Of a DNA stretch of 64,000 bases, positions 1 to 64,000 are shown piece by piece (position 1 is the stretch's first letter; every line of letters starts with the position of its first letter). The notes under the pieces are model-generated. The model was not told the origin of the DNA. It saw only the letters and a list, made by a program, of their open reading frames with translations, and searched no databases. The translations under genes were made by a program, and so were the position numbers. This DNA comes from a virus, in the IMG/VR virus record IMGVR_UViG_3300010396_000006, positions 1 through 64,000 of that record; one strand, given 5' to 3'.

Positions 1-1
1 A

Positions 2-838
2 AAAGAAAATCCGAAAACGGATGAGAACAAATCGGGATTTGAGTTCAAGTTTCGAATGCAGATGGAACCGTATTTTTATGGTGATTTCGATCCAGAAAGA
101 TGGTCGCTGCTGAATGACTCGAATGTCTATCTCGACGACATCAACGATCGAATTCGAAAACAGGCGAACGAGTACAACAAGATCTCGACGATGATTCAGG
201 GGCTGCTCGATCGAAGTGAGATCTTACATCCACATCCGCCGGTCAAGCTGTGGACGCCGCAAGGGTTCGAGACGTTCATCGAATTGATTTACGACCATGA
301 TCGGACATTGTTCGACGGAGCCGAACCGCCATCGTGGGAAGCGTACAAAGCCCAATGCGGTGAATCGATCGACATTGGTTCTGTAGTGTTCGGTCAACAG
401 GCGATTTGGTATGCCTCATTGCCGACAGAAGTTGATCGGTATGGCCGCAGTTACCATAGTTATGTTCCGAGCCGATACACCGAGGGGAATCCTGGCCCCG
501 GAGAAATTGCCGCTGTTCAAGAGATTTCGCTGAGAGGCAATAAGGTCACGTTCCGCTGGCAGCAGACGCGATACATCTATCGGTCTCGTCGCTGGGAGCA
601 GAGCGGCGAACGGACATTCAACCGATCCATCAGTATTCCCTGTGACAAGCTATTCAACATCTCGGCATACAAGCCGGGCGATTACAAGAAATTCTTCAAC
701 GATCCAAGAACTCGGCAACAGTATTTGAAGTGGGCCGATATCCTGCTGACGGCCGAAGAATATCATGCGGGGAATTTAGATCCTGTCACGTTCAAGAAAC
801 GGGATCGTAAGCCACGAAAAAGGAAACCAAAATCGTGA
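2..838 (+). CDS. Unknown protein, partial at left edge
   Basis: The reading frame is open from base 2, with no stop before the first ATG codons at 56 and 62, so the gene most likely starts outside the window. The visible part is about 278 residues. It is mixed alpha/beta with many aromatic residues, and the last 15 residues are very basic (a KKRDRKPRKRKPKS tail), which could bind nucleic acid. No family is recognised. If translation does start here, 56 or 62 are the only ATG choices and neither has a clear ribosome binding site. Confidence 0.55.
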   Translation, partial: KENPKTDENKSGFEFKFRMQMEPYFYGDFDPERWSLLNDSNVYLDDINDRIRKQANEYNKISTMIQGLLDRSEILHPHPPVKLWTPQGFETFIELIYDHDRTLFDGAEPPSWEAYKAQCGESIDIGSVVFGQQAIWYASLPTEVDRYGRSYHSYVPSRYTEGNPGPGEIAAVQEISLRGNKVTFRWQQTRYIYRSRRWEQSGERTFNRSISIPCDKLFNISAYKPGDYKKFFNDPRTRQQYLKWADILLTAEEYHAGNLDPVTFKKRDRKPRKRKPKS

Positions 839-868
839 ATGGCCACCAACTGACATCGAAAAACCGGC

Positions 869-1261
869 CTAAGCCTGTTTCGCGGCTTTCCTGGCGGCTC
901 GGTCTCTAGCTTGTTGTCCCGCTTTCTTGGCGGCTTCAACAATGTCAGCCGGGCAATCCTTCAACTTTATGTGAACGGTCGTTGCATGGCATCCTTGAAC
1001 AACGCCGATCTCTTCGTTGGACGCTCCCTTACGGAGCATCTTCAAGGCAAGCTCGGTGTCAAATTCTTTCTTCTTGCGACCAGACTTGCCCGAGGCGCGG
1101 GCCGCGGCCTGCATTCGCGAGATCGTCTTGAATCGCTGGTTGAGATATTCGCAGACTTCGTTGACAGCACGGCTGAGAGATTCAACGGCTGTCTTCGATC
1201 GAGTGACATAAACCGCATTCGCAGCGGTTTGAAGTTGTTGGGCGAGTGGATGCTGATCCAT
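869..1261 (-). CDS. Small helix-turn-helix DNA-binding protein, candidate repressor
   Basis: 130 residues and the only leftward gene in the window. ATG at 1261 is preceded by AAGGAA at a good distance; the longer frame to 1300 would run through its own promoter. The middle is basic (SGRKKKEFD). Residues about 80-110 look like a helix-turn-helix (KGASNEEIGVVQGCHATTVH). The C-terminus is Ala/Lys/Arg-rich. It is transcribed divergently from the 1389 operon, and its likely -10 box (TATGAT) lies inside an AATC-N5-GATT palindrome that recurs at seven other places. That position suggests a self-regulating repressor. The function is inferred from position and fold only; a small terminase-type DNA-binding protein is an alternative. 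Confidence 0.7.
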   Translation of the reverse strand: MDQHPLAQQLQTAANAVYVTRSKTAVESLSRAVNEVCEYLNQRFKTISRMQAAARASGKSGRKKKEFDTELALKMLRKGASNEEIGVVQGCHATTVHIKLKDCPADIVEAAKKAGQQARDRAARKAAKQA

Positions 1262-1294
1262 GATGCTTGGTTCCTTAAAATGAGGACAATGGGA

Positions 1295-1340
1295 AATCAT
1301 ACTGATTATTCTTGACGTCGCAAGCCGATTCGGTTACGGT
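1295..1340 (+). promoter_or_regulatory. Operator and rightward promoter of the 1389 operon
   Basis: The palindrome AATCATACTGATT lies at 1295-1307. Four bases later comes a -35 box TTGACG (1312-1317), then 17 bases, then TACGGT (1335-1340). The same palindrome-4 bases-TTGAC arrangement occurs at 13603 and 63489. Confidence 0.65.
1296..1323 (-). promoter_or_regulatory. Leftward promoter of the HTH gene
   Basis: On the minus strand, TTGCGA (1323-1318) is followed after 16 bases by TATGAT (1301-1296). The -10 box lies wholly inside the AATCAGTATGATT palindrome. The start codon is 35 bases further on. Confidence 0.55.
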
Positions 1341-1351
1341 TCGCAACCCCA

Positions 1352-1371
1352 CCACGGTCAGTAACACGCGG
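1352..1371 (+). promoter_or_regulatory. CAGUAAC-loop leader hairpin 1
   Basis: CCACG (1352-1356) pairs with CGCGG (1367-1371) with one A.C mismatch. The loop is GTCAGTAACA. This is the weakest stem of the five leader hairpins that share the CAGUAAC loop, but the loop and its distance from the -10 box (24 bases) match the others. Confidence 0.5.
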
Positions 1372-1388
1372 AATATGGGATTCTATCA

Positions 1389-1955
1389 ATGAAAAAGAAG
1401 TCGACGCGGAAGCCATCCGCCAAATCAACAACGGTCGCTGATGAATGTGCGGCCTATCGTGCAAACGGCAATTTCAGCGAATACGTCTGTGAGATCGAAC
1501 CGTTTCTGAAACAAGAACCAGAAATGCGAATTCGACTGCTGAAGAGCCTGAACAGCCCAATGGGCAAAGTGATCGAGGTCCATCACATCTACGGCCGGGT
1601 CAACAAGTGCGAAGAAAGCAACTGGCATACGGCATTGGTTCAGGTCTTCAAGGCGAGTCATCACGATTGCGGACACGATTTCAATCCACTGATTCTCGAA
1701 GTCGTCTCGCTCAAAGCAAAACTCGATCGACAGTGGCAACATGAACAACGCCAGTTGATCGGTTTGGAACCCCCGAACACGCCGCCGAATCGATTGCATT
1801 GGAACCTGCCGGTTCTCGATCTGTTGTGCAAAAAGAAACACAGCAATCCAACGCTCGCCGGTCGAATTGAAGGCATCTTGATTCCGCGCCTATCGGAGTT
1901 CCCGGTGTTCCAGCAGATGGCCAAAGAGATCCTGGCCAAGATCAATGGCGTCTGA
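1389..1955 (+). CDS. Unknown protein with HNH-like His/Asn pattern
   Basis: 188 residues and first gene after the 1312 promoter. The basic N-terminus (KKKSTRKPSAKST) could contact DNA. Around residues 58-96 there is VHHIYGR, then Asn in EESNWH, then HHDCGH. This recalls the His-His...Asn...His spacing of HNH endonucleases, but the usual CxxC zinc pairs are missing. The C-terminal part is helical. HNH-like is a weak inference from the motif; otherwise unknown. Confidence 0.6.
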   Translation: MKKKSTRKPSAKSTTVADECAAYRANGNFSEYVCEIEPFLKQEPEMRIRLLKSLNSPMGKVIEVHHIYGRVNKCEESNWHTALVQVFKASHHDCGHDFNPLILEVVSLKAKLDRQWQHEQRQLIGLEPPNTPPNRLHWNLPVLDLLCKKKHSNPTLAGRIEGILIPRLSEFPVFQQMAKEILAKINGV

Positions 1956-1970
1956 TTCAAGGAATGGCCG

Positions 1971-2261
1971 ATGAGTTCTCTGTCTGAACGATATATGCCG
2001 ACCGAGAATGGCGCTCGGCCATTTATGGAGTGGCTTAAAAATGGCGAGTATCGTCATCCGTCTTCATTCGACGCAGACGATCAGGTCCAAGAACTGCGAA
2101 AGATCGTCGACATTGAAGACCAGACGGCTCGAAAGATCGCGGCCAGCATGTTCGACAAGGCCAGATACATGCAGCGCCGTCTCGATGAACGCAAAAAAGA
2201 AATCGTTGCCTTGTACGAATTGGTCAAACAGTACGAAGAAGAACAAAGGGCAAACCCATGA
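1971..2261 (+). CDS. Small charged helical protein
   Basis: 96 residues. ATG at 1971 follows AAGGAA with six bases between. From residue 30 the sequence is almost all charged helix with heptad-like spacing, so a coiled coil is likely. The stop overlaps the next start (ATGA), so the two are probably translated together. No family is recognised. Confidence 0.6.
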   Translation: MSSLSERYMPTENGARPFMEWLKNGEYRHPSSFDADDQVQELRKIVDIEDQTARKIAASMFDKARYMQRRLDERKKEIVALYELVKQYEEEQRANP

Positions 2262-3019
2262 GTGACGAGCATTTCCTTGAAGACGGTTCCTCAGTGATCA
2301 AGCTGGGTGAGTTCGATGGCGGATTCGTGGTTCAGGAAGTATTCGACAACGGAGATGATGAACCGTCGTTTGGCCAGCCGATGATTGTCAAGAATCTGTT
2401 CGCAGAACCGCCGACAACGAAAAAGCACGCTGAGATTCAGAAGTTGGTCGATCAGGTCCACGAACTGAAAGTTGAACGATCATTGCTCACTGATGAGATT
2501 CGCCAGCAAAAGCAACAACTGGAAACGGCGAAACGAGAAACCGAAGCCGCTAAAAAGCTATCCGAAGTCGATGCCGCCATGAAACTGGTCTATGACTGCA
2601 TCCAAGGCAAGTTCACCCACATTGCCAGTCCGCACGATTATCATCCCAATATCGAACTCGCAAAAGATTTCACGAAGCAGATGCCTTTGTTGGAATTGCG
2701 AGCAGACTTGCAGGACAAAACTGTCCAATGGAAGTTAAGCCGATCATACATGGATCGAGACTATCGACAGAATGTTGTTTTGTGTCAGTCGATTGGCGCG
2801 GCTCGCGACGTCGTGAGGCCGAAAGTGATTGCCAAACTGAACTCCGCCAGAGATCACAGCGACATGAAAGAAGCGATCGCATTGGCAAAGCGACTCGGGA
2901 TTGAAGTCGACGCCAAGTATGAATCGAAATCCGAAGAGTTCCGAATGACCGAACTGGAAAAGCAACGTCAAGAACTCGCCGCAAAGCTACAGGCGACCGA
3001 AGCATCCTTGGCAAAGTAA
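2258..3019 (+). CDS. Coiled-coil protein of unknown function
   Basis: 253 residues, starting inside the previous stop (ATGA). Residues about 60-110 and the last 30 residues are rich in Glu, Lys, Gln and Leu and look like coiled coils. The region between has no recognisable motif. Its partner is probably the 96-residue helical product just upstream, judging from the overlap and the shared coiled-coil character. No enzyme motif is seen. Confidence 0.65.
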   Translation: MSDEHFLEDGSSVIKLGEFDGGFVVQEVFDNGDDEPSFGQPMIVKNLFAEPPTTKKHAEIQKLVDQVHELKVERSLLTDEIRQQKQQLETAKRETEAAKKLSEVDAAMKLVYDCIQGKFTHIASPHDYHPNIELAKDFTKQMPLLELRADLQDKTVQWKLSRSYMDRDYRQNVVLCQSIGAARDVVRPKVIAKLNSARDHSDMKEAIALAKRLGIEVDAKYESKSEEFRMTELEKQRQELAAKLQATEASLAK

Positions 3020-3022
3020 ATC

Positions 3023-3334
3023 ATGTCTGCACTTCCGCTACGCGCCGCTGAAGAACATCGCATCTATGATTTGCTTCACGAACAAATCGGATTCGATGAA
3101 TTCGGAACGTGGAAGGGCAGCTTCCTTCAATGCACGGAAACCGGATGCGAAGAATATCGAATTCAAGGCAAACTCGGATTCGGCGGCAAGCTACGAAACT
3201 GTCACGGCCGAATCTACATCGATTGCTATCCAGAAGACATCAATCAAGAGCGACAGGTGTTGATCGATCGAGTGAACGCAACTTTCGTTCAATGGTCAAA
3301 AGAAGGTCTGTTGCCGAAGTTCAGGGGAGCGTGA
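3023..3334 (+). CDS. Small unknown protein
   Basis: 103 residues, starting three bases after the previous stop. It has scattered Cys (QCTETGCEEYRIQG near residue 40, and NCHG, DCYP later), but no paired CxxC motif. It overlaps the next gene by one base (TGATG). Unknown function. Confidence 0.6.
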   Translation: MSALPLRAAEEHRIYDLLHEQIGFDEFGTWKGSFLQCTETGCEEYRIQGKLGFGGKLRNCHGRIYIDCYPEDINQERQVLIDRVNATFVQWSKEGLLPKFRGA

Positions 3335-3612
3335 TGTCGAATCCGAAAGCCATGCATGCCCAATATCGAGATCCAAAGACTGGCATTCTCGTCATCTACA
3401 CGTCAGCCGGCGTTCGAATGAATGCTCGCAATCCAAAGCGAGTCTGCGATCGTTGCGGAAAGCCGTTTGAAAAACATCATGATGGGTGGGATTCAACAGG
3501 TCTTGTTGTCACTGAGGAAGAAGTGTCTTGCATGCGTGGTGACGACATCGTGAAGTTCTATCATCCAGAATGTTTCGATCAGTTACAAAGCGAAGGTCAA
3601 TCCAATGGCTGA
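3334..3612 (+). CDS. Small zinc-finger-like protein
   Basis: 92 residues. ATG at 3334 overlaps the previous stop (TGATG); the longer frame to 3109 only shadows the upstream gene. VCDRCGKPFEKHHDGWD near residue 33 and YHPECF near residue 80 give a CxxC...H...C set that could bind one zinc. It overlaps the next gene by eight bases. Confidence 0.65.
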   Translation: MSNPKAMHAQYRDPKTGILVIYTSAGVRMNARNPKRVCDRCGKPFEKHHDGWDSTGLVVTEEEVSCMRGDDIVKFYHPECFDQLQSEGQSNG

Positions 3613-4693
3613 AACGACAATCGAATGGACGAATACCATTGATCAACTCGGCAATAGCCATCCGGGTTTCACGTTCAATCCGTGGTCGGGCTGTTCCAAG
3701 GTCAATGCGGGCTGTCAATTCTGCTATGCGGAGGTCAATCGATCAGTTCGAATTCGTGGTGTCACCTGGGGACCGAAAGGAAAACGAATCGTATCCAGTC
3801 CAGATTACTGGCAGAAACCATTGTCATGGAACAAGAAGGCATATCGTCTCGGCGTCAGACTGAAAGTATTTTGCGCCAGCTTGTCAGATGTGTTCGAAGA
3901 AATCGGAACAGACTTCGTGTTCGATCACAAAGGCAATCGGATTTTTCGACAGTTCGACGAGAATGCCACACTGTCGGGAAATCCATACATTGACGCGGCT
4001 GACCATTACCGAGTCGGGTTGCCAGAACTACGAAAGGATCTCTTCAACCTGATCGATATGACGCCGTATCTCGACTGGTTGATCCTGACAAAACGTCCGC
4101 AGAACATTCCGGAGATGTGGCCAAACACTCCTTATCCCGGACTTCAAGGACAATTCAGTTCGGAACCGCATCCGGTGAATAAGTATCGACCGAATGTCTG
4201 GCTAGGAACATCTATCAGCGATCAAGAAACAGCCAACGCGATGTTGCCAGAACTGTTGAAGTGTCGCGACCTGTCACCAGTGCTGTTCACGAGCTATGAG
4301 CCGGCATTGGGTCCCGTCGACTTCACGATGATCAGAGATCCGAACCGATTCCCTGGCTGTGCATACTTCGACGTCTTGCGTGGTCGAATGATCCATGAGG
4401 ACGACGGAAATCGCTGGACGAAAGAACCACATCTCGATCAAGTCATTGTCGGCGGTGAATCAGGTCCCAACGCTCGGCCGTACGAACTTGATTGGCCAAG
4501 GCAAACAATCAAGCAGTGTGCTGAATCCGGAATTGCTTGTTTCCATAAACAACTTGGATCATTCGCTTGGCGAAAATCAGATGGCGGTGGAATGAATGTT
4601 TACTTTCCAACCCGCGACAAGAAAGGCGGTGATCCTGCCGAGTGGCCGGAAGATCTGCGAGTCAGGCAATTTCCTGTTGTGTCAGCCGGATAG
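3605..4693 (+). CDS. DUF5131 (phage Gp37/Gp68) family protein
   Basis: 362 residues. The N-terminus carries the family signature: FTFNPWSGCSKVNAGCQFCYAE with Cys spaced like a metal or cluster site, followed by KRPQN (about residue 165), WLGTS (about residue 200) and VGGESGPNARP (about residue 283). The order and spacing fit the full-length DUF5131/Gp37-Gp68 family common in phages and mobile elements. The CxxxxxxCxxC pattern and barrel-like repeats recall radical SAM enzymes, but the reaction is not known. It sits in a run of small early genes. Confidence 0.85.
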   Translation: MAETTIEWTNTIDQLGNSHPGFTFNPWSGCSKVNAGCQFCYAEVNRSVRIRGVTWGPKGKRIVSSPDYWQKPLSWNKKAYRLGVRLKVFCASLSDVFEEIGTDFVFDHKGNRIFRQFDENATLSGNPYIDAADHYRVGLPELRKDLFNLIDMTPYLDWLILTKRPQNIPEMWPNTPYPGLQGQFSSEPHPVNKYRPNVWLGTSISDQETANAMLPELLKCRDLSPVLFTSYEPALGPVDFTMIRDPNRFPGCAYFDVLRGRMIHEDDGNRWTKEPHLDQVIVGGESGPNARPYELDWPRQTIKQCAESGIACFHKQLGSFAWRKSDGGGMNVYFPTRDKKGGDPAEWPEDLRVRQFPVVSAG

Positions 4694-4699
4694 AGAACC

Positions 4700-4957
4700 A
4701 TGAGCGACAACGATCAATTCGAGGAAGAACTGGAACGATCAGGTCTGTTCCGTTGTTGGTGCGGAATGATTGGCCAATATGACGAGATGTTCGATATGGA
4801 AATCTTCGAACAGGATTGTGGCGGAAGCGGAGTTCTGAACTGCGAGTGCGGCGGCGATATTTGCACCTGTCATAATCATGGCGAGGTTCAGTGTCCCGGC
4901 TGTCCTGATTGCGAAGAGTTCGACGAAGACATGGACGATTATGACAGATCCTATTAA
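4700..4957 (+). CDS. Cys-rich acidic zinc-binding-like protein
   Basis: 85 residues with 12 Cys, including CWCG, CECGGDICTC and CPGCPDC, and a very acidic tail (EEFDEDMDDYD). The pattern fits a small zinc-binding protein, perhaps an acidic mimic or adaptor. The end overlaps the next gene by 17 bases. Confidence 0.65.
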   Translation: MSDNDQFEEELERSGLFRCWCGMIGQYDEMFDMEIFEQDCGGSGVLNCECGGDICTCHNHGEVQCPGCPDCEEFDEDMDDYDRSY

Positions 4958-5309
4958 AGAACTGGTGTCGAAGATCATCTGTTGCATCCGTGCGGCTCGG
5001 CTTGATCTCTCGGATGAGAAAGCGACTCAACGCGATCTCGCCGAGATGTTCACTCAGGAACGGATTTTCTTCGCCCGTGAAGTTCGCCTATCCAGAGCAG
5101 ACATTATCGACTTCATGATTCAAGGCATCGGCATCGAAGTGAAGTTGCAAGGGGCCGTCAAAACGGCGGTCCATCGTCAATTGGTTCGGTACGCAAAACA
5201 CGACAACATCAAGTGTCTGATTCTGGTCTCGAATCTCAGCATGGGATTGCCACAACAGATCGAAGGGAAAGACGTCTATTTCGTCAGCGCGGCAGAGGGC
5301 TGGTTGTGA
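4941..5309 (+). CDS. Putative PD-(D/E)XK nuclease
   Basis: 122 residues. ATG at 4941 lies inside the end of the previous gene. Residues about 55-70 read DIIDFMIQGIGIEVKLQG: an Asp, a short strand pair, then E-x-K, the catalytic core of PD-(D/E)XK nucleases. A following helix with QLVRYAKHD and the strand CLILVS complete the fold. It overlaps the SNF2 helicase gene by four bases (GTGA), so nuclease and motor are probably made together and may act together in recombination or in attack on foreign DNA. The substrate is not predictable. Confidence 0.7.
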   Translation: MTDPIKELVSKIICCIRAARLDLSDEKATQRDLAEMFTQERIFFAREVRLSRADIIDFMIQGIGIEVKLQGAVKTAVHRQLVRYAKHDNIKCLILVSNLSMGLPQQIEGKDVYFVSAAEGWL

Positions 5310-6988
5310 GAACGTACGGCAAGATTCAACTTACTCCCGATGGAACGAAATGGGTGATCACCAAAGCGGAGCCGCACGTCTCGATCCGATTGAAAACCTT
5401 GTTCCCAAGTATTCCGAAAGGAAATGTCCCGCCATATTGGTTGCCTCACAGTCTGCCTGTTGATGCCGATCTCGATTGGTTCATGATCCGATATCCGCTG
5501 GAGATGTCAGAACAGGATCGAGCGGCACTAACCATCGGCCGCGAAAAGTACCTCGCACGCCAAGCCGAGATGGAACAGATCCTGATGCCGGATTACGTCC
5601 CCGCGAAGTCGGCAAAATTAAGGGAAGGCCAACAACTGAGGCCGTATCAATGGCAAGCAATCGAGATCCTGAAACGTCGCGGAAGCCTGTTGATCAGCGA
5701 CGAAATGGGACTCGGGAAAACTTACACGGCGGCAGGATTCATGGTCAGTCGGGCTGATTCGCTTCCCGCCGCCGTAGTCTGCGATGCTCACATGCAGCAA
5801 CAATGGAAAGAGAAGATCGAATCGTTCACGTACCTGAAAGTATGTCTGATCAAAAAGGCATCTGCCTATAGTTTGCCGGCGGCGGACGTCTACGTATTCC
5901 GAATCAGTCAGGTTGCCGGATGGTCAGAGATCTTCGATACCGGGTTTTTCCAATCGGTGACATACGATGAGCCTCAATCATTGAGGACGGGAACATCAAC
6001 CAGCAAAGGAACCGCCTGCAAGATTCTGTCCAAGAACACAAAGTATCGTTGCGGGCTGAGTGCTACGCCGGTTTTCAACTATGGCGATGAAATGTGGCGG
6101 ATTCTCCAATTCATCGACGATGCCGTTTTGGGATCATGGGATGATTTTGCGAGGGAATGGTGCTACCCAATGGGCAACGGAAAATTCCGCGTTGATAATC
6201 CAAAGGCCCTTGGGTCATACCTTCGCGAACAGCATGCGATGTTGAGGCGCACAAAAGCGGATATTGGTCAGCAATTGCCGAAAGTGTCCCGAATCGTCGA
6301 ACACGTTGACTATGACGAAAAGGCCGTTCAAGCCGTCGAGGATCTGGCTTGCATGCTGGCAGTCAAAGCGACTACAGCCAGTTTCGTTGAACGAGGGAAT
6401 GCCGTCAGGGAATTGGACGTCATGGTTAGGCAGGCAACGGGGATTTCCAAAGCGAAGACTGTTGCGACATTCAGCAGGATGATCGTCGAAGCCGGTGAAC
6501 CGATCATCCTATGGGGTTGGCATCGCGGGGTCTATGAAATCTGGAATCAAGAACTAGCCGATCTCAATCCCGCCATGTACACGGGAAGTGAATCAGCATC
6601 GCAGAAGCAAAAAGCGAAAGACAAATTTCTGAACGGTGAAACCGACGTATTGATCATGTCGCTGCGAAGCGGGGCCGGGGTTGATGGACTGCAAAAGCGA
6701 TGTTGTACTGGCATCTTCGGTGAATTGGATTGGTCCCCTGGGATTCATGCCCAATGCATCGGACGTCTCGATCGAGAAGGCCAAGAGAACCCCGTGACGG
6801 CATTCTTCCTTGTGGTCGATGATGGAAGCGATCCGCCGATCATGGATGTGTTGGGAATCAAAGCGTCAGAAGCATCCTCAATCATCGATCCGCATTTGGG
6901 CGTGGAGATGAAAGAGAACGACACCAGTCGATTGCAAAAGCTGGTTGAGCGATATTTAGATCGAAAGAAGTCAAAGTCGGTAGCGTGA
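5306..6988 (+). CDS. SNF2-family DNA helicase/translocase
   Basis: 560 residues. The GTG at 5306 overlaps the previous stop; the frame to 5213 is a shadow. Motif I is DEMGLGKTYTAAG (about residue 131). A Walker B variant YDEPQS lies near 220, motif III LSATPVFNYGDEMW near 250, LRSGAGVDGLQ near 455, and motif VI CIGRLDREGQ near 482. These are the SF2/SNF2 motifs in the normal order. SNF2 proteins move along duplex DNA using ATP; in phages they are often next to nuclease genes, as here. The C-terminus ends soon after the second RecA domain, with a Lys-rich tail. The next gene is separated by the structured RNA at 6994. Confidence 0.9.
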   Translation: MRTYGKIQLTPDGTKWVITKAEPHVSIRLKTLFPSIPKGNVPPYWLPHSLPVDADLDWFMIRYPLEMSEQDRAALTIGREKYLARQAEMEQILMPDYVPAKSAKLREGQQLRPYQWQAIEILKRRGSLLISDEMGLGKTYTAAGFMVSRADSLPAAVVCDAHMQQQWKEKIESFTYLKVCLIKKASAYSLPAADVYVFRISQVAGWSEIFDTGFFQSVTYDEPQSLRTGTSTSKGTACKILSKNTKYRCGLSATPVFNYGDEMWRILQFIDDAVLGSWDDFAREWCYPMGNGKFRVDNPKALGSYLREQHAMLRRTKADIGQQLPKVSRIVEHVDYDEKAVQAVEDLACMLAVKATTASFVERGNAVRELDVMVRQATGISKAKTVATFSRMIVEAGEPIILWGWHRGVYEIWNQELADLNPAMYTGSESASQKQKAKDKFLNGETDVLIMSLRSGAGVDGLQKRCCTGIFGELDWSPGIHAQCIGRLDREGQENPVTAFFLVVDDGSDPPIMDVLGIKASEASSIIDPHLGVEMKENDTSRLQKLVERYLDRKKSKSVA

Positions 6989-6993
6989 AAGGG

Positions 6994-7298
6994 AAAACCA
7001 TTTGATCAATCGGACATGATGAACGGTAGACCGTTTACTGACCGAAGACCGCAACGCCGTGGGATCGAAAGTGAAATCGGTAAAAAAGTATTCGGAAGGG
7101 GCGATTGGGACGGAGCGATATTCCGATGCCGGTACAGGTATGGTGTGCGTTGCGGTGAATGTCACACGTCAGCGACGAAGCCCAGCCGGCAGCGACCGGA
7201 GCCGCACACAACGGCTTTCATGGATAGCGGTGATGCATGCAATTGCGAATCCATGACGCAGGGCTGTCCTAGCTTTGTCCGATTGATCAAGTGGTTTT
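6994..7298 (+). ncRNA. Structured non-coding RNA closed by a 22-bp stem
   Basis: This 305-base stretch has no convincing gene. Bases 6994-7015 pair with 7277-7298 over 22 positions, with a single G.U pair as the only non-Watson-Crick pair. Inside, ACCGCAACGC (7048-7057) pairs perfectly with GCGTTGCGGT (7147-7156), TCGGAA (7092-7097) with TTCCGA (7121-7126), AACGG (7022-7026) with CCGTT (7031-7035), and TCATGGAT (7218-7225) with ATCCATGA (7249-7256). Nested long-range helices of this kind are typical of large structured RNAs. It does not show tmRNA or RNase P landmarks that I can recognise. Large phage RNAs such as GOLLD or ROOL are possible comparisons, not tested. It may be processed from the operon transcript or be made independently. 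Confidence 0.7.
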
Positions 7299-7326
7299 AG
7301 AAGCGAACTTTTAACAAGGTGCAATT

Positions 7327-8064
7327 ATGCTGGAACGAGTGACATTGACGGGCGCAGACAACACGGTCGAACCGAGCGAACTGCGAAAACTGAGCGAGGA
7401 TTTCCCGTTTGTCGAGTGGGGGATTCTGATCGGGACTCGCTTAAAGGCTCATCGAATGCCAGATGTTGATTGGATTCATCAACTGGTTGAAGAACGATTC
7501 CAAACGAACAACACAATGAATCTGTCGCTTCATATCTGCGGCCAACGATTGCGATCCATCGCGAATGGCCGACCTGATTTGAATGTGACAGTAGGCCATC
7601 AATTTATGGCGTTCTCTCGTGTGCAACTGAATTGGCATGCTGAACGATATGCGGCCGACGTCACTGAAAGCATGGCGGAAAACATTCTCACATCGTTCTG
7701 CCAAATGGGTGTGAGTGGATGGGAACCGGAATTGATCTTTCAGCTTGATGGGGTCAACGAAGATCTCTGCAAAGCCGTGATGCGTCGTTTTCGTTGTAGT
7801 GGATTATTTGATCGATCTCACGGTGCAGGCATTCTTCCCGGTGAATGGCCAAGATCACGGACCGATATGGCATGCGGTTGGGCCGGTGGCTTAGGTCCTG
7901 ACAATGTGGTCGAAGAGTTCCAGAAGATCCGTAAGCAGGCGTTCGGACCGTTCTGGATCGACATGGAAACCAAACTCTACAACGAAGACCGGACATTCAG
8001 CTTGGAAAAGTGCCGCAGTGTTCTGACTCAGATGAAACCATTCGTTGGATCGGACGCGGATTGA
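7327..8064 (+). CDS. TIM-barrel protein resembling phosphoribosylanthranilate isomerase
   Basis: 245 residues; start with AAGGTG eight bases upstream. Alternating strands and helices (VEWGILIG, LHICGQ, ELIFQLD, GILPGEWP) suggest an (alpha/beta)8 barrel. ACGWAGGLGPDNVVEEF near residue 190 matches the AGGLxPxNV phosphate-binding loop of TrpF-type isomerases, followed by FWIDMETKLY near 220. No trp genes are nearby, so a role in tryptophan synthesis is unlikely. It directly follows the structured RNA, and a nucleotide- or RNA-linked role is only a guess. One base overlap with the next gene. Confidence 0.65.
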   Translation: MLERVTLTGADNTVEPSELRKLSEDFPFVEWGILIGTRLKAHRMPDVDWIHQLVEERFQTNNTMNLSLHICGQRLRSIANGRPDLNVTVGHQFMAFSRVQLNWHAERYAADVTESMAENILTSFCQMGVSGWEPELIFQLDGVNEDLCKAVMRRFRCSGLFDRSHGAGILPGEWPRSRTDMACGWAGGLGPDNVVEEFQKIRKQAFGPFWIDMETKLYNEDRTFSLEKCRSVLTQMKPFVGSDAD

Positions 8065-8390
8065 TGGCCACCAGAACAATCACAATCGAAGTCGATGAAC
8101 TCGACGAAGCGACAATCCTGAATACGATTGCCAAGTATCAGGCCAAGTCACATGCGGCGGGCGGAGAAAATTGGTTGCCGGAAGGCGAATCTGACATTCG
8201 CGGCGCAACGCTGGCGGAGATCTGCCGAGCGTATCAGGAATACCACGACACTTGGAAACCGAGATTGCCGTTGAATCACGCAGTCCGGATCAAGGAAGCG
8301 ATTGAACGGAGAATCGAATCCATTCCCGGTGACGTCAATAAAGCTGACATGCGTGAAGTTCTGGAAAAGTTCATTGAGTACATGACATAA
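8064..8390 (+). CDS. Small unknown protein
   Basis: 108 residues. ATG at 8064 overlaps the previous stop (TGATG). It starts with a short beta-rich stretch (TRTITIEVDELD) followed by helices, which suggests a small alpha/beta domain. No family is recognised. Confidence 0.6.
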   Translation: MATRTITIEVDELDEATILNTIAKYQAKSHAAGGENWLPEGESDIRGATLAEICRAYQEYHDTWKPRLPLNHAVRIKEAIERRIESIPGDVNKADMREVLEKFIEYMT

Positions 8391-8401
8391 AGGGGAAGTC
8401 T

Positions 8402-8740
8402 GTGGAAATCAACGTCAACATCGATAAAGACGCAGTTGAGCAACAAGTGGTCAATGCCATCATGGCGAGTGCCATCGGAGAGCAATTGCAAGTCGCGATC
8501 AACAAGGCGCTGACAACGGCGGGTCCGGGATATGGAGGAAAAACGCTCGTGGCGACGGTTGTCGATCAAGTCTTGTTAGAGAAAATTCGAGAGATTGCAA
8601 ACCAGATCATCGAATCGAAGAAAGAGGAAATGCGAACCCAAATCGCCAACACTCTGACCGACGAAGTGATCAGCAAAATGTCAACGGCAGTTTGGGCCGT
8701 GATGATCGGCCGGCTCGGCAAAGTGGATGATCGGTATTGA
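8402..8740 (+). CDS. Small helical unknown protein
   Basis: 112 residues with a GTG start at 8402 and AAGGGGAA just upstream. It is mainly helical and rich in Gln, Glu, Ala and Ile, with a Gly-rich turn (AGPGYGGK) near residue 43. No motif is recognised. Confidence 0.6.
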   Translation: MEINVNIDKDAVEQQVVNAIMASAIGEQLQVAINKALTTAGPGYGGKTLVATVVDQVLLEKIREIANQIIESKKEEMRTQIANTLTDEVISKMSTAVWAVMIGRLGKVDDRY

Positions 8741-8754
8741 GGCTGGTGAATTAA

Positions 8755-9048
8755 ATGGCCAAAACAGACGAAGAGCGCCGCGCCTATGCCAAAGGATACC
8801 ATGCCGGCCGTTCCGGTTACTGGCCCGAGGGAGTTCCGCCAGTTCCTGACGAACTGGTTTTGAAACTGATCAAGGCCGCGAAAAAGGCCCGCGATTTTAT
8901 CGATACGGAACTGGCTCAAATGTACGACGAAGATGGCGAGTTCGAGAAGAAATTCGGACCGGCAATCGACGCCGTCGATGAAGCGTTGAGCGACCTGACA
9001 GAATACGCGATGACCGAGGTCAACAAGACTGAAAGGAGTAATTCTTGA
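8755..9048 (+). CDS. Small unknown protein
   Basis: 97 residues. The N-terminus has the pattern AYAKGYHAGRSGYWP, common in small phage proteins of unknown role, and the rest is acidic helix. Stop and next start overlap (TTGA). Confidence 0.6.
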   Translation: MAKTDEERRAYAKGYHAGRSGYWPEGVPPVPDELVLKLIKAAKKARDFIDTELAQMYDEDGEFEKKFGPAIDAVDEALSDLTEYAMTEVNKTERSNS

Positions 9049-9602
9049 AACAAGCATTCCTCGACATGATTGATCGGCGAGTGGCCACGTATGAAAAAAT
9101 ACGGGACCCAAAACTTATCCCGATTGCCTTGGCGATTGTCGATCAACTGAATGAATTGAAACAAGAGGCGACGGAGTTCGTTGAGCCAGAATCAGCCGAA
9201 CAATCCGAAGCGAAGTGGCTGGAGAAGCATCAAGCCAATTTAGAGTCGATCGGAGCCGATCTGACATTCCAAAGCGGAGCAACACCAGAATTCAAACGCT
9301 GGTTCGAGACTTATCCGGGGCATCGACGGTGGGGAGAAAAAAAATGTCAACGCATCTTTCCCCGAGTGCTACAAACCATCGGTGATGAAATGAGGACAAG
9401 TTTGGACATGGCGTTAGAGCATCTGATTGCCGTGACAAAAACCTATGCGGATTCAGATAGGGGGAAAGGCGATTTCTGTTGGACCGCTGCCACATTTTTG
9501 GATGACGGACACTGGCGAGACAAACGAGATTCATGGAATGATCAAAAACCCAAGCAGACAGGAAGTCATGATGTCAGCCGACCAGTCGACACAGAATGGT
9601 GA
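9045..9602 (+). CDS. Unknown protein
   Basis: 185 residues. The likely start is TTG at 9045, with GAAAGGAG at an ideal distance and a four-base overlap with the previous stop. Helical, with a Trp-rich central part. Its end overlaps the helicase-loader gene by about 30 bases, so it belongs to the replication operon. No family is recognised. Confidence 0.6.
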   Translation: MKQAFLDMIDRRVATYEKIRDPKLIPIALAIVDQLNELKQEATEFVEPESAEQSEAKWLEKHQANLESIGADLTFQSGATPEFKRWFETYPGHRRWGEKKCQRIFPRVLQTIGDEMRTSLDMALEHLIAVTKTYADSDRGKGDFCWTAATFLDDGHWRDKRDSWNDQKPKQTGSHDVSRPVDTEW

Positions 9603-10287
9603 TGATCTCGCAAAAGAAAATCGACGTCGAATTAATCGACAACTGGAAGTCGAGCGGGCGGCAGACCGCATGTCCGAACTGCGAAAGCGAATCGGCAAAC
9701 GATATGAAAATTGTCACTTCGACAATTTCGAACTATCGCCCGTCGCATCGGTCCGTGAATCGCAGACAATGGTGATCAATCAACTCAGGCGGTACACGTC
9801 GCAACTGGCGCAATGCTGCACTGATGGAAGCGGCCTGGGGCTGATTGGGACTGTGGGGACCGGCAAGGATCATTTGATGGCGGCGTCAATGATGGTCGCC
9901 GTGGGTGACGGGCATTCAGTCGAATGGCGTGACGGCGCGGCGCTTTGCCGTGAATTTCATTCGGTCATCGAAGGTGTCACGACAGAACATCGCGTCTTGG
10001 CTCCCCTATTCAGTTGTGACATTCTGGCCATTTCGGATCTGTTGCCACCGGGAGCGGCCTTAAATGAATTTGTTCGATCAAAACTACTGGTCGTGATCGA
10101 TCAACGGTATCGGGACATGAAACCGATCTGGTGGTCGATCAATGAGACGAGAAAGAAGGATGCCGAATCGCGGATGTCACCCCCGATCTGGGACCGGCTG
10201 ACCGATGGCGGATTGATGCTGTCATTCGATTGGCCAAGTCATCGAGAAACCAGACGATGGACGGGGGCCGAATCTGATGGCCGATGA
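9571..10287 (+). CDS. DnaC-like helicase loader ATPase
   Basis: 238 residues. ATG at 9571 is chosen over 9568 because GGAAG is then five bases away. The Walker A motif GTVGTGKDHL (about residue 92) is typical of DnaC/DnaA-type AAA+ proteins. CDILAISDL near residue 150 is the Walker B strand, and a later RLTDGG segment resembles the sensor region. It is followed with an 11-base overlap by the DnaB helicase gene, the usual phage order. It should load that helicase on the phage origin. Confidence 0.85.
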   Translation: MSADQSTQNGDDLAKENRRRINRQLEVERAADRMSELRKRIGKRYENCHFDNFELSPVASVRESQTMVINQLRRYTSQLAQCCTDGSGLGLIGTVGTGKDHLMAASMMVAVGDGHSVEWRDGAALCREFHSVIEGVTTEHRVLAPLFSCDILAISDLLPPGAALNEFVRSKLLVVIDQRYRDMKPIWWSINETRKKDAESRMSPPIWDRLTDGGLMLSFDWPSHRETRRWTGAESDGR

Positions 10288-11614
10288 CCGCAGGAAAACC
10301 AAGGCAATTGAAGACCACGGTTGCTTTCAATCACTGAGCGCCGAGAAATCGGTTCTTGGTTGTGCATTGCTTGATTCGTCAGCCGCTGACGTGATGATCG
10401 GCATTCTCAAGCGAGCAGATTTCTACAACGATCTTCATGGTGGATTGTTCGGAGTCATCGAAGAGGAACGGCGAGCAGGCCGGGAAGTCGATGTTGTCAT
10501 CGCCACCGAAAAGATCATGGAAACCGGTTGGGCAAAGGAACTGCCCGAGCATCCGGCGTTATTCGTGCGGGAAATTCTGGAAACCGTCCCCTATGCGGTC
10601 CATGTGGCACATTACGCCGAAATCGTTAGAGATCGATCACTCAGAAGAAAGGCTTGGAATGGGTATCTGCAAGCACAACAAAAACTCAAATCGTTCGAAC
10701 CAGTCTCGGAAATTGTCGGCGAGACAATGTCGGATCTCCAACAAGTCATGTCAGACTCGGTCGACGATCATCCTGAATCGGCGAAGGATCTGCTGATCGG
10801 CGTTGTGACCAAATCGGATGCCGAGATGATCCAGACCTATTACCGGTCATTGGACGCGATCACGGGAGGGATGGCCGAATGCAGTATGACCGTGATGGCA
10901 GCAAGACCGTCCATCGGTAAGACCGCCTTGGCGATTGGAATCATCCGACGTGAAGCCCAGCATCATCATCCGGTGTTATTCTTCTCAAAGGAGATGCCAA
11001 AACTGGATGTGATGCAACGTCTGGCGTCGATCACAACAGGGTTGCCGTTCTCAGCGATTCGAGATCACCAGTTGAATCAGATTGAATGCGAGCAACTGAT
11101 GGAGATGCAAGAATCGGAATGGCTTTCCCGGATCTACATTGACGACGAACCGGGCCGCACGATCACCGAACTGAGCGCGATCATCCGGCTTTATGTTCAA
11201 CAAAAAGGTGTCAAGGTTGTGGTGATTGATTACCTGCAACTGATCCGATCGGAGAACACAAAGCAGCAACGGGAGCAGCAGGTCGCCGAGATCTCACGAG
11301 CGTTGAAAGGCATCGCCAAGAAAAACAAGATTCGAATCCTTTGCTTGTCACAGCTCAATCGTGAAGTCGACAAGCGGGACTCGAAAAAACCACGGCTATC
11401 CGACCTGCGAGAATCGGGAGCGATCGAACAGGATGCCGACCAAGTCTGGCTTCTATGGCGACCGAACAAAGATCCGATTGACCATCGGGATGAGGACAAC
11501 ATCGGGGAAGTGATCGTAGCGAAATCACGGAACGGTCAGACCGGGGTTGCTAAACTTGCGTGGCACGGTCCCACGATGACGTATTCGGATTGGGAATCGA
11601 AAGACGGATTTTGA
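10277..11614 (+). CDS. dnaB: Replicative DNA helicase, DnaB family
   Basis: 445 residues, the normal length. The N-terminal domain starts with the typical SAEKSVLGCALLDSSAADVM. Walker A is ARPSIGKTALA (about residue 212), VVVIDYLQLI is Walker B (about 317), LSQLNREVDKRDSKKP carries the H3 element, and DLRESGAIEQDADQVW the Arg-finger region. It forms the hexameric ring that unwinds DNA at the fork. The phage also carries a loader and a clamp, but no polymerase is seen in this window. Confidence 0.97.
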   Translation: MADDRRKTKAIEDHGCFQSLSAEKSVLGCALLDSSAADVMIGILKRADFYNDLHGGLFGVIEEERRAGREVDVVIATEKIMETGWAKELPEHPALFVREILETVPYAVHVAHYAEIVRDRSLRRKAWNGYLQAQQKLKSFEPVSEIVGETMSDLQQVMSDSVDDHPESAKDLLIGVVTKSDAEMIQTYYRSLDAITGGMAECSMTVMAARPSIGKTALAIGIIRREAQHHHPVLFFSKEMPKLDVMQRLASITTGLPFSAIRDHQLNQIECEQLMEMQESEWLSRIYIDDEPGRTITELSAIIRLYVQQKGVKVVVIDYLQLIRSENTKQQREQQVAEISRALKGIAKKNKIRILCLSQLNREVDKRDSKKPRLSDLRESGAIEQDADQVWLLWRPNKDPIDHRDEDNIGEVIVAKSRNGQTGVAKLAWHGPTMTYSDWESKDGF

Positions 11615-11624
11615 AAGGTAGATC

Positions 11625-11861
11625 ATGCCAAGACCAGAAAGCTATCGAGTTCAAGAAGTGATCAAGATGTGCGGCGCATGCAATCACGTCGACGCATTGA
11701 ATCATCAGTTGTATTTCCGCAAGGGCGAACCGAAAAGCATTATGACATTGCTGTTGACTGAGAAGATGTCCGAGGTCAGAGAAAAAATAGAGCCAACACA
11801 AGTCGATGAGTACGGCGTCTGCGATGAGTTCGAACAAATTCCAGGAGGCGACCCGGAATAA
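11625..11861 (+). CDS. Small unknown protein with CxxC
   Basis: 78 residues. One CGAC pair near residue 16 and a later single Cys could bind metal, but the set is incomplete. It has a good ribosome binding site (AAAGGTAG) and sits two bases from the next gene. Confidence 0.55.
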   Translation: MPRPESYRVQEVIKMCGACNHVDALNHQLYFRKGEPKSIMTLLLTEKMSEVREKIEPTQVDEYGVCDEFEQIPGGDPE

Positions 11862-11863
11862 CC

Positions 11864-12196
11864 ATGACAGACAAACCAAAAGAACCATCCGCATTTCGTC
11901 CAACATGGCCGGAAGGAATTGAAGCCAACAAGAACTATCGCATGGCTTGCGATGACAAAGGCCGTGACGGTGGATCATGGATGGAAGTCTTCATTGATGA
12001 TCAGGGGGATGCCTATCTATCGGCTCAAGATTGGGAAGACATCCTTGAGCCGGGAAGCGTTCCGATGCCAATCCCGCACATTCGGATCAGAACGTCAGTC
12101 GGCGGTGGAAGGAATCGGCGAACAAGGCAGGCCCTGTTATGGCTGGCGGACGCCATTCGTCGAGACAACGAAGAAAACGGAGTCACGCCAGAGTGA
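11864..12196 (+). CDS. Small unknown protein
   Basis: 110 residues. The central part is beta-rich (WMEVFIDDQGDAYLS, HIRIRTSVGGG) and the C-terminus is a helix with basic residues. It looks like a compact globular domain, but no family is recognised. Confidence 0.6.
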   Translation: MTDKPKEPSAFRPTWPEGIEANKNYRMACDDKGRDGGSWMEVFIDDQGDAYLSAQDWEDILEPGSVPMPIPHIRIRTSVGGGRNRRTRQALLWLADAIRRDNEENGVTPE

Positions 12197-12228
12197 CGAT
12201 CCAGTTTGATCATTTAAGGAAACCATTC

Positions 12229-12489
12229 GTGACGACAGCAAAGAAAACATTTCTGCAAGATGGCAACGAAGTCGCGAAGTGCCGAACCGAGGTCATCAAT
12301 CAAACCGTCAAGCTGTTAAAGCTATTGCAGATTCCAAAAGACAAAGTCGACATGGAATCGGTAGACAGACTGATTGACGAGATCAGCCGATCAGCATCGC
12401 GGGCAACCCTGAAGAAACAGGCATTCAGAGCGAAGTGGACGGCGGATGGAGCGCGGAAAGCAGATCTGGAAAAGGCAGCGACACACTAA
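12229..12489 (+). CDS. Small basic helical protein
   Basis: 86 residues from the GTG at 12229, which has AAGGAAA eight bases upstream; the longer frame to 12139 would overlap the previous gene deeply. Rich in Lys and Arg, largely helical, so nucleic acid binding is possible. No family is recognised. Confidence 0.55.
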   Translation: MTTAKKTFLQDGNEVAKCRTEVINQTVKLLKLLQIPKDKVDMESVDRLIDEISRSASRATLKKQAFRAKWTADGARKADLEKAATH

Positions 12490-12502
12490 CCACGGAGAAA
12501 TC

Positions 12503-12853
12503 ATGTCAGGAGAATTGAGCGTATTGAGTTGTTCGGCCGGTGATATCCGAGTCAAAGTCGATCCAAAAGACCCGGTGACAGTCGAGCGAGCCAAGAAGAT
12601 GATCCAAGACATGCTGAAGCGTGGCTATCTCTTGGCAATCGAGATCGATGGCAAGCTGGAAATGGTGAAAGAATTCGACCCGAAGACGGGCGAATATATC
12701 ATCATCGAAAGCGTCACAGCCGCGGAAGAGGAACCGACCGACGAGCCGGTAACAAGTACCGAACCAGTCGCCAAGCGAGGACGCGGACGGCCGAAGCGAA
12801 TTCCCATGACGGAAGCCAAGGTAACTGGGGTTCCTAGAACGGCGGGAGGTTGA
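12503..12853 (+). CDS. Small protein with AT-hook-like tail
   Basis: 116 residues from ATG 12503, with GGAGAAA upstream. The first 75 residues form a beta-rich domain (DIRVKVDPKDPVTVERAKKM). The acidic linker EEEPTDEP is followed by KRGRGRPKRIP, a clear AT-hook type motif that binds the minor groove of AT-rich DNA. A DNA-architectural or regulatory role is inferred. Confidence 0.6.
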   Translation: MSGELSVLSCSAGDIRVKVDPKDPVTVERAKKMIQDMLKRGYLLAIEIDGKLEMVKEFDPKTGEYIIIESVTAAEEEPTDEPVTSTEPVAKRGRGRPKRIPMTEAKVTGVPRTAGG

Positions 12854-12855
12854 TC

Positions 12856-13587
12856 ATGCCCGTTACCTGGGAACAAATCGCGGAAGTTGCTTCGGAACTG
12901 GCGGAAGAGGCCGGCGAATGGTGCGGCGCGCCAGTGCCTGTTGATGATCTGCGGTTATCAATCGCACCGGGATACACGTTTGGGAAACTGGACGGTTTTC
13001 GTTTCAAGGAAGACGAATATACCGAAGGGGAAGAATTGAAAGACACGCTCGCCGAGGCGATTGAAAGCCGGGTGATCAATTCATGGTGGTGCGCTCGCCG
13101 TGGCGGCTGGGTGTTTGTGCTGAAAGGACGCGGCGGGAAATCCCGTCATCTGATCGTCGATGGCTATGCGACACGGCCAGTCGAAACACTGACTCGGCTG
13201 TTAATGGGTCTGTCAGTCTGCGAGGTCCAGAAACTCGATGCCGAGTTCATGGCGATGGACAAACTGAGATCGATGGTCAAGCCGCATCTGTTCAAGATGT
13301 ACATCATTCAGAACATTCTGCTGGAGACGTCGCCAAAATCCGGAGTGACTTACATTCTCAGAAAGGGACGTCCGACGATTGCCATGAAGGCGGATGGAAA
13401 CGGCAACATGCGGATTCTGTCCGTGTTATGTCTGCATCCGCTCGGCTACTACGAGGGAAGTTTTTGCGGCTGTATGGTCCCAACGGACGAATTGATTGCA
13501 CATCTGATCATGATCCGAGCGAACGAACATTTCTTCTGGCGGAAAGCGAATCATCATCGGTCATATGAATGGGAATCGGGACTCTGA
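12856..13587 (+). CDS. Unknown protein
   Basis: 243 residues; ATG at 12856 is placed six bases after GGGAGG. There are two Trp/Cys-rich patches (EWCGAPVP near 24, SWWCARRGGWVF near 77). The last part is a longer alpha/beta stretch with LCLHPLGYY and FCGCMVP. It closes the operon before the next regulated promoter. No family is recognised. Confidence 0.65.
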   Translation: MPVTWEQIAEVASELAEEAGEWCGAPVPVDDLRLSIAPGYTFGKLDGFRFKEDEYTEGEELKDTLAEAIESRVINSWWCARRGGWVFVLKGRGGKSRHLIVDGYATRPVETLTRLLMGLSVCEVQKLDAEFMAMDKLRSMVKPHLFKMYIIQNILLETSPKSGVTYILRKGRPTIAMKADGNGNMRILSVLCLHPLGYYEGSFCGCMVPTDELIAHLIMIRANEHFFWRKANHHRSYEWESGL

Positions 13588-13602
13588 AACAAAATTGAGG
13601 AA

Positions 13603-13648
13603 AATCAGTAAGATTTCTATTGACGTCTGAAAAGAACGTCGATATTCT
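13603..13648 (+). promoter_or_regulatory. Operator and promoter of the 13714 operon
   Basis: The palindrome AATCAGTAAGATT lies at 13603-13615, then four bases, then TTGACG (13620-13625), a 17-base spacer and TATTCT (13643-13648). The layout is identical to that at 1295. Confidence 0.75.
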
Positions 13649-13659
13649 GATCTCAGTCA

Positions 13660-13683
13660 CGCCGCTGACAGTAACCAGCCGCG
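13660..13683 (+). promoter_or_regulatory. CAGUAAC-loop leader hairpin 2
   Basis: CGCCGCTG (13660-13667) pairs with CAGCCGCG (13676-13683) with a single C.C mismatch. The eight-base loop is ACAGTAAC. It begins 12 bases after the -10 box, so it lies at the very 5' end of the transcript. Confidence 0.65.
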
Positions 13684-13713
13684 AACGACATTCTTAAACG
13701 AAAGGCCAAGTCA

Positions 13714-14103
13714 ATGAAAACGCATCAATGGTCTAATGTGCCCGGTTCAGTCACGCTCGAACTCAGCAGCGATGAGGGTCCCTATCTGGGCGATCTGCAA
13801 AACGAGGTCGGATTCGAAGCGGGCGAACTCGAATTCCTGCGGCCGTTCTTGTCCGAACCGAACCGTACCGAAATCTCTATCAACTTCATCTCCAATGGCG
13901 AACACACGCCGATGTCGATGCATGGCGGACCGGACGGACTCGGTTGGCCAGAAGAGGGAGCAGAGGAGCGGTTGTTTCAATCCGCCGATGTGCTGATCGA
14001 TGGCAAGCTGGCATCGACATTGCCGCCAGAAATCGGACAACGGCTGTTTGATCTGTTCCATGATCAGGTCGAAGCCGCTGAACTCGAATACGATCGCGAA
14101 TAG
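13714..14103 (+). CDS. Acidic unknown protein
   Basis: 129 residues, strongly acidic, and first gene of the recombination operon. ACGAAAGG is the ribosome binding site. The sequence is rich in Glu and Leu with short strands. No family is recognised. First-gene position and acidity would fit a DNA mimic or regulator, but this is only a guess. Confidence 0.65.
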   Translation: MKTHQWSNVPGSVTLELSSDEGPYLGDLQNEVGFEAGELEFLRPFLSEPNRTEISINFISNGEHTPMSMHGGPDGLGWPEEGAEERLFQSADVLIDGKLASTLPPEIGQRLFDLFHDQVEAAELEYDRE

Positions 14104-14144
14104 TCGCCGGATCTCATCACAAGCAATTTTCGAAAGGTTCAGTC

Positions 14145-14582
14145 ATGACGCAAAGCAATGTTTCGACAGCCGCTCGCTATTCACTCAGCCTGATCATTGG
14201 TGATCAGACGTTGCCGCTATCTGACGTCTACGAAGATGGCGACGATCAATTCGTCATGCTGGCCGAAGCCCGCGAATATGGCACGGAAGCCAGTGAAGCA
14301 ACGATTGTCATCGTGACTGATGGCCAAGAGCATCGAGAAGACGTGTTCATCAAAGGCATCAAAGCCGATGATCGCCGAGTCGACACTGTGGCTCGTGACA
14401 AAGCCGATCTGGAAGAATTGCGAGATCAGAACGTGCGACAGTTCATCATCGACATGGAAGGCAAGTTACCAGTCGGCCAGTTGTGCGCCTGCGGAAACGA
14501 AGCGGTTGGTTGCGACAATGGCGATTGGACGTGTGCCCGCTGTTATCGGATCGCTGGCCGTCGCGAATCGTTCGTGAAGTAA
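14145..14582 (+). CDS. Unknown protein with C-terminal zinc ribbon
   Basis: 145 residues. The N-terminal 100 residues are beta-rich and acidic. The C-terminus has CACGNEAVGCDNGDWTCARC, two Cys pairs as in a zinc ribbon. A good AAAGG site precedes the ATG. Confidence 0.65.
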   Translation: MTQSNVSTAARYSLSLIIGDQTLPLSDVYEDGDDQFVMLAEAREYGTEASEATIVIVTDGQEHREDVFIKGIKADDRRVDTVARDKADLEELRDQNVRQFIIDMEGKLPVGQLCACGNEAVGCDNGDWTCARCYRIAGRRESFVK

Positions 14583-14634
14583 GCTGCCTGATCAAACGCA
14601 TCGAAACAAAACCTCAATTCACAAGGGACTCAAC

Positions 14635-15789
14635 ATGGCCAAGAAACAAGCAAAACCAAAAGACCTGCTCGAAGACGATGTGTTCACGCCGGAAATCGGA
14701 CAAACCGATCTGGCTGTCGCCGCACGTCCGGTTGAATCGGAACTGGTCGTCACGAAGAAAGAACTGCTCGACATGGTCGAACGCTACACGAAACTGAAGA
14801 TCGACGGACCGCACGATGCCGATGGCCAGTTGGCTGTTGACGAAGCGTTCAAGGACTGCCGCCGCGTCTGGAACTTGATCGACAAGGCCCGCGAAAAGAA
14901 AAAACGGTTCTATCTCGACGAAGGGAACCGAATTCAGGCCGCTGCAAAAGAACTGTGGGCGATCGAGGAGCAAGCCGAGAAACATCTGAAGGCAGAAAAA
15001 GACCGCGTTGAAAAGGAACTGGCTGCGATCGTCGCGAAGCAACTGGATGACCGCGAAGACAACCGCAATTCAATGGTCGAAGCAATCGGCGGAATTCCTC
15101 CGATTCTCAAGTTGTCGGTCTCTGCCGATTTCGTTCGCGTCGCCGAACCTGCTCAGTTCGAAGAGTTCCTTGGTCGCGTCAAGAGCATGAACGAGGAGAT
15201 TGCACATCAAGCCGAGCAACAGAAAGAACTGGATCGCATCAAAGCCGAGCAAGACGAACGTCAACGCAAGCTGGATGAGGCCGAAAAAGAACAACAGCGC
15301 CAACGTGACGCGGAAGCCGCCAAGAACGCCATCCCGGAAAACACAATCGTTGGCTCTCAAGAAGATCAATGGTTCCATCAGCGAGTGTCAGGCGATGTTT
15401 CCCAGATTATGCCGACTGAATTCCCATATCCTTCAGTTAGCGCACGCGAATCCCAGGTGATCGACAATATCATCGGAGACGTCGCCAAGGTTCCTGACCG
15501 AGTTCCGTTCAATGACGTGCCGGCCCCGTTCTCAGGCTATCGACCAGTTGGTCAATCGGTCTCGCCATCGCTGAGCAGCGTCGAACGTCGATTGGTGAAC
15601 AAGGTGACTGGTTGCAGTATCGAATCACCGAACGAACTGCAATTGAACATTGAAACGATCACGGGCCGTCTCGAATTGCGAATCAGCCGCAAGGAATCCG
15701 AATCCCTGGCTCATCTGATCACGTCCACAATCGGGCTGGGTCATTTGACTAGAACGATTCCACGAGAAGCCGCAGAAGTCATCGCCTGA
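14635..15789 (+). CDS. Coiled-coil phage protein of unknown function
   Basis: 384 residues. Residues about 60-130 and 185-230 are long charged helices rich in Lys, Glu, Gln and Arg. Between them lies a small alpha/beta part (residues 150-180). The C-terminal 100 residues differ, with a mixed composition. Proteins of this shape often occur near phage recombination genes, which fits the ERF and exonuclease genes downstream. No catalytic motif is seen. Confidence 0.6.
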   Translation: MAKKQAKPKDLLEDDVFTPEIGQTDLAVAARPVESELVVTKKELLDMVERYTKLKIDGPHDADGQLAVDEAFKDCRRVWNLIDKAREKKKRFYLDEGNRIQAAAKELWAIEEQAEKHLKAEKDRVEKELAAIVAKQLDDREDNRNSMVEAIGGIPPILKLSVSADFVRVAEPAQFEEFLGRVKSMNEEIAHQAEQQKELDRIKAEQDERQRKLDEAEKEQQRQRDAEAAKNAIPENTIVGSQEDQWFHQRVSGDVSQIMPTEFPYPSVSARESQVIDNIIGDVAKVPDRVPFNDVPAPFSGYRPVGQSVSPSLSSVERRLVNKVTGCSIESPNELQLNIETITGRLELRISRKESESLAHLITSTIGLGHLTRTIPREAAEVIA

Positions 15790-15839
15790 CCGAACGTCGA
15801 TCAGGAAGTCAAAACAAACTCAAGGAAGGACTGAAAATC

Positions 15840-16037
15840 GTGTTAGTTTTATCACGAAAAAAGGGTGAGACGGTGGAAATCGGAAAGGCCGGAGATGTTC
15901 TGACCGGTCCGATCATTGTGACAGTCGTGGAAGTTCGTGGTGACAAAACCAGAATCGGAATTCAGGCCGATCGAGATGTCCCAGTCCACCGCGGCGAAGT
16001 GGCAGAAGCGATCGCACGGGAGCAAGAAGGCAAATAG
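15840..16037 (+). CDS. csrA: Carbon storage regulator CsrA
   Basis: 65 residues with the classic start MLVLSRKKGETVEIG, the central IIVTVVEVRGDKTRIGIQA and the RDVPVHRGEV segment that holds the RNA-binding Arg. CsrA dimers bind ANGGA motifs near ribosome binding sites and usually block translation. The start is GTG. The leader contains AAGGAAGGAC, two overlapping GGA motifs on the ribosome binding site, so it may regulate itself. A phage copy could act on host messages or on the phage's own; the repeated ANGGA hairpins before the terminase operon (46155-46251) are possible targets. Confidence 0.95.
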   Translation: MLVLSRKKGETVEIGKAGDVLTGPIIVTVVEVRGDKTRIGIQADRDVPVHRGEVAEAIAREQEGK

Positions 16038-16044
16038 GTGAATC

Positions 16045-16284
16045 GTGTCCATTCAGTCGAACATGGCATCCAGAGTGACGCAAAATCTGGCCAACAACAT
16101 TCACAACGAAGTGAATGCTCGATGCAAAGAGGAAGCCATGAATACCGTGCTATTCGATGTCGATTGCCAAATTGTTGGATCTCGATTTGAGGATGGAAAT
16201 CTCATATTGGATATCAAAAAGAGATCTTCGGGTGATGTGTTCTGTTTGATCTTGAAGCCAGTTGAATGGGGTAAGAAGCAATGA
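16045..16284 (+). CDS. Small unknown protein
   Basis: 79 residues from the GTG at 16045, seven bases after the csrA stop; an ATG at 16063 is an alternative. It is helical first, then beta-rich (DVDCQIVGSRFEDGNLILDI). Four-base overlap with the next gene. Unknown function. Confidence 0.55.
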   Translation: MSIQSNMASRVTQNLANNIHNEVNARCKEEAMNTVLFDVDCQIVGSRFEDGNLILDIKKRSSGDVFCLILKPVEWGKKQ

Positions 16285-16577
16285 CTCAATCAATCTCATC
16301 TGTTGCTAGGCTGGGTTCAAAGCAATGTTCCACATGCCCTTTTAGGAATAATGGACTTCAGCTTGGCGCAGAGAAGATGACTGAAATTCAAGCCTACCTG
16401 CTCAATGGGACAAATCATCTCTGTCACAGCGATCAATCGAATCGCACGGTTTGTGTCGGTGGTCGAAACTATCAGTTGGAAATCTGGCATCGGATGGGAA
16501 TGATCTCTGCTCCGACCAATGAGGCATTACGGGAAGCGATGAAATCCGCCGGACAATCTCCCAAGGGACATATCTGA
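16281..16577 (+). CDS. DUF6283-like Cys protein
   Basis: 98 residues. CSTCPFR near residue 17, a later LCHSD and VCVGGRNYQ match the small phage/bacterial family with a CxxCPFR signature (DUF6283). The four Cys and His probably bind a metal. Function unknown. Confidence 0.75.
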   Translation: MTQSISSVARLGSKQCSTCPFRNNGLQLGAEKMTEIQAYLLNGTNHLCHSDQSNRTVCVGGRNYQLEIWHRMGMISAPTNEALREAMKSAGQSPKGHI

Positions 16578-16801
16578 TACCGCAAGAATTCAAGCCAAGA
16601 GATCGAGTGATCTACGTTCCGCTTCATGCTCATGGTGACGTGAATCATCCCGACGTCGAACATGGTGCGGTATCATCGTTCAACGGCCATTCCGTGTTCG
16701 TGAAGTTCGACAAACAGGTTCAGAAATTCGGTTGGGACGGAACAACCTCTCAAGCCTGCGACCCCAGTGATCTGCAAGTGGAGAAAAATAGCCATGACTG
16801 A
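16574..16801 (+). CDS. Small unknown protein, probable CTG start
   Basis: 75 residues if read from CTG at 16574. That codon overlaps the previous stop (CTGA) and is five bases after AAGGGA, just like the GTGA and TTGA starts elsewhere in this genome. The part before the GTG at 16607 (PQEFKPRDRVIYVP) continues the globular fold, which supports the earlier start. The rest, GDVNHPDVEHGAVSS then FVKF and TSQACDP, looks like a small beta domain found in phages. Function unknown. Confidence 0.55.
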   Translation: MIPQEFKPRDRVIYVPLHAHGDVNHPDVEHGAVSSFNGHSVFVKFDKQVQKFGWDGTTSQACDPSDLQVEKNSHD

Positions 16802-17678
16802 GCAAGCAACGATCGTCGAACCGGAAGTGATCAATGTCGGGGACTTCGAGCCAAAGCGAGCGCCGCACATTGTTGACTCATCAAAGTCAAAAGACACTGA
16901 TTCCCCAAACCAGTTGATCGCGATGGCGATTGATAAAGGATTGGGCGTTGATGGACTTTCGAAATTGATGGATCTCAAAAAAGACTGGGAAGATCGCGAA
17001 GCTCGCAAAGCATTCGCCCGTGACATGGCGATCGTTCAATCGAAAACGCCACGAGTTTTACGGACGAAAGAAAACAAGCAAACCAATTCATGGTATGCGC
17101 CGCTCGACGAAGTGAATTCAACCATATTGCCAGTCGCGTCCGAATATGGGTTTTCAATCTCATTCAGTGAAGGATCGGAATTCGTCGGCGAACACAAAAT
17201 CCCGATGAAGGAAAAGATGTTCCGCACGACGATGATTCTGCGCCATCGCGACGGACATCAGGAAATTCACTTCTATGATCTTCCGACCGATGAGGCGGGA
17301 TTTAAGGGAGGGGCGAACAAAACAGCCGTCCACGGGAAGGCCAGCAGCACGACGTATGCGGAGCGATATCTATTGTGCCAAGTCTTCTCGATCACGATTC
17401 AGGGGTTGGATAACGACGGCAATACGACGTCGCGAACTCTCAGCGAGACAGAGGAAAACCTGATCCGAAATCGAATGGCCGACTGCGAACGTCTCGGTAA
17501 AGTCATCAGCGAGCGGAAAATGCTGGAATATGTTGCTGAGATGCAAAAGAAGCCGGTCAATACGATCGACGAAATCGAGGTTCAATTCTTCGCTCGTGTG
17601 ATGCATTCACTGGACAACGCCTATCGTCAGGCACTTCAGGCAAATGGCTATCGGGAGGGCGGTGATCAGAAACCATGA
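16794..17678 (+). CDS. ERF-family single-strand annealing protein
   Basis: 294 residues from ATG 16794. The core has SWYAPLDEVNSTILPVASEYGFSISF (about residues 100-125), then RTTMILRHRDGHQEIHF and GKASSTTYAERYLLCQVFSI (about 180-200), the signature of the ERF recombinase family. Such proteins pair complementary single strands during phage recombination. The exonuclease gene follows with a four-base overlap, forming a two-part recombination module like lambda Bet/Exo. Confidence 0.88.
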   Translation: MTEQATIVEPEVINVGDFEPKRAPHIVDSSKSKDTDSPNQLIAMAIDKGLGVDGLSKLMDLKKDWEDREARKAFARDMAIVQSKTPRVLRTKENKQTNSWYAPLDEVNSTILPVASEYGFSISFSEGSEFVGEHKIPMKEKMFRTTMILRHRDGHQEIHFYDLPTDEAGFKGGANKTAVHGKASSTTYAERYLLCQVFSITIQGLDNDGNTTSRTLSETEENLIRNRMADCERLGKVISERKMLEYVAEMQKKPVNTIDEIEVQFFARVMHSLDNAYRQALQANGYREGGDQKP

Positions 17679-18340
17679 AGATATTCGAATTCGCCCAGAA
17701 GTCGCCGGAGTGGTGGCATATTCGCAGGGGGATTCCAACGGCGAGTCAGTTCTATCGAATCCTGACGCCAAAAAAGGGAACTCCATCAGCCTCGCAAGGT
17801 CCCTACATCGATTCGTTGATTGACGAACAACTCAATCCACAATGGTCAGTCGAAGATAGCGATTCGTATGTCAGTCCTGACATGCAAAACGGCATCAACA
17901 ACGAACCGCAGGCCCGGAATTGGTACGGTACGTTTGGTCCTGGGGAAGAAGTCAGGCAGGTCGGGTTCTGTCTGTCTGACTGCGGTCGATTCGGTTGCTC
18001 ACCGGACGGATTGGTTGGTGAAGATGGCGCATTGGAAATCAAATGCCCGTCTCAACAGGTCCACGAAAAATATCTTCGCCTCAATCGATTGCCGCCGGAA
18101 TACAAATGCCAAGTCCACGGCACATTGATTGTCACTCGGCGAAAGTGGATCGATTTTCTGAGCTATAGTCCGGTCGATGACGTCAATTGCCTGTTGATCC
18201 GAGTGTTCCCAGACGCATTTACCGAACTGCTCGAAAAAGAATTGAACAAGTTCCATCTGAAGTATCTCGCCGCATGGGCGAAGATGGGACGTCCGCTTGA
18301 CCGTCCTGTTGATCACATGGTTCCCAGTTTTGAAGCGTAA
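17675..18340 (+). CDS. YqaJ/lambda-type recombination exonuclease
   Basis: 221 residues. QKSPEWWHIRRGIPTAS at the start, GCSPDGLV (about 109) and LEIKCPS (about 121) give the Asp and E-x-K of the PD-(D/E)XK fold, and PEYKCQVHGTLIVT with the following strand completes the YqaJ pattern. It should digest one strand of duplex DNA so that the ERF protein can anneal the other. Confidence 0.88.
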   Translation: MKIFEFAQKSPEWWHIRRGIPTASQFYRILTPKKGTPSASQGPYIDSLIDEQLNPQWSVEDSDSYVSPDMQNGINNEPQARNWYGTFGPGEEVRQVGFCLSDCGRFGCSPDGLVGEDGALEIKCPSQQVHEKYLRLNRLPPEYKCQVHGTLIVTRRKWIDFLSYSPVDDVNCLLIRVFPDAFTELLEKELNKFHLKYLAAWAKMGRPLDRPVDHMVPSFEA

Positions 18341-18345
18341 ACACA

Positions 18346-18936
18346 ATGCCTCACTATTTAGGTCTCGATCCGTCGCTTTCGGCAACCGGCATTATCGTGC
18401 TGGATGAAAACGCGAAGATGATCCACAAGGACGTCTTTACGACGGTCGCGTCCGGCTCGGCAGTCCCCGCAAGGATGAATAGGTTTGAGGCGTTGGTTGT
18501 TCTAGCCAAGAAAGTCTGTGAGGAATTCGACCCGGAAATGATCTGCATTGAGGGCTACTCGTTCATGAGCAACATGCCGGGTAGCAATGATCGAATCGAG
18601 TACGGCGGAATTCTTCGATATGCGCTCAGTCGCAAATGGCCAATCATGGAAGTATCGCCGATGAGTCTGAAGAAGTGGGCGAGCGGATCTGGCAAAGGCG
18701 ACAAGACCGGGGTCATTGCGGGCATCACCAGTCTGTACGGAATGCGGTTCCAATCCAGCGACGAATACGATGCGTATGCGTTGGCTCGAATCGCGTTGCA
18801 GTTGAAGAACGGCGAGATCCCGTCCAATACTCCGCAGCGAGAAGTCATCGAAAAGCTGTGGAATCCAGCCGTTAAGAAGAAAAAACCTCCCCGTGACAAA
18901 CCAAGTCGAAAACGAAAACCAAAGGGAATCGCATGA
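18346..18936 (+). CDS. RuvC-like Holliday junction resolvase
   Basis: 196 residues. YLGLDPSLSATG at the N-terminus, MICIEGYSF near 68 and DEYDAYALA near 139 supply the acidic residues of the RuvC RNase H-like fold. The last 25 residues are very basic, which suits junction DNA binding. It overlaps the clamp gene by four bases and probably resolves recombination or replication intermediates before packaging. Confidence 0.85.
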   Translation: MPHYLGLDPSLSATGIIVLDENAKMIHKDVFTTVASGSAVPARMNRFEALVVLAKKVCEEFDPEMICIEGYSFMSNMPGSNDRIEYGGILRYALSRKWPIMEVSPMSLKKWASGSGKGDKTGVIAGITSLYGMRFQSSDEYDAYALARIALQLKNGEIPSNTPQREVIEKLWNPAVKKKKPPRDKPSRKRKPKGIA

Positions 18937-20030
18937 AGATCGATCGCGTCAAGTTCACAAATCTATTCACGTCGGTATTCTCCGGAGTTCCAGCCAGAAC
19001 ACCGAAAGATGTCCTGAAAAATATCCTTTGCTCCTGCAAAGATGGGACGATGACATTGGCCGCATCCGACAGCGAGATCCATCTGAAGAACGAGATGCCT
19101 TGCGATAGCGGCAAAGTCTTCTGTCTATTGCCGGCGGCGCGGGTGATGTCGATCCTCAAGGAATTGACCGCTGAGACAATCACATTGACCGGCGATGCAT
19201 CAAAAGTCAGGATCGTTTGCGGGTCCGCTGACTTTGAACTTGGCGGCGTTGATCCGGAGGAGTTCCCGCCAACGCCGACATTCGATGCCGATTCCTATTA
19301 CTTGTTCAACGCGGCGGCATTGAAAGAAGCGATCAAACGAACGGTATTTTCGACTGACACGGAAAGCACTCGTTACGCGCTCGGTGGCATCAGTATTGAA
19401 ATGGATGATCGAGCGACACTCGCCTCAACAGATTCTCGCCGTCTATCGCTGGCCTCTTGTGATGTCGAGAAGATCAATAGTCCACAATGGGGCAAGAGTG
19501 GATCATCTCCAGTAGTTCCAACAGCGTGCATGAAACTGATCTTGAACGCCTTGGATCAGACCGATTGTTTCGTGGCTCATAACAATCAGACGGTCTCATT
19601 CAAGATCGGCACGATTTTCATTTCCTCGCAGACGATTCAAGGCCGGTTCCCGGATTATCGAAGAGTGGTTCCCGCGAACATGGATTTCAAACGCACGTTC
19701 GAAGTTTCGGCTGCTCCGTTTTCAAGCCTGATTCGTCAGGTCCGAGTCATGGAAGAGGGCGAATCGAAAGTGATTCAACTGACGTTTGAAAGCGGAAGCC
19801 TGAAAGCGACCAGTAATCCAAATGACATTGGCAGCGCACGCGCCGAGATGCCAATCCCATTGGAAGGCGAACCGATGGTCATCAAACTCAATGGTCAGTA
19901 TCTGGGCGAGTATCTGAAAGTGTTGGACTCGACAAGTTTGGTGCAGGTGTGCTTGATCTCAGACGCTGATCGGCTGACATTCAAAGTCGACAATTACATT
20001 CATGTGTTGATGCCGACAGCCAAGGATTGA
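18933..20030 (+). CDS. dnaN: DNA polymerase III beta subunit-like sliding clamp
   Basis: 365 residues, the normal length for a bacterial beta clamp. Conserved stretches include TLAASDSEIHLKNEM, a VDPEEFPPTP loop, TRYALGGISIEM (about residue 148), ASTDSRRLSLA, GRFPDYRRVVP (about 238) and the final VLMP. The clamp tethers polymerases to DNA. A full-length phage copy without a polymerase gene nearby suggests that it either recruits the host polymerase or serves other proteins; a QxSLF clamp-binding-like motif occurs in the product of the 22652 gene. Confidence 0.95.
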   Translation: MKIDRVKFTNLFTSVFSGVPARTPKDVLKNILCSCKDGTMTLAASDSEIHLKNEMPCDSGKVFCLLPAARVMSILKELTAETITLTGDASKVRIVCGSADFELGGVDPEEFPPTPTFDADSYYLFNAAALKEAIKRTVFSTDTESTRYALGGISIEMDDRATLASTDSRRLSLASCDVEKINSPQWGKSGSSPVVPTACMKLILNALDQTDCFVAHNNQTVSFKIGTIFISSQTIQGRFPDYRRVVPANMDFKRTFEVSAAPFSSLIRQVRVMEEGESKVIQLTFESGSLKATSNPNDIGSARAEMPIPLEGEPMVIKLNGQYLGEYLKVLDSTSLVQVCLISDADRLTFKVDNYIHVLMPTAKD

Positions 20031-20055
20031 CAAATCATACAGATTTTCGTTAGAA
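20027..20055 (+). promoter_or_regulatory. Promoter with operator in the spacer
   Basis: TTGACA (20027-20032), 17 bases, TTAGAA (20050-20055). The palindrome AATCATACAGATT (20033-20045) fills the spacer, where a bound protein would block RNA polymerase. This supports a repressor rather than an activator. Confidence 0.65.
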
Positions 20056-20063
20056 GCGTTGTC

Positions 20064-20090
20064 GAATCGTGACACAGTAACACACGACTC
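20064..20090 (+). promoter_or_regulatory. CAGUAAC-loop leader hairpin 3
   Basis: GAATCGTG (20064-20071) pairs with CACGACTC (20083-20090), with one A.C mismatch. The 11-base loop is ACACAGTAACA. Its last three bases are shared with the next structure (20088-20230), so the two may compete. Confidence 0.65.
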
Positions 20091-20230
20091 GAAGTCTTTC
20101 GTTCCGCTCCGGTCCTGAGCGGGAGTTACTGCCTGTTAAGGATGGCATCCGTCAGCGTCTCTTAATTGCGCGCTGATGCATGTATTTTCTCACATCCATT
20201 CGGGGTCGGATCGGAACGAAGGACTTCGAG
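20088..20230 (+). ncRNA. Structured leader RNA of the helicase operon
   Basis: Bases 20088-20106 pair with 20212-20230 over 19 positions, with one U.G pair. Inside, CAGCG (20154-20158) pairs with CGCTG (20171-20175), and TGCC and GGCA form a short hairpin. The AAAGGGA ribosome binding site lies just after the closing stem, 13 bases before the ATG at 20244. The element could control translation of the helicase gene or be released as a small RNA. No known riboswitch class is recognised. Confidence 0.55.
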
Positions 20231-20243
20231 CAAAGGGAAATTG

Positions 20244-21629
20244 ATGGCGAGCGATTACAAGAACTTTCTGAAACGCAAAAGCCAGATCTCAGGGAATCGC
20301 GGTTTCAAACCCACGTTCATTCCCGATTGGCTATTTGATTTTCAGAAGTTCGTTGTTGATTGGTCGATCATCCGCGGGCGAACCGCAATGTATGCCGACT
20401 GCGGACTCGGCAAAGGTCCCATGCAATTAGTCTGGTGCCAGAATTGCATTGAGCATACGAACAAGCCAGCGATGATCGTGACGCCGCTCGGCGTTTCCCA
20501 GCAATTGATGGATGAAGCGGAGAAGTTCGGCATTGATGCCGAGCGCAGCAAGACAGGCCGAATCACCGGTCAAAAGAGAGTTGTCGTCACGAACTACGAA
20601 TCGCTTCACAACTTCGACCCCAGCGATTTCGACGCGGTCTCATTGGATGAAGGGCAAGCGATCAAATCGTTTGAAGGAAAGCGAAGAAAAAGTACGACGC
20701 GATTCCTGTCAAAGATTCCCTATCGTAATCTGGCGACGGCAACAGCGGCTCCGAATGATTTCATCGAATTGGGGACCGCTTCCGAAGCTCTTGGAGAGAT
20801 GACGCAATCGGACATGCTCGGGATGTTCTTTGTGGCCAGCGACAAGAAGCGTCATTCGCTTTTCAAGGAAGGCGACTTCTGGAACCGAGCCAAGTATTTC
20901 TTCAAGCCTCATTCCGAGGTCCCATTCTGGCGATGGGTCTGTACCTGGGCGAGAATCTTTCGCAAGCCGTCAGATCTTGGCGACTTTGATGATGAAAAAT
21001 TCATTCTGCCGAAACTGATCACGCGGCAACACATTGTTGGAAGCGAGTTCATCTTTCCTGGCGAATTGTTCCCTCGCATTGCGTCGACATTGGCGGAACA
21101 GCGAGTCGAGCGCAAGCGAACGATGAAAGATCGCTGCGAAAAGGTGGCCGAACTGGTCAATCATGATCAACCGTCAGTCTGCTGGTGTCAGTACAATACC
21201 GAAGGGGACTATCTGGAAAAGATCATTCCCGAATCGGTTCAAGTTGCGGGGCGAAACTCGGATGACGAAAAAGAGGAGGCATTCAAGGCGTTCGCGTCCG
21301 GTCAGATCAAGAAGCTCGTCATCAAGCCGAAAATCGGCGCTCTCGGGCTGAACTGGCAACATTGCGGCCATCAAGTTTTCTTTCCTTCGCATTCCTACGA
21401 GCAAACCTATCAAGCAATTCGTCGATCATTGCGTTTCGGTCGAATTGGCGACGTCACGATGGATATCGTCTCAACCGAGGGTGAAGCGGGAGTGATGGAC
21501 AATCTCCAAAAGAAGCAAAAGAAAGCCGATGAAATGTTCTCGGCGTTGGTGCATTACATGCACGACTCCCTTTCAGTCAAAGTGGCTGATCGTCATACCA
21601 AAAAAGTCCGCCTGCCTTCATGGATCTAA
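20244..21629 (+). CDS. SF2 helicase with altered Walker A motif
   Basis: 461 residues from ATG 20244, preceded by AAAGGGA; the longer frame to 20166 lies within the structured leader. Motif I is DCGLGKGP (about residue 53), where the usual GKT or GKS is GKG, so the Mg-binding hydroxyl is missing. DAVSLDEGQAIKSF (about 132) is motif II, ATATAAPND motif III, and LGLNWQHCGHQVFF with YQAIRRSLRFGRIGDV (about 385) motifs V and VI. The fold is that of phage SNF2-like helicases. The methyltransferase gene follows 12 bases later. ATP use may be weakened. Confidence 0.85.
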   Translation: MASDYKNFLKRKSQISGNRGFKPTFIPDWLFDFQKFVVDWSIIRGRTAMYADCGLGKGPMQLVWCQNCIEHTNKPAMIVTPLGVSQQLMDEAEKFGIDAERSKTGRITGQKRVVVTNYESLHNFDPSDFDAVSLDEGQAIKSFEGKRRKSTTRFLSKIPYRNLATATAAPNDFIELGTASEALGEMTQSDMLGMFFVASDKKRHSLFKEGDFWNRAKYFFKPHSEVPFWRWVCTWARIFRKPSDLGDFDDEKFILPKLITRQHIVGSEFIFPGELFPRIASTLAEQRVERKRTMKDRCEKVAELVNHDQPSVCWCQYNTEGDYLEKIIPESVQVAGRNSDDEKEEAFKAFASGQIKKLVIKPKIGALGLNWQHCGHQVFFPSHSYEQTYQAIRRSLRFGRIGDVTMDIVSTEGEAGVMDNLQKKQKKADEMFSALVHYMHDSLSVKVADRHTKKVRLPSWI

Positions 21630-21641
21630 GGGTAATTCTGA

Positions 21642-22628
21642 ATGAGCATCATTGATCAAACGATCGAAGAAAAATATGCGATCTACAACACAGACTGCAT
21701 GGAAGTGTTGCCGACAATCGCCGATGACTCGATTGGATTTTCGGTCTATTCTCCTCCGTTCCCGGAAACCTATGCATACTCAAACGATCCCCGCGACCTG
21801 TCGAACTGCACAACCTACGAGGAGGGGATTGAACATTACGGTCATGTGGTGAAAGAGATCGGCCGAGTCATGAAGCCGGGCAGACTGACGGCTGTTCATT
21901 GCATGGATCTGAAGAAAGGGAGTGTCTATCAACGTGACTTCCCCGGTGACATTATTCGATCGCATGAACAACACGGATTCGGATTCATCTGCCGTGTCTG
22001 TATCTGGAAAGATCCTTGGCTGATCGCTCGTCGAACTCGAATGAAATCGCTCCGTCACAAAAATATTTGTGAAGATTCCAGCACGGTAAGAATTGGTCCG
22101 GCGGATTATGTTCTCGTTTTCAAAAAGAGCGGAGAGAATAAGGAGAAGATTCGTCACCCTGAAGGACTGAAATCATATGCCGGATCGACACCGATTCCCG
22201 AAGATCTCTTGAAGCGGTTCAGAACTTACAAAGGCGATCAGAAAAAGAATCTTCTATCGCATTGGATCTGGCGACGGTATGCGTCTCCAGTTTGGATGGA
22301 CATTCGCAGCGGACGCCTCTTGCCGTTTCAAGACTCCAAGGAAGTCGACGAAGAGAAGCATGTTTGCACTCTTCAGCTTGATGTCATTGAGCGATTGTTG
22401 ACGTTGTGGTCCAACCCCGAGGACATCGTTCTCAGTCCATTTTCCGGGATTGGATCAGAACCATTCATGGCAGTCAGGATGGGACGCCGGGCTATCGGGA
22501 CAGAATTGAAGACGTCGTACTACCGGCAGAGCTTGAAGAATATGAAAGCGGCATTGTTGCCGGTGGAAGAACAAGAATCGTTGTTCTGTCTTGTCAGCGA
22601 CGATGAGGAAGTGGACGAAGACGAATAA
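21642..22628 (+). CDS. DNA methyltransferase (N4-cytosine/N6-adenine type)
   Basis: 328 residues. Motif IV is YSPPFPETY (about residue 35), and the SAM-binding motif near the C-terminus is LSPFSGIGSEPFMAVRMGRRAIGTEL (about 265), the beta-class order. Between are KPGRLTAVHCMD and PADYVLVFKKSG. It should transfer a methyl group to A-N6 or C-N4; the target site cannot be read from sequence. With no restriction enzyme nearby, it probably marks phage DNA against host restriction. Confidence 0.88.
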   Translation: MSIIDQTIEEKYAIYNTDCMEVLPTIADDSIGFSVYSPPFPETYAYSNDPRDLSNCTTYEEGIEHYGHVVKEIGRVMKPGRLTAVHCMDLKKGSVYQRDFPGDIIRSHEQHGFGFICRVCIWKDPWLIARRTRMKSLRHKNICEDSSTVRIGPADYVLVFKKSGENKEKIRHPEGLKSYAGSTPIPEDLLKRFRTYKGDQKKNLLSHWIWRRYASPVWMDIRSGRLLPFQDSKEVDEEKHVCTLQLDVIERLLTLWSNPEDIVLSPFSGIGSEPFMAVRMGRRAIGTELKTSYYRQSLKNMKAALLPVEEQESLFCLVSDDEEVDEDE

Positions 22629-22651
22629 CCCATTAAAAAAAGGTAAATGGA

Positions 22652-23929
22652 ATGACGAAACCAAAGGCCGCTGTCGCGAAGAAACCCGCACCGAAAAAAG
22701 TGGTCAAGAAGACCGCTGTCAAGAAATCGGCTCCGGCCAAGAAATCCGCACCGTCGAAAAAGGCGATTGCCGACAAGACCAAGGCGGCAACCGGCCACAA
22801 TCTCAACGGCAAAGCGGTGAAGGAATCGCGGGACGATCTCGCCGGATTGATGAAAGCGTTCGATAACCACGGCGTTTCGATCGTGGAAGAACAGTGGCGG
22901 AAGTTCAGCGATGAGGAAAAACGTCTCGGGACGAAGTGGGCGAACGATATGCGGATCGGTGCGCAACGTCCGGTTCCCGAGTTCTTGCGGAAGTATGCGA
23001 CCAAGGAAACGCTCGCCAAGTCGGATGAATATCTCGCTGATCAGGCCGAACAGAGAAAAGTGAGGATGGCCTGTCGATTCGGAAAACCAAGCCCGACAAA
23101 GCCGGGCGACGGTGACGATGGCGAACCGAAGATCAAGATGACCGCGCTCATTCCATTGGATGATATCGGACCTGGGACGGCCGAAGAATTGTTTGGGGCA
23201 ATGCGGTGCAAGGTCGAGTTCACTCTCCGCGGTCAAGATATCTTCGATGGCAAGGAACTTCCGGGGACCGAATCGGTTCTGTCATGCGTGTCTGACATCA
23301 AAGGCTATGGCCGCAAGATGCGAGAGTGGCAGGTGTCGTTCATGGTTAGTCAGACAATTCTTTCGATCGAGGATGCCTTTGATCGATTCTGGAATAATCG
23401 TGGATCTCTCCGCGTGACGACGATGGAGCCACTGAAACATGAGGAACAGGTCGAAGCCGTGAAATCGAACGTCCCCGAAAAACCGGCAGATCCGAAACAG
23501 CCGTCGCTATTCAATCCTGAAGGGGACGAACGGAAGCCGAAAAAGGGTGGCGTGATCTATCGCCAGAAGTTCGACGCGAAAACGAAAGAATTCTCCGACC
23601 CTGAAGAATTCAATGTTCCGATGCCGATCAGTGGTGATAAACATGCTTGCATCGTCAGTGTCGGCGAAGGCCCGAACGGGCAATTCTATGCGACGTCACG
23701 AATCGACTTCATCGATGAAGACGGCGATACGGACGAATTTGATGAGGGCAATCCTCATTTTAAGGGTGACGGCAGCCAGACAATTCGGGCGGCGGTGGAA
23801 AAGAGCCTCGGAACATTGATTACCAAAATGGAGAAAGAGCATCCGGCGCTGAAACTCTTGGACGATCTCAGGAACGAATATAAACGAGTTTCGGATGGCG
23901 GCGAACCAGTCCCAATGCCGGATGCTTGA
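22652..23929 (+). CDS. Histone H1-like tail protein with possible clamp-binding motif
   Basis: 425 residues. The first 45 residues are Lys/Ala/Pro repeats (AKKPAPKKVVKK type) like bacterial histone H1-like tails, which bind DNA without sequence preference. The following domains are mixed alpha/beta. KQPSLFNPEG near residue 285 fits QxSLF, the core of the peptide by which proteins hold the beta clamp. A DNA-bound factor recruited by the phage clamp is inferred. The enzymatic role, if any, is unknown. Confidence 0.65.
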   Translation: MTKPKAAVAKKPAPKKVVKKTAVKKSAPAKKSAPSKKAIADKTKAATGHNLNGKAVKESRDDLAGLMKAFDNHGVSIVEEQWRKFSDEEKRLGTKWANDMRIGAQRPVPEFLRKYATKETLAKSDEYLADQAEQRKVRMACRFGKPSPTKPGDGDDGEPKIKMTALIPLDDIGPGTAEELFGAMRCKVEFTLRGQDIFDGKELPGTESVLSCVSDIKGYGRKMREWQVSFMVSQTILSIEDAFDRFWNNRGSLRVTTMEPLKHEEQVEAVKSNVPEKPADPKQPSLFNPEGDERKPKKGGVIYRQKFDAKTKEFSDPEEFNVPMPISGDKHACIVSVGEGPNGQFYATSRIDFIDEDGDTDEFDEGNPHFKGDGSQTIRAAVEKSLGTLITKMEKEHPALKLLDDLRNEYKRVSDGGEPVPMPDA

Positions 23930-23934
23930 ACCAA

Positions 23935-23968
23935 TTGACCGTTTCCATCGTCTCACAATCTACTGATC
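23935..23968 (+). promoter_or_regulatory. Promoter with imperfect operator
   Basis: TTGACC (23935-23940), 18 bases, TCTACT (23959-23964). AATCTACTGATC (23957-23968) overlaps the -10 box and differs from the common palindrome by a shorter spacer and one end base. It may be a weak version. Confidence 0.4.
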
Positions 23969-23993
23969 AAAATCCAATTCTGGAGAATCAATC

Positions 23994-25607
23994 ATGAACC
24001 AAGTGTTACAGACTGACACTGACCGAGAATACGATGAGTTCTTGGAAAGGCTTCAGCATCGATTCATCGAACGAACAAGATCGGGCCAAGAACCGATGTT
24101 TGAAACTAGCGTCGAAGATCTGTTCTTGATCTATCTGAACGCAATCCCGGAAGACTATCGGCAGTATCACAACTGTCATTGTTGCCGACGATTCATCAAC
24201 AAATTCGGCGGACTGGTGACGATCGATGAAACTGGCGAAACACGGTCCGCGTTCTGGTCGGCTGATGATGCGCCCGACGAATTGGAAAACGCGATCGCGG
24301 CGGTGATCAAAGCCGTTGAGCGATCAAGGGTGACAAGCGTTTTCATTTGTTCCGAGGAAATCTATGGAACGCCAGTAACAGAGAAATGGCATCATCTGTC
24401 GCTGTCGGCTCCAAAATCGATCGTCTTTAAGAATGCCATCCAATCAGCGTTTCAGGCATCGGCCGAGAAGTCGGAAGACTTCAAGAATGTCAGTTCTGCC
24501 TTGGCTGATTTCCCACAAGCCGCGATTGAACAAGCCGTGAAGCTTTTGAAGACCGAGGCCCTGTATCGAAGTGAAAAGATTCTCGGTCAAGCGGAATGGC
24601 TGTTGAATCTCAAAATCACGACTGAAAATCTAAAGGGCCAGCAAAAGCAGAACATCGTGTGGCGAGCGATCTCGACGGCTCCTGCTGGTTTCTGTCATCC
24701 AAGATCGTCTGTGATCGGTTCGCTTCTGTTCGACATCGCCAGCGGAGTTGCTGCCGAGTATGGATTCGACGAAGTGGCTCGGCGGTTCGCGGCGAAGATG
24801 CATCCGCTCCAATATCAACGTCCGACAGCCGCACCAAAAGAAGGAACGATTGCCGAAGCCGAAAAGATCATGGCAAAACTGAAAGCTGAAGGATCGTTGC
24901 AACGTCGCTTCTGTCGACTCGACGAAGTGAAATCGTTGTGGCGTCCATCGGAACCTAGAGTTGAAAAGGAAGCCTCGGGAGGAGTATTCGGCCATCTGAA
25001 GTCAAAGCAGTCTGGTTCCGATGTTGCCGACATCCAGACGCCGGCATCGAAAATGACGTGGCAGAAATTCCGCAGCACGGTTCTCTCGAACTGCCAACAG
25101 ATCGAATTGTATATTCCATCATCACGGGGCAACTACGGCTGCCTTGTGACGGCAGTCAATCCAGATTCGCCGCCAATTCTGCAATGGGACACGCCAGACG
25201 ATCGCAATCCGGTCTCATGGTATCTGTGGGGCGGCGGTTCATCCCCTTCACAGTTCGGATTGAATATTGGCGGGTTCCATAAGGTATCAGCGATCTGCCT
25301 CGGCCCGTCGCAATGGCGAGATGAATCCGATTGTCAGCATCAGGGCGAACGACTGTTGCTGTTGTTGGATGGCGCAAAAGAGAGTCGTAACGCCGGAATC
25401 GCATTGTTCCCAGAAATTCTGCGAACAGAGTTCCACGGGATTCGAGCGGTGATTGAGGCTCATTCGAAAACCGCAAAGATCGAGGGAATGGAAGATCCTC
25501 ATGCATGCGGTTTGATCCTGGCAAAAGGCGATCAGGAATGGTCCGCTCGGATTCGAGCTACGACGAACGGCCTGAAATCAGAATATTGTCTCGATCGATG
25601 GGACTGA
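23994..25607 (+). CDS. Large unknown phage protein
   Basis: 537 residues. Residues about 55-70 carry HNCHCCRRFINKFG, a small Cys/His cluster. The middle is helical, followed by a basic loop and a C-terminal beta-rich region with WYLWGGGSSPSQFGL. GGAGAATC precedes the start. Proteins of similar shape occur in other large phages without a known role. No catalytic motif is recognised. Confidence 0.65.
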   Translation: MNQVLQTDTDREYDEFLERLQHRFIERTRSGQEPMFETSVEDLFLIYLNAIPEDYRQYHNCHCCRRFINKFGGLVTIDETGETRSAFWSADDAPDELENAIAAVIKAVERSRVTSVFICSEEIYGTPVTEKWHHLSLSAPKSIVFKNAIQSAFQASAEKSEDFKNVSSALADFPQAAIEQAVKLLKTEALYRSEKILGQAEWLLNLKITTENLKGQQKQNIVWRAISTAPAGFCHPRSSVIGSLLFDIASGVAAEYGFDEVARRFAAKMHPLQYQRPTAAPKEGTIAEAEKIMAKLKAEGSLQRRFCRLDEVKSLWRPSEPRVEKEASGGVFGHLKSKQSGSDVADIQTPASKMTWQKFRSTVLSNCQQIELYIPSSRGNYGCLVTAVNPDSPPILQWDTPDDRNPVSWYLWGGGSSPSQFGLNIGGFHKVSAICLGPSQWRDESDCQHQGERLLLLLDGAKESRNAGIALFPEILRTEFHGIRAVIEAHSKTAKIEGMEDPHACGLILAKGDQEWSARIRATTNGLKSEYCLDRWD

Positions 25608-25613
25608 TCTTCG

Positions 25614-25677
25614 CTCGATCGGTCATGGAAATCCGAGAGCTTGTTGCTTGAGGATTCGAACTTCTTGGCCGATCGAG
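25614..25677 (+). repeat. Inverted repeat upstream of the large terminator
   Basis: CTCGATCGGTCA (25614-25625) pairs with TGGCCGATCGAG (25666-25677) over 12 positions with one U.G. It starts seven bases after the previous stop and, with the hairpin at 25689, folds nearly the whole gap. Confidence 0.5.
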
Positions 25678-25688
25678 TGATTATGATT

Positions 25689-25763
25689 GCCCGGTCTGTT
25701 GTGAAAATTACGAACCGCCAGACGGTCGGGATTTTGAACCGCACAACGGGCCGGGCATTTTTA
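25689..25763 (+). terminator. Large factor-independent terminator
   Basis: Bases 25689-25703 pair with 25742-25756 (15 positions, two U.G). Inside are AAAAT/ATTTT and ACCG/CGGT helices with a CCAGA loop. ATTTTTA follows directly. It ends the operon that starts at 20244. Confidence 0.7.
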
Positions 25764-25810
25764 TAATCAGGAAACTGACTGATTACCGACTTTGAGGATT
25801 GAGGGTAATT

Positions 25811-26560
25811 ATGGCTGACTTGAATGAAACGCTGTCAAAATACGGCGTCTTCACATACCCCATTGACATTCCGATCACGTCCGGTAATCGCGAGCGGATT
25901 CAGGGGGCGCTGTGGGCGATTGGACATCAGTTAGACAATGACGACGGGTGTTATTGCGAGCCAGAATGCGACCCTGAAGATCCGCGTTGCCATCGATGTG
26001 AAATGGTGTTCGCTCAGCGAGAACTGAGAAAGATCTTGACGCCAATTCATCGCAGTCTAAATCCGGACCGTGAAGGTAATGCGGCAGAAGAGATCTACCT
26101 GCGGCGATGGCAACAAGAACAAGATAAAGGCCCGCATGTCAATTATGGGTATGGTCTGCTTGAACAGCTACTGACTCCGACTCGAATCCGCGAGAGGAGG
26201 TTTTTTTCGTTTCCGGGAGAGCCGTATTTTGTTCCGCCTATTTCTCAACGAGACGCGGAAGTGGCCGCAACTGTTGTTCAATGGCTTGGGACAAATTGCG
26301 GTCGATGTTTCATTGAATCGGCCGAAAAAGAAATCGCCGAATGCAGGGCGGAGCGTGTTGCAATGGAGATTCAAAGCCTTAGGCGAACATGTGGACGTGA
26401 GCGAGTAATTCCCCATCACGAACATCTGGCGCGACAGGCGGCGAATTCGGCCATGAGGCCAGACGATCCAAACTACGAAAAACTTGTTTTCCAAATCGTC
26501 GCGGCAATTCAATCGTGTGTAGTGACTCACGAAGAGACGTTCGCTGGTTCGGGGATTTAA
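25811..26560 (+). CDS. Unknown Cys-containing protein
   Basis: 249 residues from ATG 25811. An acidic Cys patch, YCEPECDPEDPRCHRCE (about residues 50-66), could bind zinc. The rest is helical, with Arg-rich stretches. A 7-base inverted repeat, TAATCAG-N8-CTGATTA, lies 26 bases upstream and may be a control site. No family is recognised. Confidence 0.6.
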   Translation: MADLNETLSKYGVFTYPIDIPITSGNRERIQGALWAIGHQLDNDDGCYCEPECDPEDPRCHRCEMVFAQRELRKILTPIHRSLNPDREGNAAEEIYLRRWQQEQDKGPHVNYGYGLLEQLLTPTRIRERRFFSFPGEPYFVPPISQRDAEVAATVVQWLGTNCGRCFIESAEKEIAECRAERVAMEIQSLRRTCGRERVIPHHEHLARQAANSAMRPDDPNYEKLVFQIVAAIQSCVVTHEETFAGSGI

Positions 26561-26604
26561 AGACGGAACTAATCAGTTATCCAAAACACGCTTGACGGTA
26601 AATC

Positions 26605-27018
26605 ATGAAACTGATTTCTTGTTCCCTCACTCAATCTCAAATCCTCGATCACAGCAAGACCGAGACACGCCGGTTGAAATGTCTGAAAGTCAAAGCGGGC
26701 GACTTCCTGTTGATCGTCGATCGAGTGATGGGATTCAAGAAAGGCGAGCGACCAAAACCGCTGGCCTTGGTTCAGGTGATCGAAGTCCGACGCGAACCGC
26801 TCGATAACATTCTGCCCGATGCCGTCGTCCGCGAAGGATTTCCGAATCTGACGCCGGACGAGTTCGTTCAAATGTTTGTCAAAAACATGCGCTGCGACTA
26901 TCGTGAAATGATCACGGTGATTCGATGGCGATATATTCCTCCGGGTCCATTCATTCGCAATGAGGCAATCAATGGGAAGCCGAAGCAAGGGAAATCTTCC
27001 GCATTACTCAAATCGTGA
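26605..27018 (+). CDS. ASCH-like domain protein
   Basis: 137 residues. The start MKLISCSLTQSQIL, then TETRRL, KAGDFLLIVDRV, ALVQVIEVRREPL and a C-terminal VIRWRYI follow the strand order of ASCH/PUA-like beta-barrels found in many phages. These bind RNA or modified nucleotides. The assignment rests on the motif order and is moderate. Confidence 0.55.
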   Translation: MKLISCSLTQSQILDHSKTETRRLKCLKVKAGDFLLIVDRVMGFKKGERPKPLALVQVIEVRREPLDNILPDAVVREGFPNLTPDEFVQMFVKNMRCDYREMITVIRWRYIPPGPFIRNEAINGKPKQGKSSALLKS

Positions 27019-27108
27019 ATGGTTCCCTCGTGGCAAGTCGAGACGTCGTGAATCGTTCCCCAATCCTCCCAAAGTTCTCGTTCTCTCCAACAACAGGCGA
27101 TTCAAGAT

Positions 27109-27651
27109 ATGGACACAACGGAAAATGAATCGACGCCGTCGGCCGTAAATCGTCCGGTATTATTTCTCGGCGTAGAAGGTGTCCTTGGCGACAGCACTCT
27201 TTATCCGAACGGCTATTGCGATATCTGCCCAGGCAAGATCGAGTTGTTGAACTCAATTCTTCGCAGCGTCCCGGAATGCCAAATCGTGCTGATGGCCTAT
27301 TGGCGTCGTGATGTGATGGATGTCGCCGCGATCGAAACAGTCTTGGCGCTACACGGTGCGGAAGTCGGAAAGAAGTTCCCTGGTCGCGTTCATGGGGCAA
27401 CAGAGGTCGGCCAATTCGACGACGTTCTGCAATGTGCCGAACGCGATAAATGGCCAAGAGTCTCATTTGATCTTCGCGATACACAGATCAGCCGGTATGT
27501 AGAAAAGCACAGGCTAGAAAATTGGTGCGTTCTTGATTGCGGGGCATTGTTCATCAAAAATCTGATCAAAGTCGACCCTAAGTGGGGTCTGTCTCCTCAG
27601 AACGTAGTCGACGCCATCGAAGTGCTTTCCGGATCTATTCCCGCCGCTTAG
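27109..27651 (+). CDS. HAD-fold protein with lost catalytic residues
   Basis: 180 residues. The order of motifs follows small HAD phosphatases: VLFLGVEGVL (about residue 17), QIVLMAYWRR (about 63), ENWCVLDCG (about 138) and VDPKWGLSPQNV near the end. In active enzymes the first motif is DxDG and the last pair has acidic residues; here both Asp positions are Gly and Glu, and LDD is LDC. A dead enzyme used for binding is therefore more likely than a phosphatase. Confidence 0.6.
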   Translation: MDTTENESTPSAVNRPVLFLGVEGVLGDSTLYPNGYCDICPGKIELLNSILRSVPECQIVLMAYWRRDVMDVAAIETVLALHGAEVGKKFPGRVHGATEVGQFDDVLQCAERDKWPRVSFDLRDTQISRYVEKHRLENWCVLDCGALFIKNLIKVDPKWGLSPQNVVDAIEVLSGSIPAA

Positions 27652-27653
27652 TC

Positions 27654-27712
27654 TTGACAGACGCAAAGTTCTTTCGCAGACTCTGGTGAGATTCACACAA
27701 ATCAAAGTGATT
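27654..27712 (+). promoter_or_regulatory. Promoter and downstream operator for the 27741 gene
   Basis: TTGACA (27654-27659), 17 bases, CAGACT (27677-27682). The palindrome AATCAAAGTGATT (27700-27712) lies just after the expected start of transcription, a position typical for repression. Confidence 0.6.
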
Positions 27713-27740
27713 CCACAAACTGTCCCGAAAGGATTCTACC

Positions 27741-28163
27741 ATGCGCCTTGTCTCTCTCATGTTGATCGCTGTTCTTGCCTGTTGTCAGTTTTGCGATGCC
27801 GGCCAAGTCACCCGTTCGCGGTCTGTAACCGTCAATGTCGCTCCGGCTCCTACGGTCGAAACGATCATTCCCGCGGTGAATGACGCTCCGATGTCCGATG
27901 CGCCCGAGGCGGTTCAGTCGGCTCAGCAAACCCAAGTCGTTGCGACCCATCATCGCCGAGTTCGTGTCAGGCCGCGTCGTGCTGCGACTCTCTATGCCGT
28001 TACTCCAGCGGCTTCAGTGATGACATATAGCGTGGCTCCGACCATGACTTATGTTCAAGCCGCTCCGGTTCAGCGAAGTTACTCCAGCACGATTACGCGG
28101 ACTCGATCGAGCGGCGGTTGCCAGTGCGGATGTGGCGATCCAAACTGTCGATGCGGTCGCTAA
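27741..28163 (+). CDS. Exported Arg/Cys-rich protein
   Basis: 140 residues. The first 20 residues are a signal peptide (RLVSLMLIAVLACC, then a C/A-rich cleavage region). The mature part is low complexity with an Arg-rich stretch (HHRRVRVRPRR) and a final SGGCQCGCGDPNCRCGR. Such proteins resemble small exported proteins of planctomycetes, hinting at the host. It has its own operator-controlled promoter. Function unknown. Confidence 0.65.
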   Translation: MRLVSLMLIAVLACCQFCDAGQVTRSRSVTVNVAPAPTVETIIPAVNDAPMSDAPEAVQSAQQTQVVATHHRRVRVRPRRAATLYAVTPAASVMTYSVAPTMTYVQAAPVQRSYSSTITRTRSSGGCQCGCGDPNCRCGR

Positions 28164-28180
28164 TCGAAATTCAGATTGTT

Positions 28181-28266
28181 GCGGATGGAAGTCGAGTGGC
28201 AGACGGTGTAGCCTCCGGTTTACCGGACTAGGCGACAAGGTGGGGGTTCGAGTCCTCTCAACCGCT
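28181..28266 (+). tRNA. tRNA-like sequence, non-canonical anticodon arm
   Basis: 86 bases, the size of a tRNA with a long variable arm. GCGGATG (28181-28187) pairs with CAACCGC (28259-28265) at six of seven positions. The T arm GGGGG-TTCGAGT-CCTCT (28242-28258) pairs fully with two G.U. GTC/GAC with loop GAGTGGCA resembles a D arm. The centre does not form a normal five-base anticodon stem; CCGG-TTTA-CCGG is favoured instead. The loop CCTCCGG could offer a CCG (Arg) anticodon. No CCA is encoded. It may be a degraded tRNA or a tRNA mimic. Confidence 0.4.
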
Positions 28267-28305
28267 TTGGTTAGATTCAATAAATCCCTTTCAAGGATGA
28301 GCAAA

Positions 28306-28671
28306 ATGTCAACTGGAACGACAACGAACGGTGGCACGACTCCGACGACTCCTCATCCAACGCCGGGCGTCACTCCGCCAAAGCTGAGTATTCCGCAGGT
28401 CTTCGCATCTGCCGAGGCAAGATTATCAGCGTGGGCAACCGTCTGGACGACTCATCTTCAGTCTCTGACATTGCCAATGCTCCAAAAACTTCAAGCGGCA
28501 TTGAATGCGGGAACCGCGTTGCCGTTCGGTTTGGAGATCTTCCGAGCGGACGTCGTGGCCTATATTGGCGATGCAATTGCCTACGTGACTGATGCCGCAA
28601 CATTGCTTCAACTGGTCGAGCAATTGACCGCTATCAAGGCTGCGAACGTCGACAAGCCTACTGCCAGTTGA
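28306..28671 (+). CDS. Small Thr/Pro-rich helical protein
   Basis: 121 residues; ATG 28306 is preferred because AAGGATG is at the right distance. The first 25 residues are Thr, Gly and Pro-rich, the rest amphipathic helices. No family is recognised. Confidence 0.6.
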   Translation: MSTGTTTNGGTTPTTPHPTPGVTPPKLSIPQVFASAEARLSAWATVWTTHLQSLTLPMLQKLQAALNAGTALPFGLEIFRADVVAYIGDAIAYVTDAATLLQLVEQLTAIKAANVDKPTAS

Positions 28672-28726
28672 ACCGTTGGTGATTCCGAATAATCGACAAT
28701 TCTTTCAGTTGAGGCAGGGACGCAAC

Positions 28727-29251
28727 ATGAGTCACAGGTGGATCACAATCGGAATTTGTGCGGCCGTTACCATCGTATCGATGATGGTCCTCGGCAGTTT
28801 CTTTTCAACCGCTGTTCAGCCAGCGATCGCAAAGGGAACTGCACCTGATGTTCCGACAGTCGGCTGGTTGGCTGTTGTGGTCAGCCTATTTGGCGCTGGC
28901 GGGGGTGGGATTGCGACTCTGATCGAAATGGTCGGCGCTCTGAAAGATCAGATCAAGGTTTGGTTTCCCCCAAAGTCAAATGGACAATCCAATCCTATTG
29001 GTGACGTTTTGACTGTCGTTGTTGACGCGAGCCAAGATCGACTATTTGCAAAGTTGATCAACAACGAAAAAGATCCGGCATTGAAGGCCGAAGCAAAAGC
29101 GTTGTGGAAGAAATCCAAACTGGCTCAGATCGACAGGGATGTGCCGACAAAAGATGAGCAAGATCATCCAGCGGACGTGGCGACGATTGCCCAATTGAAG
29201 TCACAACTGGCCGCGATTCAATCTTCAGCACTTACTTCCGGCATTCAGTAA
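28727..29251 (+). CDS. Membrane protein with two hydrophobic segments, possible holin
   Basis: 174 residues from ATG 28727, preceded by AGGGA. Hydrophobic segments at about 7-29 and 47-70 are followed by a long charged C-terminal domain. A lipoprotein and a papain-like peptidase gene follow, so a lysis role (holin or spanin-like) is reasonable, but the long C-terminus is not typical of holins. Confidence 0.55.
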   Translation: MSHRWITIGICAAVTIVSMMVLGSFFSTAVQPAIAKGTAPDVPTVGWLAVVVSLFGAGGGGIATLIEMVGALKDQIKVWFPPKSNGQSNPIGDVLTVVVDASQDRLFAKLINNEKDPALKAEAKALWKKSKLAQIDRDVPTKDEQDHPADVATIAQLKSQLAAIQSSALTSGIQ

Positions 29252-29311
29252 TGATGGAAGCTGACGCTGAAACCGTCCGACTGATTCAAGAATTCTGCCA
29301 AAGGCGACACG

Positions 29312-29653
29312 ATGCGAAACGGATTTCTATTCATCAGCCTGTTCATGGCAGTCGGTTGCTCCGGTTTGTTCGTGAAACCTTCTTCAGACGATACGAGCAA
29401 GCCTTCGCCGGGTCCGACGCCGATCCTGAAACACGCTCCGGCGTCTGACGTTTGGGAAGTGATGGCCCAATACGTCGAAAACAAAATCATTACGACGCCA
29501 AAAGAATTGCAGGAATACGTCAAAGGCTTCATCACGAATGGCGATCTGGAACTCGGCGATTCAACCAAGTTCGATCAACAGTTCAAGAATGCATCGACAG
29601 ACGAACGAATGTTGACCGATGCCGACGTCGTGACAATCCGCAGTCTGAAATAG
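29312..29653 (+). CDS. Small lipoprotein
   Basis: 113 residues. The N-terminus is a lipoprotein signal with the lipobox AVGC (Cys 16). The mature part starts with a Ser/Pro linker and then a helical domain. AAAGG lies eight bases upstream. Between two other likely lysis genes, it could act as an outer-membrane spanin; that is an inference from position. Confidence 0.65.
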   Translation: MRNGFLFISLFMAVGCSGLFVKPSSDDTSKPSPGPTPILKHAPASDVWEVMAQYVENKIITTPKELQEYVKGFITNGDLELGDSTKFDQQFKNASTDERMLTDADVVTIRSLK

Positions 29654-29690
29654 TGGTCGAGTGCCATAGGGCATCGGAAAGGAATCTGAG

Positions 29691-30707
29691 ATGTCAATCC
29701 CCGGATTCGTGGCGGGTTGGGTGAGTGATCCAAAGCGGGTTCAAGCGGTCATTCAGGCGCGTCAAGCCGCCGGCCAGTTGGTCATGGGGGCCGATTATAT
29801 CGCCAAGAGCCAGCCACAATTGGCCGGATCATGGCAGCGAGCCGTTGCCGGTGGAACAAAGGGAATCTTCCTTCGCGATCACGAGATCAAGGTCTATGGA
29901 CATTACTTGCGGCCATATCTGCAACGCCGCGGAACGTGTGTCAGCCGCGGAACTGCTCGCGGCGCTCAGACGTCGCTGACTGTCGCATTATCCCGTGGCC
30001 AAGTCTTGAAGCCGGTGAAGATCGCATTTGCTCCGATCTATTCGATGGCACGACACGAATTTGGAAAAGACCGTTGCGGAAGTGGAGACGGTGCGATTCT
30101 GGCCGATGCGATGCATGCCGTTCACGATGGCGGCGTGGCGACTGATGAACTGTTCCAAGGCATGACCGAGGATCAGATCGAGATGCAGGCCGTCCATTTC
30201 GCCGCGCCCGGTGTCGGGACGCCGCAAACATGGCTGACTGCGGCCAAGGATCATACGGCTGTCACGTTCTACCCCGAGACGCTGGAACTGATCTTTGATT
30301 GCATCGCCGCCGGTTATGCCGTCCCGTATGCATGTGGATACATCACGGGTCAACCGGACGCCAATGGAATGAGCCGACTTGGTTCGGCCGGCGGACACTG
30401 CCGCTGCTTCGTCGGGGTCTATATCGACGTCAACGGAAAGATCCGATTGGAATCGTCGGAGAGCTGGGGAGCCTTTCCAGCCGGTCAGCCGCAAGACTCC
30501 GACCAGACGGGACCTGTCTCGGCAATGCCAAGAATCACCATCAGGACGGCTGGCGGTGATCATGTGTTGGCCCCAGGGGATGTCGGTGTCGATGCCGATC
30601 AGTTCTGGTCTGCGATTCAATCTGGCGGCGAAGCGTGGGCGATTGGTATTCCCGCTTATCCCGCTTCGAGCGTGGCTGAATCACTCAATGCCAAATCGGT
30701 GACGTGA
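29691..30707 (+). CDS. Papain-like (C1-type) cysteine peptidase, possible endolysin
   Basis: 338 residues. QRRGTCVSRGTARGAQ (about residue 80) resembles the QxGxC motif around the active Cys, AGGHCRCFVGVY (about 238) the GGHA motif around the active His, and LESSESWG (about 256) the NSWG motif, with Ser in place of Asn. The order and spacing fit the papain fold. Position after a membrane protein and a lipoprotein suggests it cuts the host envelope, although C1-type phage lysins are uncommon. Confidence 0.6.
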   Translation: MSIPGFVAGWVSDPKRVQAVIQARQAAGQLVMGADYIAKSQPQLAGSWQRAVAGGTKGIFLRDHEIKVYGHYLRPYLQRRGTCVSRGTARGAQTSLTVALSRGQVLKPVKIAFAPIYSMARHEFGKDRCGSGDGAILADAMHAVHDGGVATDELFQGMTEDQIEMQAVHFAAPGVGTPQTWLTAAKDHTAVTFYPETLELIFDCIAAGYAVPYACGYITGQPDANGMSRLGSAGGHCRCFVGVYIDVNGKIRLESSESWGAFPAGQPQDSDQTGPVSAMPRITIRTAGGDHVLAPGDVGVDADQFWSAIQSGGEAWAIGIPAYPASSVAESLNAKSVT

Positions 30708-30991
30708 TGATCGGTGGGATGGTAATCGAATGCTGCGAGGTTCCGGGACGGCCTGATGTACTGTTCGTCAATGTGGCCGATCGACCGTATTCAAAACTGG
30801 AAACGTGCGGCGTTCTGGTTGAAAAGAATGAGAATTCGCTGAAGATCCAAATCGGTGACTCGCTTTGGTGGCAAAGCGGAAGTTGCTATTGGACTCCGTG
30901 GCAATCCATGAATCAACGAGACATAGCGATTCCAAAACGGTCTTATTCCGGCGTCACGTTTGAATCGATCCAAGAAAAAATCGATACCTGA
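30707..30991 (+). CDS. Small unknown protein
   Basis: 94 residues from ATG 30707, which overlaps the previous stop by one base; GTG 30704 is an alternative. Beta-rich with Trp-containing turns (SLWWQSGSCYWTPW). Unknown function. Confidence 0.55.
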   Translation: MIGGMVIECCEVPGRPDVLFVNVADRPYSKLETCGVLVEKNENSLKIQIGDSLWWQSGSCYWTPWQSMNQRDIAIPKRSYSGVTFESIQEKIDT

Positions 30992-31003
30992 AAGGATTCA
31001 CCG

Positions 31004-32944
31004 ATGCATCCCATTAAAGCATGGCTCTGGACGTTGAAAGTCATCTTCGCTTTGTTGTCCTTTGCGGTTCAGTGCATTGGGGCTGATGTCAGCAATCGAG
31101 CGTTGGCCGAAGCCGCCGCGGTCCGGGTTCGTTTGCAGATCGGCAAGAATCACGCCGACCTGAAAGACACGAACCGATTCAACGCTGAGCCTCATCCGGC
31201 CGGGTCTGATCTGGAAACGCGACTGCTGAACGACGAAGCCATCCGTGATCTGAACGAACGAAGATTCCCCGTCAGATCCGATCCAGCACAAGACCAAGAA
31301 ATTGAGCGAGTGAATGCCGTCAATACGGAATTGATGAAGCAGCATAAAGACCTGTCTTCTCAGGTCGATCAGTTGCAAGCCAAAGTTGAAGCCGCTGAAA
31401 AAGCCAGAATCGCGGAATCCGATCAAGTCAAATTCCTGACTGTCAATGTCTGCAACGATGAACTCTGCAACATCGGTCCGGGTTATGTGATCGAGACGGG
31501 CGAAGATTGGTCCCTCGTTCAGACCGCGGCTCACCTGTCCGACCCGAAAGCCAAGCATTCGAACGTCACGATCCAATATGGATCACAGACATTCAACGTC
31601 AAAGAGATCAGTCTCGATCGCAAGACCGACGTCGCGATCTATCGGATTGATGCCGCGTTACCGTTGAATCCGCCTCCGAGTGGACCGGCAATGTCCTCGA
31701 TGTTTGGGCCGGTTCCCAATATCGATCCAATCAGAGTGCAAGATCCTTATGAGACGCCAAAGTCGTCGCCATTTCCAAGCGGAGAGACGACGAAAGCGTT
31801 ACCGCCAATTCCAATCGAAGACGTACCTCCCCCAAGAGAATTGCCATCTGGCAAACCTGCCAGAGGAAAATTCCCATTCGATTATTCGGCTCCCGGTCCA
31901 TTGATGAGGATGGAAACGATTATGCCATCCGCTGAATCCCCAATTCCTCAGACATCATTCAAACGTCATGCCATTGTCTACACGAATGAGAGAAACAAAT
32001 GGCCTGGCTGGTGTGTCGCATGTAACGACTTGAAACGACGATGGGGGTCAGGGAATGCGGATATTGAAATCGAATACTCATCTGAAGCCGCTCCCACTGG
32101 ACCTACAGGTTCCTATCCTCAAATTCGTTTTGAGGATGATCATGGGAAATGGACATGGCCAGCCGTTCGAACGAACGAAGGAATTGCCTATCAGACGATC
32201 ACTGATTTGAACGCATTGGTGCGAAAGATCGACGCCAATACGACGCGATACAATCGCAGTTATGAGGCATCAGGAGTCGCCGGGAAGATTCATGCCGCCG
32301 ACAAGATCCGACAGGGCCAGCAGTATTTCCGACAGTACATCGGCGAAGGAAATTCCGTCTCGATCCTATGGAATCACAGCCAAGGCAAAGTAAACCTTCT
32401 GGCCAAGTCGATGCCACAACTCAGGGAGATCATTGGCACGACGGGACGATTGCAGGTCAACTCGCCACGAGCGATCGGCTTACCGGTGAAAGAAATGGCT
32501 CTCAACTATCAGTTGATAGGCAAAGATGTGAAGCTGAACATGGAACCGTTCACGGTTCTCGGATTGGTCGACAAAATCAGTCTCGACCAGTCGAACGTTG
32601 TCAGGGATGAAACGCAAGTCGTTGGCAGTGGAGCAACGCCAGTTGGGATCATCGGCATTGATGATGCGTTGTTGCTGTACAACATTATCGCGATGTGTCG
32701 TGATATCTTCGCGTTGCTTCATCCGAGCGCTGATTTGATGTTGCCAGATGAAATTGCGATGACAATCACTCTCAATGGCGATACATTCACGGTCGATTGT
32801 GACAAGCCGATTAGTGCGAAACTCACTTGGCTGTTCAGCATGACGCTCGTAGTTCACAAAGTCACGGTCAGTCCATCAAATGTGCATCTTGACTTTGGAA
32901 ATAGCAGCTACTGGGTCAAATCCAGGGATTTTTCAGTCGATTGA
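31004..32944 (+). CDS. Exported multidomain protein: trypsin-like plus thioredoxin-like
   Basis: 646 residues. An export signal (residues 1-26) precedes a charged coiled coil (about 95-140). Residues about 155-225 resemble the first half of a trypsin-like protease: GPGYVIE, VQTAAHL with the His, KTDVAIYRI with the Asp; the GDSGG region is missing. After a Pro-rich linker, residues about 320-415 look like a thioredoxin fold (AIVYTNE, WCVACNDL, YPQIRFED). The last 200 residues are unknown. It could tether and modify an envelope protein. The combination is unusual. Confidence 0.6.
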   Translation: MHPIKAWLWTLKVIFALLSFAVQCIGADVSNRALAEAAAVRVRLQIGKNHADLKDTNRFNAEPHPAGSDLETRLLNDEAIRDLNERRFPVRSDPAQDQEIERVNAVNTELMKQHKDLSSQVDQLQAKVEAAEKARIAESDQVKFLTVNVCNDELCNIGPGYVIETGEDWSLVQTAAHLSDPKAKHSNVTIQYGSQTFNVKEISLDRKTDVAIYRIDAALPLNPPPSGPAMSSMFGPVPNIDPIRVQDPYETPKSSPFPSGETTKALPPIPIEDVPPPRELPSGKPARGKFPFDYSAPGPLMRMETIMPSAESPIPQTSFKRHAIVYTNERNKWPGWCVACNDLKRRWGSGNADIEIEYSSEAAPTGPTGSYPQIRFEDDHGKWTWPAVRTNEGIAYQTITDLNALVRKIDANTTRYNRSYEASGVAGKIHAADKIRQGQQYFRQYIGEGNSVSILWNHSQGKVNLLAKSMPQLREIIGTTGRLQVNSPRAIGLPVKEMALNYQLIGKDVKLNMEPFTVLGLVDKISLDQSNVVRDETQVVGSGATPVGIIGIDDALLLYNIIAMCRDIFALLHPSADLMLPDEIAMTITLNGDTFTVDCDKPISAKLTWLFSMTLVVHKVTVSPSNVHLDFGNSSYWVKSRDFSVD

Positions 32945-32946
32945 AA

Positions 32947-33657
32947 ATGGAACGTAGAAAATTCAAGGTGATCAATGGAATCAGAGTCGACGATCAATTC
33001 GTCGGATTCCGTAAAGGAAAGATCACTCTGCATGGCCATCGATTCAGGATTGGGAAAGAGACGTTCGTAGTCGCCGAATGTGACTGTGGAAATGCAAATG
33101 TTGTGTATTCCGTGACGATCACTCAGGCAAGAATCAAGGCCACATCTTGCGGCTGTGCGAAAATCGAGTTCCATCGTAAACGGCTCACGAAACATAGCAA
33201 CGCAATCAAAAATCATCGAACGCCAGAGTATCGAGCATGGGAATCACTTCAGCGACGTTGCTATGTGAAATCCGACAGTGCATACAAATACTACGGCAAG
33301 CGCGGAATTCGCGTGTTCTCTAAATGGCGAGGCAATGGAGGATTCCAGCGGTTTCTCGCCCATATTGGACCAAAGCCAAGCCATCGTCATTCCATCGATC
33401 GCATTGATGGGGAAAAAGGATACGAACCGGGCAATGTCAGATGGGCTGATCGTGTCACTCAATCGCAAAATCGTTCATGCGTAAAAAAGCTGAAATTTTA
33501 CGGGGAGACAAAAACGATTCGTGAATGGTCGGAAATTTCAGGAATTCCTACTTCCACGATAAGACGACGTCTTTTGAGCAATTGGCCGGAAAAACAAGCA
33601 GTTTGGGCTCCAATTTCTGACACTGGCTGTACTCGCTTGAAGGATGTCATTTACTGA
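32947..33657 (+). CDS. Putative homing endonuclease-like protein
   Basis: 236 residues from ATG 32947; TTG 32941, overlapping the previous stop, is an alternative. A zinc-like N-terminal part (ECDCGNANVVYSV, SCGCAK) is followed by the phage family signature YRAWESLQRRCY, KYYGKRGIRVFSKW, SIDRIDGEKGYEPGNVRWA. The last 60 residues form a helix-turn-helix (TIREWSEISGIPTSTIRRRL), as in NUMOD-type modules. Such genes move between phages as homing elements. The active site is not established. Confidence 0.7.
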   Translation: MERRKFKVINGIRVDDQFVGFRKGKITLHGHRFRIGKETFVVAECDCGNANVVYSVTITQARIKATSCGCAKIEFHRKRLTKHSNAIKNHRTPEYRAWESLQRRCYVKSDSAYKYYGKRGIRVFSKWRGNGGFQRFLAHIGPKPSHRHSIDRIDGEKGYEPGNVRWADRVTQSQNRSCVKKLKFYGETKTIREWSEISGIPTSTIRRRLLSNWPEKQAVWAPISDTGCTRLKDVIY

Positions 33658-33724
33658 CATTGCGGCTTTCCTGTAGACTGATCTCGTTCGCGTTCTGCTC
33701 GTTCCCTTTCAGGACTCTCAAATC

Positions 33725-34276
33725 ATGGACTCAATTAATCGACGTGGAATTCTCGGAGTCATCATCGCGGCTCTGTTTGCTCCGCTTGTGAAGATCGCAT
33801 CGGCCTCAACCGTCGCCAAGCCAAAGCGAAAACTCAAAATTACCTATGAGAAAATTGCGGATGGCGGATGGCTTGGGAAAGTTGTCGGGTCAGAAAAAGA
33901 TCTGATCGCGTTTTATGAGGCATGGAAAACCTCAATGTGGCCTGAGTGGAGAACGGACGCCTCGGATCACGGACGTAATGAATACGAGAAATACAAATCG
34001 CAAATCGCCGAAGGATTGTGTGGACTGTTCTGGCTCGGCTTTAAATCGGAGGACTGGCTTGTCAGATCGTTTGGCGATGCCGTTGAATCCTGTTGGGATA
34101 GATGCGATAGCGTTGAACCGATGCCGGACGAAGTCTGCCGTCGTCATGGTATTTCACGAGCTACCGGAACTAGGACCTGCGGATTAATGTCGTATTGGAC
34201 AGACGAGACGGAACTTCTGAAAGAATGGCGAGTGATTGAAAAGGTTCGCCACGGTAAAAATCAGGCCAATTGTTAA
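33725..34276 (+). CDS. Exported unknown protein with twin-arginine-like leader
   Basis: 183 residues. The leader NRRGILGVIIAALFAPLVKI resembles a Tat signal with an A-S-A cleavage site near residue 27. The mature part is Trp- and Cys-containing. The leader resembles that of the 62792 gene (NRRSLLG), although the mature domains differ. Confidence 0.6.
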   Translation: MDSINRRGILGVIIAALFAPLVKIASASTVAKPKRKLKITYEKIADGGWLGKVVGSEKDLIAFYEAWKTSMWPEWRTDASDHGRNEYEKYKSQIAEGLCGLFWLGFKSEDWLVRSFGDAVESCWDRCDSVEPMPDEVCRRHGISRATGTRTCGLMSYWTDETELLKEWRVIEKVRHGKNQANC

Positions 34277-34635
34277 TCAAGATCTGGACTGCAATCAACC
34301 AATCTGCTCAAATCCCGTTCATCAGGAGCGACTTCTGCAAAGTCTTTCAATCTGATCAGGAAAAACCTGACGAATAGGCTATCCCGTTCAGTTGCAAGAA
34401 ATGTGGAAAACCACGTAGCCTTTTTGCGTGGCGTCGACTCAGTCTTTCATTGATTTTGGAACGATCGATGCCCAATCCATTCCTAGACGTTGTTTCACGC
34501 AAACGCGAGGGTATCATGGCATCACACGTTCTGAATTCGTTTACCGACTCCCATGAATGGACGTTCCGTCATCAAACAGCCGCGGTCAAGCCGGTTCGGC
34601 GGAATCACCACAACGTAATTCACAACAGGGATTTC
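34277..34635. other. Gap with two small hairpins
   Basis: 359 bases between genes. TCAGG-aaaaa-CCTGA (34357-34371) and CCACG-N11-CGTGG (34411-34431) could form hairpins. A frame from ATG 34516, with GAGGG four bases upstream, runs into the next gene and would add 40 residues before its signal segment. No promoter is clear. Confidence 0.35.
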
Positions 34636-35079
34636 ATGATGAAAGCCTGCCTCTTGCTCGTGGTGTTGCTCGCAACCGATGCGAGTGCCGTAACAGCCGC
34701 AATCGAGACCCGCGATACAATGTGGTCTGATTTAGCGGCTGCCTCATTCGGCGGCACGATGGGTGTGCTGGTTGGCATTTCTCAATATCGTGGTTCGTGG
34801 CGTCCGCAAGATCTCCCCGGACTCGGCCAGGAACTGATGGGAAACTTCTGCTTGGCAATCGTCGGCGGCATCTGGCTGGCTCGGTTGCTGGCTCCTTGGT
34901 TCTTGCAAAAGGCTGATGTCTATTGGATCTGGGCAACGTCTGCGGCCATGTGCATCGGCGGCATGATTGTCGTGAAGACGGTGATTCAGTATCTGCCTGA
35001 ATGGGTATTGGGGGCCATGAACATCAATCGAAAGCCGGCGGTTCCTGTCGTGCCGGAGATGCCCAAAAGTGACGTTTGA
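34636..35079 (+). CDS. Four-segment membrane protein, possible holin
   Basis: 147 residues starting MMKACLLLVVLLATDASA, a signal or first membrane segment. Further hydrophobic segments lie at about 32-48, 67-89 and 95-117. AGGGA precedes the ATG; an upstream ATG at 34516 is possible. Size and topology fit phage holins. The gene directly before the tail-fibre region and its tiny membrane neighbour support a role in lysis. Confidence 0.6.
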   Translation: MMKACLLLVVLLATDASAVTAAIETRDTMWSDLAAASFGGTMGVLVGISQYRGSWRPQDLPGLGQELMGNFCLAIVGGIWLARLLAPWFLQKADVYWIWATSAAMCIGGMIVVKTVIQYLPEWVLGAMNINRKPAVPVVPEMPKSDV

Positions 35080-35177
35080 TGGATGATCTTCCATTCGCCG
35101 TGAAGCTGATTTTGTGCTGTCTTGCGGGGATGGCTGGCGGTGCTTTGATGATTGCGATCTTCGGTGATCGGTTGTAA
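35079..35177 (+). CDS. Tiny single-span membrane protein
   Basis: 32 residues, from ATG 35079 overlapping the previous stop (TGATG) to TAA at 35175. After MDDLPFAVK comes a hydrophobic stretch (LILCCLAGMAGGALMIAIF) and GDRL. The coupled start and the perfect transmembrane length suggest a real gene, perhaps an antiholin or partner of the preceding protein. Confidence 0.55.
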   Translation: MDDLPFAVKLILCCLAGMAGGALMIAIFGDRL

Positions 35178-35207
35178 ACAGATTGCCGTTAAACATTTGA
35201 TGCGATA

Positions 35208-35248
35208 AACTCGCCCGTGAACGGATTCCACTCCCTCACGGGCGAGTT
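35208..35248 (+). promoter_or_regulatory. Strong hairpin in front of the tail-fibre start codon
   Basis: AACTCGCCCGTGA (35208-35220) pairs perfectly with TCACGGGCGAGTT (35236-35248). The ATG is five bases later and no U-tract follows, so it is not a normal terminator. It covers the place where a ribosome binding site should be. Confidence 0.6.
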
Positions 35249-35253
35249 GCATT

Positions 35254-38200
35254 ATGACTGGCGTAACGGCTCCCGATCGTTTCAATGGTGGCGAAGAGGT
35301 CCTATTTCCGCCAGATCAAGGGACTGTCGGTCAAGCGATGGTATCGCTTGGGAATGGCCAATCCGCTTGGCAAGACGTTGGAACTGTCCGATCTGTGGCA
35401 GTCGCCACGGCCAACGGATTCACCGGAGTCTCCAGCGGCGGACCTAATCCCGTTCTGACGCTAACCTATCAACTGACGGCTCCCGGACCGTCAACGCTGG
35501 GCGGCGTGAACTCGATTGCGGCCGTGTCCCATCAGTGGATCAGTTCGATCACCACTGCCGGCCAGCCGATTCTGACTCAGCCCGCCTTTGCGGATATCGC
35601 TGGGCTGGGGTCCATGGCGCAGCAAAGTGCCGCATCGGTGGCCATCACGGGCGGTTCGATCACTGGAATGCCATCGCCAGTGAACGCCAGCGATGTTGTG
35701 ACAAAAGCTTATTGCGATGCGATGACGTCCAATCTCTCGCAGAAAAACGCCTGTCTGGTGGCGACGACAGCACAACTGACAGCAACCTACAACAATGGTT
35801 CCAGTGGTGTCGGGGCGACACTGACGAATTCTGGATCTCAGGCCGCATTGTCGATTGACAGTGTTGTGTTGCCATTGAATGCCCGAGTGCTGGTAAAAGA
35901 TCAAACCAGCAATACATTCCAAAACGGTATCTTTTCGCTCACGAACCAAGGCAGTGGTTCAACGAACTGGGTATTGACGCGAACATCTGATTTTGACGGG
36001 TCCATCGGACCAAATGGAGGAATCACCGCTGGTTCGTATACGGTGATTCAATCAGGATCAGTCAACGCCGGTACGCTCTGGGTTGAGACAGGCGAAGGGC
36101 CATTTACGGTCGGTACGACGCCAATCCTATTTACGAAATTGTCAGCGGCGAGCCAGACTCTAACGCTCACTGGCGATGTGACCGGAACCGGCGCAGCATC
36201 GATTGCAGTGACAGTCACTCAGATCAATGGGGTGGCATTGGGCAATACGGCAGCGACGGCCGGTCATCTGCTGATTGGGAGTGGCACGAATTGGGCCTCC
36301 CAGACGGTTGGCGGCGACGGAACATTGAACAGTTCCGGTTCGCTGACAATCACAAAAACCAATGGCGTCAATTTCACGAGTGCAGCAACGACGGCCATCG
36401 GCACAAGCGGGGCAACAATTCCGCTTCTCAATGCTGAAAATACATGGTCGGCCCAACAGGATTACACAACCGGCGTATCGTTGACGTCCGGTCATGCGTT
36501 GCTGCTGAACGGATCAGCCGACCAGAACTGGCGGCTTGGTCTCGGCATCAATGCCTATACCGTCACGACAGTCGGATCAACAACGTCGATTCAGGTTGTT
36601 TATGGATCAGGATCAAGCGGACCCGATGGAATGGCATTTGGTCCCACGGGCGGATCGTCAACGCTGGAACTTCGTGGTGATGACAATTCGGCCTACTTCC
36701 GCGGTCCGGTTCGGATGGCGAATTATTCGACCGGAGTTGCTCAGTTCGATGGATCAGGCAATCTGAGCAGCGGTCCCTATGCGGCATCCGCAGCGACATT
36801 ACTGGGATCTGTTCTGAATTCCACGGTTGTCACATCGTCGCTGACATCGGTCGGAACGATCGGAACGGGAACTTGGCAGGGCAGTGTTGTCGCCGGTCAA
36901 TACGGGGGAACCGGCGTTGCAAATACCGGACTCACGCTGACTTTGAGCGCCAACAATGCCGTTTCCTCCTGGGCAATCACCGGCAACGCTGTTGCGTCTG
37001 TCTCACCGATCCAAATCACGGGAACAATCTTCTCTGGGACGAATGCCGTCCCCTACATGCTGATCTCGCCCACGGGGACGACACTGACGTTTCCGTGGAG
37101 TTCGCTCGGAACGATGCTGGCGGCAAATCTCAGTGCAGGATTTGTCGGCGATTACCTAAATCTCCGACGTAGCGGTCAAACATCTCCAGATTTCATTTTT
37201 AGCAGTACGGGAGCAATTACCTACGGTGGAAATCTGGTCTCGAAAGTGCCGTTCAATCAATTCAACGATAGCGTTGGCCTGGGCGTTCTCTCATTCGATG
37301 CCAATTATGTCTGGGGATTTAGGAACTCAACGCTCGGACCTAATGAACTCCGGGTCTATGGAACCTATTCGAATGGGGCGAACTACGAACGTCTGGTCAT
37401 TCGCACGGCGGCAGGGACGCATACGATCGGAACCGAGAATGCTGGAACCGGCGTTGCTCGCGCTCTGAACATCGAGACAGCCGGCACGACAGCCATCGCA
37501 ATCGATACTTCGCAAAATGTGTCTGTCTCATCTCTGACGGCCTCTCGCCCAGTCGGAACTGATGGATCGAAGAATCTCGTCAGCTTGACAATCACGGGGA
37601 CTGGGGCCGCCGTCCTGTCTACGGGACCAACGCTCACAAATCCCATCGTTGGAACCCAATCACCCGGAGACAATTCTACCAAAGCGGCGTCTACGGCTTA
37701 CGTCGCGACGGCCGTCTCAAATGCGGCCTACACGTTGCCAATCGCAAGTACATCGATTCTGGGCGGCGTGAAAGTCGATGGCACGACGATCACGATTAAT
37801 GGCAGCGGGGTAATCAGTTCGACTGGAGGCGGTTCAGGAACGGTTACAACGATCTCCGTGACGGCCAATAATGGAATCACGCAATCTGTCTCGAATCCGA
37901 CCACGACACCAAACATCACGCTCGGACTCGGCAATATCACTCCGACGTCGGTCTCAACCGGAACAGTGACGCTCACAGGGACATTGGCGCTCAAGAACGG
38001 TTCGAATGCCAATATCCTGAATCTGCAAGCCGGAGTAACGGCCAGCACCATCACATTCACACTGCCAACGGCCGATGGAACGGTCGGCCAAACTCTCATC
38101 ACAGACGGTTCACAGAATTGGTCATTTGGAACTCTCTCAGTGGCTGGCGGCGGAACAGGGGCCATGACACTGACGGGATTGGTGAAAGGCAACGGAACTT

Positions 38201-40449
38201 CCGCGTTCACATCCGCCACGGCGGGAACCGACTATTCCGCCGGAACGAGCGGATTAACAACTGGGATTCTGAAAAGCACAACATCAACAGGGGTCTTGTC
38301 GATCGCGACGGCTGGTGATTTTCCGACGCTCAATCAGAATACAAGCGGACAAGCGGGAACCGTTGCGACGATTTCCGGTCTGATCGTTCAAGGCTCGAAT
38401 ATCATGATTACCGGGTCTGGCACATCCGGCAGTCCGTATTCCATTGCGGCAAGTGGAAGCGCGAATCCGACGTTCGATACTTTGACGAGCGGGACGAACA
38501 CAACAGCGGCAATGCTGGTTGGGACTGGTGCAAGCCTCGGCACGACCGGAACAGGAACGATCGCTGCGACAACAGTTGTCACGAATGCCAATCTCTCGGG
38601 AGTGGTCACAAGCGTCGGCAATACAACCTCGTTTGGATCGTTCACGTCAGCAACACTTGCAGCCGCTTTGAGCGATGAGACGGGAACGGGAGCGGCGGTC
38701 TTCGCGACATCCCCTACGCTGGTCACTCCAATCCTGGGGACGCCGACATCCGGCAATCTAGCCAACTGCACATTTCCGACACTGAATCAGAATACAACTG
38801 GTAATGCTGCGACGGTCACAACGAATGCAAATCTTTCGGGTGTCGTGACGAGTGTTGGCAATACGACATCATTCGGATCATTCATATCTGGGACATTGCG
38901 AGCGGCAATCACGGATTCGACTGGGACTGGCGCTGCGGTATTCGGGACATCACCAGCATTAAGCGGGACAGTTCTTCTCAGTTCTCAAGTAAAATTCAGT
39001 AGTCCTGCCAGTGGCGTGTTAATGCTCGCCAACTTTGCTGCAACAGGATTCACGGGAATTCAATATGGATCGGCAACAGCCGCTAATACGGCTGGATCGA
39101 ACGTCACTGAAACCGCCAGCTTGAGTACAGGAACCGGGGTTGCTGGAACGCTGGGCGTTGTGACGGGATTCGCAGGTGTCTCACAAGCCACGACAGTGAC
39201 AGTGACGATTGCAAATCCAGCGGTATTCTCTCTGACGGCCCACGGATTCGTTCCCGGTTCATCATTCACATTGACGACGACGGGAGCATTGCCAACCGGA
39301 TTGGCGACGGCCACAACGTACTATGTCATCGCGACTGGATTAACAGCGAATGCATTCCAAGCTTCTGCCACTCCAGCCGGTTCAGCAATCGTTACGACAG
39401 GATCTCAGTCGGGAACGCATACGCTGACATCGACGACAACTGTCCAGAATCCCGGTGCAACAATCGCGACATGGGGTCCATCAGCCAATACAGGTTCCCA
39501 AGCAATCAACTTGCTGAATCTTGCTCAAGTCTGGAATACCTCGTCATCCGTGACGGCCATCCTGATGAATATCACGATGGTCGCTGCTGGCGGTTCCAGT
39601 AATCTGATGGATCTGCAAGTCGGCGGTTCGTCAATGTTCAAAGTATCGACCGGCGGTAATATCACTAGTCTTGCGCTGACAACCAATACTTGGAATAACT
39701 CGAACGGGACTGTCTCGATCTGGCAAGGAGCAGCGAGTTCTAACAACGCAACATTCATGGTTGCTGCGACGACTCCGATCATGCGATGGGCTACATCGAC
39801 ATCGGCATCGTTCGGAATTAAGCGATCTGGAACGACGGCGGCGTTCCGTCTTGCTGACGACTCGGCTGATGCTCCAATTACAGCCGCGGCAGCAACCTTT
39901 AGCGGAACTGTCAATAATACGACCCTGACCGCATCCAATATCGTGATGACGGATGGATCGAAGAATCTCACCAGTCTCGCCACGTTGACAGTCAGCAATG
40001 GGGGGACCGGCGTTGCGACACTGACAGGGATTGTCAAAGGGAATGGAACGAGTGCATTCTCGGCAGCGACGGCTGGAACAGATTTTGTCGCACCGGGTAC
40101 TGTTACGGCTTTCACGGCTCAGCAGTATTTCGCTGAACAAACTCTGATCGATGCCTCGACCATCACATGGAATGCGAACACGCAACAGGCGGCATTCGTG
40201 CTACTGACGAGTGCTGTCGGATCAACCCGTGTACTGGGCTTCCCGTCAAATATTCAAGCGGGAGCAACTTACACGATTGTCATCAAGCAAAGTTCCACCG
40301 GATCAAATGCGATCACTTATGGGGCCGGATATCTGTTTCCTGGCGGAACAGCTTTTGTTCTCAGTACAGCCAACAATGCGATTGATGTGCTGACATTCGT
40401 CTGTCATGGCAGCAATTTGCTCGGCGTTGGCCAAAAGGCATTCGCATAA
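35254..40449 (+). CDS. Tail-fibre-like repeat protein
   Basis: 1731 residues, dominated by Thr, Ser, Gly, Ala and Asn in short beta repeats. Phage-fibre phrases include LTLTGDVTGTG, DNSTKAASTAYVATAV and several SVGNTTSFGSF / TGTGAAVFATSPTLV units. Two near-identical units lie 240 bases apart (38581 and 38821). The N-terminal 200 residues differ and probably attach to the virion. No enzyme or chaperone domain is obvious at the C-terminus. It is the likely host-receptor or side fibre. Confidence 0.85.
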   Translation: MTGVTAPDRFNGGEEVLFPPDQGTVGQAMVSLGNGQSAWQDVGTVRSVAVATANGFTGVSSGGPNPVLTLTYQLTAPGPSTLGGVNSIAAVSHQWISSITTAGQPILTQPAFADIAGLGSMAQQSAASVAITGGSITGMPSPVNASDVVTKAYCDAMTSNLSQKNACLVATTAQLTATYNNGSSGVGATLTNSGSQAALSIDSVVLPLNARVLVKDQTSNTFQNGIFSLTNQGSGSTNWVLTRTSDFDGSIGPNGGITAGSYTVIQSGSVNAGTLWVETGEGPFTVGTTPILFTKLSAASQTLTLTGDVTGTGAASIAVTVTQINGVALGNTAATAGHLLIGSGTNWASQTVGGDGTLNSSGSLTITKTNGVNFTSAATTAIGTSGATIPLLNAENTWSAQQDYTTGVSLTSGHALLLNGSADQNWRLGLGINAYTVTTVGSTTSIQVVYGSGSSGPDGMAFGPTGGSSTLELRGDDNSAYFRGPVRMANYSTGVAQFDGSGNLSSGPYAASAATLLGSVLNSTVVTSSLTSVGTIGTGTWQGSVVAGQYGGTGVANTGLTLTLSANNAVSSWAITGNAVASVSPIQITGTIFSGTNAVPYMLISPTGTTLTFPWSSLGTMLAANLSAGFVGDYLNLRRSGQTSPDFIFSSTGAITYGGNLVSKVPFNQFNDSVGLGVLSFDANYVWGFRNSTLGPNELRVYGTYSNGANYERLVIRTAAGTHTIGTENAGTGVARALNIETAGTTAIAIDTSQNVSVSSLTASRPVGTDGSKNLVSLTITGTGAAVLSTGPTLTNPIVGTQSPGDNSTKAASTAYVATAVSNAAYTLPIASTSILGGVKVDGTTITINGSGVISSTGGGSGTVTTISVTANNGITQSVSNPTTTPNITLGLGNITPTSVSTGTVTLTGTLALKNGSNANILNLQAGVTASTITFTLPTADGTVGQTLITDGSQNWSFGTLSVAGGGTGAMTLTGLVKGNGTSAFTSATAGTDYSAGTSGLTTGILKSTTSTGVLSIATAGDFPTLNQNTSGQAGTVATISGLIVQGSNIMITGSGTSGSPYSIAASGSANPTFDTLTSGTNTTAAMLVGTGASLGTTGTGTIAATTVVTNANLSGVVTSVGNTTSFGSFTSATLAAALSDETGTGAAVFATSPTLVTPILGTPTSGNLANCTFPTLNQNTTGNAATVTTNANLSGVVTSVGNTTSFGSFISGTLRAAITDSTGTGAAVFGTSPALSGTVLLSSQVKFSSPASGVLMLANFAATGFTGIQYGSATAANTAGSNVTETASLSTGTGVAGTLGVVTGFAGVSQATTVTVTIANPAVFSLTAHGFVPGSSFTLTTTGALPTGLATATTYYVIATGLTANAFQASATPAGSAIVTTGSQSGTHTLTSTTTVQNPGATIATWGPSANTGSQAINLLNLAQVWNTSSSVTAILMNITMVAAGGSSNLMDLQVGGSSMFKVSTGGNITSLALTTNTWNNSNGTVSIWQGAASSNNATFMVAATTPIMRWATSTSASFGIKRSGTTAAFRLADDSADAPITAAAATFSGTVNNTTLTASNIVMTDGSKNLTSLATLTVSNGGTGVATLTGIVKGNGTSAFSAATAGTDFVAPGTVTAFTAQQYFAEQTLIDASTITWNANTQQAAFVLLTSAVGSTRVLGFPSNIQAGATYTIVIKQSSTGSNAITYGAGYLFPGGTAFVLSTANNAIDVLTFVCHGSNLLGVGQKAFA
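38581..38940 (+). repeat. Internal 240-base repeat of the fibre gene
   Basis: The segment from 38581 (ACGAATGCCAATCTC) reappears from 38821 (ACGAATGCAAATCTT), coding for the same NANLSGVVTSVGNTTSFGSF unit followed by TGTGAAVF. Most differences are silent, so the protein repeat is under selection. Confidence 0.7.
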
Positions 40450-41120
40450 TGTTTTCATTTCCCGTAGCTCATTGGTCCGCACCTGCTGCTACCGGTATCT
40501 CTTTCGGTCGAAATGCGACAGGGAGTATCACTGGGACAAACACCAACTATACGGTTGGATTCTCTGGGGGAGCTTCTGCTGCTGGAACATGGGTTGTTGC
40601 AGTAATTCAAGATGTGGATACTGGCCAAGCAACGATTTCCGGCGGTTCGGCCTGGACAAAGGCGGCTGGCGGACAAGATGTCGGGAGCGGATATTCGGCG
40701 AGATGTTATTACAAGAAATGCGGTGCGAGCGAGCCATCAACATACACAGTCACCTACGCCGGTTCATCAAAATCAGATGCGAATTGTGTCACCATCTTCG
40801 AGGTCCTGGGAGCCAATGCAACAAATCCTGACGACATCCAAGTAACGTCGAATACGGCAACGCCACATTCTGTCACGTCATCGGCTACCACTGACTGCGT
40901 TGTCTTGGTCGCCGCCGATTCACAAATGACCGGGGCCGGATTCACTCCTCCAACTGGATACACGGCTCAAGGAAATATTGAAGTGGCGAATGGGACAACA
41001 TTCCTACTGACAGCAATCGCCGCCAAACTGAATGTAGGAGCCGGAACGATTTCACCGGGAGCGTGGGGCAGTCCCGAGACGTCAGCCGACTTCCTTTGGA
41101 CGATCGCGTTTAAGTTATGA
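40449..41120 (+). CDS. Probable tail-tip or receptor-associated protein
   Basis: 223 residues starting on the last base of the fibre stop (TAATG). The N-terminal 40 residues and the beta-rich body (SGGASAAGTWVVAVIQDV, YTVTYAGSSKSDANCV, PTGYTAQGNI) resemble single-domain beta-sandwich proteins found next to phage fibres. It may cap or assist the fibre. Exact role unknown. Confidence 0.6.
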   Translation: MFSFPVAHWSAPAATGISFGRNATGSITGTNTNYTVGFSGGASAAGTWVVAVIQDVDTGQATISGGSAWTKAAGGQDVGSGYSARCYYKKCGASEPSTYTVTYAGSSKSDANCVTIFEVLGANATNPDDIQVTSNTATPHSVTSSATTDCVVLVAADSQMTGAGFTPPTGYTAQGNIEVANGTTFLLTAIAAKLNVGAGTISPGAWGSPETSADFLWTIAFKL

Positions 41121-41683
41121 ATAACATTCAAGAAATCATCGCAGAACATCAGAAGTGGATTGCTGATCCATCAAAGGGAAAACGTGGCAAGTTGAAATGC
41201 TGCGACCTATCAGGGTTGGATCTATCGACAGTTGATGTCCGTGGAATTGATTTGTCTCATGCGGTCCTCGCCAATTGCAAGCTTCCGGCCAATTGTCGAT
41301 CGGTCAAGTTAGTTTGTGCCAGGGGACCGTTGTCTCTCAGCGGTCATGACATCTCGGGTGCAAATTTCGAAAAAATGGATTTGGAATCAATCGATCTGAT
41401 CGGTGCAATTTGGAACGCGACGATTATCAATCAAGTGTCGGGCTGGATCATTCGCGATGGATACTGGGCATTCGCAACCAACGCATTCGTACAAATCGGT
41501 TGCATGACAAAAACAATGGCCGAATGGGAAACGATCGGCGGAACTCGCGAGTCTTTGATGGTGTTGCACCAAGAACAATCAAACATCGATCTGGATTTAA
41601 CATGGTCATGGTGGGAAACTCACAAGAAAACGATTCGCGATTGGTACTCTTCTCAGATTGTCGATTCCAAAATATCTGGCTAG
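41117..41683 (+). CDS. Pentapeptide-repeat-like protein
   Basis: 188 residues. Residues about 28-60 follow the A(D/N)Lxx pattern (DLSGLDLSTVDVRGIDLSHAV), and again near 80-95. The second half is a Trp-rich helical domain. Starts four bases before the previous stop. A beta-helix plus cap is likely; function unknown. Confidence 0.6.
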   Translation: MNNIQEIIAEHQKWIADPSKGKRGKLKCCDLSGLDLSTVDVRGIDLSHAVLANCKLPANCRSVKLVCARGPLSLSGHDISGANFEKMDLESIDLIGAIWNATIINQVSGWIIRDGYWAFATNAFVQIGCMTKTMAEWETIGGTRESLMVLHQEQSNIDLDLTWSWWETHKKTIRDWYSSQIVDSKISG

Positions 41684-41731
41684 ACTGCCAGTCGCTTTGA
41701 GCCTCTCCATTCTTCACAAAGGGAATTTACT

Positions 41732-42103
41732 GTGGCAGAAAAAATTACTGTTGATTTCGGTGTGACCGCTCTGAACTTCGATGGGAAGCCATTGGACTTC
41801 CCGACCGGAACTCGGAACCCGCAAACCGGTCAGCCCGACGTTGAAAGCAAGACTCTAGCATGGTGGCTGGCCAATAATATTCTCGCTGGGAAAACTGACG
41901 GCCCGGCAATGACAATTCTTCCCTGGATGTTCCGCCTCGGGGAAGTGCCGCCAGCACCATTGGAATTGAGCGTTGCCGACTATGATTTGCTCGACAGCAT
42001 CGTCGATAAATCAGGAACCGCATTGCTGCTCCGTGGACAAGTTCAAAAACTCATGAGTGATGCCCGCGCCGCATCAAAGGCGGCTGAAGCCAAGAAAGAT
42101 TGA
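41732..42103 (+). CDS. Small probable structural protein
   Basis: 123 residues with a GTG start at 41732 and AAAGGGA upstream. The first half is beta-rich with a Pro/Gly turn and the second helical with an Ala/Lys tail. Position in the tail region suggests a virion or assembly role. No family is recognised. Confidence 0.55.
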   Translation: MAEKITVDFGVTALNFDGKPLDFPTGTRNPQTGQPDVESKTLAWWLANNILAGKTDGPAMTILPWMFRLGEVPPAPLELSVADYDLLDSIVDKSGTALLLRGQVQKLMSDARAASKAAEAKKD

Positions 42104-42104
42104 C

Positions 42105-42881
42105 ATGGCGAACAAGTACCTTCAGGACAACATCCCAAACGGGAATGGCACGCTGACATCAAACGTCTATGACTTCAATGGGAACCTGTTGAATGTGTCA
42201 GGACCGTTGTCCTGGGTACAGTTCGGCGACAATCCATCGAATCGGCGGGCGCTCATGACAGACCCCGCAACGGGAACCTGTCGCGTCGTTCAATATCGGA
42301 ATGGTGGAGAATTTGCGAATTGGAAAGTCGATTTCCCGGCAGTTGAGACAGCCGGCGTCTACTCTTTACAAGAGTCTCCTACGGCCGCAGAGACGGCTGT
42401 CAAAGTCGGGAAAATTCAGGTCCAACCGGTCCTTGCCATCAATACTCAACAGGCGAGAGCGGCATTGAGTCCGTTGACGCTGGGGATTGTTCGCGGCGAT
42501 TTCTACGCGCAAGCACTTCCCGGAGCGCTTGGAACGATTGTCGGCCGAAGCGGACTCACGCTCACGGCAAAAGAAACGTGGCTCACGCAGCAACCGGGTG
42601 ATACGGATTCTCAGGCCACGTTCCAGATCACCGAAGCCGGTGGACTGATCATTCTCAACGGTTCCACATCTGGAATCCAAAGCAATTGGGCCAGTTTGGT
42701 TGTCACAGATGAGCAACAGGGAACAGCAATTCTGACGATGAAAGCGGATATGACATCACAACTCGGATTGCTCGATCTAACATGGGATGTGCAGGTTCAA
42801 ATGCCGAACGGCCCATCATCCCCAATTCTGAATGGCAGAGTCTCATTGGCGTCTGATGTGACTCAAAAGATCGTTGCCTGA
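42105..42881 (+). CDS. Probable tail or virion structural protein
   Basis: 258 residues from ATG 42105, one base after the previous stop. It is beta-rich throughout, with a C-terminal stretch (WDVQVQMPNGPSSPILNGRV) like domains of phage baseplate or upper-fibre proteins. Last gene before a regulated promoter. Confidence 0.55.
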   Translation: MANKYLQDNIPNGNGTLTSNVYDFNGNLLNVSGPLSWVQFGDNPSNRRALMTDPATGTCRVVQYRNGGEFANWKVDFPAVETAGVYSLQESPTAAETAVKVGKIQVQPVLAINTQQARAALSPLTLGIVRGDFYAQALPGALGTIVGRSGLTLTAKETWLTQQPGDTDSQATFQITEAGGLIILNGSTSGIQSNWASLVVTDEQQGTAILTMKADMTSQLGLLDLTWDVQVQMPNGPSSPILNGRVSLASDVTQKIVA

Positions 42882-42903
42882 AATTTGCGCCATGAAATAG
42901 AAA

Positions 42904-42939
42904 AATCTAGTTGATTTTCCGAAATGATGTCGATAGAGT
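42904..42939 (+). promoter_or_regulatory. Operator overlapping the -35 box
   Basis: AATCTAGTTGATT (42904-42916). Its last six bases, TTGATT (42911-42916), can act as -35, followed by 17 bases and TAGAGT (42934-42939). The -10 to CAGTAAC distance (24 bases) matches the other promoters of the set. Confidence 0.6.
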
Positions 42940-42946
42940 CAGATCA

Positions 42947-42973
42947 CGCCGCTGATTCAGTAACATCGCGGTG
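42947..42973 (+). promoter_or_regulatory. CAGUAAC-loop leader hairpin 4
   Basis: CGCCGC-T-GAT (42947-42956) pairs with ATC-GCGGTG (42965-42973), with one bulged T and one G.U. The eight-base loop is TCAGTAAC. It is the longest stem of the set. Confidence 0.65.
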
Positions 42974-43005
42974 AACTTCTGAATCATTCTTGAAAGGAAA
43001 TCGCC

Positions 43006-43287
43006 ATGTCTTTCGTTCTTAAACTCATTTCTTGGCCATTCAAGATTGTATTCGGAATCAGTCCGTTCGCGGGAATCGTTGTTTCGATGATATTGGTGGC
43101 CTATTTGTCAAAATCCGGCGCGGAGGTTGTGGCAATGCATCGAGAAATGGCAGCCGCTGATGCGTGCGCTGAGCGAGAAAAACTCAGAGAAGATGAGAGG
43201 CGTCAGCAAGCATTGGACAATTGGCGACGGCGAGAAAACGAGACCCCCTCTTCTGATGATGGATATTCTGGATTGCATGATCGGTAG
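43006..43287 (+). CDS. Small single-span membrane protein with charged tail
   Basis: 93 residues; GAAAGGA precedes the ATG. A membrane segment at about 19-36 (SPFAGIVVSMILVAYLS) is followed by a charged helix rich in Glu and Arg. The shape is like an inner-membrane spanin, but no partner is next to it. It is the first gene after the 42911 promoter. Confidence 0.6.
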   Translation: MSFVLKLISWPFKIVFGISPFAGIVVSMILVAYLSKSGAEVVAMHREMAAADACAEREKLREDERRQQALDNWRRRENETPSSDDGYSGLHDR

Positions 43288-43325
43288 TTCACTGTAAGAT
43301 GAGACATCCTCAAGGAGTCAAGTCA

Positions 43326-43877
43326 GTGGCCGATTCATGGAACAACTGGGTAACCGAAAACATCCCCTATATCCGAAAGCAGTTGCTTTTAATCTGGGAT
43401 AAAGCGTGTTTTGTCCAGAAGAAAGAAAGCGAATTGGAAGATCGCTTGGCCATTGACGAGCAGAAAGAGCAGACCGAGCAGGCGATGTTGCAGGCTCAAA
43501 TCGACGAACTCAGTAAAAAGGTAGAAATTCTTATGACCGGACAAGCCGATTTCGCCGCCCAGCAAGCCGCCGTCGACGCGACGATGGATGCCTGTGCCAC
43601 ATTGCTTGGACAGACCGTGACGTTGCTGACTGGATTGGGATCTCTGATCATCGGACTGCAAACGACCGTGACCAATCTTCAGTCGCAAGCGACCGAAGGC
43701 ACGCAAGCGGATGCCGTATTCGAAGCCGCCGCCGTCGATCTCGGAACGCACAAAGCAACTCTGCAAACCGCCCTCGACAATGCTCAGGCCGCGCTCAATA
43801 CCGCCAGTTCGTTCGTTCCGCCGGCCCCACAAACCGATCCGAACGCTCCCGCAAACCAGAATCAATCGAGTACCTGA
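43326..43877 (+). CDS. Coiled-coil protein
   Basis: 183 residues from GTG 43326, with AAGGAG eight bases upstream; ATG 43299 is an alternative. Helical with heptads over residues 35-90, a hydrophobic middle (LLTGLGSLIIGLQTTVTNL) and a Pro/Asn/Gln-rich end. Probably a structural or envelope-linked protein. Confidence 0.6.
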   Translation: MADSWNNWVTENIPYIRKQLLLIWDKACFVQKKESELEDRLAIDEQKEQTEQAMLQAQIDELSKKVEILMTGQADFAAQQAAVDATMDACATLLGQTVTLLTGLGSLIIGLQTTVTNLQSQATEGTQADAVFEAAAVDLGTHKATLQTALDNAQAALNTASSFVPPAPQTDPNAPANQNQSST

Positions 43878-43928
43878 ACGGTGCGCCCGGCCTAGATGCT
43901 GGGTGGCTTACTGGCTTCGGATGGCCAA

Positions 43929-43969
43929 GAATAGCGGGCTGAGAACTCTCCTCTTCAGCCCGCTATTTT
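43929..43969. terminator. Factor-independent terminator
   Basis: AATAGCGGGCTGA (43930-43942) pairs perfectly with TCAGCCCGCTATT (43955-43967), followed by TTC. The A-rich left flank could make it work in both directions. Confidence 0.75.
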
Positions 43970-43996
43970 CACATCGGTACATCGAATGGATTCGCC

Positions 43997-44356
43997 ATGA
44001 ACCCAAAGCGGGAATTGCTTCATCACCTTCATGCTGGCCGCTGTTTGTGGTGTAACTGCCAGACAAAGCTGGTTCGGCCAAAATGTTTTCACTCGCTTAA
44101 GGCGAATGCGTCAACGATCGATCATCTGATCAATAAGCTGGACAGGCCAGACCCGATGCAAGACGTGATCGTCAATGCCTGCAATCGTTGCAATGAGAGG
44201 CGTGGACGAGAGGCTACGCGGACTCAAACGGTTGAACAGCAGAAAGCACGGGTCGCGTTAGACAAAGCCCTGTATCAAGCATGGCTGGCTCGCAACGATG
44301 TTCGGATGGGAGCCGTTGACACAGATCGGGAAAAACAACAAAGGGCCACTGCATGA
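43997..44356 (+). CDS. HNH-type nuclease
   Basis: 119 residues. CLWCNCQ (Cys pair near residue 16), STIDHLINK with the catalytic His (about 42) and VNACNRCNERRG with a second Cys pair give the standard HNH finger. The C-terminal half is a basic helix. Free-standing HNH genes are common in phages, as homing or packaging factors. It overlaps the next gene by four bases. Confidence 0.8.
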   Translation: MNPKRELLHHLHAGRCLWCNCQTKLVRPKCFHSLKANASTIDHLINKLDRPDPMQDVIVNACNRCNERRGREATRTQTVEQQKARVALDKALYQAWLARNDVRMGAVDTDREKQQRATA

Positions 44357-44850
44357 CGTTCAAAGTCGGCGATTTGGTTGAATGCATCGATAAAGATGCA
44401 ATTCACGGCGTTGGGAATCGGTTCAATATTCTCGAAGTCAGTCCGGACGGCCTGCACATTCGGATCGACGGAACTGGGCTCTGGTTGAAATCCAGATTCA
44501 AGCTTATTGAACCTAGTGAGAAATCCAGAGGGCAGCTTGCATGTGAGGCATTCGCGGCCCGGCGAAGAATTTCCGGGCATGACTATAGCGGCTGGAACCA
44601 TCTGGATGTCAGCGAACAAGAGGCATGGGAAGCCGCCGCGATCGCAAATCGAGAGATTCCCTCTCAATCGATCACGAAAGAGGAACTGGACGTCGTCGCG
44701 GCATTGAAGAGTGCCTACAACGCATACCAGAAGCTTGATCAACGCGATGCCGATCAAGACGAGCATTTCCTACAGTCAATGGAAACATCTCTCCGGATCA
44801 TCACGTTCCGCATCGCCAAACGAGTCAACCCAGAAGTCTGGGGTGACTGA
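44353..44850 (+). CDS. Protein with N-terminal SH3/KOW-like domain
   Basis: 165 residues. The first 55 (FKVGDLVECIDKD, then LEVSPDGLHIRIDGTGLWL) have the pattern of a small barrel domain, also repeated four times in the 51577 product. The rest is helical. Function unknown. Confidence 0.55.
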   Translation: MTFKVGDLVECIDKDAIHGVGNRFNILEVSPDGLHIRIDGTGLWLKSRFKLIEPSEKSRGQLACEAFAARRRISGHDYSGWNHLDVSEQEAWEAAAIANREIPSQSITKEELDVVAALKSAYNAYQKLDQRDADQDEHFLQSMETSLRIITFRIAKRVNPEVWGD

Positions 44851-44884
44851 CAAAACCGAACCCCTTAAATCAAAGGGCAATTTT

Positions 44885-45571
44885 ATGACAGAAATCGACG
44901 TTAATACTCTGTTCGCAGTTGGGGCCACTGTTCATCCGAAGGAAACCGGATTTGGATTGATTGCAGGTATACCGTATGGAATCGTGACTGTGACGCCGGA
45001 ACCGACCGCACCGGGCGGCGCTGTTCTGACGCTCACGGGAATGGAGGCCGAAAAGCCATATTCACCGCATCTATTCATGGAATACGATCTGTGGCTCGCT
45101 GGAACCGAGAAGAAAAAGGCGGCAGACGCAAAACCAAAACTTCCCCCTATCCAAAAAATCGCGCAAGCGACTGGTTCACAACGATCCGTTGTGTTCGTCA
45201 AACTCGATACCGGTGTTTTCAAGGATGACCTATTCCCATCGATCCGAGCCGCAATTCAGCAGCAACTGATTGGATCATGCCTCGAAGGATGCGTGGTTAT
45301 TGTCTACTCGCAAGCTGAAATCGCGATCGTCAGCGAGCATGCCGAATCTGAGATCAAATCTGAATTCGACGAACCGTGGTATCCAATCTATAAATTCGAT
45401 GCGCCACAATGGGAACACGTGTGGGTTAGATGCGAAGATGGAACAACTCAACTGGCCTATTGCACGGGGGATGATGAGTTCATGACTCTCGAATCGAATA
45501 TCGCAGCGCCAGATCTGATCAACGAAGTCACTCACTGGTCTAAATTCATCAACAAGCAGTTCACGGAATAG
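44885..45571 (+). CDS. Unknown protein
   Basis: 228 residues from ATG 44885, after AAAGGGC; the longer frame to 44711 shadows the previous gene. Two alpha/beta parts joined by a Lys/Pro linker. No family is recognised. Confidence 0.6.
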   Translation: MTEIDVNTLFAVGATVHPKETGFGLIAGIPYGIVTVTPEPTAPGGAVLTLTGMEAEKPYSPHLFMEYDLWLAGTEKKKAADAKPKLPPIQKIAQATGSQRSVVFVKLDTGVFKDDLFPSIRAAIQQQLIGSCLEGCVVIVYSQAEIAIVSEHAESEIKSEFDEPWYPIYKFDAPQWEHVWVRCEDGTTQLAYCTGDDEFMTLESNIAAPDLINEVTHWSKFINKQFTE

Positions 45572-45576
45572 ATCCG

Positions 45577-45813
45577 ATGGCCAAAATCGATCTGACCGAC
45601 TTAGAGCAGATCCGGACGTCATGCCCGGTCTGCCTGGGTCGAGTCCAGAACTGCAATCACTGCGGCAATACGGGAAGAGTCTCATTCAATTCGGATGCTG
45701 AATGGCTTTCGGCACGTCGACGAGTCATCACCGATGAACAGCGGCGACAGATGGACATGAGGCTCGGTCAACTGGCCGTTGTCGCCTATCTGACCGACGA
45801 ACTGTATCAGTGA
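45577..45813 (+). CDS. Small zinc-finger protein
   Basis: 78 residues. CPVCLGRVQNCNHCGNTG (residues 16-33) resembles one unit of a DnaJ-type CxxCxGxG finger. A helix follows. Function unknown. Confidence 0.65.
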   Translation: MAKIDLTDLEQIRTSCPVCLGRVQNCNHCGNTGRVSFNSDAEWLSARRRVITDEQRRQMDMRLGQLAVVAYLTDELYQ

Positions 45814-45822
45814 GGCTAATTC

Positions 45823-46110
45823 ATGCCGTTTCCTCAAATATCGCATCTGCAATTCAAAGTGCTGGCCTGCCTGATGAAAGGCGAGATGCACGGAAAGAAC
45901 ATTCGTCAAGCGATCGCGGCTGAAGGAGTGAAGCAGTCTAATCCAGCGTTCTACCAATTGATGGCCAGAATGGAGAAGGCTGATTACGTATCCAGCAGAT
46001 ATGACCAATCGATACACGATGGTATACCACTGACGGAATGCGTCTATCGTATCACCAAAACAGGCCAAAAGACGGCCGAGTCAACCATCGAATTCTACTC
46101 CGCCAAGTAG
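45823..46110 (+). CDS. PadR-like winged-helix regulator
   Basis: 95 residues. LQFKVLACLMKGEMHGKNIRQ, then SNPAFYQLMARMEKADYVSS and a strand ECVYRITKTGQK follow the PadR-type winged helix, without the usual C-terminal dimer domain. It lies directly upstream of the terminase-operon promoter and could control it. It is a second candidate for binding the AATC-N5-GATT palindromes. Confidence 0.7.
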   Translation: MPFPQISHLQFKVLACLMKGEMHGKNIRQAIAAEGVKQSNPAFYQLMARMEKADYVSSRYDQSIHDGIPLTECVYRITKTGQKTAESTIEFYSAK

Positions 46111-46116
46111 TTAGAC

Positions 46117-46146
46117 TTGACGCAACCCCAAATACCTGAATAGAGT
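46117..46146 (+). promoter_or_regulatory. Promoter of the packaging operon
   Basis: TTGACG (46117-46122), 18 bases, TAGAGT (46141-46146). No palindrome of the common type is near, so this may belong to a different time class. Both boxes match those of other promoters in the window. Confidence 0.6.
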
Positions 46147-46154
46147 CTGCACAT

Positions 46155-46251
46155 GTCCACCTGAAAAGGTCCGACACAGAACTCCTGAAAAGGACTTCGC
46201 CAAAGAACTCCCGAAACGGACTTCAACAGCAAGGGAACTCCAGAAATGGAG
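46155..46251 (+). repeat. Four GAAA-tetraloop hairpins with ANGGA motifs
   Basis: Four related units: ACCT-GAAA-AGGT (46159-46170), GAACTCCT-GAAA-AGGACTTC (46179-46198), GAACTCCC-GAAA-CGGACTTC (46205-46224), and CTCCA-GAAA-TGGAG (46238-46251). Loops are 24-30 bases apart. Units 2-4 contain AAGGA, ACGGA and AUGGA, the ANGGA core bound by CsrA; the last one overlaps the start codon. They may link the packaging operon to the phage CsrA. Confidence 0.6.
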
Positions 46252-47073
46252 GATAAGCTATCGTCTGCGGAGCGAAGGAAGCTCAGAAGGCAGTTAAAGG
46301 AACAAGGCGAATCAATACCCGCTGACCTAACGCCTAAGCCCAATCGTAAAGCCCATCTGGATAAACTCCCCAATACGGAAACAAAGACACCGAAGACGGA
46401 GAGTAAACCAAGGGGCCAAGCGAAGCCAAAGCCCAAAGCGAAAGCCAAGCCCAAGCCAAGAAAGACTGAGACAACACCGGCCGGTAATGAATCAGTCGAT
46501 CAACAGAACGAGACGGAACAACCCAAGCCAGTCACGGTAGAAGCGGTCCCCGCTCCCGAGTCTGAAATCTCACCCGAATCTGTGTCGGGGGGATGGGGGG
46601 ACGGTGGCAAATATGGTCCATCTGGTCTGACGAAAACGCACGAACAGCGGATGGTTGTCAGTTCATTCAATTGGCAAAACCGCAATCGATTCCCGCTGGA
46701 AAAGGCTGTTGACGAAAACCTGAAGATCGTTGATGCGGTTGATGGCAAGTCGGATGTCTATCAGGAAATCCTGACCACGACTGTCGAGATGATGAGATCG
46801 AAGTCGGCGAGGTCAAAGGGCATTGGATTGCGGGCCGGCGTTCAACTCGTGACGGCCGTGCAAAAAGACGACCATGCCAAGTTGAGGGCTGAACTGCGTC
46901 CGATGGTATTCACTCCTCCCTCCCCTGCGCCAGAGATGCCGGCTCCCGCAGTTCCGGCCCATGTCGACCAAAGCATGAACATCGATAACAGCCATCGCGT
47001 CGTGATCTTCAACATTCCGGATAACGGACGAGATCCACAATTGAAGGCGCAATTGACTGGGGCCGCTCAATGA
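46246..47073 (+). CDS. Lys/Pro-rich protein in small-terminase position
   Basis: 275 residues, beginning within the last repeat hairpin; AAGGG lies upstream. Residues 50-75 are Lys/Pro repeats (KPKAKAKPKP) and the middle is helical (residues 150-220). It overlaps the large terminase gene by four bases, the usual place for the small subunit, which binds phage DNA. The sequence alone does not prove it. Confidence 0.6.
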   Translation: MEDKLSSAERRKLRRQLKEQGESIPADLTPKPNRKAHLDKLPNTETKTPKTESKPRGQAKPKPKAKAKPKPRKTETTPAGNESVDQQNETEQPKPVTVEAVPAPESEISPESVSGGWGDGGKYGPSGLTKTHEQRMVVSSFNWQNRNRFPLEKAVDENLKIVDAVDGKSDVYQEILTTTVEMMRSKSARSKGIGLRAGVQLVTAVQKDDHAKLRAELRPMVFTPPSPAPEMPAPAVPAHVDQSMNIDNSHRVVIFNIPDNGRDPQLKAQLTGAAQ

Positions 47074-48797
47074 GTTCCGTTCTCGAACAGTACGGACCAA
47101 ATGCGACGATCGTAGGACCGCAACCGGGTCCCCAGACTCAGGCCATGCAGAGCGCTGCCGATATCGTGATCATGGGTGGGGCGAACGGAGGGGGCAAATC
47201 GCATTGGATTCTGCTCGAAGCAGCGCGTCATGCCCGAGTGCCAGGATATCGAGCTGTCGTGTTCCGGCGTGAATCGACTGATATCACTGACCCCGGCGGA
47301 CTCCAAGATACGTCGATGACGATCTATCCCCAGCTTGATGGATGGTTCCGATCCAACAAACTGGATTGGATATTCGATCCGGATGCTCGCATTTCATTCC
47401 GAGGACTGCCGCACGCCAAGGATGCTATCTCGTGGGATGGAAAAGAACTGGCGTTCATCGGCTTTGATGAATTGCAATTGTTCACCGAATTTCAATTCTG
47501 GTATCTGTTCAGCCGCATGAGGTCCAGTTGCGGCGTCAACCCCGTTATTCGAGCGACATGCAATCCCGTTCATGAGGAAGATCCGACCGGCGGATGGTTG
47601 AAGATCCTGATTGGCTGGTGGCTCAACTGGGAAACCGGGTTTCCAATTCCAGAGCGATCCGGGAAAGTGCGATGGTTCGTGCGGTTGAACAATGAACTTC
47701 ACTGGGGCGATTCCCGCGAAGAACTGATTGAGCGATTCACCGATCCGGACAGTAAAGAGGAAGGCCCAACCGTCTTTCCGATGTCGATCACGTTCATCCC
47801 GTCGAAGTTACGGGACAACCCGATACTGATGAACTCGTCGCCCCAGTATCGAGCCAGCTTGATGGCGTTGCCGGACTATCTGAAGAAACAGAAATACGAA
47901 GGCAACTGGAACGCGAAACTTCAGGCCGGAACATTCTTCAAGATTGGTGTGATGGGCCGCAAAGGTCAGATCATTCCGATAGAGGAACTGCCGGCGATCG
48001 GCCTACGTTATTGCCGTGCCTGGGATCTGGCATACACGGAAGGGGCTGGAGACTGGACCGTTGGTGACTTATTGGCGACTGATGGGAAAGGAACATTTTA
48101 TCTCATTGATCAAGTTCGTGGACAATGGGAATCAAGCAATCGCAATGATCGAATGTTGGCAGTCGCCGCTGACGATGAAGAGAAATACGGTCGAGTCAAG
48201 ATCTGCGTTCCACAAGATCCATCGGCCGGAACTGAAATTTGTGAGCGACTGCTGAAAATGTTTGCCGGTTATTGGGTTGTCGGTCGAAGGCCAATCAAGA
48301 ACAAGGCAGAGCGAGCGTCGGCTTATTCGTCGTCATTCAATGGCGGAAATGTGAAGTTCGTCAAAGCGCCATGGAATTCCGGATTGCTTCAACGAATGGA
48401 TTCATTCCCGACGAAAGATATCCCAGATGATGAGATTGACGCATCTGCGGACGCCTATGAAGAACTCAGAGGCCCATCGCCTGGGGGAGCAATGGCTGAT
48501 CAAAGTGCCGTTGCCAACCCGACAGAGAAGGAAAACGTCAATCCGTTCCGCGGGTTGCTGGAAAGCTATGTTCGCGAATTCTGGTCGACCATGTCGAAGA
48601 ATGAACCAACCTGTCCCGAGTGGAAGGGATCGTTGGCAAGATTCGTTGATGATGTCGGTGAGCGCCCAAGCGACGATCACAAACTCGCAAGACGCGATCG
48701 CAACGAACTATGGGGTCCAGCAAACTTCTACTGGCAACTGGGCGATGAACCGCCTCCACCGATCAAAAGAGGCTGGGGCAAGGCAATGGCGGATTGA
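47070..48797 (+). CDS. terL: Terminase large subunit
   Basis: 575 residues. Walker A is GGANGGGKSHW (about residue 35), with VVFRRE after it. Walker B is LAFIGFDELQLF (about 130) and the coupling motif TCNP near 168. The nuclease domain has CRAWDLAYTEG near 316 and DEIDASADAYE near 455. It pumps DNA into the capsid and cuts it. A second, truncated ATPase-like copy lies at 53855. Confidence 0.95.
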   Translation: MSSVLEQYGPNATIVGPQPGPQTQAMQSAADIVIMGGANGGGKSHWILLEAARHARVPGYRAVVFRRESTDITDPGGLQDTSMTIYPQLDGWFRSNKLDWIFDPDARISFRGLPHAKDAISWDGKELAFIGFDELQLFTEFQFWYLFSRMRSSCGVNPVIRATCNPVHEEDPTGGWLKILIGWWLNWETGFPIPERSGKVRWFVRLNNELHWGDSREELIERFTDPDSKEEGPTVFPMSITFIPSKLRDNPILMNSSPQYRASLMALPDYLKKQKYEGNWNAKLQAGTFFKIGVMGRKGQIIPIEELPAIGLRYCRAWDLAYTEGAGDWTVGDLLATDGKGTFYLIDQVRGQWESSNRNDRMLAVAADDEEKYGRVKICVPQDPSAGTEICERLLKMFAGYWVVGRRPIKNKAERASAYSSSFNGGNVKFVKAPWNSGLLQRMDSFPTKDIPDDEIDASADAYEELRGPSPGGAMADQSAVANPTEKENVNPFRGLLESYVREFWSTMSKNEPTCPEWKGSLARFVDDVGERPSDDHKLARRDRNELWGPANFYWQLGDEPPPPIKRGWGKAMAD

Positions 48798-48857
48798 CAA
48801 CGAAAATCTTTATGATTACCGTTGACGCCGTTCAGTTTCACCTCAAAGGGTTGCGGC

Positions 48858-49475
48858 ATGACAGGCGAAGAATACGACTTTGCTGATCGAGCGCTCAGTT
48901 TCATGGGCCGTTTGGATGCGTTACAAGCCGCTCAGTCGGAATGGTCTCAGCGAACATTCGGGTCAGATGAGAAGAGAGGTCCCCGCGGCCCGTTGCTTCA
49001 TCTCGCCAAGGAGGCCGACGAAGCCGCTCAAGAGGAGGTCGGATCGGCCAAGCAACTGAAGGAATTCGGAGACGTATTCCTGTTGACCCTTGAGTCATTC
49101 CGGCGCGGAAAAAGAACGATCGATGAAGTTCTGGAAGCCGCAATTGCGAAGCATGCCGAAAACAGGCTTCGCGTATGGAATGTGATCGATGCGGAAGAAC
49201 CAATCTTCCACAAGAAAGAACCGTCGTTTCGGATCAAGCCACTCGAATGGCAGGATTCTCAGTTCGACGTCAATCTTAAAAGAGCCGAAACGATATTTGG
49301 ATTCTATTGGGTGCAATACAATCCGATGTTTGAAACCGATTTCGCCTGGGGATTTCATTTCCACGATTTCACCGATGAAGAACAGCACTGTTGCATGTCG
49401 TTTGATCAGGGTAAGCAACTCGCCTGGGAGAACTGGCAGGAACGAATCAAAAGCGCATTGATCGAGGCCGAGTGA
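48858..49475 (+). CDS. DUF550-like (MazG-related) nucleotide hydrolase fused to unknown domain
   Basis: 205 residues from ATG 48858. SEWSQRTFGSDEKRGPRGPL, then LLHLAKEADEAAQEE and KEFGDVFLLTLES (residues 25-85) match the DUF550 family, relatives of MazG that cleave dATP/dGTP. The E..E..D metal-binding pattern is kept. The second half (IKPLEWQ..., FGFYWVQYNP) is a small beta domain common beside such proteins in phages. Confidence 0.75.
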   Translation: MTGEEYDFADRALSFMGRLDALQAAQSEWSQRTFGSDEKRGPRGPLLHLAKEADEAAQEEVGSAKQLKEFGDVFLLTLESFRRGKRTIDEVLEAAIAKHAENRLRVWNVIDAEEPIFHKKEPSFRIKPLEWQDSQFDVNLKRAETIFGFYWVQYNPMFETDFAWGFHFHDFTDEEQHCCMSFDQGKQLAWENWQERIKSALIEAE

Positions 49476-49498
49476 CGGCACTAATGCAGGAGACCGGA

Positions 49499-49771
49499 AT
49501 GAGTAAGAAGCTGGACCGAGATCTATACACAGTGATCAAAATCATCACGAATTTCTTGCCCGATGATGAATTGGGGCGGAAGATTGAAGGCGAATTGACT
49601 GATGTTCTTGAAAACACGAGATGGATTCCTCCAGAACTCCGATGGGAATCGTGGGGAGAACTGATGTCCTGCCTAGATCGCAATCTGACAGGAAAATTTG
49701 AGACAGAACCTGTTTGGGTTAAAGCGATCCAGTCTGTCTGTAATGACACAAAGTTCATTTTGGAAAGCTAG
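49499..49771 (+). CDS. Small unknown protein
   Basis: 90 residues from ATG 49499, six bases after AGGAG; a GTG at 49472 overlaps the previous stop but lacks a site. Helical and acidic. No family is recognised. Confidence 0.55.
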   Translation: MSKKLDRDLYTVIKIITNFLPDDELGRKIEGELTDVLENTRWIPPELRWESWGELMSCLDRNLTGKFETEPVWVKAIQSVCNDTKFILES

Positions 49772-49775
49772 ACAA

Positions 49776-49862
49776 ATGAAGCCGCTACTGAAATGGCTCA
49801 TTCAGTTATTGGGTAGTTCCAAGTCATGGGATGACGAATGGGATTCATCGCTTGTTGACTGA
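49776..49862 (+). CDS. Possible tiny gene
   Basis: 28 residues, basic and hydrophobic start (MKPLLKWLIQLLG) and an acidic end. Starts five bases after the previous stop; ribosome binding site weak (GGAAAG). It overlaps the next gene. Low confidence. Confidence 0.3.
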   Translation: MKPLLKWLIQLLGSSKSWDDEWDSSLVD

Positions 49863-50385
49863 ACAATATCTTGAACTCAAAAGCCGTGTCGCGGCTGAAT
49901 ACAGTTCTGAAATCGAGTGGGCGGCAAATCTCAAGCTGTGCGCCGACTCGCTTCGATTCGCCTATGAAACGATCTGGGTCATTCTGAACGCCGGGATGAA
50001 GATGCAGGTTGCTCGACAGATCGAATCAAAGATCCTGCCGACACTGGCCAAAGGCGAATCGGCATCAATGGTATTCGGTCACAAACTGAAATGCCGGGCA
50101 ATTGATGATGTCTGGAAGAATCGAGTCAAACTGTTCAGCGAGTACCAATCGGCAAATGACAAGCTGGAATACCTCGAAACACTGCCGCACATTGGGCCGA
50201 TCACCAAATTCCATCTGGCTCGAAATCTTGGTTTAGACTTCTGCAAACCAGACCGTCACTTAGTTCGTATTGCAGGAGATGAGACGGCGTCAGTAATGTG
50301 TCAGCGGCTGGCGGACGCGACTGGCGATCGAATTGGCGTTGTTGATTGTGTGATCTGGCGAGCCGCAAATCTGGGGTGGGTGTGA
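49831..50385 (+). CDS. HhH-GPD-type DNA glycosylase-like protein
   Basis: 184 residues; the start may instead be TTG 49855. LETLPHIGPITKFHLARNLGLDFCKPDRHLVRIA (residues about 110-145) is a helix-hairpin-helix followed by the GPD-type loop. This fold belongs to base-excision glycosylases. It could remove damaged or host-modified bases. It lies in the accessory block between terminase and portal. Confidence 0.6.
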   Translation: MTNGIHRLLTEQYLELKSRVAAEYSSEIEWAANLKLCADSLRFAYETIWVILNAGMKMQVARQIESKILPTLAKGESASMVFGHKLKCRAIDDVWKNRVKLFSEYQSANDKLEYLETLPHIGPITKFHLARNLGLDFCKPDRHLVRIAGDETASVMCQRLADATGDRIGVVDCVIWRAANLGWV

Positions 50386-50386
50386 T

Positions 50387-50812
50387 ATGACAATCTTCGC
50401 CGCGCTCATAATCGGTCAGATGATCCAATTCCAATCAGACCGAGGCTACGCCGAATGCGTTGGAACAAAGGAACAAGTCGCCTCGTTCTACGTGACTTGG
50501 AAATTCTGCTGCGATCCAAATTGCCAAACGACCAACAAAGCTACCTGGGATAGATGGGATAAGCTGTGGGCCGATAATCTGTCAGAGACAATGCTGTTTC
50601 AGAATGACCGAGCGACACGGCTTGGAATCGCCAAGGCGGTCTTCTATCGCGGCTTGTGGGTGAGGTTCAGAGTTCGTATTGACCCGTTCGGATCGTTTTG
50701 GGTCTACTATTCACCGTGGGTCCATGTCGCGGCCACAATTGGTTTCCTGTTGGGTGTGATCTGGTGGCTGAAGCGAAGGATGAATCGTCAATGCAAAAGT
50801 TCGCCTGCCTGA
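50387..50812 (+). CDS. Membrane protein
   Basis: 141 residues. A short hydrophobic N-terminus and one clear span near 112-128 (VHVAATIGFLLGVIWWL), with a basic end. One CCDPNC cluster near 40. Function unknown. Confidence 0.55.
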   Translation: MTIFAALIIGQMIQFQSDRGYAECVGTKEQVASFYVTWKFCCDPNCQTTNKATWDRWDKLWADNLSETMLFQNDRATRLGIAKAVFYRGLWVRFRVRIDPFGSFWVYYSPWVHVAATIGFLLGVIWWLKRRMNRQCKSSPA

Positions 50813-50967
50813 AATGCGGCAACGTGCAAGAGATCAACAGCGAGGAAGAACACTCGGTCCGTTGCATCAAATGCAATCACGAAACAAAAGACGTACGGTC
50901 AATGGTGCGGTTGGACAGTTCAAAAGAGTTTCTGAAAAACTGGAAACCTGTCGAATATAAGGACTGA
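50791..50967 (+). CDS. Small zinc ribbon
   Basis: 58 residues from ATG 50791, with AAGGA upstream. CLKCGNVQ and CIKCNHE form two Cys pairs of a zinc ribbon. It overlaps both neighbours slightly. Confidence 0.65.
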   Translation: MQKFACLKCGNVQEINSEEEHSVRCIKCNHETKDVRSMVRLDSSKEFLKNWKPVEYKD

Positions 50968-51203
50968 TGATGCCCGTCAATGGACCGCCTCCCAGGGGAC
51001 AATACTGCGGACCGAGGCCGCTATCGCTGATTCCATATCCCACGTCACCGCCCGCGCCGCCAAAGCGGTATGTTCGAAGAGAACCGGAGCAACGCTGCGA
51101 ACCTCCAGCCGAGAAGCCAGACAATAGCTGGATGATCCTCGCCGGTCTGTTCGGCCTGCCGTTCTTATTCGGCAGTTGTGAAAATTCCTCAAGCGACGAA
51201 TGA
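50967..51203 (+). CDS. Pro-rich small membrane protein
   Basis: 78 residues, overlapping the previous stop by one base. The first 50 are Pro/Arg-rich; a short span lies at about 54-69 (SWMILAGLFGLPFLFG). Unknown function. Confidence 0.5.
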   Translation: MMPVNGPPPRGQYCGPRPLSLIPYPTSPPAPPKRYVRREPEQRCEPPAEKPDNSWMILAGLFGLPFLFGSCENSSSDE

Positions 51204-51210
51204 GGCCAGC

Positions 51211-51411
51211 TTGAACGAACGGCAATACCCGCTGAATGTTCTCGCCATCGCGAAAGACGGTGAACGGTTCTTGTTCTTGTACGATGACGACAGTGTCGAG
51301 GAACTGATTCGCGTTCTTGGCCAATACGCCGCTGATACTGAACTCAACTTCTCATGGTATGACGCCGCCCTTCTGAGTAAGCGAATTAAAGATCGCCGAC
51401 CCGCCGATTGA
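51211..51411 (+). CDS. Small unknown protein
   Basis: 66 residues from TTG 51211, five bases after GAGG; GTG 51178 is an alternative. A beta-helix-beta pattern (YPLNVLAIAKDGERFLFLYDDD) of a type seen in other phages. Unknown function. Confidence 0.55.
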   Translation: MNERQYPLNVLAIAKDGERFLFLYDDDSVEELIRVLGQYAADTELNFSWYDAALLSKRIKDRRPAD

Positions 51412-51427
51412 ATCTGTCAGTCCGCTA

Positions 51428-51456
51428 TTGCAAAAATCAGTAAGATTTCACAAGAT
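51428..51456 (+). promoter_or_regulatory. Promoter with operator in the spacer
   Basis: TTGCAA (51428-51433), 17 bases, CAAGAT (51451-51456). AATCAGTAAGATT (51435-51447) lies in the spacer, as at 20027. The palindrome is identical to that at 13603. Confidence 0.55.
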
Positions 51457-51465
51457 GCCAATTAA

Positions 51466-51559
51466 CCGATTGTTGGGCAATCGGACTTGATAGACGCGGC
51501 TTGTCTGTGTCGGCCTGTCGTAATACTGCCCAACGGTATTGCGACAGGCTTTTTCTTTT
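51466..51559 (+). ncRNA. Leader RNA with complementary hairpin loops
   Basis: Hairpin 1 is CCGATTG-TTGGG-CAATCGG (51466-51484), a perfect seven-pair stem. Hairpin 2 is the terminator at 51513-51549, loop CCCAA. The two five-base loops are exact complements, so they can form a kissing complex. The product could be a short regulatory RNA or an attenuator for the next gene. Confidence 0.6.
51513..51559 (+). terminator. Strong terminator before the 51577 gene
   Basis: Bases 51513-51528 pair with 51534-51549 over 16 positions (two U.G), followed by TTTTTCTTTT. The AAAGGG site for the next gene comes after it, so read-through is needed for that gene. Confidence 0.85.
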
Positions 51560-51576
51560 GATCAAAGGGCAATCAG

Positions 51577-53325
51577 ATGACAGTCTATGGCAGTGTGTGC
51601 GTGAGTGTTCCAACCGGTCCATCGTCAACGAAAAGCTTCTCGTTTGGGGTCCCAGGCGAGATCGTGGATCGGATGTGTGCAAGACCGGATATTGAATGGG
51701 AACCCCAATTCAAGGCGATGGTCAACAAGGCAATCAACGGGCCACCGATCGAATCAGACAATAAGGAAGAACTGAAACCGCCATTCGTTTCCGGCCAGAA
51801 AGTGATCTGCGTTCTGAACAGCAAAAATCTCGGCGGATTGACTGTCGGTGAGGAATATACGATCTGGAGATGCTTGAAGGACTCGATGATGTCGAGCGGC
51901 TTCAAATGCGAACTCAAGGAAAAGATGGTGGGCCAGATGTATTGTGCATCGCTGTTCAAAGCGAAGTCGGAGTCTGGAAAACTGTCAAACGATGAACCAC
52001 CATTCCAAGTCGGCGATCATGTTGAGATGCTCAAAGAGAGAGATCAAAAACCAACCGGGGTTGCCAGTCTCGTAGTTACGGGCGTTCGTTCACCGGAGCA
52101 GATGGCGGGGCATTGGACGCTTCCAGGCGTCAAGGCAAACGAAGGTGAGTGGTTTGTGTCGTGCGATCCAAAATGCACTGCATGGGGACCGGCAGGATAT
52201 TTTCGCAAGGCGTTCTTACCGCCATTCGCAGTCGGTGAGGAAGTGTTGGCGAATTACAACTTTTGGTCTGACTTGAATACGCTGGCTTCTGCAATCCAGA
52301 TCCACGAGAACAAGCCATATCGAATTAGAGCAATCCAAAAGGAAGTCGACTGCAATTCCGGTTGGAAAGTCTGGGTGGAAGGACAGCAAGGCGGTTGCGA
52401 TGCGTCGAAGTTCAGGAAGATGGATTCAATCGGAGAACAAATACGAAAGTCGCTCGAAGGAACATATCGCAATGCCCAGGAACTTATTGATTTTGAAGTC
52501 GGCCATGAAGCGGCAATTGCGAGAACGAACTATTTCGCATATCACGGACCGTTCGAAAGCGGCGATTTGCGATGGGGCCAAGTCAATATTGGCGAAAGAC
52601 GTCGATGGTTGAACGCCGCGAAAGCTGTCGAAGCAATCGTGAAAGATTGTGACGAATTTCGTATCGCCAATTCGATCGAAGAACTGATCCAGCAGAACAG
52701 CGGACCGGAAGATCTGAACCTCGAAGCTGGCGTGAACAAACTGGAACTGGCGTTGCAGTGGGTGAAAGATCGGATTGTCCACGAAAAGGCGAAGATCGCA
52801 CCGCAACCGTTCCAAGTCGGAGAAGTAGTTCAGGCTGTTGAAAACGTGATGAGCGGAAACGGAAAAGGAACTGTCGCCGCTGGTTGTCATATCAAAGTAT
52901 CGGCCTGCGAACGACGCAACCCTGATATCTGTCCTTCAGGCTGGATCGTGTATGCCGAAGATTGTGACCACTGGGGCGGATTCGATTCAGCGAAGTTCAA
53001 GAAAGATCCGATTGTTAATCCGGTCTCGACAGATCAATGGAAATTGCCCAATTCAGGGACTGTCAAATTCAGTCCCATCATTAATCCAAAACCAGGACAG
53101 ATCCCCATCTACAGGGGTGATGGTCAAGTTGAATGGATTGATCTTCCGAAAGATCAAACAAGATCGATAGCGTGGGAATACAGAGTAACTCCATGTCTGG
53201 ATGTCATTGATGAAGGATTTGATTCTGGCGTTGTCGACAGATTGAATAACAGCGGTGAAATCGGCTGGGAATTTGTAGCGTTCACTCCTATGACAGGACG
53301 AGCCGTATTCAAGCGCAGGAAGTGA
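51577..53325 (+). CDS. Protein with four SH3/KOW-like repeats and a DUF4177-like end
   Basis: 582 residues. Units beginning PPFVSGQKV (about 68), PPFQVGDHV (about 140), PPFAVGEEV (about 215) and QPFQVGEVV (about 410) each continue with a hydrophobic core and end near a Phe/Lys motif (SLFKA, YFRKA, KFRKM, KFKKD). A helical part lies at about 285-400. The C-terminus (WEYRV...LNNSGEIGWEFVAF) resembles DUF4177. Likely binds nucleic acid or protein through its repeats. Controlled by the leader RNA. Confidence 0.6.
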   Translation: MTVYGSVCVSVPTGPSSTKSFSFGVPGEIVDRMCARPDIEWEPQFKAMVNKAINGPPIESDNKEELKPPFVSGQKVICVLNSKNLGGLTVGEEYTIWRCLKDSMMSSGFKCELKEKMVGQMYCASLFKAKSESGKLSNDEPPFQVGDHVEMLKERDQKPTGVASLVVTGVRSPEQMAGHWTLPGVKANEGEWFVSCDPKCTAWGPAGYFRKAFLPPFAVGEEVLANYNFWSDLNTLASAIQIHENKPYRIRAIQKEVDCNSGWKVWVEGQQGGCDASKFRKMDSIGEQIRKSLEGTYRNAQELIDFEVGHEAAIARTNYFAYHGPFESGDLRWGQVNIGERRRWLNAAKAVEAIVKDCDEFRIANSIEELIQQNSGPEDLNLEAGVNKLELALQWVKDRIVHEKAKIAPQPFQVGEVVQAVENVMSGNGKGTVAAGCHIKVSACERRNPDICPSGWIVYAEDCDHWGGFDSAKFKKDPIVNPVSTDQWKLPNSGTVKFSPIINPKPGQIPIYRGDGQVEWIDLPKDQTRSIAWEYRVTPCLDVIDEGFDSGVVDRLNNSGEIGWEFVAFTPMTGRAVFKRRK

Positions 53326-53329
53326 CGCC

Positions 53330-53533
53330 ATGATCGATGTCACCGCAATCCAATGTCCAGAGTGCGATCATCTCCCATTGAAGATCATCCATCAGTCGGA
53401 AGAACAGATCGTCGCCAAATGTCGCAATTGCGGGAATGACTGGATCATCACGGTCAAGACGGTCGTTTTATCGGAGTCGGAAATTGAGGCCGGACAAGAT
53501 GATGCTGTTGAAATCACAGACATGCCGTTCTGA
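53330..53533 (+). CDS. Small zinc ribbon
   Basis: 67 residues. CPECDHLPLK and CRNCGNDW form two Cys pairs, with an acidic tail. Starts five bases after the previous stop. Confidence 0.65.
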   Translation: MIDVTAIQCPECDHLPLKIIHQSEEQIVAKCRNCGNDWIITVKTVVLSESEIEAGQDDAVEITDMPF

Positions 53534-53560
53534 GAGGGAGAGTGAATCATCTGCGACGAA

Positions 53561-53839
53561 ATGAGTTCCGAAGAACGCTACGCCATGCATGAGGATATGG
53601 CGGATAAAATCACCGATGCATGCGCCGAATTGTTCCCCGAAGATGGAATGTGTGCTGATGTTTTATTCGCGTTGCTGACGGCTGCGTCATGGGGAGCGTT
53701 ATTTCTCATTGATATGCCGCCGGATCAAAAACAAAGGTTCGTTAATAACGGCGTCGTGCCGGAACTCGTTGCCACCGCTTCATGTGCGATACGAGAACGA
53801 TTAGAAAAGATGCGTGTTGCTGACAATAGCCGAAACTAA
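53561..53839 (+). CDS. Small unknown protein
   Basis: 92 residues. Acidic N-terminus, hydrophobic middle (LLTAASWGALFLI) and helical end. No good ribosome binding site. Unknown function. Confidence 0.5.
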   Translation: MSSEERYAMHEDMADKITDACAELFPEDGMCADVLFALLTAASWGALFLIDMPPDQKQRFVNNGVVPELVATASCAIRERLEKMRVADNSRN

Positions 53840-53854
53840 ATGAGGAGTGAATTA

Positions 53855-54574
53855 ATGGGAACGCAAGTTTGGAATGTGGCATCGCTGCTCGTCATGACGT
53901 CTATGTTCATTGGCTTGGCGACAATGCTCTATCGAGCATTCCGTCATCAACCGGACGTGAAGACTCCAGAAGATCCATACGGATTCGGTTGCAAGCCAAC
54001 GCCGATTCAATTGAGAGTCCTGAAATCAACGGCTGACATCGTGATCTATTGCGGGCCTGCTGGATCTGGAAAGAGCATGCTGATGCGAATGGCCGCAATG
54101 ATGCGAGCCAGGTTGTATCCGTCACAGCCTATCCTCACGTTCTGGTTTCAGCAGCGAGAAACGTGGGAAATGTTGGACAAGCACATTCCGTCAATTCGCG
54201 TGATCGGCCTCAAAGGCATCAATGAGGCTTGTGATCAATTTGCGGGAGTTGCGGCCCACACGATTTGCATCGACGGGATTGACTGGATCAGGGAAGAGTC
54301 GTTCTGGTTTCTGCTGTCGCGGTTGCGATCGAACGATTCGAACGTCAATCCGCAAATGTTCTGCTCAATGGATCGTCTTACAGATCCAAAGCCGCTATGG
54401 CTCGCAAAGCTGGTGAAGCATTGGGAGGAACCAGCAGACGGAATCGGCATTCGTGGAAAGCGGAATGGAATCCGTCACTTCCAAAGGATTGACGGCAATT
54501 TGCATCTTGTGGATATCACAAAGCATGATGCGTTGCTCAGCAAGCCGATCTCGATCGAATACATCCAAGGATGA
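53855..54574 (+). CDS. Membrane-anchored terminase-ATPase-like protein
   Basis: 239 residues from ATG 53855, seven bases after AGGAG. A membrane segment (about 4-26) is followed by STADIVIYCGPAGSGKSMLM (Walker A near 70), then TICIDGIDWIREESFWFLLSRLRS (about 135) and a segment with PLWLAKLVKHWEE. The same order and wording occur in TerL (SAADIVIMGGANGGGKSHW, FDELQLFTEFQFWYLFSRMRS), so it looks like a paralogue of the terminase motor. The nuclease domain is absent, and the Walker B Glu is replaced (DG for DE). Confidence 0.7.
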   Translation: MGTQVWNVASLLVMTSMFIGLATMLYRAFRHQPDVKTPEDPYGFGCKPTPIQLRVLKSTADIVIYCGPAGSGKSMLMRMAAMMRARLYPSQPILTFWFQQRETWEMLDKHIPSIRVIGLKGINEACDQFAGVAAHTICIDGIDWIREESFWFLLSRLRSNDSNVNPQMFCSMDRLTDPKPLWLAKLVKHWEEPADGIGIRGKRNGIRHFQRIDGNLHLVDITKHDALLSKPISIEYIQG

Positions 54575-54624
54575 CTAATCAGGGCACGATGCCATCATCA
54601 AACCAATAACAGGAGAATCACAAG

Positions 54625-54981
54625 ATGGGATTAGCGAGACGATGGATGCGCAAAGTCGAACACAAATTTGCCGATCAATTTCAGGAAGGGGAATTCTTCG
54701 ACAAACGACAGAAACACGCCAAGCCGCAAGTATTCAACACTCGGATCTACTTCCAAGATCCAGAATCGGAATGCGTTCAAGTGTCTCGGATCATGGGAAC
54801 CACGTCTGTTGCTCATCGCCTCAAAGGCCACATGGACCGCAACCCGACATGTCGAATCTTGCAGGTGAAGAACACGCCTCATAAACGATGGACAAAGCCA
54901 GAACATCCTCTGGTCGCTCGCCGCAAGATGGCAAAGGCCAGAGCTGAAAGGCTCAAGCGTCAAATCCCGGTCAAGAGATAA
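54625..54981 (+). CDS. Basic unknown protein
   Basis: 118 residues, highly basic at both ends (ARRWMRKVEHK; RRKMAKARAERLKRQ). AGGAGAATC precedes the start. Could bind nucleic acid. No family is recognised. Confidence 0.55.
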   Translation: MGLARRWMRKVEHKFADQFQEGEFFDKRQKHAKPQVFNTRIYFQDPESECVQVSRIMGTTSVAHRLKGHMDRNPTCRILQVKNTPHKRWTKPEHPLVARRKMAKARAERLKRQIPVKR

Positions 54982-55059
54982 TCGTTACCGGTCCGTGAAT
55001 GGGTAATTGTGCCGCCAAGTTTTAAATACTCCTACGAATGTTCAAGAAAGGCTGATTTG

Positions 55060-55536
55060 ATGCCGGAGAATTTGACGATCGAGCAGAAGGCCACTAACAA
55101 CGACACATTCCGCCACATTGAACGGGTGAGAAATCTGATCAATACTTGCGTGACGGATCTACTTCGACGGGGAGAAAGACACGATCAAACGAAACTGGAA
55201 TCACCAGAGGTTGAACTGTTCACAGAATTCACGCCAAAGTTGGCTGAGTGTACTTACGGAAGCGCCGAGTACGAGGGATTCCGGAAAGCAATGGGGCCGG
55301 CGCTCGCTCACCACTATGCGAACAATTCGCACCATCCAGAGCATTGGAAGAATGGCATTGACGACATGAGCCTGCTGGACATTGTCGAAATGTTGTGTGA
55401 CTGGAAAGCAGCGAGTGAACGCCATAACGATGGAAACATCCGGAAGTCGATCACGATCAATGCCGACCGATTCAAGATGTCGCCGCAGTTGGTGAAGATT
55501 CTGGAAAACACAGCCGACTTGCTGTTCTCAGATTGA
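55060..55536 (+). CDS. DUF5662 family protein
   Basis: 158 residues from ATG 55060. The signature FRHIERVRNLI, RGERHDQTKLESPE, YGSAEYEGF, HHYANNSHHPEHWKNGIDDM and EMLCDWKAA matches this family, which has a His/Asp-rich HD-like core and probably binds metal. Common in phages; reaction unknown. Confidence 0.8.
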   Translation: MPENLTIEQKATNNDTFRHIERVRNLINTCVTDLLRRGERHDQTKLESPEVELFTEFTPKLAECTYGSAEYEGFRKAMGPALAHHYANNSHHPEHWKNGIDDMSLLDIVEMLCDWKAASERHNDGNIRKSITINADRFKMSPQLVKILENTADLLFSD

Positions 55537-55594
55537 GACCGCTGGCAATGTGCTGACGGCAAACAGACCGTAACTCAAGTTTCAGGAGAAATCA

Positions 55595-55888
55595 GTGAAT
55601 TCAAGACCATTGGCCGATCAGGTGATCATCAAGCGAGATGACGCCGAAAAAGTGACTCAGGGAGGAATCCACCTGCCGGATCGAGCGCAGAACGTCCCGC
55701 GAAAAGGAACTGTCCTCGCCGCAGGACCTGGGCGACTTCTGGACAACGGAACCCGCGGAGAAATGGAACTGAAAGCCGGGGATCGAGTCTATTTCTCAGC
55801 TTACGGCGTTCAGGAAGTGGAGATTGACGACGAAAAAGTCATCATCTGCCGGGAGGCGGATGTGTTAGCGGTGATCGAATCTGAGTGA
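55595..55888 (+). CDS. groES: Co-chaperonin GroES
   Basis: 97 residues, GTG start with CAGGAGA upstream. RPLADQVIIKRDDAE, GGIHLPDRAQNVPRKGTVLAAGPG with the mobile-loop region, and VIICREADVLAVIE are typical. It caps the GroEL chamber. Phage GroES can help the host GroEL fold large virion proteins, as T4 Gp31 does. It lies just before the very long portal gene. Confidence 0.92.
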   Translation: MNSRPLADQVIIKRDDAEKVTQGGIHLPDRAQNVPRKGTVLAAGPGRLLDNGTRGEMELKAGDRVYFSAYGVQEVEIDDEKVIICREADVLAVIESE

Positions 55889-55925
55889 TCTGCCGTCGCA
55901 AAGCCCTGTCTGATATCGATTTCCA

Positions 55926-55968
55926 AGGCTGAGTTGACTATTTTGTTGACTCAGCCTCTTTCGTTTTC
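55926..55968 (+). terminator. Factor-independent terminator
   Basis: AGGCTGAGT (55926-55934) pairs perfectly with ACTCAGCCT (55949-55957), followed by CTTTCGTTTTC. It separates groES from the portal gene, so part of the transcription must read through or start anew. Confidence 0.65.
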
Positions 55969-55988
55969 AGGCAAGGATGTCACAAATC

Positions 55989-58900
55989 ATGAGCCGACGC
56001 CGCAACCGCAACCGTCGCGTTGAGAACTATCGCAAGAATTCGGATCGGGTTGTTGAGCATCCAAATGTTCCGGCCCCCGAACTGAACGACTCCCAAATCA
56101 AGTCGATGGCGTCTCAGATGCGGGCGGCTCTGGCCGGAAGCTTCGGCGGCGCTCAAGTCACGAATCACCGCGAAGAAGCTCTCCACTATGAGGGCAATAG
56201 CTACGTCAATATCGCGGCCATCTGCGCCCAAATGATGATGGTGACGATAACAGCCTATGTCGACGGATCGAACCAGCTTCGACAGCAGTCGGTCCGGAAG
56301 TCGCTGCGAGGTCTCGTCGGAAGCCGATGGAAGTCTCAATATGGGGTTGATGAGGCATCGTCGAAGCAACTCGAATCAGACCATTACCTGATGCGATTGC
56401 TGTCGAAGCCAAATCCGCACGAACCGGGCAGCATGTTCCGGTATCGGCAAACTCTTCAACTCAGGCTCACTGGAGGTGCGTTCCTGTGGAACGTCCCAAA
56501 TATCAACGGCCGGACGTGCGAACGGTACGTCATCCCCACCACATGCCTGACGCCGGTCTATCCAGACAACACGTTGCCGTACGGTGGTTATCGCGTTCAA
56601 CCAAACTGTATGCGATGGATTCCACTGGTTGACGATGGATTCGTGATCGGGACCCCGGCCCTGATGCGAGTGTTGGGCATGATCATTGATGCCCGAGAAA
56701 TCCAAAAGGTTGGCTATCCACATCCGATCTGGCTGGATGACTTCCAAAGCCCGATGTCTGCTGGCGCTCAGTGGGTCGATGCCGAACGATCGATCAACAT
56801 CGCACGGGCAATGGGCATCAGCCGCGGCATGAATCCGAGCGGTTTCCTTGAACTATCCAAAGAATACATGGGCATCGAACAAGATGCGCTGAACATCACT
56901 CAGCGGAAACTCGATCGACAATATGGCGGCGTCAACAACACGGGCAAGGTCATTGCCGTGGCTCCCGATACCAAGTTCACCGGATACGATCGAAGCCCGA
57001 AAGACATGGAATACCATGAAGGGTACTTGGATCACCGGGAAGCGAATCAGTCTCTACACGGCGTTCATCCGATCATCACTGGCGGACAGCCCCCCGGCGC
57101 ATACGCGGCCTACTACGCCGCCATGCGAGCATTCGACAACAACACGTTGACTCCCATTTGTGACATGCTGGCGGAATCAGACACGTTCCACATTGCACCG
57201 CAATTCGGCGAAGGGATCACGATCGAGATCGAGCCAAAGCCGATCAACGATGAGGACGAACTGAATTCACGTCTCCAGGTCGATGGTCAATTGGGGATCA
57301 TCAAGGTCAATGAAGCGCGAGCATTGCGAGGAATGCCGCCATTGGACGGAGCGCAAGGAGAAAAGCTGTGCGGACCGACTTCAAAGGATAAGGTTGGTCA
57401 GGATCAAGACAGCGACAATCCATCCAAGCCGAAGAAACCAAAGCAGTCTGGCGATGCGCCGTCAACTCCCGAGGTCCAAGAAGCCGAACAAGCGGACGTC
57501 CCCAAGGCTCCCGAAAATCCCATCGTCGGCAAGAGTGAATCAAAATCACTTCAAGCCGCAATGGAAGGGATGAAGGAGGCGGACGAAGACTACATTCAAG
57601 AAATAGTTGCCAAGGCGTTGGATTCGCGACTGAAGGCGATGCAACCTGCCGAGAAGCCAAAGCGGAAGTATTCCTCGACGCAGTTTGATCTGCCTGCCGG
57701 TCTCGCCGAAAAAGTGCAGGAGATGGCAGCCCTGATCAATCCGGCCGATCTCGCATCGGATGGAATCGAAGAAAATCCGCACGTGACTTGCTTGTACGGG
57801 CTGACCGAAGAATCACCCAATGATGTCAAGAAAGCCGTCAAGGGAATCTCGGCCGGTCCGATCGTTCTTGAATCGCTGTCGTTGTTCCCGGCTGGTGACA
57901 AGCTTGCTCAGCATGGCGGCGAACAGTTCGACGTTTTGAAGATCAGCATCGGCGGAAAGTTCATTCACGAGATTCACAATGCGATCGCAGAATCGTGCGA
58001 GTATGAAACCGATTATGCCGACTATTCTCCTCACTGTACGATCGCCTACTTGAAGCCGGGAAAAGGCCGCAAGTATGTGACGATGAACAATCCAGTGGAT
58101 GGGATGACGTTCATTCCTGACAAGCTGATCTTCAGTAGCAAAAACCGAACGGTCTCGGCAATTCGATTGAGCGTTCTGAAATCAGTCGAAGAACAACCAT
58201 CAGAAGCTCAGATTACTGCCGGCAATTACAAAAAAGATCACATCACAATTCAGGGGCTAAGGATCTCAATCGAAAATCCGAAAGGATCTGTTCGAAGTGG
58301 TCGTGACGATGATGGCAATGAGTGGTCAACGAAAATGCGGAATGATTACGGCTACATCAAAGGAACGAAATCAGATTCCGATGGTGATCACATTGATGTC
58401 TTCGTTGGGCCAAATCCAAGTTCAGAATTGGTGTTCGTAATTGATCAGGTCAATCCGCAAAGCGGGCAACATGACGAACACAAATGCATGTTGGGATTCG
58501 ATTCGAAAGATCAAGCGAAGTCTGCCTATCTCGAAAACTATTCCAAGGGTTGGAAAGGCTTCGGCGGCATTACTCCAATGCACATGGATCAATTCAAGGA
58601 ATGGCTAGACAGCGGAGATTCATCAAAAGGAATCGCGAGAAAATCTCTCACGGCAGCATTCTCCGAATCAGAAATGAAGGGCCACAATCCAATCAGCGAC
58701 ATCCAAGCCATTGGAAAGAGACTCGCTGAATCCGATTGTGGAATGCCCGGATACGGTCAGATCTTTATCAAGGAAAACGGATCTGGCCAAGCATGGTATG
58801 TCGGTGGCGACGGAGATGAACGAGGATTCGATAAGACTGTCATTCAAGAACTGAAGAAAGTCACGGGGATTGACGAAGTTCGTTATGAGTCTGAATCGTT

Positions 58901-61900
58901 CCCGCCCGATGGGGAAGGATGGATTCAGGTCTATCCGAAAGTGTCGAAGCGTAAATCTCTCGGCATGTCCGAAGGGATCGGGTCAGATGGAGGATTCGCC
59001 GTCGCTTCCGAAGACGAACGATGCCCAAAATGTCCCAAATGCGGATCACGGGAAACGCATCATGCTAGAACTGATGGCACAGGGAACGCGATCTGTAGCA
59101 ATTGCAAATCAATTTTCACTGATCCTGATTATGGAAAACAGAAATCAGTTTCGTTTCCATCGTCAGAAGTCGTACCGGGCAACAACGGCCATCAATTCCC
59201 CAAGAACACATTGATTCTTGGTGGGGATCAAGTTCTGATGCCACCAGAGTCAGAACTCAAATCCAAATGGATCACGATTCATCCTGGGGGAGACAAAGAC
59301 GCAACTGGCATTCACATCCTGATTGACGAAGACGGCGAAATCAAAGGCGGTCCGGCCGAACTGCGAGACAAAGGCATCCGCAAGATGTCTGACTTCGGGA
59401 AAGAAGACCTGAAGCCAGTCAAACCAAAAGACAATCACGAGAAGGCCGCATTCAACGCCAGCAAGCGAGCCGATCAAGCATCCGCCGATGCTAAAGAGTC
59501 GGGCGACCTGTTCGACCATATTGCGGCTAAAGAAGCCCACATGCACGCCGCAGCCCATCACAGCAAAGGCGGCAATGAAGATCAGGCGTCATATCACAGA
59601 AAGGCGGCTCAACAGCACGGTTCAGCCGCGACACCAACGGCTCCAGCGTCAAACGGACAACTGAGCGACGAAAAGATCATCCAGGCAATGAAGCCATCCG
59701 TTGATCGCAGCGGCATGGTTGAGGCCGAAGAACTGCGATCGATGCCAGAATTCGCTGGGATGTCGAAAGAGAAATTCGACCAACGAATGATGGACATGGC
59801 CAAAGTTGATCAGCCGGGCGGACCGAAGGTCTCGTTGCACCGATACGACCGAGCCGAATCGCTGTCAGCGGACGATAAAAAAAAGATGATCTTCGATCCG
59901 GATGCGCCGGCACGATTCGAAGATGGACAAAAGGGAGCGTATTACAATGCGGTCTCCATCCGCAAATCGTTGTCAGAAATGAAATCGCATTGGATTACGA
60001 TCCATCCTCATGGCGATGAGCATGATGGAACGCACGTTTTGATCGATGGAGAAGGGAATATCGAAGGCGGTCCCGAAGGACTGGCGAAACGTGGGATTCA
60101 CAAGCTGTCCGACTTTGGGAAAGGCGGCGAATCAGCAGACAAACCACACGAAACCCGTGAAGAGTGGGCGAAGAGACATTCCGATGCCGCCGATCATTGG
60201 TTACATGGAGTGAACAATGATCTGGCAGCCGTGCATCAAGAACACGGCGACTTGATCACAAAAAAGCACATGACGGACAGCTTTCGAAATCACGTCAATA
60301 CCGGAAGAATGACCCCAGATCAATATGAGGATCATGTTTCTAAGGGAACCATTCTCGGTGGACACGATTACGAACGCGCTCAGCATGTCGAGCAGAAAAT
60401 CCATGAGATCAAAAATCGTCCGCTAACTGTCCCGGAGCCAGATGGAAAGCATCCATACGTTGAACCGCCCGCCAAGCCGCCGGAAGAAAAGCCAGAAATC
60501 CGACCAGACATCGACGCTCCGATCAGCAAGAAAGACACGCCTCGCGAAACGGCGGCAAAGCAAAAGAAGATTGACGATGATTATGCGTTTGCTCGCAATT
60601 CATCCATCCCGAATGTCGGCGAAGATGTTGCCGATTCGGCTCGTCACAAGCGAAATGCTTGGCGTGGATTGGAAGATGCGGAATCCAATGGAACCGCCGA
60701 ATCAATGGTGACTCGTGATAATCTGCTCAAGGCCGAACCGCACAACTTGATGTCTCATGCCGGAAAACATCCACTGACATCACTGGCCATGCATTACGCG
60801 ATGAGATCGTTCCCAGCGAAACCATCCAGCAATCGCGAAGTGGCCAATGCCAGCGATCGGAAGGACTATCACGAAGCGTATCAGAGCATCAAAGCAAAAG
60901 CCGAGCATCTGGCGGAAACAGAATCCGATCCACGGGCAGCCGCAGAGAAGCTACGAGAACACGTCGGCAATCATCTGAAGGGATTGAGGGAGCGGAAGAT
61001 TCCCGGACCCACAATTCCCGTGGCCGATCGATACAACAAGACCGCGAACAATTTGGTTGGAATGCACAAGGCGTTACGATTCGCCAGCTACGGCCGACCA
61101 TCGGCAAATAGCGTTCATGGCAAGATGGAAGAGTTCTCAAAGGCGATGGCCGGGAAATATGGACTTCCAGAAAAGTATGAACCTGAAGCGGCCAAGCAAT
61201 TCGCCTCCCATATTGAGACTCACGCCAAGGACATTATTGACGGGAAATCGCTTCCACAGTCATTTGGCATTAAGGGAGAAAAGAAAAACGAATTTAATCC
61301 TGCCGATCGATACGTCAAGCATGCTGAACGAGCCGGGGGCAAGGATGTCAGTCACCAAACCGCAACGGGAGTCTCGGCGGCAAACTCCGTCGTAAACGAC
61401 TTCGGGATGCGTGGCGTCCAATGGGGTAACAGCGTCACTGACGACGAACGCCATCATCACGCTGCCAAGGTTGTCGAAGCGTTGACCGATCTGGCCGATA
61501 CTCTCGGCATCAAGCCGGCTGATCTCAGTCTCGGCGGAAAGCTGGCCTTGGCCATTGGCGCTCGCGGTAAGGGAACTGCCTCGGCTCATTACGAACCGCA
61601 TACCCAGGCCATCAACCTGACGCGGGCCAGCGGAGTCGGTACTCTCGCCCATGAGTGGGGACACGCCTTTGATCATTCACTGGAGAATTTCGCGAATCGT
61701 GCGACGAGTGCGGTCTATCACAGCGAAAACTATCGATCCAGTCCGGCAATGCAAAAGCTGACATCCGATTTCCGATCATCGGGATTCACGAATCGAATTC
61801 ATAGTGAGGTTCGTGATATGGTGCGTCAGGGCCTGATGTCGAAAAAGAAAGCGGAATACTGGCTATCAACCAGAGAACAATTCGCCCGTTGCTTCGAGAG

Positions 61901-64000: not shown

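What the first reader, a model, noticed from the sequence alone, without database searches (positions are those of the whole stretch)
6994..7298. Large structured RNA between the SNF2 helicase and TrpF-like genes
A 22-position closing stem and four more perfect internal helices in a 305-base gap without a gene. This is far beyond chance and fits an unassigned large phage RNA.
Basis: partly seen in the sequence, partly recalled or inferred. Interest (0 to 1): 0.75.

Follow-up and report, generated by a model that had tools for sequence, protein, structure and literature searches.

The report
Long-stem element between two phage genes
A gap between two phage genes carries a genuine 23-base-pair inverted repeat that would fold its RNA into a closed loop, but the inside of the loop folds no better than random sequence and no relative has it, so it is more likely a phage mRNA processing stem than a large ornate RNA.

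Summary
The closing stem is real. Arms 6994-7016 and 7276-7298 pair at 22 Watson-Crick positions plus one G-U, longer than any inverted repeat in 200 shuffles of the 105,647-base virus record (maximum 21). It fills the gap between a SNF2 helicase (stop 6988) and a TrpF-like gene (ATG 7327). The rest of the claim is weaker. The 259-base interior folds no better than shuffles (z -0.64) and has as many helices of 6 bp or more as chance (5 against 5.8); only one 10-bp helix is unusual, and it is not in the lowest-energy fold. There is no Rfam match at E up to 10, no coding signal and no DNA relative. The closest SNF2 relative (63%) overlaps its next gene. No covariation test is possible, so a large functional RNA is unproven. 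A second, more stable element of the same design lies at 20088-20230 (24-nt arms, z -8.9), downstream of a promoter-like phage motif. Best reading: transcribed intercistronic stems, probably RNase III-type processing sites that separate messages and may release a loop RNA; cleavage and transcription are inferred. A DNA-level inverted-repeat function is not excluded.

The parts
6994..7016 (+). Left (5') arm of the closing stem of element A
   Evidence: most pairs predicted at probability 0.97-1.0
7276..7298 (+). Right (3') arm of the closing stem of element A
7017..7275 (+). 259-nt interior (loop) of element A; local hairpins only, no excess of structure
   Evidence: z -0.64
7218..7256 (+). Most persistent local hairpin of the interior (TCATGGAT...ATCCATGA)
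   Evidence: in MFE and centroid; 8-bp perfect helix
7048..7156 (+). 10-bp perfect internal helix (arms 7048-7057 and 7147-7156), not in the + strand MFE
5213..6988 (+). SNF2-family helicase gene; stop codon 5 nt before the stem
   Evidence: PF00176, E 3.3e-21; phrog_62
7327..8064 (+).
20088..20230 (+). Element B: second long closing stem (arms 20088-20111 / 20207-20230), 143 nt, in the probable 5' leader of the second SNF2-type helicase gene (likely ATG near 20241)
   Evidence: z -8.90
20032..20046 (+). Palindromic AAATCnnnnnGATTT motif, one of the phage's promoter-like sites, upstream of element B
   Evidence: 8 exact in the record, 0.1 expected

Best explanation
Element A is a transcribed intercistronic stem in a same-strand gene cluster of an uncultured phage. 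When the message is read through from the SNF2 gene into the TrpF-like gene, the two 23-nt arms pair into a roughly two-turn RNA duplex that starts 5 nt after the SNF2 stop and ends 28 nt before the next ATG. The most likely job is RNA processing: such a duplex is a natural RNase III substrate, so cutting it would separate the upstream and downstream messages (setting their ends and stability) and release the 259-nt loop as a by-product or small RNA. Shown: the stem, its position, its rarity, the absence of a coding signal. Inferred: transcription, cleavage and any role for the loop. Element B (20088-20230) looks like a second case.
For: Stem longer than in any of 200 shuffled records, and its pairs predicted at probability near 1. 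Whole element z -4.79 but interior z -0.64, so the stem is the feature and the loop looks passive. It sits precisely between the stop and start codons of co-oriented genes. No terminator-like or sigma-70-like promoter site in the gap, so read-through transcription is plausible. A second, stronger element of the same design in the same record. Repeats of 22 or more with loops over 50 nt were seen only three times in about 2.6 Mb of related phage loci, against two in this 106 kb.
Against: No transcript data; no homologue, hence no compensatory changes. The nearest SNF2 and TrpF-like relatives lack such an element, so it is not a conserved part of either gene's surroundings. An inverted repeat is equally present in DNA, and the - strand folds almost as well. 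RNase III cleavage is inferred from general knowledge, not tested.
Confidence: 0.42

Rival explanations
1. A stand-alone structured phage non-coding RNA of a new family: the stem holds a folded 259-nt core that acts in trans.
For: Gap without coding signal, strong closing stem, no Rfam family; one 10-bp internal helix reached in only 1.3% of shuffles.
Against: Interior folds like shuffled sequence; competing folds of near-equal energy (-121.2 and -120.1); MFE frequency 0.0007; no relatives found.
Confidence: 0.2
2. A DNA-level inverted repeat: a pair of operators or another protein-binding or cruciform site, with no RNA function. Each arm holds the palindrome TTGATCAA, as a dimeric regulator site would.
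For: Arms near-identical, interior unstructured; TTGATCAA in both arms.
Against: The arm is not repeated elsewhere in the window beyond chance (6 sites with up to 3 mismatches, 4.4 expected); the phage's recognisable operator-like motif is a different one.
Confidence: 0.2
3. A non-autonomous inserted element (MITE-like) with 23-bp terminal inverted repeats, which would explain its absence from relatives.
For: Terminal-repeat geometry, and absence of the segment beside the SNF2 and TrpF-like genes of relatives.
Against: Single copy in the record; no match with these arms at this spacing in viral contigs or 84,980 bacterial and archaeal genomes (exact 11-base arms only); no target-site duplication visible at the ends.
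Confidence: 0.1
4. An invertible DNA switch: the 259-bp segment flips between the arms and changes expression of the downstream gene.
For: Arm length and spacing resemble known invertible promoters (general knowledge).
Against: No tyrosine or serine recombinase in the 105.6-kb record (the record may be incomplete and a host enzyme could serve); no promoter-like site in the segment.
Confidence: 0.05
5. A small protein gene: the 94-aa ORF 7016-7300.
For: Open from the end of the left arm to the end of the right arm.
Against: Codon score -0.003, below every ORF taken as a gene; GC at codon position 2 (0.56) is higher than at position 1 (0.50), unlike the phage's genes; no homologue.
Confidence: 0.03

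Closest known systems
RNase III processing stems between phage T7 genes, and the long processing stalks that flank bacterial rRNAs
   Same: Long duplex in the untranslated part of a co-transcribed unit; the rRNA stalks also close a large loop (general knowledge).
   Different: T7 sites are local hairpins, here the loop is 259 nt; transcription and cleavage are untested here.
GOLLD and ROOL, large ornate phage RNAs (PMC12286853)
   Same: Phage-encoded, without coding signal, long helix present.
   Different: No Rfam match; 305 nt against more than 800 nt for many GOLLD; not near a tRNA island (the only tRNA found in the window is 21 kb away); interior not more structured than chance.
Miniature inverted-repeat elements (MITEs)
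   Same: Short segment without coding signal, with terminal inverted repeats.
   Different: Single copy, no target-site duplication, no copies found.
Invertible promoters of the fimS / Bacteroides type
   Same: About 300-bp segment flanked by inverted repeats next to a gene.
   Different: Neither recombinase family in the record and no promoter-like site inside.

Membership tests
GOLLD / ROOL / any Rfam family | Match to the family covariance model | tested here: not met
   Searches (gathering; E up to 10, region 6900-7400): no match
GOLLD / ROOL-like large structured RNA | Elaborate, conserved secondary structure supported by covariation | tested here: inconclusive
   interior z -0.64; no homologues for covariation
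RNase III intercistronic processing site | RNA duplex of about 20 bp or more between genes | tested here: met
   23 pairs, 22 WC + 1 GU, in the gap 6989-7326; the duplex is a prediction
RNase III intercistronic processing site | Transcribed across both arms and cleaved in the stem | not testable with these tools
   no RNA data; co-orientation of genes only
Intrinsic terminator | Short GC-rich hairpin followed by a U run | tested here: not met
   none in the gap
MITE / mobile element | Terminal inverted repeats | tested here: met
MITE / mobile element | Further copies and target-site duplication | tested here: not met
   (collections by exact arm pattern only)
Retron non-coding RNA | Adjacent reverse transcriptase gene | tested here: not met
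   PF00078 absent from the record
TnpB/IscB guide (omega/HEARO-type) RNA | Adjacent TnpB-like gene or Rfam match | tested here: not met
   PF07282 absent from the record; no Rfam match
CsrB/RsmZ-type sponge RNA (the phage encodes CsrA) | Many GGA motifs in hairpin loops | tested here: not met
   7 GGA, 7.4 expected, mostly paired
Invertible DNA switch | Site-specific recombinase in the record | tested here: not met
   PF00589 and PF00239 absent; a host enzyme cannot be excluded

The most novel reading that the evidence does not exclude
Elements A and B are two cases of an undescribed design in this phage: long RNase III-type closing stems that excise stable loop RNAs next to its two SNF2-type helicase genes, with the excised loops acting as phage regulatory RNAs.
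Probability: 0.12. Interest if true: 0.6.

Novelty: new member of a known kind. Interest (0 to 1): 0.3.

Why it matters
If transcribed and cleaved, it would show processing stems organising gene clusters in a phage known only from sequence, and would give a ready probe for an excised phage RNA. As it stands it is a solid inverted repeat with an unproven function, and it shows that a long closing stem by itself does not make a large structured RNA.

Tried and rejected
Rfam at gathering and permissive thresholds: nothing. blastn to phages: nothing; to plasmids: only a 37-base match at E 0.3. blastn of the element in 38 related records: only matches of 14-24 bases. The arm as a 15-mer in viral contigs: 36 hits, one per stretch, none with a partner. 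Both arms with spacing in viral and genome collections: none. Protein from the ORF: rejected. A common family for elements A and B: a short shared run (GATGCATG...ATCCAT) was noticed, but the alignment score is at chance (83 of 200 shuffles as good), so dropped. CsrA sponge: dropped. Retron and TnpB guide RNA: dropped. TrpF-like relatives in bacterial genomes: none found. No covariance model was built because only one sequence exists. My own sliding-fold ranking put several other intergenic stretches above this one, which helped to find element B.

Full report
Context. The window is 64 kb of a 105,647-base virus record.

The observation. In 200 dinucleotide shuffles of the whole record the longest inverted repeat within about 600 bases reached 21, never 23. 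The stem is therefore not chance.

The interior is different. Folded alone, 7017-7275 has z -0.64 on the + strand and -0.34 on the - strand. It holds five perfect helices of 6 bp or more, 5.8 being expected; only a 10-bp helix is unusual (1.3% of shuffles), and it is not in the minimum-energy fold; forcing it costs 1.1 kcal/mol. The whole element's z of -4.79 comes from the closing stem. So the statement that four internal helices are far beyond chance is not confirmed.

Coding. The 94-aa ORF 7016-7300 has a codon score of -0.003, lower than any ORF accepted as a gene in the window (minimum 0.010), and GC at position 2 exceeds position 1. It has no family and no tblastn match. The gap is treated as non-coding.

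Known RNA families. No Rfam match in the window, and none at E up to 10 for 6900-7400. GOLLD and ROOL are phage-encoded and often near tRNA islands, and many GOLLD exceed 800 nt (PMC12286853); here the element is 305 nt, the only tRNA found in the window is 21 kb away, and the interior is not more structured than chance.

Relatives. There is no DNA relative in phages, only a 37-base match at E 0.3 in plasmids, and only short matches in 38 related virus records and in all loci held. Relatives of the flanking genes do exist: SNF2 at 63% identity (L201) and TrpF-like at 53% (L005). In L201 the next ORF overlaps the SNF2 stop; in L004 the next ORF starts 7 bases after it; in L005 the gap before the TrpF-like gene is short. 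The element is thus specific to this phage as far as the collections show, and covariation cannot be tested. Patterns with both arms at this spacing gave no hit in viral contigs or in 84,980 bacterial and archaeal genomes, which speaks against a widespread mobile element, though only exact 11-base arms were tested.

A second element. Sliding folds and a repeat scan of the record single out one more such structure: 20088-20230, arms of 24 (22 paired), z -8.90. It lies between the gene for a DNA polymerase processivity factor and a second SNF2-type helicase gene, about 40 nt downstream of one of eight exact palindromic AAATCnnnnnGATTT sites (0.1 expected), several of which are followed by a TTGACA-like hexamer. 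So it is probably in a 5' leader. Elements A and B do not share sequence beyond chance. In about 2.6 Mb of related loci, repeats of 22 or more with loops over 50 nt appeared three times, so two in one record is notable. That comparison is rough, because the loci overlap in part.

Mechanism. The most economical reading is that the arms matter and the loop does not: a two-turn RNA duplex between two co-transcribed genes, as in known RNase III processing sites (general knowledge). Transcription and cleavage are inferred. Rivals that remain open are a trans-acting RNA, a DNA-level operator pair (each arm contains the palindrome TTGATCAA), a MITE-like insertion and an invertible switch. The last is weakened by the absence of tyrosine and serine recombinases from the record. 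A retron or TnpB guide RNA is not supported, nor a CsrA sponge despite a phage CsrA gene.

Verdict. A real, unusual inverted repeat with a probably ordinary function; the label 'large structured RNA' is not earned by the present evidence.

Noticed in passing
20088-20230: A second, more stable long-closing-stem element (24-nt arms, z -8.9) in the probable 5' leader of the second SNF2-type helicase gene.
   Followed up: partly
13602, 20032, 42903, 51434, 63488 in the window; 66699, 75248, 101159 in the full record: Palindromic motif AAATCnnnnnGATTT occurs 8 times exactly (0.1 expected), several times followed by a TTGACA-like hexamer and a GATA-like box: probably a phage regulon of promoters with operators.
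   Followed up: partly
15840-16037: Phage-encoded CsrA (PF02599, E 1.1e-17).
   Followed up: partly
25608-25798: Another strongly folding intergenic gap with two long hairpins.
   Followed up: no
35208-35248, 51513-51549 and about 55930-55975: GC-rich hairpins between genes; the last two are followed by T-rich runs and look like intrinsic terminators.
   Followed up: no
L166:9691-9848 and L166:13441-13536: A related phage record (G016) has two elements with 19-nt inverted-repeat arms, one of them between divergent genes with ribosome-binding sites inside the arms.
   Followed up: partly
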